This document shows positions 1 through 36,044 of a stretch of 36,044 nucleotides of DNA, piece by piece (positions within the stretch are counted from its first letter, which is position 1; the number at the start of each line of letters is the position of its first letter). The translations under genes and the position numbers were made by a program. The notes under the pieces are model-generated. The model had not been told where the DNA came from and made no database searches. It was given only the letters and a program-made list of their open reading frames with translations. Location: NCBI GenBank assembly GCA_024639335.1, contig JAHEIN010000005.1:13230-49273 (forward strand), given 5' to 3'. The DNA comes from a bacterium (GTDB lineage: Bacteria > Actinomycetota > Acidimicrobiia > Spongiisociales > ZC4RG35).

Positions 1-1
1 G

Positions 2-487
2 ACACTGCTGCCAGACGGCGTTGACGTGCCGCTCCTCGACGAGTCGGCCAGGAGCTTCGTCGAGTCGGCTGTGACGCTCACGACCGAGGAAGTCGGATTC
101 GGATCGTGGGAGGTCGCGGTCTTGGTGCGAAGCCTGTCCGCCTTCGGAGAAGGCGACTATCTGCGTATCCCGGCGAGGGTGTTCCTCGTGACCGTCGGGA
201 TCGGAGAGGACGGGCCGTTCGTCTCCGATCTTCCCGCTCCGGGACCGCTGCCGTCGGGCAAAGCAGCAGCTCTCGATCTGGAGGAGGAAGCAGCGCCGAG
301 CAGCGTGGTCGACTCAGCGATCACCCTGATCCGTGAAGCAGGGCTCCCCGACCAGTCGTCCATTACGACGTCCAGGCTCGGCGAGTTCTGGCGGGTGGGC
401 GCAGTTGTGCGCGATCGAGCGGGAGTGCCCTTTGCAGTGGCGGTTTGGATCGATGAAGCGGGGGAGAGGGTCCCTGCCCCCGGTTGA
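2..487 (+). CDS. hypothetical protein, 5' truncated by window edge
   Basis: Open frame runs from window start to TGA at 487; first internal GTG at 26; no recognised domain. Confidence 0.5.
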   Translation, partial: TLLPDGVDVPLLDESARSFVESAVTLTTEEVGFGSWEVAVLVRSLSAFGEGDYLRIPARVFLVTVGIGEDGPFVSDLPAPGPLPSGKAAALDLEEEAAPSSVVDSAITLIREAGLPDQSSITTSRLGEFWRVGAVVRDRAGVPFAVAVWIDEAGERVPAPG

Positions 488-492
488 GAGGA

Positions 493-747
493 TCAGCCGA
501 AGTGTGACTCGAGCGCAGCGACGGCGCGTTCCTCGATGTCCGCCCAGGAGGCCTCACCGGTCTTGGTCAAGGTGACGAAGTCGGCAGTCATGAACATGCT
601 GATCACGCCGGGGATCGCCAACAACTCCTCGGCCAGCTTGCTGTCGCCGGCGTTGGCCGGTGTGTAGGTGGTCGGGCCACCGACGGGCTTGCCGACCGTG
701 AACTTCATGGCGTTCGGATTGGGGGTGCGGTCTATCCCGATCGCCAT
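493..747 (-). CDS. Nfu/NifU N-terminal domain-like small protein (84 aa)
   Basis: MAIGIDRTPNPNAMKFTVGKPV... resembles Nfu_N (TPNPNAMKF); lacks the CxxC NifU C-terminal domain. Confidence 0.8.
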   Translation of the reverse strand: MAIGIDRTPNPNAMKFTVGKPVGGPTTYTPANAGDSKLAEELLAIPGVISMFMTADFVTLTKTGEASWADIEERAVAALESHFG

Positions 748-821
748 GTCACACCTCTGTTCGCCGAACGTCGGGGGATGCTGCGTCCCCGTCCCGAGAT
801 CGTAGCGACCATCATGGTGCC

Positions 822-2729
822 GTGGCGATCGGCATCGACGTAGGAGGCACCTTCACCGACATCGTCTTCGTCGATGGACCACGGGTCACCGTCGGAAAGG
901 TCGCGACGACACCCGACCAGTCCGTGGGCGTGATAGCGGGAGCCAGGTCCGCCGGCGCCGTCGGCCAAGCGCTGCTCGTCCACGGCACGACGGCTGCAAC
1001 CAACGCGCTGCTGGAGCACAAGGGCGCAAACGTGGTGATGATCACCGACGGAGGCTTCCGTGATCTGGTCGAGATCGGCAGGTCCGACCGACCGTCGCTG
1101 TATGACGTTTCGGTACGGCGGCCCCCTCAACTGGTTGCGAGGGAGGACCGGTTTGAAGTGACCGACACCGATGTGATCGAATCGGTGGTCGAGAGGTCAC
1201 CGGACGTGGTCGTCATCGCGCTGAAGGACGCGTACCGTGACGGCTCAGCCGAATCCCGAATCCGGGACCGGATACGAGCGATGTCCGATCTCGATGTGGT
1301 CGTGAGCCACGAGATCGCCAACGAGTTTCGGGAGTTCGAGCGTGCCAGCACGGCCGTGACCGCCGCTTACCTCCGGCCCATCGTCGACCGGTATCTCAAC
1401 CGACTGTCGACCGCGGCGACACCGGAGATCGCCTCCGAAGTGCTCATCATGCGATCGAACGGCGGCGTGGCCCCGGTCACGATGGCCGCAGCCAATCCGG
1501 CGACGATCCTCCTGTCCGGTCCTGCAGGAGGTGTGGCGGCAGCGGCCGAGCTGGCCACCCGGCTGGGCGCCCGGCGAGCGGTCTCGTTCGACATGGGCGG
1601 GACGTCGACCGACGTCTGCCGGATCGAAGACGGTGAGCCCGTGATCGCCCAACACACCGAGGTGGGTGGATACCCGTGCCTGGTTCCCACCGTGTCGATC
1701 CACACCGTCGGCGCCGGGGGCGGGTCGATCGCCTGGGTCGACCCTGGTGGTTCGCTCAGAGTGGGTCCGCAGAGCGCCGGCGCCGTGCCCGGCCCAGCCG
1801 GCTACGGGCGGGGCGGAGAGAAGCCCACCGTGACCGATGCCAACATCGTCCTCGGCCGGATCGCCCCGGACGCAGTATTCGGGGACGGTGTGGCCATCGA
1901 CTTCGAGAAGGCGGAGCAAGCAGTCGCGCAGCTCGCCGACCGTCTCGGTATCTCGGTGATCGAGGCTGCCGCAGGAATCACCGAGGTCGTCGAATCGCAC
2001 ATGGAGCGGGCGATCGGTGCAGTCTCGGTGAGCGAGGGCTACGACGCCCGCGCGGCCAGTCTCATCGCATTCGGCGGCGCCGGAGCCTTGCATGCTGCTG
2101 CACTGTCGACCCGGCTGGGCATGGAGTCGGTCATCGTCCCGAACCATGCCGGCGTGTTCTCGGCCGTTGGTCTGCTGTTGAGCCCGATCAGGATCGACGT
2201 GACCATTCCTTCACTCGACCTCGACCCCGAACAAGTCGATTCGTTGGCACGACACGCGGCCGACCAGGCAAGTACGGACTTCAGCCGAGCCGTCGGATCC
2301 GTCCCCCGCTCGATCGAGCTGGTGGCGCTCGCCCGATACGCCGGCCAATCGCACGAGCTCACGGTCGCCATCGATGCCGCGCGAGGCGTCGACCGGCTTC
2401 TCGCCGAATTCGGAGCCGAGCATCGCCTTCGGAACGGATTCGCGCGTGAAGGTGATCCTGTCGAGTTGGTCGCTGTCCGCGCAACAGCCACTGCACCATC
2501 CGGCATCGACGTCCCGGCGCCGCGCTCCGGACCGCATTCGAAACGTCACCGGCAGGTCCACACCGGCGAGCGCTTCGAAGAGGTCGTCGTGCAGGCTCGC
2601 TCCGGACTCGGTGTGGATTCGGTGATCGAGGGACCAACAGTGATCGAAGACGGAGGATCGACGATCTGGGTCCCACCCGGGTACCGGGCTGCGGTGCTCG
2701 GCGGAGGTGAACTGGAGTTGCGAAGATGA
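822..2729 (+). CDS. hyuA: hydantoinase/oxoprolinase family protein, HyuA-like (subunit A)
   Basis: GIDVGGTFTDIV N-terminus, LLSGPAGGV, FDMGGTSTDV motifs; overlaps hyuB. Confidence 0.9.
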   Translation: MAIGIDVGGTFTDIVFVDGPRVTVGKVATTPDQSVGVIAGARSAGAVGQALLVHGTTAATNALLEHKGANVVMITDGGFRDLVEIGRSDRPSLYDVSVRRPPQLVAREDRFEVTDTDVIESVVERSPDVVVIALKDAYRDGSAESRIRDRIRAMSDLDVVVSHEIANEFREFERASTAVTAAYLRPIVDRYLNRLSTAATPEIASEVLIMRSNGGVAPVTMAAANPATILLSGPAGGVAAAAELATRLGARRAVSFDMGGTSTDVCRIEDGEPVIAQHTEVGGYPCLVPTVSIHTVGAGGGSIAWVDPGGSLRVGPQSAGAVPGPAGYGRGGEKPTVTDANIVLGRIAPDAVFGDGVAIDFEKAEQAVAQLADRLGISVIEAAAGITEVVESHMERAIGAVSVSEGYDARAASLIAFGGAGALHAAALSTRLGMESVIVPNHAGVFSAVGLLLSPIRIDVTIPSLDLDPEQVDSLARHAADQASTDFSRAVGSVPRSIELVALARYAGQSHELTVAIDAARGVDRLLAEFGAEHRLRNGFAREGDPVELVAVRATATAPSGIDVPAPRSGPHSKRHRQVHTGERFEEVVVQARSGLGVDSVIEGPTVIEDGGSTIWVPPGYRAAVLGGGELELRR

Positions 2730-4258
2730 CGACCCCTTCCCCGATCGATCTGGAGATCGCCAGGAATCGGCTGCGCGGGATCGCCGAGGAGATGGGCATC
2801 GTGCTGCGGCGGACGGCGTATTCGCCGAACATCAAAGAACGAGCCGATTGCTCGGCCGCCGTCTTCACTGCCGGCGGCGACATGCTCGCCCAAGCCGAGC
2901 ACATCCCTGTGCACCTGGGAGCGATGCCGGCGTCGGTGCAAGCGGTCATCGACCGCTTCGAACCCGAACCGGGGGTCCAGTACGCCGTGAACGATCCGTT
3001 CGAGGGAGGAACGCACCTCAACGATCTGACGATCGTCCAACCCGTCTTCGTGGCCGGCCGCCTCGTGGCCTGGGTCGGCAACCGGGCACACCACGCCGAT
3101 GTGGGTGGTGAGGCACCGGGCTCGATGCCGGCACACGCCACAGACCTGACCCAGGAGGGGATCGTGGTGTCCCCGATGCGGGCGGTTCGTGCCGGCGAAT
3201 GGCTCGACGCCTTCTTGACCCCGTTTCTCGAGGCGACCAGGACTCCGAGCGAGCGCCGGGGTGATCTGTCGGCCCAGTTGGGAGCCAATCAGGTCGCCGT
3301 CGACCGCATCACCGAGCTCGTCGGGAGCGATGTCGAAGGATTCGTCGACATGTCTGATTCGATCCTCTCCTATGGCGAGCGTCGGATGAGGTCGGCGATC
3401 GGGGATCTCGACGAGGGGACCTTTGAGTTCACCGACTACATGGAGATGGGCGACGAGGACGTCGCCATCCGTGTCGTTCTCTCGGTGGCAGCCGACGGTG
3501 TCATCGCGGACTTCAGCACAAGCGACGATCAGGTGCCGGCGAACTTCAACGCAGTGGAGGCCGTCACGCGCTCGTGCCTCTACTACGCGTTGCGGGTCGT
3601 GACAGACCCCACCATCCCGGCCAACGGCGGCAGCTACCGGGTGACGTCGCTGGTCATCCGGCCGGGGAGCGTCGTGTCGGCGACACCACCGGCTGCCGTC
3701 GCCGCCGGGAACGTCGAGACGAGCCAGCGCATCGCCGACGTCCTGCTCGGGGCGTTCGCTCAGTCTGCGAGAGGGCGCGTCCCGGCCGCGTCGCAGGGCA
3801 CGATGAACAACATCCTCATCGGCAACGACACCTTCGCCTACTACGAGACGGTCGCCGGCGGCCAAGGGGCAGGGCCACATCTGCGGGGACAGTCCGGTAT
3901 CCAGACCGGAATGACCAACACGAAGAACACCCCGATCGAGTCACTGGAACGGCATTATCCGTTCAAGGTGACCAGATACACGCTCCGCGATGACAGCGGT
4001 GGCGGGGGGCGATTGCGAGGAGGGGAGGGAGTCGAACGTGAGATCGTCTTCGGTGAACCGGCGACGCTGTCGCTGATGGGGGAGCGGCGACGGCATCGTC
4101 CCTGGGGGCTCGAAGGTGGGGAGCCCGGCGCCTGCGGAGAGGATCTGCTCACCAGATCCGACGGCTCGATCGAACGGTTGGGAGGGAAAGTCACCGTCGA
4201 AGTGGAGCCTGGAGACGTTCTTCTCGTCCGTACTCCGGGTGGCGGCGGGTACGGGTGA
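2726..4258 (+). CDS. hyuB: hydantoinase B/oxoprolinase family protein (subunit B)
   Basis: Full-length HyuB-like translation: ERADCSAAVF, NDPFEGGTHLNDL, NRAHHADVGG; 4-nt overlap with upstream gene. Confidence 0.9.
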   Translation: MTTPSPIDLEIARNRLRGIAEEMGIVLRRTAYSPNIKERADCSAAVFTAGGDMLAQAEHIPVHLGAMPASVQAVIDRFEPEPGVQYAVNDPFEGGTHLNDLTIVQPVFVAGRLVAWVGNRAHHADVGGEAPGSMPAHATDLTQEGIVVSPMRAVRAGEWLDAFLTPFLEATRTPSERRGDLSAQLGANQVAVDRITELVGSDVEGFVDMSDSILSYGERRMRSAIGDLDEGTFEFTDYMEMGDEDVAIRVVLSVAADGVIADFSTSDDQVPANFNAVEAVTRSCLYYALRVVTDPTIPANGGSYRVTSLVIRPGSVVSATPPAAVAAGNVETSQRIADVLLGAFAQSARGRVPAASQGTMNNILIGNDTFAYYETVAGGQGAGPHLRGQSGIQTGMTNTKNTPIESLERHYPFKVTRYTLRDDSGGGGRLRGGEGVEREIVFGEPATLSLMGERRRHRPWGLEGGEPGACGEDLLTRSDGSIERLGGKVTVEVEPGDVLLVRTPGGGGYG

Positions 4259-4298
4259 GCCCGAGGGTCGCGCCGGCCACGACGAGTACCATCGCCGC

Positions 4299-5723
4299 AT
4301 GAGCCTCGTGTCCGATCTCATCGCCGTGCTCGGCCGGGACCGTGTCCTCGACGACCGGCTCGACTCGTGGACCTACGGGAAGGACGCCGGCGTCTTTCGC
4401 GGGGAGGCGGACGTGGTGGTTCTCCCCGAGTCGACCGAAGAGGTCGCCGAGATCGTGCGCGTTGCAGAACGCCACAGCACCTCGATCGTCCCCCGTGGTG
4501 CCGGTACCGGGCTCGCCGGCGGTGCCGTCCCGGTCGACCGGAATGTCATCGTCTCGATGATCCGGATGAACGAGATCACCGATGTGGATCCGGAGAATCG
4601 GACGGCGTGGGTCGGCCCCGGTGTCGTCAACCTCGACCTGTCCAGGCACACCGAGGTGCACGGGCTGCACTTCGCCCCGGATCCCTCGTCACAGTCGGCA
4701 TGCACGATCGGTGGCAACGTGGGCAACAACTCTGGTGGGCCGCACTGCCTCGCCGAGGGGACGACCGTCAACCACGTGCTCGCAGTCGAGGTCGTGCTCG
4801 CCGGGGGTGAAGTCGTGACCGTTGGTGGGGGCGCACCAGATCCGATCGGCCTCGATCTGAGAGGGATCCTGGTCGGCTCCGAGGGCACTCTCGGAATCGT
4901 GACCAAGGTGCTCGTGAAGCTCACTCCCAACGCGCCGGATGTTCGCACCCTGCTGTGCGCCTTCGATTCGGTCGAGGACGCTGCCAGGGCAGTGTCCGGA
5001 ATCATCGCCGCCGGAGTCGTGCCGGCTGCGCTCGAGCTGATGGACCAGCGTATGACCGAGGCTGTCGAGAACTGGCTGAAAGCCGGCCTCCCCACCGACG
5101 CCGCTGCGATCCTGCTCGCGGAGGTCTCGGGGGGCACGGCGGCGGTGAAGGCAGAGGCCGCCGTGATCAGGGAGGTCGCAACGTCTTCCGGCGCCTCGAG
5201 TGTTTCGCTCGCCGCCGACGAGGCCGAACGGCAGATCCTCTGGAAGGCGAGGAAGTCGGCGTTCGGCGCCGTGGCGCAGACCGCTCCCGACTACTACCTC
5301 CACGACACGACGGTGCCGCGCACGCGTCTCGTCGAGGCGATGACAGAGGCGTACGCCATCGGTGACAAATACGACCTGGTGATGATGAACGTCTTCCACG
5401 CAGGGGACGGCAACCTACACCCGTTGATGACCTTCGACGCCTCCCAGCCGGGTTCCTTCGAACGGGTCCGTGCTGCCGCCGATGAGATCGTCGAGATGTG
5501 TGTGTCGAAGGGCGGCGTGCTGTCGGGCGAGCACGGGATCGGCAAGGAGAAGCGTGACCTGATGGGCCTCATGTTCGACGCACCCGCCCTCGATGCCCAG
5601 GCCCGCATCAAGGAGGCGTTCGATCCCGGTGGCCTGTTCAACCCCCACAAGATCCTGCCGCAGGGGTCCCGCTGCTTCGACTTCGGTCGCACGGTGCCGG
5701 TGCCCGACGGCGCGTGGATCTGA
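4299..5723 (+). CDS. glcD: FAD-binding oxidase, glycolate oxidase GlcD-like
   Basis: PRGAGTGLAGGAVP FAD-binding PCMH motif, FHAGDGNLHP, GEHGIGKEK; start moved from ORF start 4116 to ATG 4299. Confidence 0.9.
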   Translation: MSLVSDLIAVLGRDRVLDDRLDSWTYGKDAGVFRGEADVVVLPESTEEVAEIVRVAERHSTSIVPRGAGTGLAGGAVPVDRNVIVSMIRMNEITDVDPENRTAWVGPGVVNLDLSRHTEVHGLHFAPDPSSQSACTIGGNVGNNSGGPHCLAEGTTVNHVLAVEVVLAGGEVVTVGGGAPDPIGLDLRGILVGSEGTLGIVTKVLVKLTPNAPDVRTLLCAFDSVEDAARAVSGIIAAGVVPAALELMDQRMTEAVENWLKAGLPTDAAAILLAEVSGGTAAVKAEAAVIREVATSSGASSVSLAADEAERQILWKARKSAFGAVAQTAPDYYLHDTTVPRTRLVEAMTEAYAIGDKYDLVMMNVFHAGDGNLHPLMTFDASQPGSFERVRAAADEIVEMCVSKGGVLSGEHGIGKEKRDLMGLMFDAPALDAQARIKEAFDPGGLFNPHKILPQGSRCFDFGRTVPVPDGAWI

Positions 5724-5729
5724 TCGACC

Positions 5730-6827
5730 GTGCCGTCGCCCGATCATCACGACATCCCCCCACATCGTGACATGAGCCTGCTCGCGCCTGGGACGACCGC
5801 CCATCACGCGCCCGGATCCGTCGATGAGATGGCTGAGCTGTACCGCCGGCTGGATGCCGATGGGACGACCACCGTCGTGATCGGCGGTGGCAATCACCTC
5901 GGTGTCGGAAACCCGGTGCTCGCCGACGTGTCCGTGGCGACCGAGGCGCTCGATGCCATCATCGACTACCAGCCGGACGACCTGACGCTGACCGTCGAGG
6001 CGGGCGTCACGATGGGAGCGATCGACGAGCTCCTCGACCCGCATCGTCAGACGGCCGCCCTTCCGGAGACCGAGCCCACCGCGACGATCGGCGGCGTCGT
6101 CGCCGCCGGCATCTCGGGCTACAGGCGGAGTCGCTTCGGTCCCACCCGTGACCGTGTGCTCGAGGTGACCGTCGTCACCGGGGACGGTCGCGTGGTGACC
6201 GGAGGTGCAAGGGTCGTGAAGAACGTCTCGGGTTACGACCTACCAAGGCTCGCAACCGGTTCCTTCGGGGCGCTCGGGGTGATCGTCTCTGTCTGCCTCA
6301 AGCTGTGGCCAGAACCCGAATCCCGCGCAACGGTCAGGCTCGACGACCCGGCCGACGCCGATAGCCTGTACCGGCCCTTGGCAGTGCTCGAAACCGAGGA
6401 GGGTGCCTGGGCGTATCTCCAAGGCCCAGCCTCCGAAGTCGCCTCGTCGGCTTCCATCGGCATCGTTCAGTCCGATGGCTTCACGTGGCCGACGTTCGAC
6501 GCGCCCGGCACTGCGGAGATGCGTGTGCCGCCGGCTCTGGTCCCGGATGCGGTGCAGCGTCTGAACGTCCCATTCATCGCTCAGCACGGTGTCGGCATCG
6601 TGGCGATGGCCACCGAGGACCCGGACGTCCTCGAACCGGCCAGATCCTGGTGTGAGTCCGTTGGCGGGTCGCTCGTGGTCACTTCCCGGTCCGGTCCGGT
6701 CGACGCCGCCCCTTCGATCGACCCATGGGGAACCCCGCCGCCGGCGCAGTCGTTGCAGCGGAGACTGATCGCAGCTTTCGACCCCCGCCGCATCGTCAAC
6801 CGGGGCAGGCTCCCGGGAGGAATCTGA
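5730..6827 (+). CDS. glcE: FAD-binding protein, glycolate oxidase GlcE-like
   Basis: PCMH-type FAD domain (GGNHLGVG, TIGGVVAAGISG, RVVKNVSGYDLPRL); GTG 5730, alternative ATG 5772. Confidence 0.85.
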   Translation: MPSPDHHDIPPHRDMSLLAPGTTAHHAPGSVDEMAELYRRLDADGTTTVVIGGGNHLGVGNPVLADVSVATEALDAIIDYQPDDLTLTVEAGVTMGAIDELLDPHRQTAALPETEPTATIGGVVAAGISGYRRSRFGPTRDRVLEVTVVTGDGRVVTGGARVVKNVSGYDLPRLATGSFGALGVIVSVCLKLWPEPESRATVRLDDPADADSLYRPLAVLETEEGAWAYLQGPASEVASSASIGIVQSDGFTWPTFDAPGTAEMRVPPALVPDAVQRLNVPFIAQHGVGIVAMATEDPDVLEPARSWCESVGGSLVVTSRSGPVDAAPSIDPWGTPPPAQSLQRRLIAAFDPRRIVNRGRLPGGI

Positions 6828-8071
6828 TGGCCTATGTGACATCCGAGGCACCAACCAGACGCGAGTTGTCGGCGTGCGTCCAATGCGGGCTCTGTCTTCC
6901 CCACTGTCCGACATTCCGCCTCACAGGTCGGGAATCCGCCGGCCCACGCGGCCGGCTCATGGCGATGAGTGCAGTCCTCGACGGGGTACTCACCGTCGAC
7001 GAGGCGTTCGACGACGCAATGTCGTATTGCCTTCAATGCCGGGCATGCGAGGCGGTCTGTCCCGGCCTCGTGCCGTTCGGCCGAGCCATGGAGGGGGCTC
7101 GCGCCGAGCTCGACGCCCAGCGCCCGAGCACACGGAGAAGCGTCCGCAAGCTCATCCTCGGGTCCGTACTTCCGAACCGGCGTCTCATCGGCCTGGCGAC
7201 GTTCGGAGCCTCGGTCGTTCAGCGGCTCAGGCTGGGACGCTTGCTGCCTGGACCGATCCGCAGCCCATTCAACGGCATGAGGTCTCTTGGTGGCCGGCAG
7301 AGCTGGGTCGGTCGCGAGGCATTGCCTGCACAGGATCCGATTGGAACCATCGGTCTCCTCGCAGGCTGTGTGATGGACTCCTGGTTCGGCCCGGTGCACG
7401 ACGCCACCATCGGCGTCCTCACTGCGGCGGGCTATCGGGTGACCGTGCCAGAACAACAGACCTGCTGCGGGGCGCTCGCCGCACACGACGGCCACACCGC
7501 GGTGACCAGAGAGCTCGCCGAGACCAATCGCAATGCCTTCGCCGATGTCGACCTCGTCGTCTCGGATGCAGCCGGGTGCACCGCCCATCTCAAGGATTAC
7601 GACCATTGGGTGGATGGAGGCTTCCAGGCCGAGGTCCGTGACGCCACCGAGCTCGTCGCCGAGCTCATCGATACGGGGCGCCTACCTATCGTTCCGGGAG
7701 AACGGGGCACCGTTGCCGTACAAGACCCCTGTCACCTCAGACACGCCCAGCGCATCACAACCGCACCCAGGAGCATCCTCAGCGCAGCGGGGTACACGCC
7801 ACTCGAGATCGACCCGGATGCACTCTGCTGTGGTGCGGCGGGCATCTACTCGGTCCTGCACCCCGATACGTCGCAAGAGCTCGGTGCCCGCAAGGCGTCC
7901 CAGGTGCTGGGCAGCGGTGCGCCGGTCGTTGCATCCGCCAATCCGGGCTGTGAGATGCAGTTACGCTCTCATCTCGACGGAAAGATCGCCGTCGCCCATC
8001 CCGTCGAGCTTTACTGGCGGGCATTGAGCGAGTCACGCCTCGACACCTCGTCGAGGTCAGGAGCACTGTGA
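6827..8071 (+). CDS. glcF: (Fe-S)-binding protein, glycolate oxidase GlcF-like
   Basis: CVQCGLCLPHCP and CLQCRACEAVCP ferredoxin motifs, two CCG domains; TGATG overlap with glcE. Confidence 0.9.
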   Translation: MAYVTSEAPTRRELSACVQCGLCLPHCPTFRLTGRESAGPRGRLMAMSAVLDGVLTVDEAFDDAMSYCLQCRACEAVCPGLVPFGRAMEGARAELDAQRPSTRRSVRKLILGSVLPNRRLIGLATFGASVVQRLRLGRLLPGPIRSPFNGMRSLGGRQSWVGREALPAQDPIGTIGLLAGCVMDSWFGPVHDATIGVLTAAGYRVTVPEQQTCCGALAAHDGHTAVTRELAETNRNAFADVDLVVSDAAGCTAHLKDYDHWVDGGFQAEVRDATELVAELIDTGRLPIVPGERGTVAVQDPCHLRHAQRITTAPRSILSAAGYTPLEIDPDALCCGAAGIYSVLHPDTSQELGARKASQVLGSGAPVVASANPGCEMQLRSHLDGKIAVAHPVELYWRALSESRLDTSSRSGAL

Positions 8072-8667
8072 ACATCACCGAGCACATCGGAACCCACCCG
8101 CAGTCGGTGCGCTACTACTTCCTGCTGATCGGCAGCACCTTCCGCACGATGCTCTCGATGGGCATGCTCGTTGTTGGCACCGGCCTGATGGGGCTTGCGA
8201 TCGCCGTCTTTCTCGACGGCTTCGGAGTGGTCGAAATCGGGCTGGGGCTCTCGATCGGCGAGGTCCTGGGGGCCTTCATCGTCATGGGTGTGTCGGCCGC
8301 GTTTGCGTTCGGCGTGGCCACCGAGGGCCGATACGGAACTGCTGCACTCATGGCTCGCTACCCGTCCCTCGAGGTCGTCGCCGGCCGCATCCTCGGCGGT
8401 GTGCTGGTGGTCCTGCTGATCGGATGGGCCGCCGAGCAACTCGAGCCAATCGTCGCCGAGCAAGCGCTTCCCTTCAGGGTCGGCCACGAGGTGATCAGGG
8501 CGACCGGGTCGGCCGGCCTGCTCGCAGTGCTCCTGGGCGTTCCCCTCGTCTGGGCATTGCGCCAGGGGGCGCGCCGAGCCGGGTTCGATGCCGACGTCGA
8601 ACTGCCCGGCCTCTACGTCCTGTGGGCACTACTTGCGCTGATCACCTTCTCGATGCCGGCTGCGTGA
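8068..8667 (+). CDS. multi-pass membrane protein of unknown function
   Basis: GTG start overlapping glcF stop; several hydrophobic helices. Confidence 0.7.
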   Translation: MNITEHIGTHPQSVRYYFLLIGSTFRTMLSMGMLVVGTGLMGLAIAVFLDGFGVVEIGLGLSIGEVLGAFIVMGVSAAFAFGVATEGRYGTAALMARYPSLEVVAGRILGGVLVVLLIGWAAEQLEPIVAEQALPFRVGHEVIRATGSAGLLAVLLGVPLVWALRQGARRAGFDADVELPGLYVLWALLALITFSMPAA

Positions 8668-9833
8668 AGCAGAGCATCATCGAGACGCTCCGCTCGGAGC
8701 CCGTCGACTCCGAGATCGACCGCCTGGTCGCTGATCGCCTGGCAGAACGTGACCTCCTCAGAGTGATCACCGATCTGCGATCACGCTTCGACCCCGAGCT
8801 GTCGTCCGCAATCGCAGAGACCGCCTTGCTGCGTCTCAAAGCTCGCAACAAGTTCCTCGACCCTCGGCGGATGCTGTTCGATCGGGAGGGCCTGGAACAG
8901 GCGTCGGCGCATCGGGTGGCCCTCCATCGGGCAGATCGGCTCTCCGAGTCGAGCCCCGGGCTCATTCTGGATCTCGGATGTGGACTTGGAGGCGATGCCA
9001 TGGCGTTGACGACCCTGGCACCCGTGGTCGGAGTCGACATCGACCCGAATCGGATCAGACTCGCCGTCCACAACTGCGATGTGGCGGGAGGGAGGCACGG
9101 CTTCGAGCCCGTGTGTGGAGACGTGCTGACGCTTGCGCCGCCGAAGGCATCTGTCGTATTCGCCGACCCCGGTCGACGAACCGGCCGCCGCCGCCTGCAC
9201 GGGCTCGCCTCCTATCTGCCCCCGGTCGACGCCCTCATCGAACGGTGGCGGCACCACACCGAGACCCTGGCGATCAAGGTCGCTCCGGGAATCGAGGACC
9301 GGGAGATTCCTGATGGTTCCGCAATCGAATGGGTGTCGCTCCACGGTGACCTTCGCGAGGCGGTGATCTGGCTCGGCGCGCCCGGCGAGCCAGGAGAGCG
9401 GCGGGCGACGGTGCTGCCGACCGGGGCTTCGATCACCGGACCCGAGCCGGATGGCATACCAATCACGGAGATCGATCGATACCTCCACGAGCCCGACCCT
9501 GCAGTCGTTCGAGCCGGGCTGGTCCGGTGTGTGGCGGCTGAGATCGGCGCGGCAATGATCGACCCCACGATCGCCTACCTGACCTCGGGATCGCCGTCGG
9601 CTCATCCAATGGTGACGAGTCACCGGGTCGACGAGGTGATGCCATTCCACCTCAAGCGGCTGAGATCGAGACTCGCCGAGCTCGACGTCGGAATCGTGAA
9701 CATCAAGAAACGAGGAAGCCCGCTGACCCCAGAGGAGCTGCGACCTCGCCTCCGTCTCCGCGGCTCCCGAAGCGCCACGTTGATCCTCACCAGGACCTCC
9801 GATGGACCCCTGGTGGCCATCGGGCTGGATTGA
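8664..9833 (+). CDS. class I SAM-dependent methyltransferase with THUMP-like C-terminal region
   Basis: LILDLGCGLGGDAMAL motif I; VVFADPGRRTGRRRL; start reassigned from ORF start 8424 to GTG 8664 (4-nt overlap with upstream gene). Confidence 0.8.
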   Translation: MKQSIIETLRSEPVDSEIDRLVADRLAERDLLRVITDLRSRFDPELSSAIAETALLRLKARNKFLDPRRMLFDREGLEQASAHRVALHRADRLSESSPGLILDLGCGLGGDAMALTTLAPVVGVDIDPNRIRLAVHNCDVAGGRHGFEPVCGDVLTLAPPKASVVFADPGRRTGRRRLHGLASYLPPVDALIERWRHHTETLAIKVAPGIEDREIPDGSAIEWVSLHGDLREAVIWLGAPGEPGERRATVLPTGASITGPEPDGIPITEIDRYLHEPDPAVVRAGLVRCVAAEIGAAMIDPTIAYLTSGSPSAHPMVTSHRVDEVMPFHLKRLRSRLAELDVGIVNIKKRGSPLTPEELRPRLRLRGSRSATLILTRTSDGPLVAIGLD

Positions 9834-9937
9834 TGGTCGTCGGGTCGTCGGGTTGTCGGTCGTGAGTCGAACCCCTACCTCCCGGTTCCTGGAACCCGTC
9901 TGTGAGCGGGACATGGCTTGGCGCAGGCCGTGCGGGC

Positions 9938-10807
9938 TCAGAGCTCGCGGGTCCAGATGTGGCCGCGATTGATCGTGCATCCGGCATGCTCGAATGCTTC
10001 GTCCAGCCAGTCGATCGTCGGGACCATGACCATCAGAGACCCCAGCCTCCGTCTAGCGGCCAGATCGACGACCGCCCTCGCCAGTTTGGCGGCGTCGAGT
10101 GGGTTGGTAGCCACCCAGGGAATGGAGAGTTGCTCGCCCTCGGTCCGGGCGATCACCCAACCCGAGGCGCACTGAAGCAGCTCCCGGGCCCGAGAGGCCG
10201 AGTGGACATCTTCGATGGTCATGCGCCGGAACGTCCAGCCGATCGGGAACAACCGGCGACCTGCAGACGCCATCTCGGAGGTGGACCACGCAATCCACGC
10301 CGGGTCGATCTCCGCTCGAGAACCCGACGCAAGCTGCTCCTCGCCGGGAACTCTCCGTCCGCCATTGGTGACAGGGTCGATGGCACCGGTACCGAGGTCT
10401 CGCATCGGCCACGACCAGTTGCTGGTGCGGCGATACCCGGAGTGCTCGACTTGACCCTGTGCGGCCTCGTTCCAGTCTTCGGTCATCAGGCGCACCACGA
10501 TGGCGCCATGCGAAGACGCCCAGTCGCACAGTGCCTCATTGATGGCACTGCCGATGCCGCGTCTGCGGTGTTCAGGATGGACGCGTGCCGCATGTATCCA
10601 AGCTTCCCGCTCGCTCATCAACACCACTCTCGCGAGACCCACAGGACTGTCAGCCTCGTCGACGGCCACCAACACTGCGGAGTCGTCCTGACCCAGCCAC
10701 CCTCCGAAACGGTCCGGAACGTAGTCTCCCCACTCGAACGTCCCGATGGTGAACGACGTGACAGATTCGAGATCGTCGAATCGAGCCGGGCGAACCCGCA
10801 CGGTCAC
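9938..10807 (-). CDS. GNAT family N-acetyltransferase
   Basis: AARVHPEHRRRGIGSAINEAL acetyl-CoA binding motif; GTG start at 10807 overlapping argS stop. Confidence 0.85.
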   Translation of the reverse strand: MTVRVRPARFDDLESVTSFTIGTFEWGDYVPDRFGGWLGQDDSAVLVAVDEADSPVGLARVVLMSEREAWIHAARVHPEHRRRGIGSAINEALCDWASSHGAIVVRLMTEDWNEAAQGQVEHSGYRRTSNWSWPMRDLGTGAIDPVTNGGRRVPGEEQLASGSRAEIDPAWIAWSTSEMASAGRRLFPIGWTFRRMTIEDVHSASRARELLQCASGWVIARTEGEQLSIPWVATNPLDAAKLARAVVDLAARRRLGSLMVMVPTIDWLDEAFEHAGCTINRGHIWTREL

Positions 10808-12570
10808 ATCCGTTCGGGAACGCTGATCCCGAGGAGATCGAGCGAAGTCACGACCACTCGCCTGGTCAGGCCGGCGACCGCAAGCCAGGAGGCTCGTAGC
10901 GAAGCGTCTGACTCGCTGAGGATGTGGCACTGCTCGTAGAAACGGTTGAAGGCGCCCGACAGTTCGTAGCAGTATTCGGCGACGTGGTTGGGGGCCCTGA
11001 GTGCGATCGCCCGCTCGACCGCATCGGCGAACTCCGAGATCTTCAGGAGGAGCGCCCGTTCGGCATCGTGAGCCGGAGCCAGGATGGGGCCCGGCTCGAG
11101 CCCCATCTCATCCGCCTTCTTCAGCAGCGATGCGATCCTGACTGCTACATAGAGGAGGTACGGCCCGGTCTTGCCCTCAAACGAGCTGAAGCGCTCGAGG
11201 TCGAAGACGTAGCTCGACGTCCGGTGATTCGACAGGTCGCCGAACTTGACGGCCGCCATACCGACGAGCCAGGCGATCTGCGCTCGCTCCTCCGCCGAAT
11301 AGTCGGATGCCAGGCCCTTGGCGTCCATGCTGGCGATGGCGATCGACTCGATGTCCGCCAGGAGATCGCGGAGCAGCGGGAGATCACCGTCACGGGTGCG
11401 CAATGGGGTTCCGTCCGGGCCGTTGACCGTGCCGTTCGGAGCGTGCTCGAGGGCGAACGACTCGGGCGCAATCCCTCCCTTCCTGGCAGCTCGGAACACC
11501 TGCTCGAAGTGCAGACTCTGCCTGGCGTCGACGAAGTAGATGGCGCCTGTGCCCTCGAGATCCTCGACCCGCTCTTCGACCGTTGCGAGATCGGTGGTGG
11601 CGTAGGCGTAGCCGCCGTCGCTCTTGACGAGCATGAGCGGCGGGATCTGGTGCTCCTCCTCGTCTCCGCTCACGTGGACCACGATGGCGCCGTCCGACGG
11701 CTCCGCCACGCCCGCCGATTCGAGTCGTTCGACCATCGGCCCGATTCGGTCGTGCACCGAGCTCTCACCGAGCCAAACATCGAAATCAACGTCGAGGTCG
11801 TCGTAGACACCACGGATCGCCTCCACCGATACGTCGCGGAAATGCTGCCAGAGCGCCCGATAGCCGGGCCGACCCGCCTGCAGGTCGACAGTGGCCAGCC
11901 GGGCGGCTGCGGCATACGCCGGCTCGCTCTTCATCTTGGCTGATGAGGTCGGATAGAGCCGTTGGAGGTCGTCCATCGAAACAGGCGACTCGTCCGGGTA
12001 CGGTCCTTCGAAGTCCTCATCGAAGTAGATCAGGTCCGGTTGTTCGTTCCGCACCTCGACGAGCAGCTGGCCCATCTGGACGCCCCAATCGCCGAGGTGG
12101 ACGTCGCCTGTGACACGAGCGCCTGAGAACCGAAGCGTCCGTTTGAAAGACTCGCCGATGATCGCCGTGCGCAAGTGGCCGACATGCAGCTCCTTGGCCA
12201 CGTTGGGGCCGCCGTAGTCGAGGATCCAGTGATCGAGCGGATCTGCAGGAGTGACGCCGAGCCGGTCGTCGCCGGCGAGTGAAGAGGTGGCTGCGGCGAG
12301 TGACTGATCGGTGACGACGATGTTGATGAAGCCGGGCCCGGCGATCTCGAGCCCGGCAACCCGCGGGTCGAGGTCGACGATCGCAACGACGTCGGCGGCG
12401 ATGTCTCTGGGGGCGCGCTTGGCTTCTCGAGCAGCGGACATGGCCCCGTTGCACTGGAACTGGCCCAGATCGGGTCGTTGGCTCGGGACGACATCGCCGA
12501 AGCTCCGATCGAGGCCGATTTCGGCGAAGGCGGAGCCGAACAGATCGACGAGTTCGCTTCTCAGGGTCAT
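10804..12570 (-). CDS. argS: arginine--tRNA ligase
   Basis: ANVAKELHVGHLRTAIIG class I HIGH-like motif, DALR anticodon-binding C-terminus; start MTLRSELVDLF at 12570. Confidence 0.95.
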   Translation of the reverse strand: MTLRSELVDLFGSAFAEIGLDRSFGDVVPSQRPDLGQFQCNGAMSAAREAKRAPRDIAADVVAIVDLDPRVAGLEIAGPGFINIVVTDQSLAAATSSLAGDDRLGVTPADPLDHWILDYGGPNVAKELHVGHLRTAIIGESFKRTLRFSGARVTGDVHLGDWGVQMGQLLVEVRNEQPDLIYFDEDFEGPYPDESPVSMDDLQRLYPTSSAKMKSEPAYAAAARLATVDLQAGRPGYRALWQHFRDVSVEAIRGVYDDLDVDFDVWLGESSVHDRIGPMVERLESAGVAEPSDGAIVVHVSGDEEEHQIPPLMLVKSDGGYAYATTDLATVEERVEDLEGTGAIYFVDARQSLHFEQVFRAARKGGIAPESFALEHAPNGTVNGPDGTPLRTRDGDLPLLRDLLADIESIAIASMDAKGLASDYSAEERAQIAWLVGMAAVKFGDLSNHRTSSYVFDLERFSSFEGKTGPYLLYVAVRIASLLKKADEMGLEPGPILAPAHDAERALLLKISEFADAVERAIALRAPNHVAEYCYELSGAFNRFYEQCHILSESDASLRASWLAVAGLTRRVVVTSLDLLGISVPERM

Positions 12571-12642
12571 CGCGAGAAAGGATAGGAGCCTGAGTCGAAC
12601 CGGAATCCGCAACTGAAGCCACGTCCCGCCGATGGGTAGTCA

Positions 12643-14619
12643 GTGGAACCCAGGCCATCTTCGTCGTCCGGGCCTTCGAGCCGACCCGAGTTCGTCGAGG
12701 CGCGCTCGAACGTGCTCGCGGAGATCGTCAACATCCAGGAGCGGTACCGGCAGAGCCGAGACGTAGCCGGGCTCTGGGAGCACCTGCTCACGTCGGTGCT
12801 GCGGTGTTCGGGTTGTGAGCTCGGCTTCATCGGTGAACTCGTGTGGAACGACATCGGCGTGCCCAATCTCGAGACCCGGGCGTCGACGGTCCATGAATCG
12901 CTCCCCCCGGATCTCGGCCTGATCATCTCCGAGGTGATCGCCCGATCCGACGACGTGCTGGTGGCCCCCGGGGCCGGAGCCGGATTCCTCGGGATGCCGC
13001 TGGTCGTCGCCGACCGGATCGTCGGTGTGGTGGGCCTTTCGGGGCCCACTCACGTGATCTCGAGTGACACTGCAGAGATGCTGCGCCCACTCATCGGCGT
13101 GGTCGCTGCGATCGTGGAATCGATCACCAACGCCACCCAGCGAGACGTTGTGACCGAGCGATTGGAGCGCAATCTCGCATTCCTGGAGGCCGTCGTCGGC
13201 AACGCCTCCTACGGTGTCGTCGTCGTCGAACCCGATGGCACCATCGAGCTCGCCAACGAGGCCGCACTCTCCTTGCTCGGAGCCGACAGTGAAGCGCTCG
13301 TCGGCGATTCGCTCGGCGGTGTGATGTCGCCGCGGGGGGTCGATTGGGTCCTGTCTCAGATCGATGAGGCGCCTTCCGTCTCCGATCCGATCACCAGGCG
13401 CACGGTGCAGATGCTGTCGCTCTCGGGTATCCCCTTCCGGGCCGACGTCACCGTCGGTGCGTTCAAGCTGGCGGAGGATCGGCGCGCCACCGTTCTCACC
13501 TTTCGCGACATCGAGGCCGAACTGCTCGCCCAGGCGACCGCTCTGCGGTCGGCCGACCTCCTCAGCTTCACACCAGACCTGGTGGTATGGAGTGATGCCA
13601 CCGGCGCCATCGAGTACCTCAACGCCGGCGGACGGGCGCTCACCGGAGTCTCCGACCTCGACGGCGTGAGCATCGAAGACCTCTTCGCACCATGGGCGGC
13701 CGACCGATTCGGCCGTGAGATCGTTCCCGAACTGCGAGCGAACAACTCGTGGATCGGCGAGATGGCTCTCGTCGATCGAACGGGCACCGAGATTCCGGTT
13801 TCGATGACTTGTCTCTTCCGCCACGAGGGTGACAACACCTATTTCGCCGTCCTCGCCCGGGACCTGCGTGAGCACCAACATCTGGAGTTGCTCCAGCATG
13901 CGTTCGTGTCGACCGTGTCCCACGAGCTCCGCACCCCGCTGACCGGGATCTTGGGATACCTCGAGATGTTCGGATCCGGAGACCTCGGCGAAGTCGGTCC
14001 CGAGCAGAAACTCGCACTCGATGTCATGTCGAGGAGTGGCGACCGGCTGATGGAGCTCGTCGACAAGCTCCTCCAGATCGCCTCGATCGGCGAGACGGCT
14101 CTCCGCGAGCCCGAATCGATCGAGGTCGCCGGTCTGCTCGAGGAAGGCAGATCCGGCTGGAGCGACCGGTTCTTCGGGACGATCTCGGTCGACGCCGACC
14201 GGATCGGCGGCGCCACGGTGGCCGGATCGACCAGCGAGCTCAAGGCGGTTTTCTCGGGGTTGATCGAGAACGCGGTCAAGTTCAGCCCGAATGGTGGCGA
14301 CATTCAATTGTCGGCGGAAGTCGTCGACACCTCGGTCGTGGTCGAGGTCTCCGACTCCGGGATCGGAATCCCGGCAGACGACATCGATCAGGTCTTCGAG
14401 CGTTTCTTTCGGGCTTCGAACGCCCGAGAGATGGAGACCCAGGGTGCCGGTCTGGGAATGGCCATCGCCCGGGCGATCGTGAGGAAGCATGGCGGTGAGA
14501 TCACCGTCACGAGCGCTCCCGGGCAGGGAACGCTCGTGAGGGTGAGTCTGCCCTTGGCCCAAACGGGTCAGACGAACAAAGGAGGTGATCGCGATGGCGA
14601 GAGTCCTGGTGGTCGATGA
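12643..14619 (+). CDS. sensor histidine kinase (GAF, PAS, PAS, HisKA, HATPase)
   Basis: FVSTVSHELRTPLTGILGYLEMF H-box; ENAVKFSPNGG N-box; GIGIPADDIDQVFERFFR. Confidence 0.9.
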   Translation: MEPRPSSSSGPSSRPEFVEARSNVLAEIVNIQERYRQSRDVAGLWEHLLTSVLRCSGCELGFIGELVWNDIGVPNLETRASTVHESLPPDLGLIISEVIARSDDVLVAPGAGAGFLGMPLVVADRIVGVVGLSGPTHVISSDTAEMLRPLIGVVAAIVESITNATQRDVVTERLERNLAFLEAVVGNASYGVVVVEPDGTIELANEAALSLLGADSEALVGDSLGGVMSPRGVDWVLSQIDEAPSVSDPITRRTVQMLSLSGIPFRADVTVGAFKLAEDRRATVLTFRDIEAELLAQATALRSADLLSFTPDLVVWSDATGAIEYLNAGGRALTGVSDLDGVSIEDLFAPWAADRFGREIVPELRANNSWIGEMALVDRTGTEIPVSMTCLFRHEGDNTYFAVLARDLREHQHLELLQHAFVSTVSHELRTPLTGILGYLEMFGSGDLGEVGPEQKLALDVMSRSGDRLMELVDKLLQIASIGETALREPESIEVAGLLEEGRSGWSDRFFGTISVDADRIGGATVAGSTSELKAVFSGLIENAVKFSPNGGDIQLSAEVVDTSVVVEVSDSGIGIPADDIDQVFERFFRASNAREMETQGAGLGMAIARAIVRKHGGEITVTSAPGQGTLVRVSLPLAQTGQTNKGGDRDGESPGGR

Positions 14620-14971
14620 CGACCCGGACGTCCGACAGTTGGTCGAGATGAAGTTGCGTCTCGACGGCATCGAGACCCTGACGGCCACGAACGGCCAGGA
14701 AGCGCTCGACGTGCTCGCGACCAACGACGTCGATCTCGTCGTTCTCGATCTGATGATGCCGGTGTTGGATGGCATCGAGACATGCCGTCGGATCCGTGAA
14801 CTCGAGGACATGTCCGAGTTGCCGGTCATCATGCTGACGGCGAAGGCTCAGGCGTCCGACATCCAGACCGGCTTCTCCACGGGAGCGACCGACTACGTCG
14901 TGAAGCCTTTCAGCCCGCGGGAGTTGCTCAGCCGGGTGCGCGGGACCCTTGCACGCGCCGGGGTCCGCTGA
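14594..14971 (+). CDS. stand-alone receiver-domain response regulator (CheY-like)
   Basis: MARVLVVDDDPDVRQLV...VVLDLMMPVLDG...MLTAKA...DYVVKPF; no output domain; overlaps HK 3' end. Confidence 0.9.
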   Translation: MARVLVVDDDPDVRQLVEMKLRLDGIETLTATNGQEALDVLATNDVDLVVLDLMMPVLDGIETCRRIRELEDMSELPVIMLTAKAQASDIQTGFSTGATDYVVKPFSPRELLSRVRGTLARAGVR

Positions 14972-14980
14972 ACCCGGTGG

Positions 14981-17008
14981 CTAGAACTCGGCGAGGGCGC
15001 GTGCGCGCTCGGCGATCGAGTCGGGCGTGGGATACATCGCGTCCTCCAGCGAAGTCGCGAACGGCATGATCGGGATGTCGGGCAGGGCGTAGCGCTTCAC
15101 CGGAGCGTCCAACCATCGAAAGGCCTTGTCGGCGATCTGCGCGGCGACTTCGGCCCCGAACCCCATGAACTCGTTGTCCTCATGAACGATGACCACCCGG
15201 CTGGTCTTCGCCACCGACGCCTCGATCGTCGGCCAGTCGAGGGGCTTCAGTGACCGCAGGTCGATCACCTCGGCATCGATACCGTCTTGTTCGAGGATGT
15301 CGGCTGCTTCGACCGAGAAGTGCGCCATCGCGCCGTAGGCGATGATCGTGAGGTCAGAACCCTCCCGCCGCAACGCGGCGCGGCCCAGCGGGACGAGGTG
15401 CTCGCCCTCCGGATACGGGCCTTTGGCGAGCCGATACAGCTTCTTCGGCTCCAGGAAGAGCACCGGGTCAGGATCCTCCATCGCCCCGAACAGCAATCCC
15501 TTCACATCTGCCGGAGTCGAGGGCACGACCACCTTGAGGCCCGGCACATGGGAGTAGAACGCCTCGATCGACTGGGAGTGGTACAGCGCCCCATGGATCC
15601 CCGCGCCATATGGCGTCCTGATCACCATGGGCACCGACCAGCGACCGTCACTCCGGTAGTGGACCCTGGCGACCTCTGAGACGAGCTGGTCGAAGGCGGG
15701 GTGGATGTAGTCGGCGAACTGGATCTCAGGGATCGGGTACATGCCGTAGGCGGCCAATCCGACGGCGCTTCCGATGATCGACGCTTCGGCGAGTGGCGTG
15801 TTGAAGCAGCGGCCCTCGCCGTACCGTTCCGTGAGGCCTTCGGTGGCTTTGAAGACGCCACCCTTCTTCCCACCGACGTCCTCTCCGAAAACGAGCGCTC
15901 GGTCGTAGGCGGCGAGGACCTCGTGCAGTGTTCGATTGACAGCCGTGATCAGATTGACCGCCGAGCCGGCTGGTGGCGGCTCGACTTGCGTTGCCGGCTC
16001 CGGAACGTCGAACTCCCTGGCATAGACCCGCGTCGTCGGCTCGTCGGCGTCGGGAGCTCTCTCAGCCTCCTCGACTGCCCTGGCGAGCTGGCGCTCGACG
16101 TCTTTCTCGATCTCCAGCTCACGCACGTCGGAGAGGAGCCGCTCTTCGATGAGGTACTGCTTCATGGTCACGACGGGATCGTTTCGTCGCCACAGGTCGA
16201 CCTCTTCGCGCGAGCGATAGAGCCTGTCGTCATCGTCGGATGTGTGGGCGTAGTAGCGATACGTCTCGGCCTCGATCAAGCTCGGGCCCTCTCCCCGGCG
16301 AGCTCGATCGACCGCCTTGGACATCGCCGAATACACCCCGAGTGGGTCGTTGCCGTCGATCAGCACGCCGTCGATGCCGTAGCCCTTTGCGCGCTCGTAG
16401 ATTCGTCCGGCTATCTCTTCTTCCATCGGCACCGAGATGGCGTAGCCGTTGTTCTCGATGACGAAGATCAACGGGAGCCGATGGATCCCCGCCCAGTTCA
16501 TCGCTTCGTGCCAGTCACCCTCCGACGTGGAGCCCTCTCCTCCGTAGACGACCACGACGCCGTCACCTCCGTCGTGAGCAATCCCCTGGGCGATCCCGAC
16601 GGCGTGGGGATACTGGGTGCCGATCGTCGACGACTGCGTGAACACTCTCCGGTCCACGTCGGACCAGTGATTGGGGAGCTGGCGTCCCCCGGACATCCGA
16701 TCGCTCTTCTTGGCGAAGACGGCGAGGAACACGTCGAGCACGGGGATCCCCCACGCCAGCGCCACCCCCATGTCGCGGTAGTAGGGCATGATCCAGTCGA
16801 GTTCGGGATCGAGCGGTCCGACGGATGCGACCTGGATGGCTTCGTGTCCTGAGGACCCGACGACGAACGGTGCACGACCTTGCCGGTTCAGGGCGAACAT
16901 CCGGTCGTCCATCTTGCGAGCCAACAGCATCGTCCGGTACAGCTCGATGGCCTGCGCGTCTGTCATCCCGAGATCCCGGTGATCCAGCTCGCGCTTCGCC
17001 CATTTCAT
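14981..17008 (-). CDS. fused alpha/beta dehydrogenase E1 component (2-oxoisovalerate dehydrogenase-like, TPP-dependent)
   Basis: N-terminal E1-alpha (GEGSTSEGDWHEAMNWAG...ENNGYAISVP) followed by E1-beta (FGEDVGGKKGGVFKATEGL...IHEDN region) in one frame. Confidence 0.9.
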   Translation of the reverse strand: MKWAKRELDHRDLGMTDAQAIELYRTMLLARKMDDRMFALNRQGRAPFVVGSSGHEAIQVASVGPLDPELDWIMPYYRDMGVALAWGIPVLDVFLAVFAKKSDRMSGGRQLPNHWSDVDRRVFTQSSTIGTQYPHAVGIAQGIAHDGGDGVVVVYGGEGSTSEGDWHEAMNWAGIHRLPLIFVIENNGYAISVPMEEEIAGRIYERAKGYGIDGVLIDGNDPLGVYSAMSKAVDRARRGEGPSLIEAETYRYYAHTSDDDDRLYRSREEVDLWRRNDPVVTMKQYLIEERLLSDVRELEIEKDVERQLARAVEEAERAPDADEPTTRVYAREFDVPEPATQVEPPPAGSAVNLITAVNRTLHEVLAAYDRALVFGEDVGGKKGGVFKATEGLTERYGEGRCFNTPLAEASIIGSAVGLAAYGMYPIPEIQFADYIHPAFDQLVSEVARVHYRSDGRWSVPMVIRTPYGAGIHGALYHSQSIEAFYSHVPGLKVVVPSTPADVKGLLFGAMEDPDPVLFLEPKKLYRLAKGPYPEGEHLVPLGRAALRREGSDLTIIAYGAMAHFSVEAADILEQDGIDAEVIDLRSLKPLDWPTIEASVAKTSRVVIVHEDNEFMGFGAEVAAQIADKAFRWLDAPVKRYALPDIPIMPFATSLEDAMYPTPDSIAERARALAEF

Positions 17009-17092
17009 TTGCGACGACTCTCTTTCGATCCGCTGTTGTTCACTGTATCCGCACTCGAACACCTTCGACGGTGGTTGGGTAGGGTCGAAAGC

Positions 17093-17848
17093 GTGATCAG
17101 AACGGCCAACCTCCGTGTCTATCTCGAAGAGGCTGCGGTCGCCGTGCGGGGTCTGCCCGAGGCCCCCACTCAGCTCGGGTCGCCGATGTCCGTGGGGGTG
17201 GCGTTGACCATGGAGCGGTCGGGTGATGACGCCTACACCACCGAGTGGCGCGGCAACGTGTATCGGTGCCCGCGCACGCCCATGGTCCGGATGCTCGAGG
17301 GGCTGCTGGCGCTTCGAGCTGCCAGCTCACAGTTGGGTCCTCCGCTGTTCCCTCAGTCGACCGTCGACGATGCACGCGATCGGCTTCAGCTGCTGAAGCA
17401 GAGCGAGACCGGAGTTGCCCACATCCTCACATCTGCTTGGCACGTCCCCATGCGGTGGTTCGTGCCGTTCGCCCCCGACCAACGCGAGCTGGTCGATTGG
17501 CCCGAGACGAGCATTCGCTATCGCCAGCTCGTGGGCGAGGGTCTCGGACGTCTCGACGATGCGATCGAGATACTCGAGGGCTCTGAGATCCCGCCCGCCA
17601 TCGCGGCCGAGGTGCAGGAGCTGCGGTCGTGGCTCGGTGATTTCCCCCCGTCTGCCATGCTGGAACTCGACTACGGCTCGGTTGCCCGATTCTTCGTCGA
17701 GACCGAGCTGGTGCTGGACGAATCCGTCGCCGACCTGTGGGGCTCGCTCGACGCCCTGTCCGCCTGCGATTGGAAGGCGGCCGGTGACCGCTACGGCGCC
17801 CTCGTCGAACGCTGGGCCCTCCCCATGGCCATCGCCTACTCGAATTGA
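17093..17848 (+). CDS. hypothetical protein (251 aa)
   Basis: GTG start after promoter-like region; no recognised domain; codon usage consistent with real CDS. Confidence 0.65.
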   Translation: MIRTANLRVYLEEAAVAVRGLPEAPTQLGSPMSVGVALTMERSGDDAYTTEWRGNVYRCPRTPMVRMLEGLLALRAASSQLGPPLFPQSTVDDARDRLQLLKQSETGVAHILTSAWHVPMRWFVPFAPDQRELVDWPETSIRYRQLVGEGLGRLDDAIEILEGSEIPPAIAAEVQELRSWLGDFPPSAMLELDYGSVARFFVETELVLDESVADLWGSLDALSACDWKAAGDRYGALVERWALPMAIAYSN

Positions 17849-17980
17849 ATGCCGTCCGACCTTCGGACAGAAGCATGGTCGGCCAGGGGATTCACGACTC
17901 CGAAACAGACGCGGGTCGGCCGGGCTGCCGCCGCGTGATGCGGTCGACTTTCAGCTCTCAGGCTCCCCGTTGGGGGACAG

Positions 17981-19162
17981 CTAGGCGAACGCGTTGAGGC
18001 CGGTGATGGAGTTGCCGAGGATGAGGGTGTGGATCTCGTTGGTGCCCTCGTAGGTGGAGACGGTCTCGAGGTTGGCCATGTGGCGGAACACCGGGTACTC
18101 GAGCGTGATGCCGTTGCCACCAAGGATCGAGCGGGCGGTCCGGGCGGTTTCCAGGGCGTTGCGGACGTTGTCCATCTTCCCGAAGCTGATCTGCTCGGGC
18201 GTGAGCGCCCCGGCGTCCTTCATCCGACCCAGATGTAGAGCCACGAGCATTCCCCGGTTGACTGCAACCATCATGTCCACGAGTTTCCGCTGGGTCAGCT
18301 GGAAGCCGGCGATCGGACGATCGAACTGGGTGCGCTCGCCGGCGTAGGTCAACGCCGCCTCGTAGCAGGCGCGTCCCGCCCCGATGGCGCCGAACAGGAT
18401 CCCGAAGCGCGCTTCGTTGAGACACGAAAGCGGGCCGCGCATCGAAGAGACATCGGGCAGCGCGAAGTCCTCGGGGATCCGCACGTCGGAGAACGCCAAC
18501 TCCGCCGTCACCGATGCCCGGAGACTGGCCTTGTGCTCGATCGCCTGGGACTCGAACCCCTTCGAGTCGGTTGGGACGATGAACCCGCGGATGCCCTCAT
18601 CGGTCCGGGCCCACACGAGGGCGATGTCGGCGATGGTGCCGTTGGTGATCCACATCTTGGACCCGTTGAGAATCCAGTCCGATCCGGCGCGTCTGGCGTT
18701 GGTGCGCATCGACGACGGGTCGGATCCAGAGTCGGCCTCCGTCAGCCCGAAGCACCCGATCACCTCTCCGGCGGCCATCTGTGGCAGCCAGGTCTGCTTC
18801 TGCTCTTCGGAACCGAACTTCCAGATCGGGAACATCGACAGCGAGCCCTGTACCGACATGAAGCTGCGGACGCCCGAGTCGCCGTACTCGAGTTCGGTAC
18901 AGGCCAGCCCGTAGGCGACGTTGGATGTCCCTGCGCAGCCGTAACCCTCGAGATGCATCCCGAACAGCCCCATCGCCGCCATCTCCTTGGCGACCTCACG
19001 TGGGAAGACGCCGTCCTCCCACCATTCGCCGATATCGGGCAGGATGCGGTCGGCGACGAACTGGCGGACCGTGTTCCGGAGCATGATCTCCTCTTCGTCG
19101 AGCAGCGAGTCGACTGCGAGAAAGTCGGTGGGCGAGGGACGGACGAAGCTCAGCTCGGACAT
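17981..19162 (-). CDS. acyl-CoA dehydrogenase (glutaryl-CoA dehydrogenase-like)
   Basis: CFGLTEADSGSDPSSMRT, KMWITNGTIADIALVWA, YEGTNEIHTLILG motifs. Confidence 0.9.
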   Translation of the reverse strand: MSELSFVRPSPTDFLAVDSLLDEEEIMLRNTVRQFVADRILPDIGEWWEDGVFPREVAKEMAAMGLFGMHLEGYGCAGTSNVAYGLACTELEYGDSGVRSFMSVQGSLSMFPIWKFGSEEQKQTWLPQMAAGEVIGCFGLTEADSGSDPSSMRTNARRAGSDWILNGSKMWITNGTIADIALVWARTDEGIRGFIVPTDSKGFESQAIEHKASLRASVTAELAFSDVRIPEDFALPDVSSMRGPLSCLNEARFGILFGAIGAGRACYEAALTYAGERTQFDRPIAGFQLTQRKLVDMMVAVNRGMLVALHLGRMKDAGALTPEQISFGKMDNVRNALETARTARSILGGNGITLEYPVFRHMANLETVSTYEGTNEIHTLILGNSITGLNAFA

Positions 19163-19197
19163 ACGGTCATTCTCGCACACCCGCCGTCACGCCAGCG

Positions 19198-19247
19198 AAC
19201 CCAGGGTTGCTCACCGGGATTATTCCGGATTTGAGTGCGAGGTTCGC
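19198..19247 (+). repeat. 50-bp inverted repeat, left copy
   Basis: aacccagggttgctcaccgggattattccggatttgagtgcgaggttcgc; 45/50 identical to reverse complement of 20471-20520. Confidence 0.95.
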
Positions 19248-19251
19248 CTAT

Positions 19252-20436
19252 TCATCGGGTGCCGATCACACCGAACAACGCACCCGGCCATTGCAGCTGG
19301 GTCACCTCTCCCGTTTCGATGTCCAGGATCGCGATCACCGATCGCGGTCGGGAAACCGGATCTGGCTGGGGGACGGCGACGAAGCGGTCCCCATCCAGCC
19401 AGCTCATGGCACCGGGCTTGGCCAAGTCGGTGCCGGCGCGGGAAGTGAACGTGAGCGTGGTCGGATCGATGTCGAGGACCTCGACCCTGGTCGACGTCGC
19501 CGTTCCGCAGAGTACTGCGAGACGGAGGGACGGCGCTCGCCTCGAGTCAGATCGGGCGAACCTGGCATCACTGCATGGTCCGTCGCCTGCAGGAATCGGA
19601 GCGCTGGGTACGAGGTCGCGGTCAACGAGCGTCAACGATTCATCGACCCAGACCACCGCCCATCCGTCCGTGGCGGCCACGAATTCGGCACCGGCCAACC
19701 TGGCGGCCTCGCTCCCGTCTGGTTGGAGGGAGATGATCGATCCACCCGATGTGATGGTGAGACGGTCGCGTTCGAGCCATACAACGCGTGCGTCGTCGGG
19801 AACGGGAATCGCAAAGGGCTGGAAGACAATATCGCGCCCCATGGTCTGTTCAAATGCAATCGTCCCCGCTGCGGTCCGTTCGGTCCAAACGATTCGACCC
19901 GGCTGGTCTGCCGACCACACGGCGCTGCCGACGTCTGTTGCGACCGCCTCCTGGTATGCGGAGTTGCCGATGTGGAGGTTGCTCGAATCACCGTATCGTT
20001 GACTCACCAATGCCGCGATCCACTGACCGGAAGTATCGGCGATCGCCCGTCCGAACGGCACATCGATCGTTCTTGGCTCGATTGCGTTGATGAACCACTG
20101 CTGGATGACGGCCTGGCCGCTCGGCGTGAATCCGAATGCGACCAGATCTGAGGTGAGGCCCGGCACTCGCTCGGCCAGGGTGGGTGGAGGTCGGACGGTC
20201 GCCGGTGTGGCTACGACGACGGGCGGTGCCTCGAGTGACGTGTCTTCCTGTGCGACCGTCGTTTCGGTCGTTGCTTCGCGGGGGGTCAGCAGAGACACGG
20301 CAGCGGCGCCGACCAACACCCCGATGGCGCCGGCCGCGAGGAGCGTCCACCCCGAGTCACGGCGCCGCCAAGTGTCTGGCGATCTCCCCGCCTGCTCCGC
20401 CCCGGTGACCTCGATCTGCCGTTCCATGGTCGCCAT
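19252..20436 (-). CDS. membrane-anchored protein of unknown function with extracytoplasmic (possibly beta-propeller-like) domain
   Basis: MATMERQ... then TM segment WTLLAAGAIGVLVGAAAVSLL; start at 20436 or 20427; the longer ORF to 21246 is antisense to the ABC gene. Confidence 0.75.
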   Translation of the reverse strand: MATMERQIEVTGAEQAGRSPDTWRRRDSGWTLLAAGAIGVLVGAAAVSLLTPREATTETTVAQEDTSLEAPPVVVATPATVRPPPTLAERVPGLTSDLVAFGFTPSGQAVIQQWFINAIEPRTIDVPFGRAIADTSGQWIAALVSQRYGDSSNLHIGNSAYQEAVATDVGSAVWSADQPGRIVWTERTAAGTIAFEQTMGRDIVFQPFAIPVPDDARVVWLERDRLTITSGGSIISLQPDGSEAARLAGAEFVAATDGWAVVWVDESLTLVDRDLVPSAPIPAGDGPCSDARFARSDSRRAPSLRLAVLCGTATSTRVEVLDIDPTTLTFTSRAGTDLAKPGAMSWLDGDRFVAVPQPDPVSRPRSVIAILDIETGEVTQLQWPGALFGVIGTR

Positions 20437-20470
20437 TATCCCGAATCCGGCGATATCGACGCCTTCGATT

Positions 20471-20520
20471 GCGAACTTCGCGCTGAGATCCGGAATAATC
20501 CCGGTGAGTAACCCTGGGTT
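20471..20520 (-). repeat. 50-bp inverted repeat, right copy
   Basis: gcgaacttcgcgctgagatccggaataatcccggtgagtaaccctgggtt; inverted relative to 19198-19247. Confidence 0.95.
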
Positions 20521-20556
20521 GAGGGAGAGGCCGGGCCCTGCGCTAGCTTGGCCCCG

Positions 20557-21324
20557 ATGGAAGTGCCGGCCGTCTCCTACGACGGGTTGACCAAGCGGTT
20601 CGCAGACACGCTCGCAGTGGACGATGTCACCATCGATATCCCACTGGGGTCGTTCTTCGGGATCGTCGGCCCGAACGGCGCCGGCAAGACCACGATGCTG
20701 CGAATGACGACCGGGCTCCTCCGCCCCGACGCCGGCACCGTGAGTATCGCCGGTCATGACGTGTGGGAGGATCCCGCCACGGCCAAGACCCGGTTCGGTG
20801 TAGTGCCCGACAACCCAAGCATGTTCGAGCGACTCACCGGGCGCGAGCTCATCGAGTTCAACGGGATGATGCGCGGCATGGACACCGATGTGATCGCCCA
20901 GCGGCGCGAGTCGCTCCTGCGCCTGCTCGACCTCACAGAGGCCGGTGACACGATCGTGGCCGACTACAGCCTCGGGATGACCAAGAAGATCGCCATTGCC
21001 TGTGCATTGCTCCACAATCCGTCGGTCCTGTTCCTCGACGAGCCGTTCGCCGGGGTCGACCCTGTTGCCCGGCAGACGCTCGAGCAGATCTTGCGCCGCC
21101 ACATCAACGGTGGTGGCACGGTCGTGTTCTCCGACCACGCCATGGACGTCGTTGAGCGGCTCTGTGATCGGATCATGGTGATCGACCACGGAACGGTGCT
21201 TACAACCGGGTCGACCGAAGAGATCACCGGCGGGCGCCGCCTCCAAGACGTCTTCGTCGAGATGGTCGGCGCCCAGATCACCGAGGAAGGGGACCTCGAG
21301 TGGCTCGGGTCTTCGCCCGGCTGA
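20557..21324 (+). CDS. ABC transporter ATP-binding protein
   Basis: GPNGAGKTTMLRM Walker A; YSLGMTKKIAIACALLHNPSVLFLDEPF signature/Walker B. Confidence 0.95.
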   Translation: MEVPAVSYDGLTKRFADTLAVDDVTIDIPLGSFFGIVGPNGAGKTTMLRMTTGLLRPDAGTVSIAGHDVWEDPATAKTRFGVVPDNPSMFERLTGRELIEFNGMMRGMDTDVIAQRRESLLRLLDLTEAGDTIVADYSLGMTKKIAIACALLHNPSVLFLDEPFAGVDPVARQTLEQILRRHINGGGTVVFSDHAMDVVERLCDRIMVIDHGTVLTTGSTEEITGGRRLQDVFVEMVGAQITEEGDLEWLGSSPG

Positions 21325-22901
21325 AGCTGCGGCTGATCGCCAACCGGCTGCGGCGGTCGAGTGTCATCCAGGCGTTCGGGTTCCTGGTTTCCTGGCTGCT
21401 GGCGATCGCCGTCGGGATCGGCCTCGGCTACGCATACGGCGCGCTGCTTCTTGCAGTCGAGAACGATCTCGCCATCTCGGGGACGGTCTTCACGCTCACC
21501 GGCCTCGCCTGGCTGCTGCTTCCCGTCATCGCAGCAACGCTCGACGACACGATCGAGGCGCGTCAGTTCGAGTTGCTGCCGTTCACGAGCCGCCAACTCG
21601 CATACGGACTGACCGTGGCGGCTTTCGTCGGGCCGGGAGCCTCGATGACGATTCTGATGCTGGCGATCGGAATCGGTGTGGGGTACGGCTTCGGGTTCGT
21701 GTGGTTGCTGCAGTTGGCGGCAGCCCTGTCCGGGCTGGCATTCATGATCGTGGCGAGCCGATGGATCACCACCCTCCTCACCGATCTGCTCCGCAGCCGG
21801 CGCACCCAGGAGATCGCAGCCCTCACGATCGTCGGGCTGCTCACACTCCCGGGTGTGGCAGCCTCGCTGCTGGTGGCGGAGACGGCCGAGAACGGAGGGC
21901 CGGGCGGTTTCGATATCGAGGCGATCGTCGACGCGATGGAGCCGCTCGCTTGGACTCCGCCGGGAGTCTTCGGTCTCCTCGTGGACGCGTTCGAACGCAA
22001 TGCCTGGGGTCAGATCGCCGCCGGCATGGCCTACGGCGCAATGGGGTTGGTTGTGGCCGGTTTGTTGTTTGCCCGGTCGGTCGATCGACTCCAGACGAGG
22101 GCCGCGGTCAATCGGCGGTCCCGTCGTCGGAGGGGCGGTATCACTGCGCTCTACCCGAAGCGATATCCATTGCCACGGACCCCGGTCGGCTCCGTGGCGG
22201 CGAAGGAGTTGAAGTATCTGCTGCGAGATTCGCGTGTGAAGGCACAACTCATCGGCGGCGCGGTCGCGACGGTCGTCTTGGTCGCCACCGGCGGTGCCGC
22301 GCTCCGCGACACCCCATACGCACCCTTTGCCGCGGCATTCATCGGGTTTCTCGTGACCGCATCGGTGATCCCGAACCAGTTCGGCTTCGACGGCGGCTCG
22401 TTCTGGGCGTATCAGAGTTCTTCGATCCGGCTGATCGACGTCCTGGCCGGCAAGAACCTCGGTTGGGCGGCTATCACGCTTCCGCTCGTAGTCCTTGCCG
22501 CGGTGGCGGCGGCCGTGCTCTCCGGTGACGCCAGGTATCTGCTCGCAGGTGTGCTCGCCGGCGTCTCGGTCACCGCGATGTTCACGGCCGGCGGCAACCT
22601 CACGTCCATTCTGGGCGCCTATCCGCTTCCCGAGTCCAATCTGTTCGGTTCACGCAACGTCTCGGGCACGGCGTTGATCTTCTCGTTCCTCGGCCTCGGC
22701 TTGTCGGGCTTGCTGATCATTCCGATCGCGCTGCTCATCGGTCTCCCGGCGTTCCTCAGCGGACCTGCCCTGGCCACGCTCGGTGCGGTGGCGGCGACCG
22801 TCTACGGGGTCGGCGGGTATGCGTTGTCGATGCGTTGGATCCAGCGCCTTCTCGAGGCCCGTGCGCTTTGGCTGCTCGACACGATCGACAAGGAACGCTG
22901 A
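21300..22901 (+). CDS. ABC transporter permease (ABC-2 type-like)
   Basis: Multiple hydrophobic segments; overlaps the ATPase gene by 25 nt. Confidence 0.85.
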   Translation: MARVFARLKLRLIANRLRRSSVIQAFGFLVSWLLAIAVGIGLGYAYGALLLAVENDLAISGTVFTLTGLAWLLLPVIAATLDDTIEARQFELLPFTSRQLAYGLTVAAFVGPGASMTILMLAIGIGVGYGFGFVWLLQLAAALSGLAFMIVASRWITTLLTDLLRSRRTQEIAALTIVGLLTLPGVAASLLVAETAENGGPGGFDIEAIVDAMEPLAWTPPGVFGLLVDAFERNAWGQIAAGMAYGAMGLVVAGLLFARSVDRLQTRAAVNRRSRRRRGGITALYPKRYPLPRTPVGSVAAKELKYLLRDSRVKAQLIGGAVATVVLVATGGAALRDTPYAPFAAAFIGFLVTASVIPNQFGFDGGSFWAYQSSSIRLIDVLAGKNLGWAAITLPLVVLAAVAAAVLSGDARYLLAGVLAGVSVTAMFTAGGNLTSILGAYPLPESNLFGSRNVSGTALIFSFLGLGLSGLLIIPIALLIGLPAFLSGPALATLGAVAATVYGVGGYALSMRWIQRLLEARALWLLDTIDKER

Positions 22902-22930
22902 GACCGACGGAGGTGGGTACCGGTCACCGA

Positions 22931-23611
22931 CTAGGTGTCCGCTTCTGGACGACTGGCTGCAAGGACAGCCTCGAGGGGGTGAGGCAACGTGTCGAGCCCG
23001 ATCGTGAGTGTGAGAAGTTGGGCGTATCGCAGGTTGCGGCGCGCACCGGCGCGGAGCCATCGGTGGAATTGCTCGTCGAATGCACCACCACGCCAGGCCG
23101 GCTGGCGCTGAAGGGTGCGGAACGAGGTGAGGTCGCCTTGGGAAGCGAGAACACGCTCGATCTCTTCTCGACCGGACGCCCGAATCAACTCGTGCTCGAG
23201 GTCATCGATGCATACGAAGAAGCCGAGCTCTGCGAGATCGGCTCGACTCTGCGGTGAGCCCATCCCAGCCATCTCGAGACTGTGTCGGAACAGCGGCTCC
23301 TCGGCTGCGTCGCACAGCCCGGCGATCGGCAGACGCCTTCCTCGCGGACCGAATCTGTCGAGATGGCGCGGGAGCTCATGGGCGCCTCCCATCGGCACCA
23401 CGACAACACGCTCCTTCTCTAGATCCCTTCCAAGGCGGGGCGCGACGGTCTCGAGTGCGATCTGGTCGCTGATTCCTTCGACCAACACCACTGCCCGGGC
23501 AGTTCTCGCTCGCTCGAGGGCAGCTGCGGTGGCATGGACCGGGGCTCCCGGGCCACTGAAGAAGCCGTGGGGAGCCTCGCGGGCCAATCGGCGTTGGTTG
23601 TCTCTGTTCAT
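22931..23611 (-). CDS. stand-alone TOPRIM (OLD-type) nucleotidyl transferase/hydrolase domain protein
   Basis: VVLVEGISDQIALETVA...VVVPMGGAHEL...IAGLCDAAEEPLFR TOPRIM-type motifs; no ATPase domain. Confidence 0.8.
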   Translation of the reverse strand: MNRDNQRRLAREAPHGFFSGPGAPVHATAAALERARTARAVVLVEGISDQIALETVAPRLGRDLEKERVVVVPMGGAHELPRHLDRFGPRGRRLPIAGLCDAAEEPLFRHSLEMAGMGSPQSRADLAELGFFVCIDDLEHELIRASGREEIERVLASQGDLTSFRTLQRQPAWRGGAFDEQFHRWLRAGARRNLRYAQLLTLTIGLDTLPHPLEAVLAASRPEADT

Positions 23612-23677
23612 GACATGGAGGTTGGCACGAAGAGGCGTGAGCCGTCGGCAAGTATCAGGCGATGTGATCCCGGGTTC

Positions 23678-25135
23678 TCAGAGAGCGTCGATGACCCGAC
23701 TGAAACGGCGAACCTGTTCCACTCCGTCGAGGCCGATCAGCGACACGTACGCCCGTCCGATCCCTTGGTCTCGCAGTACGTGGAAGCGTCGGACGTGATC
23801 GTCGATGACTCCCGCCGATGTTCGGCGCCTGAAGTCTGACGCGCTGATCGAACCCCGGTGCCGTTCGATCAGGTCCGCCAGCTGATCACGGTCGTCGGCG
23901 ACCATCGTGACGTCCAATACCGTCAGAAGGAGCTCGGAGAGGGGTCGGCCCACGGTATTGCAATGATCGGCCATGACATCGAGCTTGTGGCTGAGTGTCG
24001 GGCCGCTGAAGAGGTTGCAGCCGTCGGCGTGCTCGGCGACGATTCGCAGGGTGCGCAGCTCGCCGCCGCCTCCGACGATGATCGGGATCGAGCCGTGTAC
24101 CGGTCGCGGATACATCGACGTATCGGCGATTCGGATGGTGGATCCGCTCCACGGTTTGCCACCCGCCGCCCAGAAGGCCCGAAGGGCGCCGATCGTGTCC
24201 TCCAGCAGATCGAGCCGCTCGGCGTCGGTCGGGAATGAGATGCCGCGCTCGGTCTGCTCCTTGGCGAACCATCCTGCGCCGAGCCCGCAGTCCACCCGAC
24301 CACCGGAGACGTAGTCCAACGTCGAGAGCATCTTGGCGAGAACCGCTATCGGCCGAAGGGTCACGTTGGTCACAAGCACTCCGAGCCTGAGGTGCTCTGT
24401 GGCGGCGGCCGCGTTGGCCAGCAGCACGTAGGGGTCCAGCATGTCGTCCCAAGCACGTCCGACCTGGGGGATCTGGATCAGGTGATCCATGACCGACACT
24501 CCGGAGAAACCTGCTTCCTCGGCGGCACGTGCGACGTCGGCGAGTTGATCCGGCGACTCCATCCAGTCGAAGGACGAGATGTGGAGATGGAAATCGAGCC
24601 CGCTCGGCTCCCCGGCGGGCGCCGTCGCAGGCGTCGGTTCGGTTGTTGCGACATGTCCTGCGACGATCTGGATCGGCGTGGCCCGAACCACCTCCCAGTC
24701 CGACTCGTCTATCTCCTGGCTCAGGGCGCGGAATCGCTTGAACTGGCCGCTCAGCACCTTGGCAGGAACGGTGCGGTCCCTTTTCCGGTTGCGTTCCCGG
24801 CACACTTGGTCGGGAGTGTCGAACAGCACGGCGACTCGAGGGAGCCCGGCGTCGTCGGCCAGGCGGCCGAGGCGATCGCGCAGCTCGTCGTCGAAGCCGA
24901 GGGTGTCGATCACGGTGAGGAGCCCGGCGGAGATCCGCGCGGTAGCGATTCGCTCCAGCACGTCGAATGCGGCTTCGCTGGCGGCGAGATCGTTGGGGCC
25001 AGAGCCGACGACTGCTCGGAGGTGGTCGGAGGAGACGATTTCGACATCACGGAAATGCTCATCGGCCCATGTGGACTTCCCGGCCCCGGAAGGGCCGATG
25101 AGCCACACGAGCGACGGATCGGGGACGATGCTCAC
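23678..25135 (-). CDS. fusion protein: N-terminal P-loop (PNKP/zeta-toxin-like kinase) + C-terminal LLM class F420-dependent oxidoreductase
   Basis: VWLIGPSGAGKSTWADEHF Walker A, then FHLHISSFDWMESPDQLADVARAAEEAGFSGVSVMDHL luciferase-like domain in one frame; GTG start 25135. Confidence 0.85.
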   Translation of the reverse strand: MSIVPDPSLVWLIGPSGAGKSTWADEHFRDVEIVSSDHLRAVVGSGPNDLAASEAAFDVLERIATARISAGLLTVIDTLGFDDELRDRLGRLADDAGLPRVAVLFDTPDQVCRERNRKRDRTVPAKVLSGQFKRFRALSQEIDESDWEVVRATPIQIVAGHVATTEPTPATAPAGEPSGLDFHLHISSFDWMESPDQLADVARAAEEAGFSGVSVMDHLIQIPQVGRAWDDMLDPYVLLANAAAATEHLRLGVLVTNVTLRPIAVLAKMLSTLDYVSGGRVDCGLGAGWFAKEQTERGISFPTDAERLDLLEDTIGALRAFWAAGGKPWSGSTIRIADTSMYPRPVHGSIPIIVGGGGELRTLRIVAEHADGCNLFSGPTLSHKLDVMADHCNTVGRPLSELLLTVLDVTMVADDRDQLADLIERHRGSISASDFRRRTSAGVIDDHVRRFHVLRDQGIGRAYVSLIGLDGVEQVRRFSRVIDAL

Positions 25136-25162
25136 AACCCGGACGGTAGGGCGCAACAACGC

Positions 25163-25195
25163 GAGAGAAGCCCCCGGATGAGGAGGGCTTCTCTC
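25163..25195 (-). terminator. hairpin downstream of tRNA-Phe (candidate terminator)
   Basis: GAGAGAAGCCC / GGGCTTCTCTC perfect 11-bp stem, 11-nt loop; no clear U-tract. Confidence 0.6.
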
Positions 25196-25197
25196 GG

Positions 25198-25270
25198 TGG
25201 TCAGAGACGGCGTCGATCCGTCGACCTCCGCTTTTTCAGAGCGGCGCTCTACCGACTGAGCTATCTGACC
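25198..25270 (-). tRNA. tRNA-Phe (GAA)
   Basis: GGTCAGA...TCTGACC acceptor; CCGCT CTGAAAA AGCGG anticodon arm; T-arm GACGG ATCGACG CCGTC; CCA not encoded. Confidence 0.93.
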
Positions 25271-25299
25271 AAACACCTCACCACACGTGTGCAGAGAGG

Positions 25300-25377
25300 T
25301 GGCGGGGACGACGGGATTTGAACCCGCGACCTCCGGCTTGACAGGCCGGCGTGAACTCCAGGCTTCACCACGCCCCC
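25300..25377 (-). tRNA. tRNA-Asp (GTC), CCA encoded
   Basis: GGGGGCG...CGTCCCC acceptor; CCGGC CTGTCAA GCCGG anticodon arm; T-arm GCGGG TTCAAAT CCCGT. Confidence 0.95.
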
Positions 25378-25621
25378 AGGGGGTCATGATCCGCGAGCGG
25401 ACCAGGCATCGGCAGTATAGGGACCTCACCAGACCCGACAACTCGGCGATCGCCGGCGACACCGGCGTCGTTCTCCTGCCGGTCCTCCGAGCACACCAGA
25501 GCCTATGGTCGTTGCCCCACGTCGTCCAGGCTCGGATCCCGCAAGAGCAGGAGAGCGCAGCAGGTTTCCCGTCGGCGTAGGGGTCTCGGAACGGCTTGGG
25601 AGAGAGCGAACCTCGCCTCCT

Positions 25622-26329
25622 TCAGCCTCGAGAGATTCGAGGCTTCTCTTGCGGCCAGTGCCGGGGTTCGAGCTCGGAGACCCTGGTGACGCTGCGGTGG
25701 GAGGCGAGCAACTCCGAGAGCATGCGCTTCTTCTCGTCGGCACAGGCGACCACGAGGATCGCCTCGCCTTCTCCCCGACGCTTGAAGTCCACCTGCTCTG
25801 CGTCGGGGTCGATCCGACGGATGAACTTCAAGAGGCTCTCGAGTTTGTTGGTCTCGCCGATGTGAACCTCGAGCCGGCTCTTCACCTTCACCTTCCGCCG
25901 GGCGATCGACCGGTCCACTTCGCTCAAGCCGTACAGGGTCCCGAGGGTCACGACCGTTCCGAGTGACGCCAGCCAGTAGCTGCCCGACCCTGCGGCCATC
26001 CCGATCGACGCGGCGACCCACAGTCCGGCGGCAGTCGTCAGCCCGCTCACGAGCGCACCCTGTCGGAAGATGGCTCCAGCACCCAGGAACCCGACCCCGG
26101 TCACGATCTGCGCAGCGATCCTGGCCTCGTCCGGTCCATCGAACGAGATGATCGAGGCGAGCGAGAAGATTGCAGCGCCGACACCCACGAGCGTATGGGT
26201 GCGCAGGCCTGCCGACTTGCGAGCAGTTTCGCGTTCGTATCCGATCAGCCCGCTGCAGGTCGCCGCGAGTACCAGCCGACCAAGCATCACGAGTGGGTCC
26301 ACGGTCCGTCTCCTCCGTTTCGCGGGCAT
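25622..26329 (-). CDS. MgtC/SapB family membrane protein
   Basis: LIGYERETARKSAGLRTHTLVGVGAAIFSL...VTGVGFLGAGAIFRQG. Confidence 0.92.
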   Translation of the reverse strand: MPAKRRRRTVDPLVMLGRLVLAATCSGLIGYERETARKSAGLRTHTLVGVGAAIFSLASIISFDGPDEARIAAQIVTGVGFLGAGAIFRQGALVSGLTTAAGLWVAASIGMAAGSGSYWLASLGTVVTLGTLYGLSEVDRSIARRKVKVKSRLEVHIGETNKLESLLKFIRRIDPDAEQVDFKRRGEGEAILVVACADEKKRMLSELLASHRSVTRVSELEPRHWPQEKPRISRG

Positions 26330-26381
26330 CGCTCACGGTATCGATCCCCGCCACGGCGTGTCGGTCGATATGGCCTCCGGG

Positions 26382-26399
26382 TTCTCAGGCTTCTTTCAG
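26382..26399. promoter_or_regulatory. tandem heptamer TTCTCAG-n4-CTTTCAG, candidate OmpR-family response-regulator site
   Basis: 11-bp period direct repeat in the mgtC/secreted-protein divergent intergenic region; similar to 29090-29107. Confidence 0.5.
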
Positions 26400-26481
26400 G
26401 TTGGCCTCACATCATTCGAATGCCGGTGACCGAATCTGTTGATGCAGGCCAAGACAAGCGAAACAACAAAGGAGGCCAGCA

Positions 26482-26967
26482 ATGCGCAAGACAGTCGCAG
26501 CCCTCACGGCGGGGGCACTCATCGCAGGCGGAGCCATGGTGGCAACCGCCCAGACCGACGACGCAGAGACCACCGACAGCCTGACCCAGGTCGTCGAAAT
26601 GAAGCGTGGAGAGCGTATCAGTTCATTCTTCAGCGACATGGTGGGCCAGGGGGTCATCTCCCAGGATCAGGCCGACACGATGCTCGCCGAGCTCGAGTCC
26701 CGGCACGAGGCCAAGGTCGCCGAGCGGGAGGAGCGCCGTGAGGCCTTCCAGGCGGCATGGGACGACGAGGTTCTCACCCTCGAAGAGCTCGAGGAGCTCG
26801 GCGCCGAGCGGATTCTCGACGGAGAGGGTCCGTTTGCCGAGGCGCTCGAAGACGGTGAGATCACCCGCGACGAGTTCGAGGCGATCCGTTCCGAGCTCGG
26901 CCCCCGGCACCGTCGCGGCCCCGGCCGTGGTTTGGGGTTCGGCGGCCCGGGTAACGACGCTTCATAG
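26482..26967 (+). CDS. secreted acidic protein with signal peptide (unknown function)
   Basis: MRKTVAALTAGALIAGGAMVATAQ signal peptide; AAAGGAGG RBS upstream; E/D/R-rich mature region. Confidence 0.8.
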   Translation: MRKTVAALTAGALIAGGAMVATAQTDDAETTDSLTQVVEMKRGERISSFFSDMVGQGVISQDQADTMLAELESRHEAKVAEREERREAFQAAWDDEVLTLEELEELGAERILDGEGPFAEALEDGEITRDEFEAIRSELGPRHRRGPGRGLGFGGPGNDAS

Positions 26968-26978
26968 ACCTCCCTGTG

Positions 26979-27008
26979 GAACGGGCGGACTTCACGGTCC
27001 GCCCGTTC
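26979..27008. terminator. hairpin between convergent genes (candidate bidirectional terminator)
   Basis: GAACGGGCGGAC ttcacg GTCCGCCCGTTC: perfect 12-bp stem, 6-nt loop. Confidence 0.75.
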
Positions 27009-28357
27009 TACGCGTCCAGCCTGAATCCGACCTCGGCTCCACCATCGACCGGATTCCGAGCGAAGACCTCTCCGCCGTGGGACTCGACGATGTGCCGAAC
27101 GATGGACAGGCCGAGTCCCGAGCCGGGTTTCGTCCTCGCTGCGTCGCTCCGGTGGAAGCGTTCGAAAACGAGGAGTAGATCCTCATCGGGAATCCCTGGT
27201 CCGTGATCCCGGACCGCAATCGTCATGCCGTCCACATGGACTTCGATCGGATGACCGGGTTCGTTCCATGCGATTGCGTTCGAGACCAGATTGGACACCG
27301 CCCGCTCCATCTGCGAGACCCGGACCAACACCTCCACGCCCTCACCGTCGATCACTATCGGGTCGCCGGTCCGACTCTTGAACCGTCGCACCACCGTCTC
27401 GGCGAGCGCTCGCAGTCCGATCGGCTGTCGTTCCTCCCCGGTCGAGGATGCATCGGTCGAGAGATCGACCAGCTCCGTCGCCAGATTCGTGAGCTCGATC
27501 GACTCGCTGACGGCGGCATCGATCAGCTCCTGTGACTGTTCGTTCGTGAGCTCGCTGCGGCGACGCTGCAGCGTCTCGAGATTCGTCCTCAATGCAGTGA
27601 GCGGCGTGCGGAACTCGTGGCCCGCATCGGCGATCAGACGCTGCTGTTGGGCGCGGCTGGTTCGCAACGCATCGATCATCGAAGAGAAGGCTGTTGCCAG
27701 ACGGCCGATCTCGTCCGTTCGATTCGTCGTCACGGTGGCCGTGAGGTCCTCCGTCGAGGCGATGCGCTCGGCCTGATCGGTCAGTTCCTCCAACGGATCG
27801 AGCGCCCGCCGGGCCAGAGACCAACCCATCGATCCGGCGGCGAGGATGAGCACGGTCGCGATCGAGATCGATCGGCCGACCAAAGCACCGATGCTGTCCT
27901 CGATTCCTTCGATGCTGACAGCGATCTGGACCGCTCCGAGATTCCGCTCACCGCGGGGATCGCTGATTCCGGCCACGACCATGCGGAACCTCTCTCCATC
28001 GATCGTCACCGTCTCGAACAGGCGGTCCGTGGTGGAACGGGATGCGAGGTCGACGGCAGCGTCCGTGATCGGCAGCTCGTCGCCCGTGGTGTCGACGACC
28101 ACGACACCCCCGGGGCCGAGCACTCGATAGAGCGCATCGAGGTTGACCGGTGCGCGTCGCCGACCGCGCGGCTCGAACGGCGTGACCGGCCGAACGAAGT
28201 CACCTTCGGCGGTCAACGCCAAGCGCTGTTCCAGGTCGGCGTCGACCTGGGCTCGCAGGGCTCGGGCGGTGAGGATGGTGGATGCTGCCAGGACCAGCAG
28301 CGCGATCGCTGCAGTGGCGATGCCGAGAGTGAGTGCCCAGCGCCAGCGAAGGGTCAC
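27008..28357 (-). CDS. sensor histidine kinase (HAMP, HisKA, HATPase)
   Basis: [22 protein letters not shown]-box; [34 protein letters not shown]. Confidence 0.92.
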
Positions 28358-29040
28358 TTCGCCCTCGCCACATATCCGACGCCGCGCACCGTGTGGATCA
28401 GTCGCGGCTCACCTTCGGCCTCGGTCTTGCGGCGGAGGTACCCGATGTACACCTCGATCGAGTTCGAGCTGGTGGCGAAGTCGAGCCCCCAGATCCGATC
28501 GAGGATCAGATCGCGTTCCAGCACGATGTCTTCGTTGAAGACGAGCAATTCCAGCAGGTCGAACTCGGTGCGGGTGAGGTGGATCTCTCGTTCCCCGCGG
28601 AATGCCCGCCGGGCGCGGGGCTCGACGACGAGGTCGCGCAGTTTCATGACCTCCTCGGCTGCAGAGATGCCGCTCCGGCGGAGCAAGGCCCGGATCCGCG
28701 CCAGCAGCTCGTCCAGCGCGAAAGGCTTCGGGAGATAGTCGTCGGCGCCGGCGTCGAGGCCGGCCACGCGGTCGGTCACTTCGTGTCGCGCCGTCAACAT
28801 GAGAATGGGTGTCGAGTCGCCGCCGGCCCGGATCGCCCGTGCCACTTCGAGACCGGACAGCTCCGGCATCATCACATCGAGTAGCACGGCGTCGAACTGC
28901 TCGCCGGTGAGCATGTCGAGAGCGGCACGCCCGTCAGCTGCAGCCTCGACTTCGTATCCCTCGAAGCCGAGCGCCCGGCTGACCGACAGCCGGATATTCT
29001 CGTCGTCATCGACGACCAGCAGGCGTCCGTGGGTGTCCAT
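28354..29040 (-). CDS. OmpR/PhoB-family response regulator
   Basis: [14 protein letters not shown]...[11 protein letters not shown]...[13 protein letters not shown] + winged helix; ATGA overlap with HK; start at MDTHGR. Confidence 0.93.
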
Positions 29041-29089
29041 TTCGTGCGAGGCTATCGAACACCTCTCCCCGCCAGCAGCCACTGCACGG

Positions 29090-29107
29090 TTCTCAGCGGA
29101 TTCTCAG
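29090..29107. promoter_or_regulatory. tandem heptamer TTCTCAG-n4-TTCTCAG, candidate autoregulatory response-regulator site
   Basis: Perfect 7-mer direct repeat at 11-bp period, 50 nt upstream of the response-regulator start. Confidence 0.55.
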
Positions 29108-29805
29108 ATTCCGAGGAACCGCTCGACCCACTCGTCGGCGGGCCTGGTACACAGCTGTTCCCACGTTCCCACCTGGACGATCCGGCCGCTGCGCATCAAT
29201 GCGATCCGATCTGCGATGGACCGCGCCTCGTCGTGATCGTGCGTCACGTAGATGGCAGGCGTAGCGGTCTCGTCGAGCAACTGGCCGATGTCGGACATCA
29301 GCCGATCCCTGATCAGGCGGTCGAGCGATCCCAGTGGCTCATCGAGCATGACCAGCCGGGGGCCTGGAGCGAGTGTTCGCGCCAACGCAACTCGCTGTTT
29401 CTCCCCTCCGGAGAGCCCGTCGATCCTCCGATCGGTGAAGCCCTCCATGCCGACCCAGTCCAATGCCTCGTCTACGCGGCGGCGGCACTCTTCTGAATCC
29501 ACCCCTTGCATCTCCAACCCGAAGGCGACGTTCTGACCGACCGTCCGGTGTGGGAACAGCGCGAAGCTCTGAAACATCAGACCGAAATCCCGCAGGTGCA
29601 CGGGAGTCTCGGTGATGTCGTCTCCGTCCCAGTGGACCGTCCCCCGGTCGGGTCGTTCCAGCCCTGCGACCACCCGCAGGAGGGTCGATTTCCCGCAGCC
29701 CGAAGGGCCGAGGATGGCGACCGTCTCATCTGCGACCTCCAGCGAGGCGTCGTCGACCGCAACTGCTGCGCCGAAGCGTTTCGTGACTCTGCGCACCGAC
29801 AGCAT
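29104..29805 (-). CDS. thiQ: thiamine ABC transporter ATP-binding protein
   Basis: GPSGCGKSTLLRVVAGLERP, LSGGEKQRVALARTL; operon with thiB/thiP behind a TPP riboswitch. Confidence 0.88.
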   Translation of the reverse strand: MLSVRRVTKRFGAAVAVDDASLEVADETVAILGPSGCGKSTLLRVVAGLERPDRGTVHWDGDDITETPVHLRDFGLMFQSFALFPHRTVGQNVAFGLEMQGVDSEECRRRVDEALDWVGMEGFTDRRIDGLSGGEKQRVALARTLAPGPRLVMLDEPLGSLDRLIRDRLMSDIGQLLDETATPAIYVTHDHDEARSIADRIALMRSGRIVQVGTWEQLCTRPADEWVERFLGI

Positions 29806-31361
29806 CAGAACTCTCCGAGCTCGCCGGCTCTCAACCGGTCGATCGAGAGGATCAGCGCAGTCGTGAGCAGCATCAGGATGACCGACAATGCCATTGCTCC
29901 GGTGAAGGTGACGGCACCTGGGCGACCCAGCAGCCGGAAGATCAGCGTCGGGATGGTCACGCTGTTTGGTCGAACGATGAACGACGTCGCTCCGAACTCT
30001 CCCAACGAGACGGCTGCGGCGAAGCCTGCCCCGACCATGGCGGCTCGTGCGACGATCGCGAGATCGACGTGGCGGAACACCTGTCGCGGCGAGGCTCCGA
30101 GCACTGCTGCCGCTTCCCTCAGGTCGGCCCTGATCGCTCGCAGCGTGGGCAGTGTCGCTCGGACGACGAATGGGACCGCCACCAACGCATGCGCCAGCGG
30201 AACCAACAGCACCGAGCCCCTCAGATCGACGGGCTCGTCGAGCGCAACCAAGAAGCCGAAGCCGATCGTGACCGCCGAGGTGCCGAGGGGGAGCATCAGG
30301 ACGGTGTCGAAGCTGGAAGCCACGACCGTCGATCCCCGGGAGATCAGCGATGCCGCCGCCATCCCGACCACGGTGGCAATGAGCGCGCCCACCACTGCGA
30401 AGAAGAGAGAGTTGGTGATCGCCTCCCCTGGGGTGATGGCGAGCCGGCCTGGATCGACCAGGAACTCCCAACCGGCGAGGCCGCCGCGAAACGAGCGGCC
30501 GACGAGCACCACTAGAGGCGCAGCGAGGAGTCCAAGCGTTCCGAAGACCACCGACCAAAGGATTGCGCGCTCGGTGTCTGATCGCGCCGGACGTAACACG
30601 CGTGCTTCCGCTGCGAGCTCCAAGCCGACGCTCCGGGTTCGCTGGTAGCGACCGTATGCCCAGAGAATGCCCACGACCCCGACCAGTTGGAGGATTGCGA
30701 GCGCGCCGGCGGCCCCGAGGTCGAGGAAGGTGGTTGCCTCCTGATAGATCTGCACCTCGATCGTGCGATAGGTCAATCCGCCAAGAATGAGCACGACGCC
30801 GAACGACGTGAACGTGAACAGGAAGACGATGGACAGCGCCGCCGCGATCGATGGGCCGAGGATGGGCAGCGTGGTCCGGACGAACGCGGTGAGGGGTGAT
30901 GCACCAAGCGAACGGGCCGCCTCGACCACTCCCCGGTCCAGTCGCGACCACACACCTCCAACCGTCCGCACCACCACGGCGACGTTGAAGAAGACGTGTG
31001 CGGCCAGAATCCCCCAGATGCTGTTCGAGAGTCCCAGCGCCACGAACGCCGATCCCACCACCACGGTCGGCAGCACGAACGGGACGGTCACCATCGCCCT
31101 GATCAGTGAGCGACCCGGGAAAGAGAAGTGCGATAGCACGGCGGTCAGGGGCATCGCCACCACGAAGGTGAGGAGTGTCGAGACCGCCGCCTGCCACAGC
31201 GTGAACCAGACGACCGACCGGGTCGATGCCGAGGTCAGCACGTCGCCGAAACCCTCGCCGACCGACATCATCAGGATCCGTGCGACGGGGTATACGAAGA
31301 GGTATCCGATGAACCCGACGGGAACGATCGCCAATGCGACCCTTCCCGCTCTCGTGCTCAC
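29805..31361 (-). CDS. thiP: thiamine ABC transporter permease (two fused permease halves)
   Basis: About 520 aa with two BPD permease units; overlaps thiQ start and thiB stop. Confidence 0.88.
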   Translation of the reverse strand: MSTRAGRVALAIVPVGFIGYLFVYPVARILMMSVGEGFGDVLTSASTRSVVWFTLWQAAVSTLLTFVVAMPLTAVLSHFSFPGRSLIRAMVTVPFVLPTVVVGSAFVALGLSNSIWGILAAHVFFNVAVVVRTVGGVWSRLDRGVVEAARSLGASPLTAFVRTTLPILGPSIAAALSIVFLFTFTSFGVVLILGGLTYRTIEVQIYQEATTFLDLGAAGALAILQLVGVVGILWAYGRYQRTRSVGLELAAEARVLRPARSDTERAILWSVVFGTLGLLAAPLVVLVGRSFRGGLAGWEFLVDPGRLAITPGEAITNSLFFAVVGALIATVVGMAAASLISRGSTVVASSFDTVLMLPLGTSAVTIGFGFLVALDEPVDLRGSVLLVPLAHALVAVPFVVRATLPTLRAIRADLREAAAVLGASPRQVFRHVDLAIVARAAMVGAGFAAAVSLGEFGATSFIVRPNSVTIPTLIFRLLGRPGAVTFTGAMALSVILMLLTTALILSIDRLRAGELGEF

Positions 31362-32479
31362 GACCCGAGCACGAGCTCGGACCACTCTTCGATCCAGCGC
31401 TCGCGATTCTCCTCGACGAGCGCAGGGTCCAGCGAGATCGGCGAGGCGGGGACCAGCGTGTAGTCGATGAACTCCTGGGGGAGGTCGACGGTCTCGTTCG
31501 CCGGAAACACGAACCAGGTGAGCGGAATCAGCTCCTGGAAGGAGGGGCTGAGCATGAAGTCGATGAGGAGGCCGGCTGCGTCGGGGTGGTCGGAGCCTGA
31601 GAGGATCCCGGCGAACTCGATCTGCCGATAGCAGGTCTCGTCCACCACGCCGGTCGGAGCCTCATCGACCGGAGGATCGGCGAAGATCACCTCGGCGGGC
31701 GGCGACGACGCATAGGACACCACCAGCGGATCGTCACCGCCCCAGTGGCTGAACTCCTGGTAGTAGGCGGTATCCCAATCGGAGACGATGTTCACCCCGT
31801 TGTCCACCAGCGTCGTCCAATACTCCTGCCAGCCATCCTCTCCGAAGGTGGCGATCGTTGCGAACAGAAACGCCAGGCCCGGAGAGGACGTGGCCGGGCT
31901 CTCCACGACGAGATCGGATGCGTACTCCGGCTGGGCGAGTTGCTCGATGTTCAGCGGCGGGACCGTGTCGGTGTAGGCGGCGACGTCGTAGTTGATGCAC
32001 ACATCGCCGAAGTCGATCGGTGTGACCCGGAACTCGGGATCGAGTTCGAGGCGGTCCGGCACATCGGTCAGCAGGGACGACTCGTACGGCTCGAAGATGT
32101 CCTCCCCGAGCGCCCTGCTCAGGAAGCTGTCGTCGACGCCGAAGAGGACGTCGGCGACCGGGTTGTCCTTCGTGAGGATCGCCTGGTTGGTCATCGACCC
32201 GGCATCGCCGGCAGGCAACACCTCGACCTCTATCCCCGTGTCGGCCGTGAACGCTGCAAAGGTCTCTTCGGTGACACCTCCGGCGAAAGAGTCGTGGGAG
32301 ATGATCGTCAAGGTCTCGGGCAGATCCGTGCCTACCGTGGTCGGCGTCGTCGGTTCGCTTGTCGGGGCCGCGGCCTCGATGGTCGTCGTCGTTCCCTGGT
32401 CGGTCGTGTCGCCGCAAGCGGCCAACAGCATCCCGACTGCCAGGATCAGCGCGGTGGTGCGCATGGGATTCCTCCTCAT
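31358..32479 (-). CDS. thiB: thiamine ABC transporter substrate-binding lipoprotein
   Basis: Lipobox LLAACG; LTIISHDSFAGGVTEETFAAFTADTGIEVEVLPAGDAG; downstream of TPP riboswitch. Confidence 0.9.
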   Translation of the reverse strand: MRRNPMRTTALILAVGMLLAACGDTTDQGTTTTIEAAAPTSEPTTPTTVGTDLPETLTIISHDSFAGGVTEETFAAFTADTGIEVEVLPAGDAGSMTNQAILTKDNPVADVLFGVDDSFLSRALGEDIFEPYESSLLTDVPDRLELDPEFRVTPIDFGDVCINYDVAAYTDTVPPLNIEQLAQPEYASDLVVESPATSSPGLAFLFATIATFGEDGWQEYWTTLVDNGVNIVSDWDTAYYQEFSHWGGDDPLVVSYASSPPAEVIFADPPVDEAPTGVVDETCYRQIEFAGILSGSDHPDAAGLLIDFMLSPSFQELIPLTWFVFPANETVDLPQEFIDYTLVPASPISLDPALVEENRERWIEEWSELVLGS

Positions 32480-32505
32480 TCCTCGTCAGTCGGGAGCGGG
32501 GGGAT

Positions 32506-32606
32506 CGGCTGAGTACTCCCTGTCTCGGCATTACCCGTGTCAGGTCCGTACGGTCGGAGCTCCTCAGCTCCCTCTCAGCCCGGTCACACCGAGCTCCCGT
32601 GTTCGA
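32506..32606 (-). ncRNA. TPP riboswitch (THI element)
   Basis: Minus strand ACGGGAGCTCGGTGTGACCGGGCTGAGAGGG...GACCGTACGGACCTGACACGGGTAATGCCGAGACAGGGA matches TPP core (CTGAGA, ACCTGA, GGGTAATGCC, AGGGA); boundaries approximate. Confidence 0.92.
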
Positions 32607-32685
32607 TCCGCAGGTTAGGGGGTGCCTGGGACTACTGCGCCATCGTGTTGAGCGGGCCGTTGGCCGCCGGCTATAGGCTCTGGGC

Positions 32686-33909
32686 ATGGCAGGCCCCCAC
32701 CTCGACCGTCCGTTCGACATCGTCGTGTTCGGCGCGACAAGCTTCGCAGGGCAGATCCTGTGTCGTCACATGGTCGATCGCCACGGAACAGATCGGGAAG
32801 TCCGATGGGGGATCGCCGGCCGCAACCCAGAGAAGCTCGAGCGGGTCGCCGAGGAGACGGGCGCCGACGTCGAGCAGATCATCGCCGAGGCGGCGAGCGA
32901 AGACGACATGGCGCGGCTCGCCGAATCCGCCCGCCTCGTGGTGTCGACCGTCGGGCCCTATGCGATGTACGGGTCGGAGCTGGTGTCGGCGGTCGCCGGC
33001 GCAGGCACCGACTATTGCGATCTCACCGGAGAGCCCCATTGGATGCAGCGAATGATCGACGCCCATTCGGTGGAGGCCGAGGCGAGCGGTGCTCGGATCG
33101 TGCACGCTTGTGGTGTCGATTCCATCCCCTCCGACCTCGGGGTGCTGTTCACCCAGCAGAAGGCGATCGAGGCGTTCGGCACACCCTGCAGCCGGATCAA
33201 GATGCGCGTCAAGGCCTTCAAAGGGGGATTCAGCGGCGGCACCGTCGGGACGATGATGAACACCATGGACGAGCTGTCGTCCGATCCTGGGCTGAGGAAG
33301 GTCCTCGGGAACCCTTACGCCATCACTCCGGAGGGGCAGCGCACCGGGGTCCGTCAACCCAATGTGACGACCCCGGTCAAAGACGAGGCGACCGGTCACT
33401 GGCTCGCGCCGTTCGTCATGGCTGCGGTCAACACCCGAGTGGTGCACCGGACGAACGCACTTCTCGGACACCCCTGGGGAGGAGACTTCCTCTACGACGA
33501 GGCGTCGATGATGGGAACCGGACCGGGTGGCCTCGCTCGCGCCTCGGCGATGTCTGCGAGTCTCGCCGGCTTCATCGGGGCCGCGGCGATCGGCCCGGCG
33601 CGCTCGCTCCTACATCGCGTGTTGCCTGACCCGGGGACCGGGCCGACGCCTGAAGAGCAGGAGAACGGTTACTTCGACTTTCGCTTCTTCGGGACGACCG
33701 AGGACGGGCGGTCGATCGCAACGAGAATCACCGGTGACCGTGATCCGGGGTATGGATCGTCTGCGAAGATGCTCGGGGAGGCGGCGTTCGCCCTGCTCGA
33801 CCAGGAAGGAGTCGGCGGCGGTTTCTGGACGCCGGCCACGGCGCTCGGTGAGTCGTTCATCGCACCCCTCACCGAAAACGCCGGTCTGTCCTTCGAGGTG
33901 CTCGGCTGA
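32686..33909 (+). CDS. saccharopine dehydrogenase-like / trans-acting enoyl reductase family protein
   Basis: DIVVFGATSFAGQIL Rossmann motif, WGIAGRNPEKLE, CGVDSIPSDLG. Confidence 0.88.
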   Translation: MAGPHLDRPFDIVVFGATSFAGQILCRHMVDRHGTDREVRWGIAGRNPEKLERVAEETGADVEQIIAEAASEDDMARLAESARLVVSTVGPYAMYGSELVSAVAGAGTDYCDLTGEPHWMQRMIDAHSVEAEASGARIVHACGVDSIPSDLGVLFTQQKAIEAFGTPCSRIKMRVKAFKGGFSGGTVGTMMNTMDELSSDPGLRKVLGNPYAITPEGQRTGVRQPNVTTPVKDEATGHWLAPFVMAAVNTRVVHRTNALLGHPWGGDFLYDEASMMGTGPGGLARASAMSASLAGFIGAAAIGPARSLLHRVLPDPGTGPTPEEQENGYFDFRFFGTTEDGRSIATRITGDRDPGYGSSAKMLGEAAFALLDQEGVGGGFWTPATALGESFIAPLTENAGLSFEVLG

Positions 33910-33920
33910 GCGTCCGGGAG

Positions 33921-35102
33921 TCAAACAGCGGCGCTGAACACCAACACGACGTTGTGACCGCCGAACCCGAATGAGTTCGAAATGGCGACGGTCGGCTCCC
34001 AGCGACGCAGTTCGGTGACGATGTCGGTCAAACCGATCTCGGGATCTTGCGTGCTGAGCCCGATGTTCGGCGGCAGCTCGGCGCGGCTCATCGCGATCAG
34101 ACAGGCAACGGCCTCGACGGCGCCACTGGCCCCGAGCGCGTGTCCGGTGGTTCCCTTGATCGAGGAGATCGGAGGGTGATCGTCACCGAAGATCCGCAGG
34201 ATGACCTGTGACTCCGTGAGGTCATTGAGTGCGGTGCCCGTGCCGTGGGCGTTGATGTAGCCCACGTCGGCGGGAGCGATCCCGGCATCTTCGAGGGCGA
34301 GTCGCACGGCTCGTTCGGCGCCATCGCCGGCGGGGTGCGGAGCAGTCATGTGGTGGGCGTCCGCAGTGGCAGCCGAGCCGGAGATCTCTGCGATGATCGT
34401 GGCGCCACGAGCGATGGCGGCTTCCCGCTCTTCGAGCACGAGGATGCCGGCGCCCTCGCCGGCGACGAAGCCATCCCGGTCGACGTCGAACGGTCGGGCG
34501 ACATCGGACGGGCTGAGCGCACGCATCGCCGAGAATCCGTCGATGGTCGGCCGCCGCAGCGCACCCTCTGCCCCGCCGGCGATCGCGCCATCTGCATATC
34601 CCCACGCGATCTGGCGGGCTGCGTCGACGATCGCCTGTCCGCCTGCAGCACAGGCGACGACCGGAGTGCTCGCCTGACCACCGAAGCCGTACTTGATGGA
34701 GACGGCGGCGGTGGCGGCGTTGCACATCATCATCGGGATCCAGATGGGCGACAGACGCGACTCGCCCTCGGCGTACGTGTTGAGGATGAGGTCTTCCAGT
34801 GCCTTCAGTCCTCCGACGCCGGTGGCGACGTTGACGGTCACGCGATTCGGGTCGAGGTGGCCGAGTCCGCCCGCCATTTCCAGGGCCTCATGCGTGGCGA
34901 CGAGGCCGAACTGGGTGAAGCGGTCGTAGCGCCTGGCTTCCCGTTTCGGGATCCATGGTTCCGGATCCCAGTTCTGGACGTCATGAGGTCCCTGTCCGGG
35001 CACCAGTTGAAGTCCCTTCCAGAAGGACTCCTCTCCGATTCCGGCTGCTGACACGACGCCCAGCCCGGTGACGACGACTCTTCGCTGCTCCACGTCGACC
35101 AT
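33921..35102 (-). CDS. fabF: beta-ketoacyl-ACP synthase II-like
   Basis: RRVVVTGLGVVSAAG, catalytic Cys in VVACAAGGQ, NAHGTGTALND, KGTTGHALGASG. Confidence 0.92.
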   Translation of the reverse strand: MVDVEQRRVVVTGLGVVSAAGIGEESFWKGLQLVPGQGPHDVQNWDPEPWIPKREARRYDRFTQFGLVATHEALEMAGGLGHLDPNRVTVNVATGVGGLKALEDLILNTYAEGESRLSPIWIPMMMCNAATAAVSIKYGFGGQASTPVVACAAGGQAIVDAARQIAWGYADGAIAGGAEGALRRPTIDGFSAMRALSPSDVARPFDVDRDGFVAGEGAGILVLEEREAAIARGATIIAEISGSAATADAHHMTAPHPAGDGAERAVRLALEDAGIAPADVGYINAHGTGTALNDLTESQVILRIFGDDHPPISSIKGTTGHALGASGAVEAVACLIAMSRAELPPNIGLSTQDPEIGLTDIVTELRRWEPTVAISNSFGFGGHNVVLVFSAAV

Positions 35103-35165
35103 TCTGCACGTTTCTGGCGCACAATGTCCGATTCGAACCGGTTCTGTTCATACTCGCTGGCGACG

Positions 35166-35690
35166 ATGAGAGTGCCAGCACCGATTCTCGATCTGCCGAT
35201 CACGGGAGTGCGACTCGACGGGGACTCCCTTCGAGACGTGACTGCCCGCGGGCCGGTCCTTCTGGTCTTCCTGCGGCATTTCGGTTGACTGTTTCCCAAG
35301 GAGGTCGTATCCGACCTCCGCAGGGTCGCCGTGGGCGATCCGAGTTTCCCGAGTCCGATCTTCGTCTTCATGGGTACCCCCGACGAGGGCAAGGCGTTTC
35401 TCGATACCCACTGGCCGGGCGCCCAGGGCATCGCGGACCCCGACAAGACGCTTTACGAGGCGTTCTCGGTGCCGAGAGGAGGCTGGCGGGAGATGTTCGG
35501 TCTCGGATCGTGGCTCGCAGGCATCAGGGCAACGCTGAAGGGCAAGTGGATCGGGCGGCGTCACGGTGATCCGTGGACGTTGCCGCTGTTCGTCGTCCTC
35601 GACGGCAGCGCGATCTCCTGGCGGCACGTCGGAGCGCATGCAGGCGATCATCCATCGGTCGATTCGATCCCTCGTGGAGCGACTCCGTGA
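35166..35690 (+). CDS. peroxiredoxin-like (AhpC/TSA-type) protein, candidate selenoprotein with in-frame UGA at codon 41
   Basis: ATG 35166; frame open except TGA 35286-35288 in ...VLLVFLRHFG-U-LFPKEVVSDLRR...; redox-Cys position; SECIS-like hairpin follows; 3' end overlaps next gene by GTGA. Confidence 0.72.
35295..35325 (+). promoter_or_regulatory. candidate bacterial SECIS element
   Basis: GGAGGTC GTATCC GACCTCC (7-bp perfect stem, G first in loop), flanked by CCC/GGG outer pairing; loop G 19 nt after the UGA. Confidence 0.6.
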
Positions 35691-36044
35691 CTGACGACTT
35701 CACGCTGGTGGCGGTGCACGGCAACGGAGGTGGCGGGTTCCGCTTCGAGCGGGCTCGTGAGCACATCGAGACCGGTATCCGGTTCGAGACGGTGACGCTC
35801 CCAGGATTCGGTGGGAGACCCGCCGATCCGTCGCTCGTGAGTCTCGGCGACTATGCCGAGCAGCTGTGGTCTGAGATCGCAGGGCTGCCCGGCCCGATCG
35901 TGGTGCTCGGGCACGGGATCGGTGGCTCCATCGCCCTCGACATGCTGCAACGTCACCCGGTCGATGGCCTGATCATCCATGCACCGGTAGGGACCCGCCT
36001 CGAGGAACGACTGTTCCCCAAGCTGATGAAGCCCGAGCCGATAC
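35687..36044 (+). CDS. alpha/beta hydrolase, 3' truncated by window edge
   Basis: VTDDFTLVAVHGNGGGGFRFERA...VTLPGFGGRPAD...VVLGHGIGGSIALDML; GTG overlaps previous stop. Confidence 0.8.
   Translation, partial: MTDDFTLVAVHGNGGGGFRFERAREHIETGIRFETVTLPGFGGRPADPSLVSLGDYAEQLWSEIAGLPGPIVVLGHGIGGSIALDMLQRHPVDGLIIHAPVGTRLEERLFPKLMKPEPI

Follow-up and report, generated by a model that had tools for sequence, protein, structure and literature searches.

Two 50-nt arms at 19198-19247 and 20471-20520 form an inverted repeat in the window (the whole 36,044-nt stretch of Acidimicrobiia DNA analyzed here), being 90% complementary (45/50) and 1223 nt apart. The pair, including the degree of matching given in the original prediction, was recovered by a repeat search, and a 32-nt core of the repeat occurred twice in the window but not at all in 100 shuffles. 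By profile, each copy extends over ~53 nt (19195-19247 and 20471-20523). The copies and the genes around them are arranged as follows:

17981..19162, minus strand: acyl-CoA dehydrogenase gene, with ~36 nt separating its start codon from the left-copy box
19195..19247, minus strand: left copy of a dispersed palindromic element, with box AACCCAGGGTT at 19198-19208, hairpin core CCGGGATTATTCCGG and, toward P0001 at its inner end, a second box that is degenerate
19252..20436, minus strand: P0001, 394 aa, without family match, neighbor of the acyl-CoA dehydrogenase gene
20471..20523, plus strand: right copy of that element in inverted orientation, with box AACCCTGGGTT at 20510-20520 and the box ends outward
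20557..21324, plus strand: ABC transporter ATPase gene, with ~36 nt separating the right-copy box from its start codon

The P0001 coding sequence is an open frame that ends 4 nt from the left repeat and starts 34 nt from the right one, the same distances as originally reported. It could not be assigned to a family, as no match was obtained in Pfam, NCBIfam or PADLOC; its sequence predicts a membrane-anchored protein, possibly of beta-propeller-like fold. As had also been remarked before, no target-site duplication is visible at the site. No recombinase gene adjoins P0001 or lies nearby. A search of the window for a decayed third box at the distal end of the acyl-CoA dehydrogenase gene gave nothing above chance. 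An OLD-like TOPRIM domain gene (22931-23611) adjoins the ABC exporter genes.

The pair had originally been explained as a non-autonomous cassette, as the product of recombinase-driven inversion or as two copies of a dispersed intergenic repeat. A genome-wide search, as recommended at the time, agrees with the last of these: with up to 3 mismatches allowed, the 32-nt core has 13 matches in the 3.2-Mb, 296-contig genome (reversed control, 0), and a profile search found 17 copies at E≤0.01 and 19 at E≤1. The window repeats are thus members of a dispersed family and not the private ends of a cassette. The sister species G001, of the same genus, likewise has 17 profile matches at E≤0.01. The palindrome family is species-specific, with ~17 copies in the genome under study (G000).

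The consensus element of ~53 nt, CGAACCTCGCGCnGAGATCCGGAATAATCCCGTTGAGGAACCCTGGGTTCGC, is built as box, variable hairpin, box, in which the box AACCCTGGGTT is an invariant, dimer-type palindrome; in double-box elements the boxes are spaced by 35-36 nt, usually 36 nt. Neither a GTAG nor a CGTC tag stands beside the hairpin in the consensus element. Copies are intergenic; several overlap a stop codon, separate two convergent genes or sit on the downstream side of a gene. Exact AACCCTGGGTT boxes number 0-76 per family genome, with 0-3 for the reversed control. In a set drawn from six genomes, with one or two copies per genome, hairpin pairing is preserved by two-sided changes (81.6% of cells paired), and the covariation score of this set is 0.342, versus 0.140 upon shuffling and at most 0.156 when the pairing is slid. 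In Micromonospora, the palindrome TTGATCAAGnAGTTTG is also dispersed, with up to 33 matches per genome (control, 0), often paired 43 nt apart.

A second inverted pair, on contig C171 of G000 and C79 of G001, encloses a homologue of ~300-aa proteins that are themselves enclosed by boxes ~1035 bp apart in genomes G015 and G025. These bracketed proteins match AbiEi_4 and MTES_1575/DUF559 in Pfam, mostly slightly under the curated cut-offs, and AbiEi in PADLOC. A profile of 32 sequences matched PDB entries 3hrl (2e-7) and 3r3p, the homing endonuclease I-Bth0305I (E 6e-4). An AlphaFold model (pLDDT 93) matched the AbiEi antitoxin 6y8q (6e-6), and its TM scores were 0.66-0.75 on the target for 3r3p, 0.79 for 3hrl and 0.47 for Vsr (1vsr). 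Residues E202, D233 and H251 are invariant in all 32 sequences and E244 and D246 are kept in 31, as expected of an active EDxHD site. Judged by profile and modeled fold, the protein is a predicted nuclease of the Vsr/EDxHD fold group, in which an AbiEi-like N-terminus is joined to a Vsr-fold/EDxHD homing-endonuclease domain.

Most nuclease genes in the family genomes carry inverted palindromes at both ends, either with the AACCCTGGGTT box or with clade-specific boxes such as AACCTCAGGTT, ACCTAAGGT or TTCTGTG...CACAGAA, and inverted bracketing is also seen at the nuclease genes of G016, G026 and G012. We quantified this association at 80 named loci from public genomes of Actinomycetota, with same-sized intervals in the same loci as controls. 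Strong flanking inverted repeats were present at 44 of 61 testable nuclease genes versus 2 of 396 control intervals (Fisher p ~1e-44, for loci that are not phylogenetically independent and with a few matches of low complexity); 17 of the 61 nuclease genes of the subfamily were without detectable bracketing repeats. The box sequence follows the nuclease clade: the three box classes can be placed on the nuclease tree with 3 changes, and none of 200 shuffles was as low. Two Micromonospora rows in this test seem to have been mislabeled by the search pattern, so that the true fit to the tree is probably better. Among the 34 family genomes, all 14 box-rich genomes (more than 8 exact box matches) had a nuclease match of at least 230 bits, as opposed to 5 of the 20 box-poor ones (p ~1e-5). 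In genus g8, G027 has both box and nuclease, and G022 and G008 have neither.

Joint presence and absence can be followed at one site. On contig C92 of G015, a box-nuclease-box unit lies between a DUF885-like gene and a LysM/M23-like gene; on C18 of its congener G025, the same two genes have neither nuclease nor box between them. This is the one such pair found, and no target duplication can be read at the empty site, where the flanks are only ~73% identical. Elsewhere, the C162 copy of G000 was discarded as a clean empty-site comparison because another small reading frame fills the orthologous gap in G001 and makes a footprint unreadable, and no empty site was obtained for the C96 nuclease of G025, as a nuclease occupies the corresponding place in G015. 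Between congeners, nuclease copies keep their positions at several sites, and movement must therefore be slow.

Several individual loci deserve mention. At L130 (G025, C96:56599-57493), the bracketed nuclease is interrupted by stop codons and frame changes, with its repeats still in place; an unbroken copy occupies the same place in G015 (C49). The nuclease gene at L145 (G016, C285) has a double box at each end, 35 nt apart, and its two ends match best as direct repeats. Records L201, L174 and L177, titled Bifidobacterium breve or Acidobacteria, hold nuclease loci of actinobacterial type, and their titles are probably wrong. Many bracketing palindromes from several nuclease clades end in GTTCTG/CAGAAC (flanks of L139, L140, L165, L173, L180, L205 and L225), for example CAGCCCACAGAAC just inside the AACCCTGGGTT box in G015/G025 and CCGTTCTGGCTCC in L225; this motif is a possible shared recognition end.

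At ~10 positions a copy lies between the same genes in both G000 and G001, including both flanks of P0001 and both flanks of the second bracketed gene (C171 in G000, C79 in G001). Identity among copies is 0.80 and 0.81 within the two genomes, while orthologous positions share 0.67, the same as random between-genome pairs, and the hairpin is of the CCGG type in G000 copies and of the CCACA/TGTGG type in G001 copies. Copy positions are thus conserved, and sequences turn over in concert within each genome.

Taken as a whole, the arrangement resembles that of REPtrons (TnpA_REP/RAYT; PMC8266576, PMC3733652), in which an enzyme gene is bordered by inverted palindromes, further copies of them are scattered through intergenic DNA, frequently at the 3' ends of genes, and the palindromes are species-specific and matched to the enzyme. 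Both the dispersed intergenic palindromes and the enzyme gene bordered by its own palindrome (44/61 versus 2/396) are found here. However, the enzyme is an AbiEi-like protein with a predicted Vsr-fold nuclease domain instead of an HUH Y1 transposase, RAYT genes are absent, and the elements are ~50-60 bp long, with two boxes and no GTAG tag. The system works like a REPtron yet is not one, lacking both the GTAG tag and the transposase that defines REPtrons.

We consider it likely that the window repeats belong to a REPtron-like repeat/nuclease system in which a homing-type nuclease takes the place of the HUH transposase and would drive the spread of the repeats. Inverted copies of the cognate palindrome flank the nuclease genes, and single copies of it are scattered in the genome. 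The AbiEi-like DNA-binding part of the nuclease would recognize the palindrome; it would probably do so as a dimer, given the symmetry of the boxes and the dimerization of I-Bth0305I on its target, which spans almost 60 bp (PMC3943268). A nick or cut at or near the palindrome would then be made by the EDxHD domain, and repair from another copy would carry the element to new places and overwrite and homogenize old copies, in a homing-like manner. The bracketing of such nuclease genes by elements of this kind across actinobacteria suggests that the repeat plus its nuclease constitutes a little-recognized class of selfish system.

The strongest rival to nuclease-driven spread, which we nevertheless regard as unlikely, is that the palindromes are operators. 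On this reading, the AbiEi-like protein, or a different dimeric regulator, would act at AACCCTGGGTT-type sites to repress a regulon along with its own gene, and the sites would co-evolve with the DNA-binding domain. AbiEi antitoxins autoregulate, the box is invariant and of the dimer type, and both window boxes lie ~36 nt upstream of start codons, those of the acyl-CoA dehydrogenase and ABC ATPase genes. A co-evolving regulon would also give concerted change at fixed positions, which is compatible with a co-evolving binding site no less than with repair-driven conversion. Other observations are harder to reconcile with operators: further copies lie between convergent genes, over stop codons or downstream of genes, nuclease genes have copies at both ends and not upstream alone, repeats and gene are gained or lost together (C92 of G015 versus C18 of G025), and the inter-box hairpin stays paired while its sequence changes.

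That P0001 is a mobile or invertible cassette with the two repeats as its ends appears improbable. What stands of this idea is the pairing: inverted pairs within ~1.3 kb are well above chance, which we estimate at ~0.1 per genome for 17 copies in 3.2 Mb, and the pairs that bracket a gene (P0001, the nuclease and, in G001, an MBL-fold gene) always have their boxes outward. As for an insertion sequence or MITE, inverted repeats are present, but neither the window site nor the diverged empty site shows a duplication. The relatives weaken the remainder. In G001, an orthologue of P0001 (69% identical) keeps the same orientation to both neighbors, with both repeats present, which, along with the lack of a nearby recombinase, speaks against recombinase-driven inversion. 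Homologues with 26-28% identity in G003 and G019, of another genus, lie tail to tail with an acyl-CoA dehydrogenase gene and have no box, and G005 has a partial homologue a few genes away. Synteny or constant presence of the gene in relatives, named at the outset as evidence against a cassette, is thereby observed in part. The argD flank seemed to offer a further comparison, as G001 (C92; L086:7225-8115) has the order repeat, MBL-fold gene, repeat, 708-aa gene, and G000 (C289; L081:8188-8237) has a single repeat; however, a second gene differs as well, so that with two genes differing there is no clean empty site. Given the synteny in G001, the neighbors in G003/G019 and the unclean argD site, the cassette and inversion readings are not supported.

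P0001 instead looks like a resident gene, because its homologues in a third genus adjoin acyl-CoA dehydrogenase without repeats and the site is the same in the sister species; it would be a bystander lying between two copies and not cargo. Given the arrangement in G003/G019, and partly in G005, the gene order E1, acyl-CoA dehydrogenase, P0001 seems to predate the repeats. In the region 14981-19162 of the window, the acyl-CoA dehydrogenase gene has the opposite orientation to E1 and P0001 from that in G005 and G003, which suggests that part of this region was inverted in this genus.

Ordinary REP elements moved by RAYT, a Y1/HUH transposase, would have the same architecture of palindrome-bordered gene and dispersed copies (PMC8266576, PMC3733652) but are highly improbable, and RAYT was ruled out as mobilizer for the family, because Y1_Tnp (PF01797) is absent from 33 of the 34 family genomes, the match in the remaining one being partial, and the bracketed enzyme has a different fold.

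The nuclease-driven system we favor shares single features with other known systems. With the EDxHD homing endonucleases (I-Bth0305I, PDB 3r3p; PMC3943268) it has in common the catalytic domain, by profile and fold, and the conserved E-D-ExD-H set; unlike them, the nuclease lies outside an intron or host gene, has an AbiEi-like N-terminus and comes with its own dispersed palindromes. The N-terminal half resembles, again by profile and fold, AbiEi of the type IV toxin-antitoxin system AbiE (PDB 6y8q), from which the present protein differs by a C-terminal nuclease in the same chain and by dispersed repeats. CGTC-tagged REPs are likewise dispersed intergenic palindromes, reportedly without a dedicated transposase and explicitly left without a partner enzyme (PMC3733652), but the Acidimicrobiia repeats lack the CGTC tag. 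In open-access papers, we found no link of DUF559/MTES_1575/AbiEi nucleases to dispersed palindromes, and the combination of repeat and AbiEi/EDxHD nuclease is probably new.

REP-type palindromes are widespread and, to our knowledge, have a known partner enzyme only where they are paired with a Y1 transposase. More tentatively, the window system might represent a phylum-wide class of selfish repeat systems in Actinomycetota, in which AbiEi-EDxHD nucleases spread and homogenize ~50-bp palindromes by cut-and-repair, independently of a transposase; related nucleases may then be the missing enzymes of orphan REPs such as the CGTC REPs. AbiEi/DUF559-type proteins are common in actinobacteria, match AbiE defense profiles and are usually annotated as unknown or as antitoxins. 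A palindrome-linked, co-varying nuclease family is a candidate driver of REP-type repeats from a different enzyme class, and it would supply a function for the AbiEi/DUF559-type proteins. Concerted evolution at fixed positions would constitute direct evidence that repair drives conversion, and this could be tested in Micromonospora, which is cultivable.
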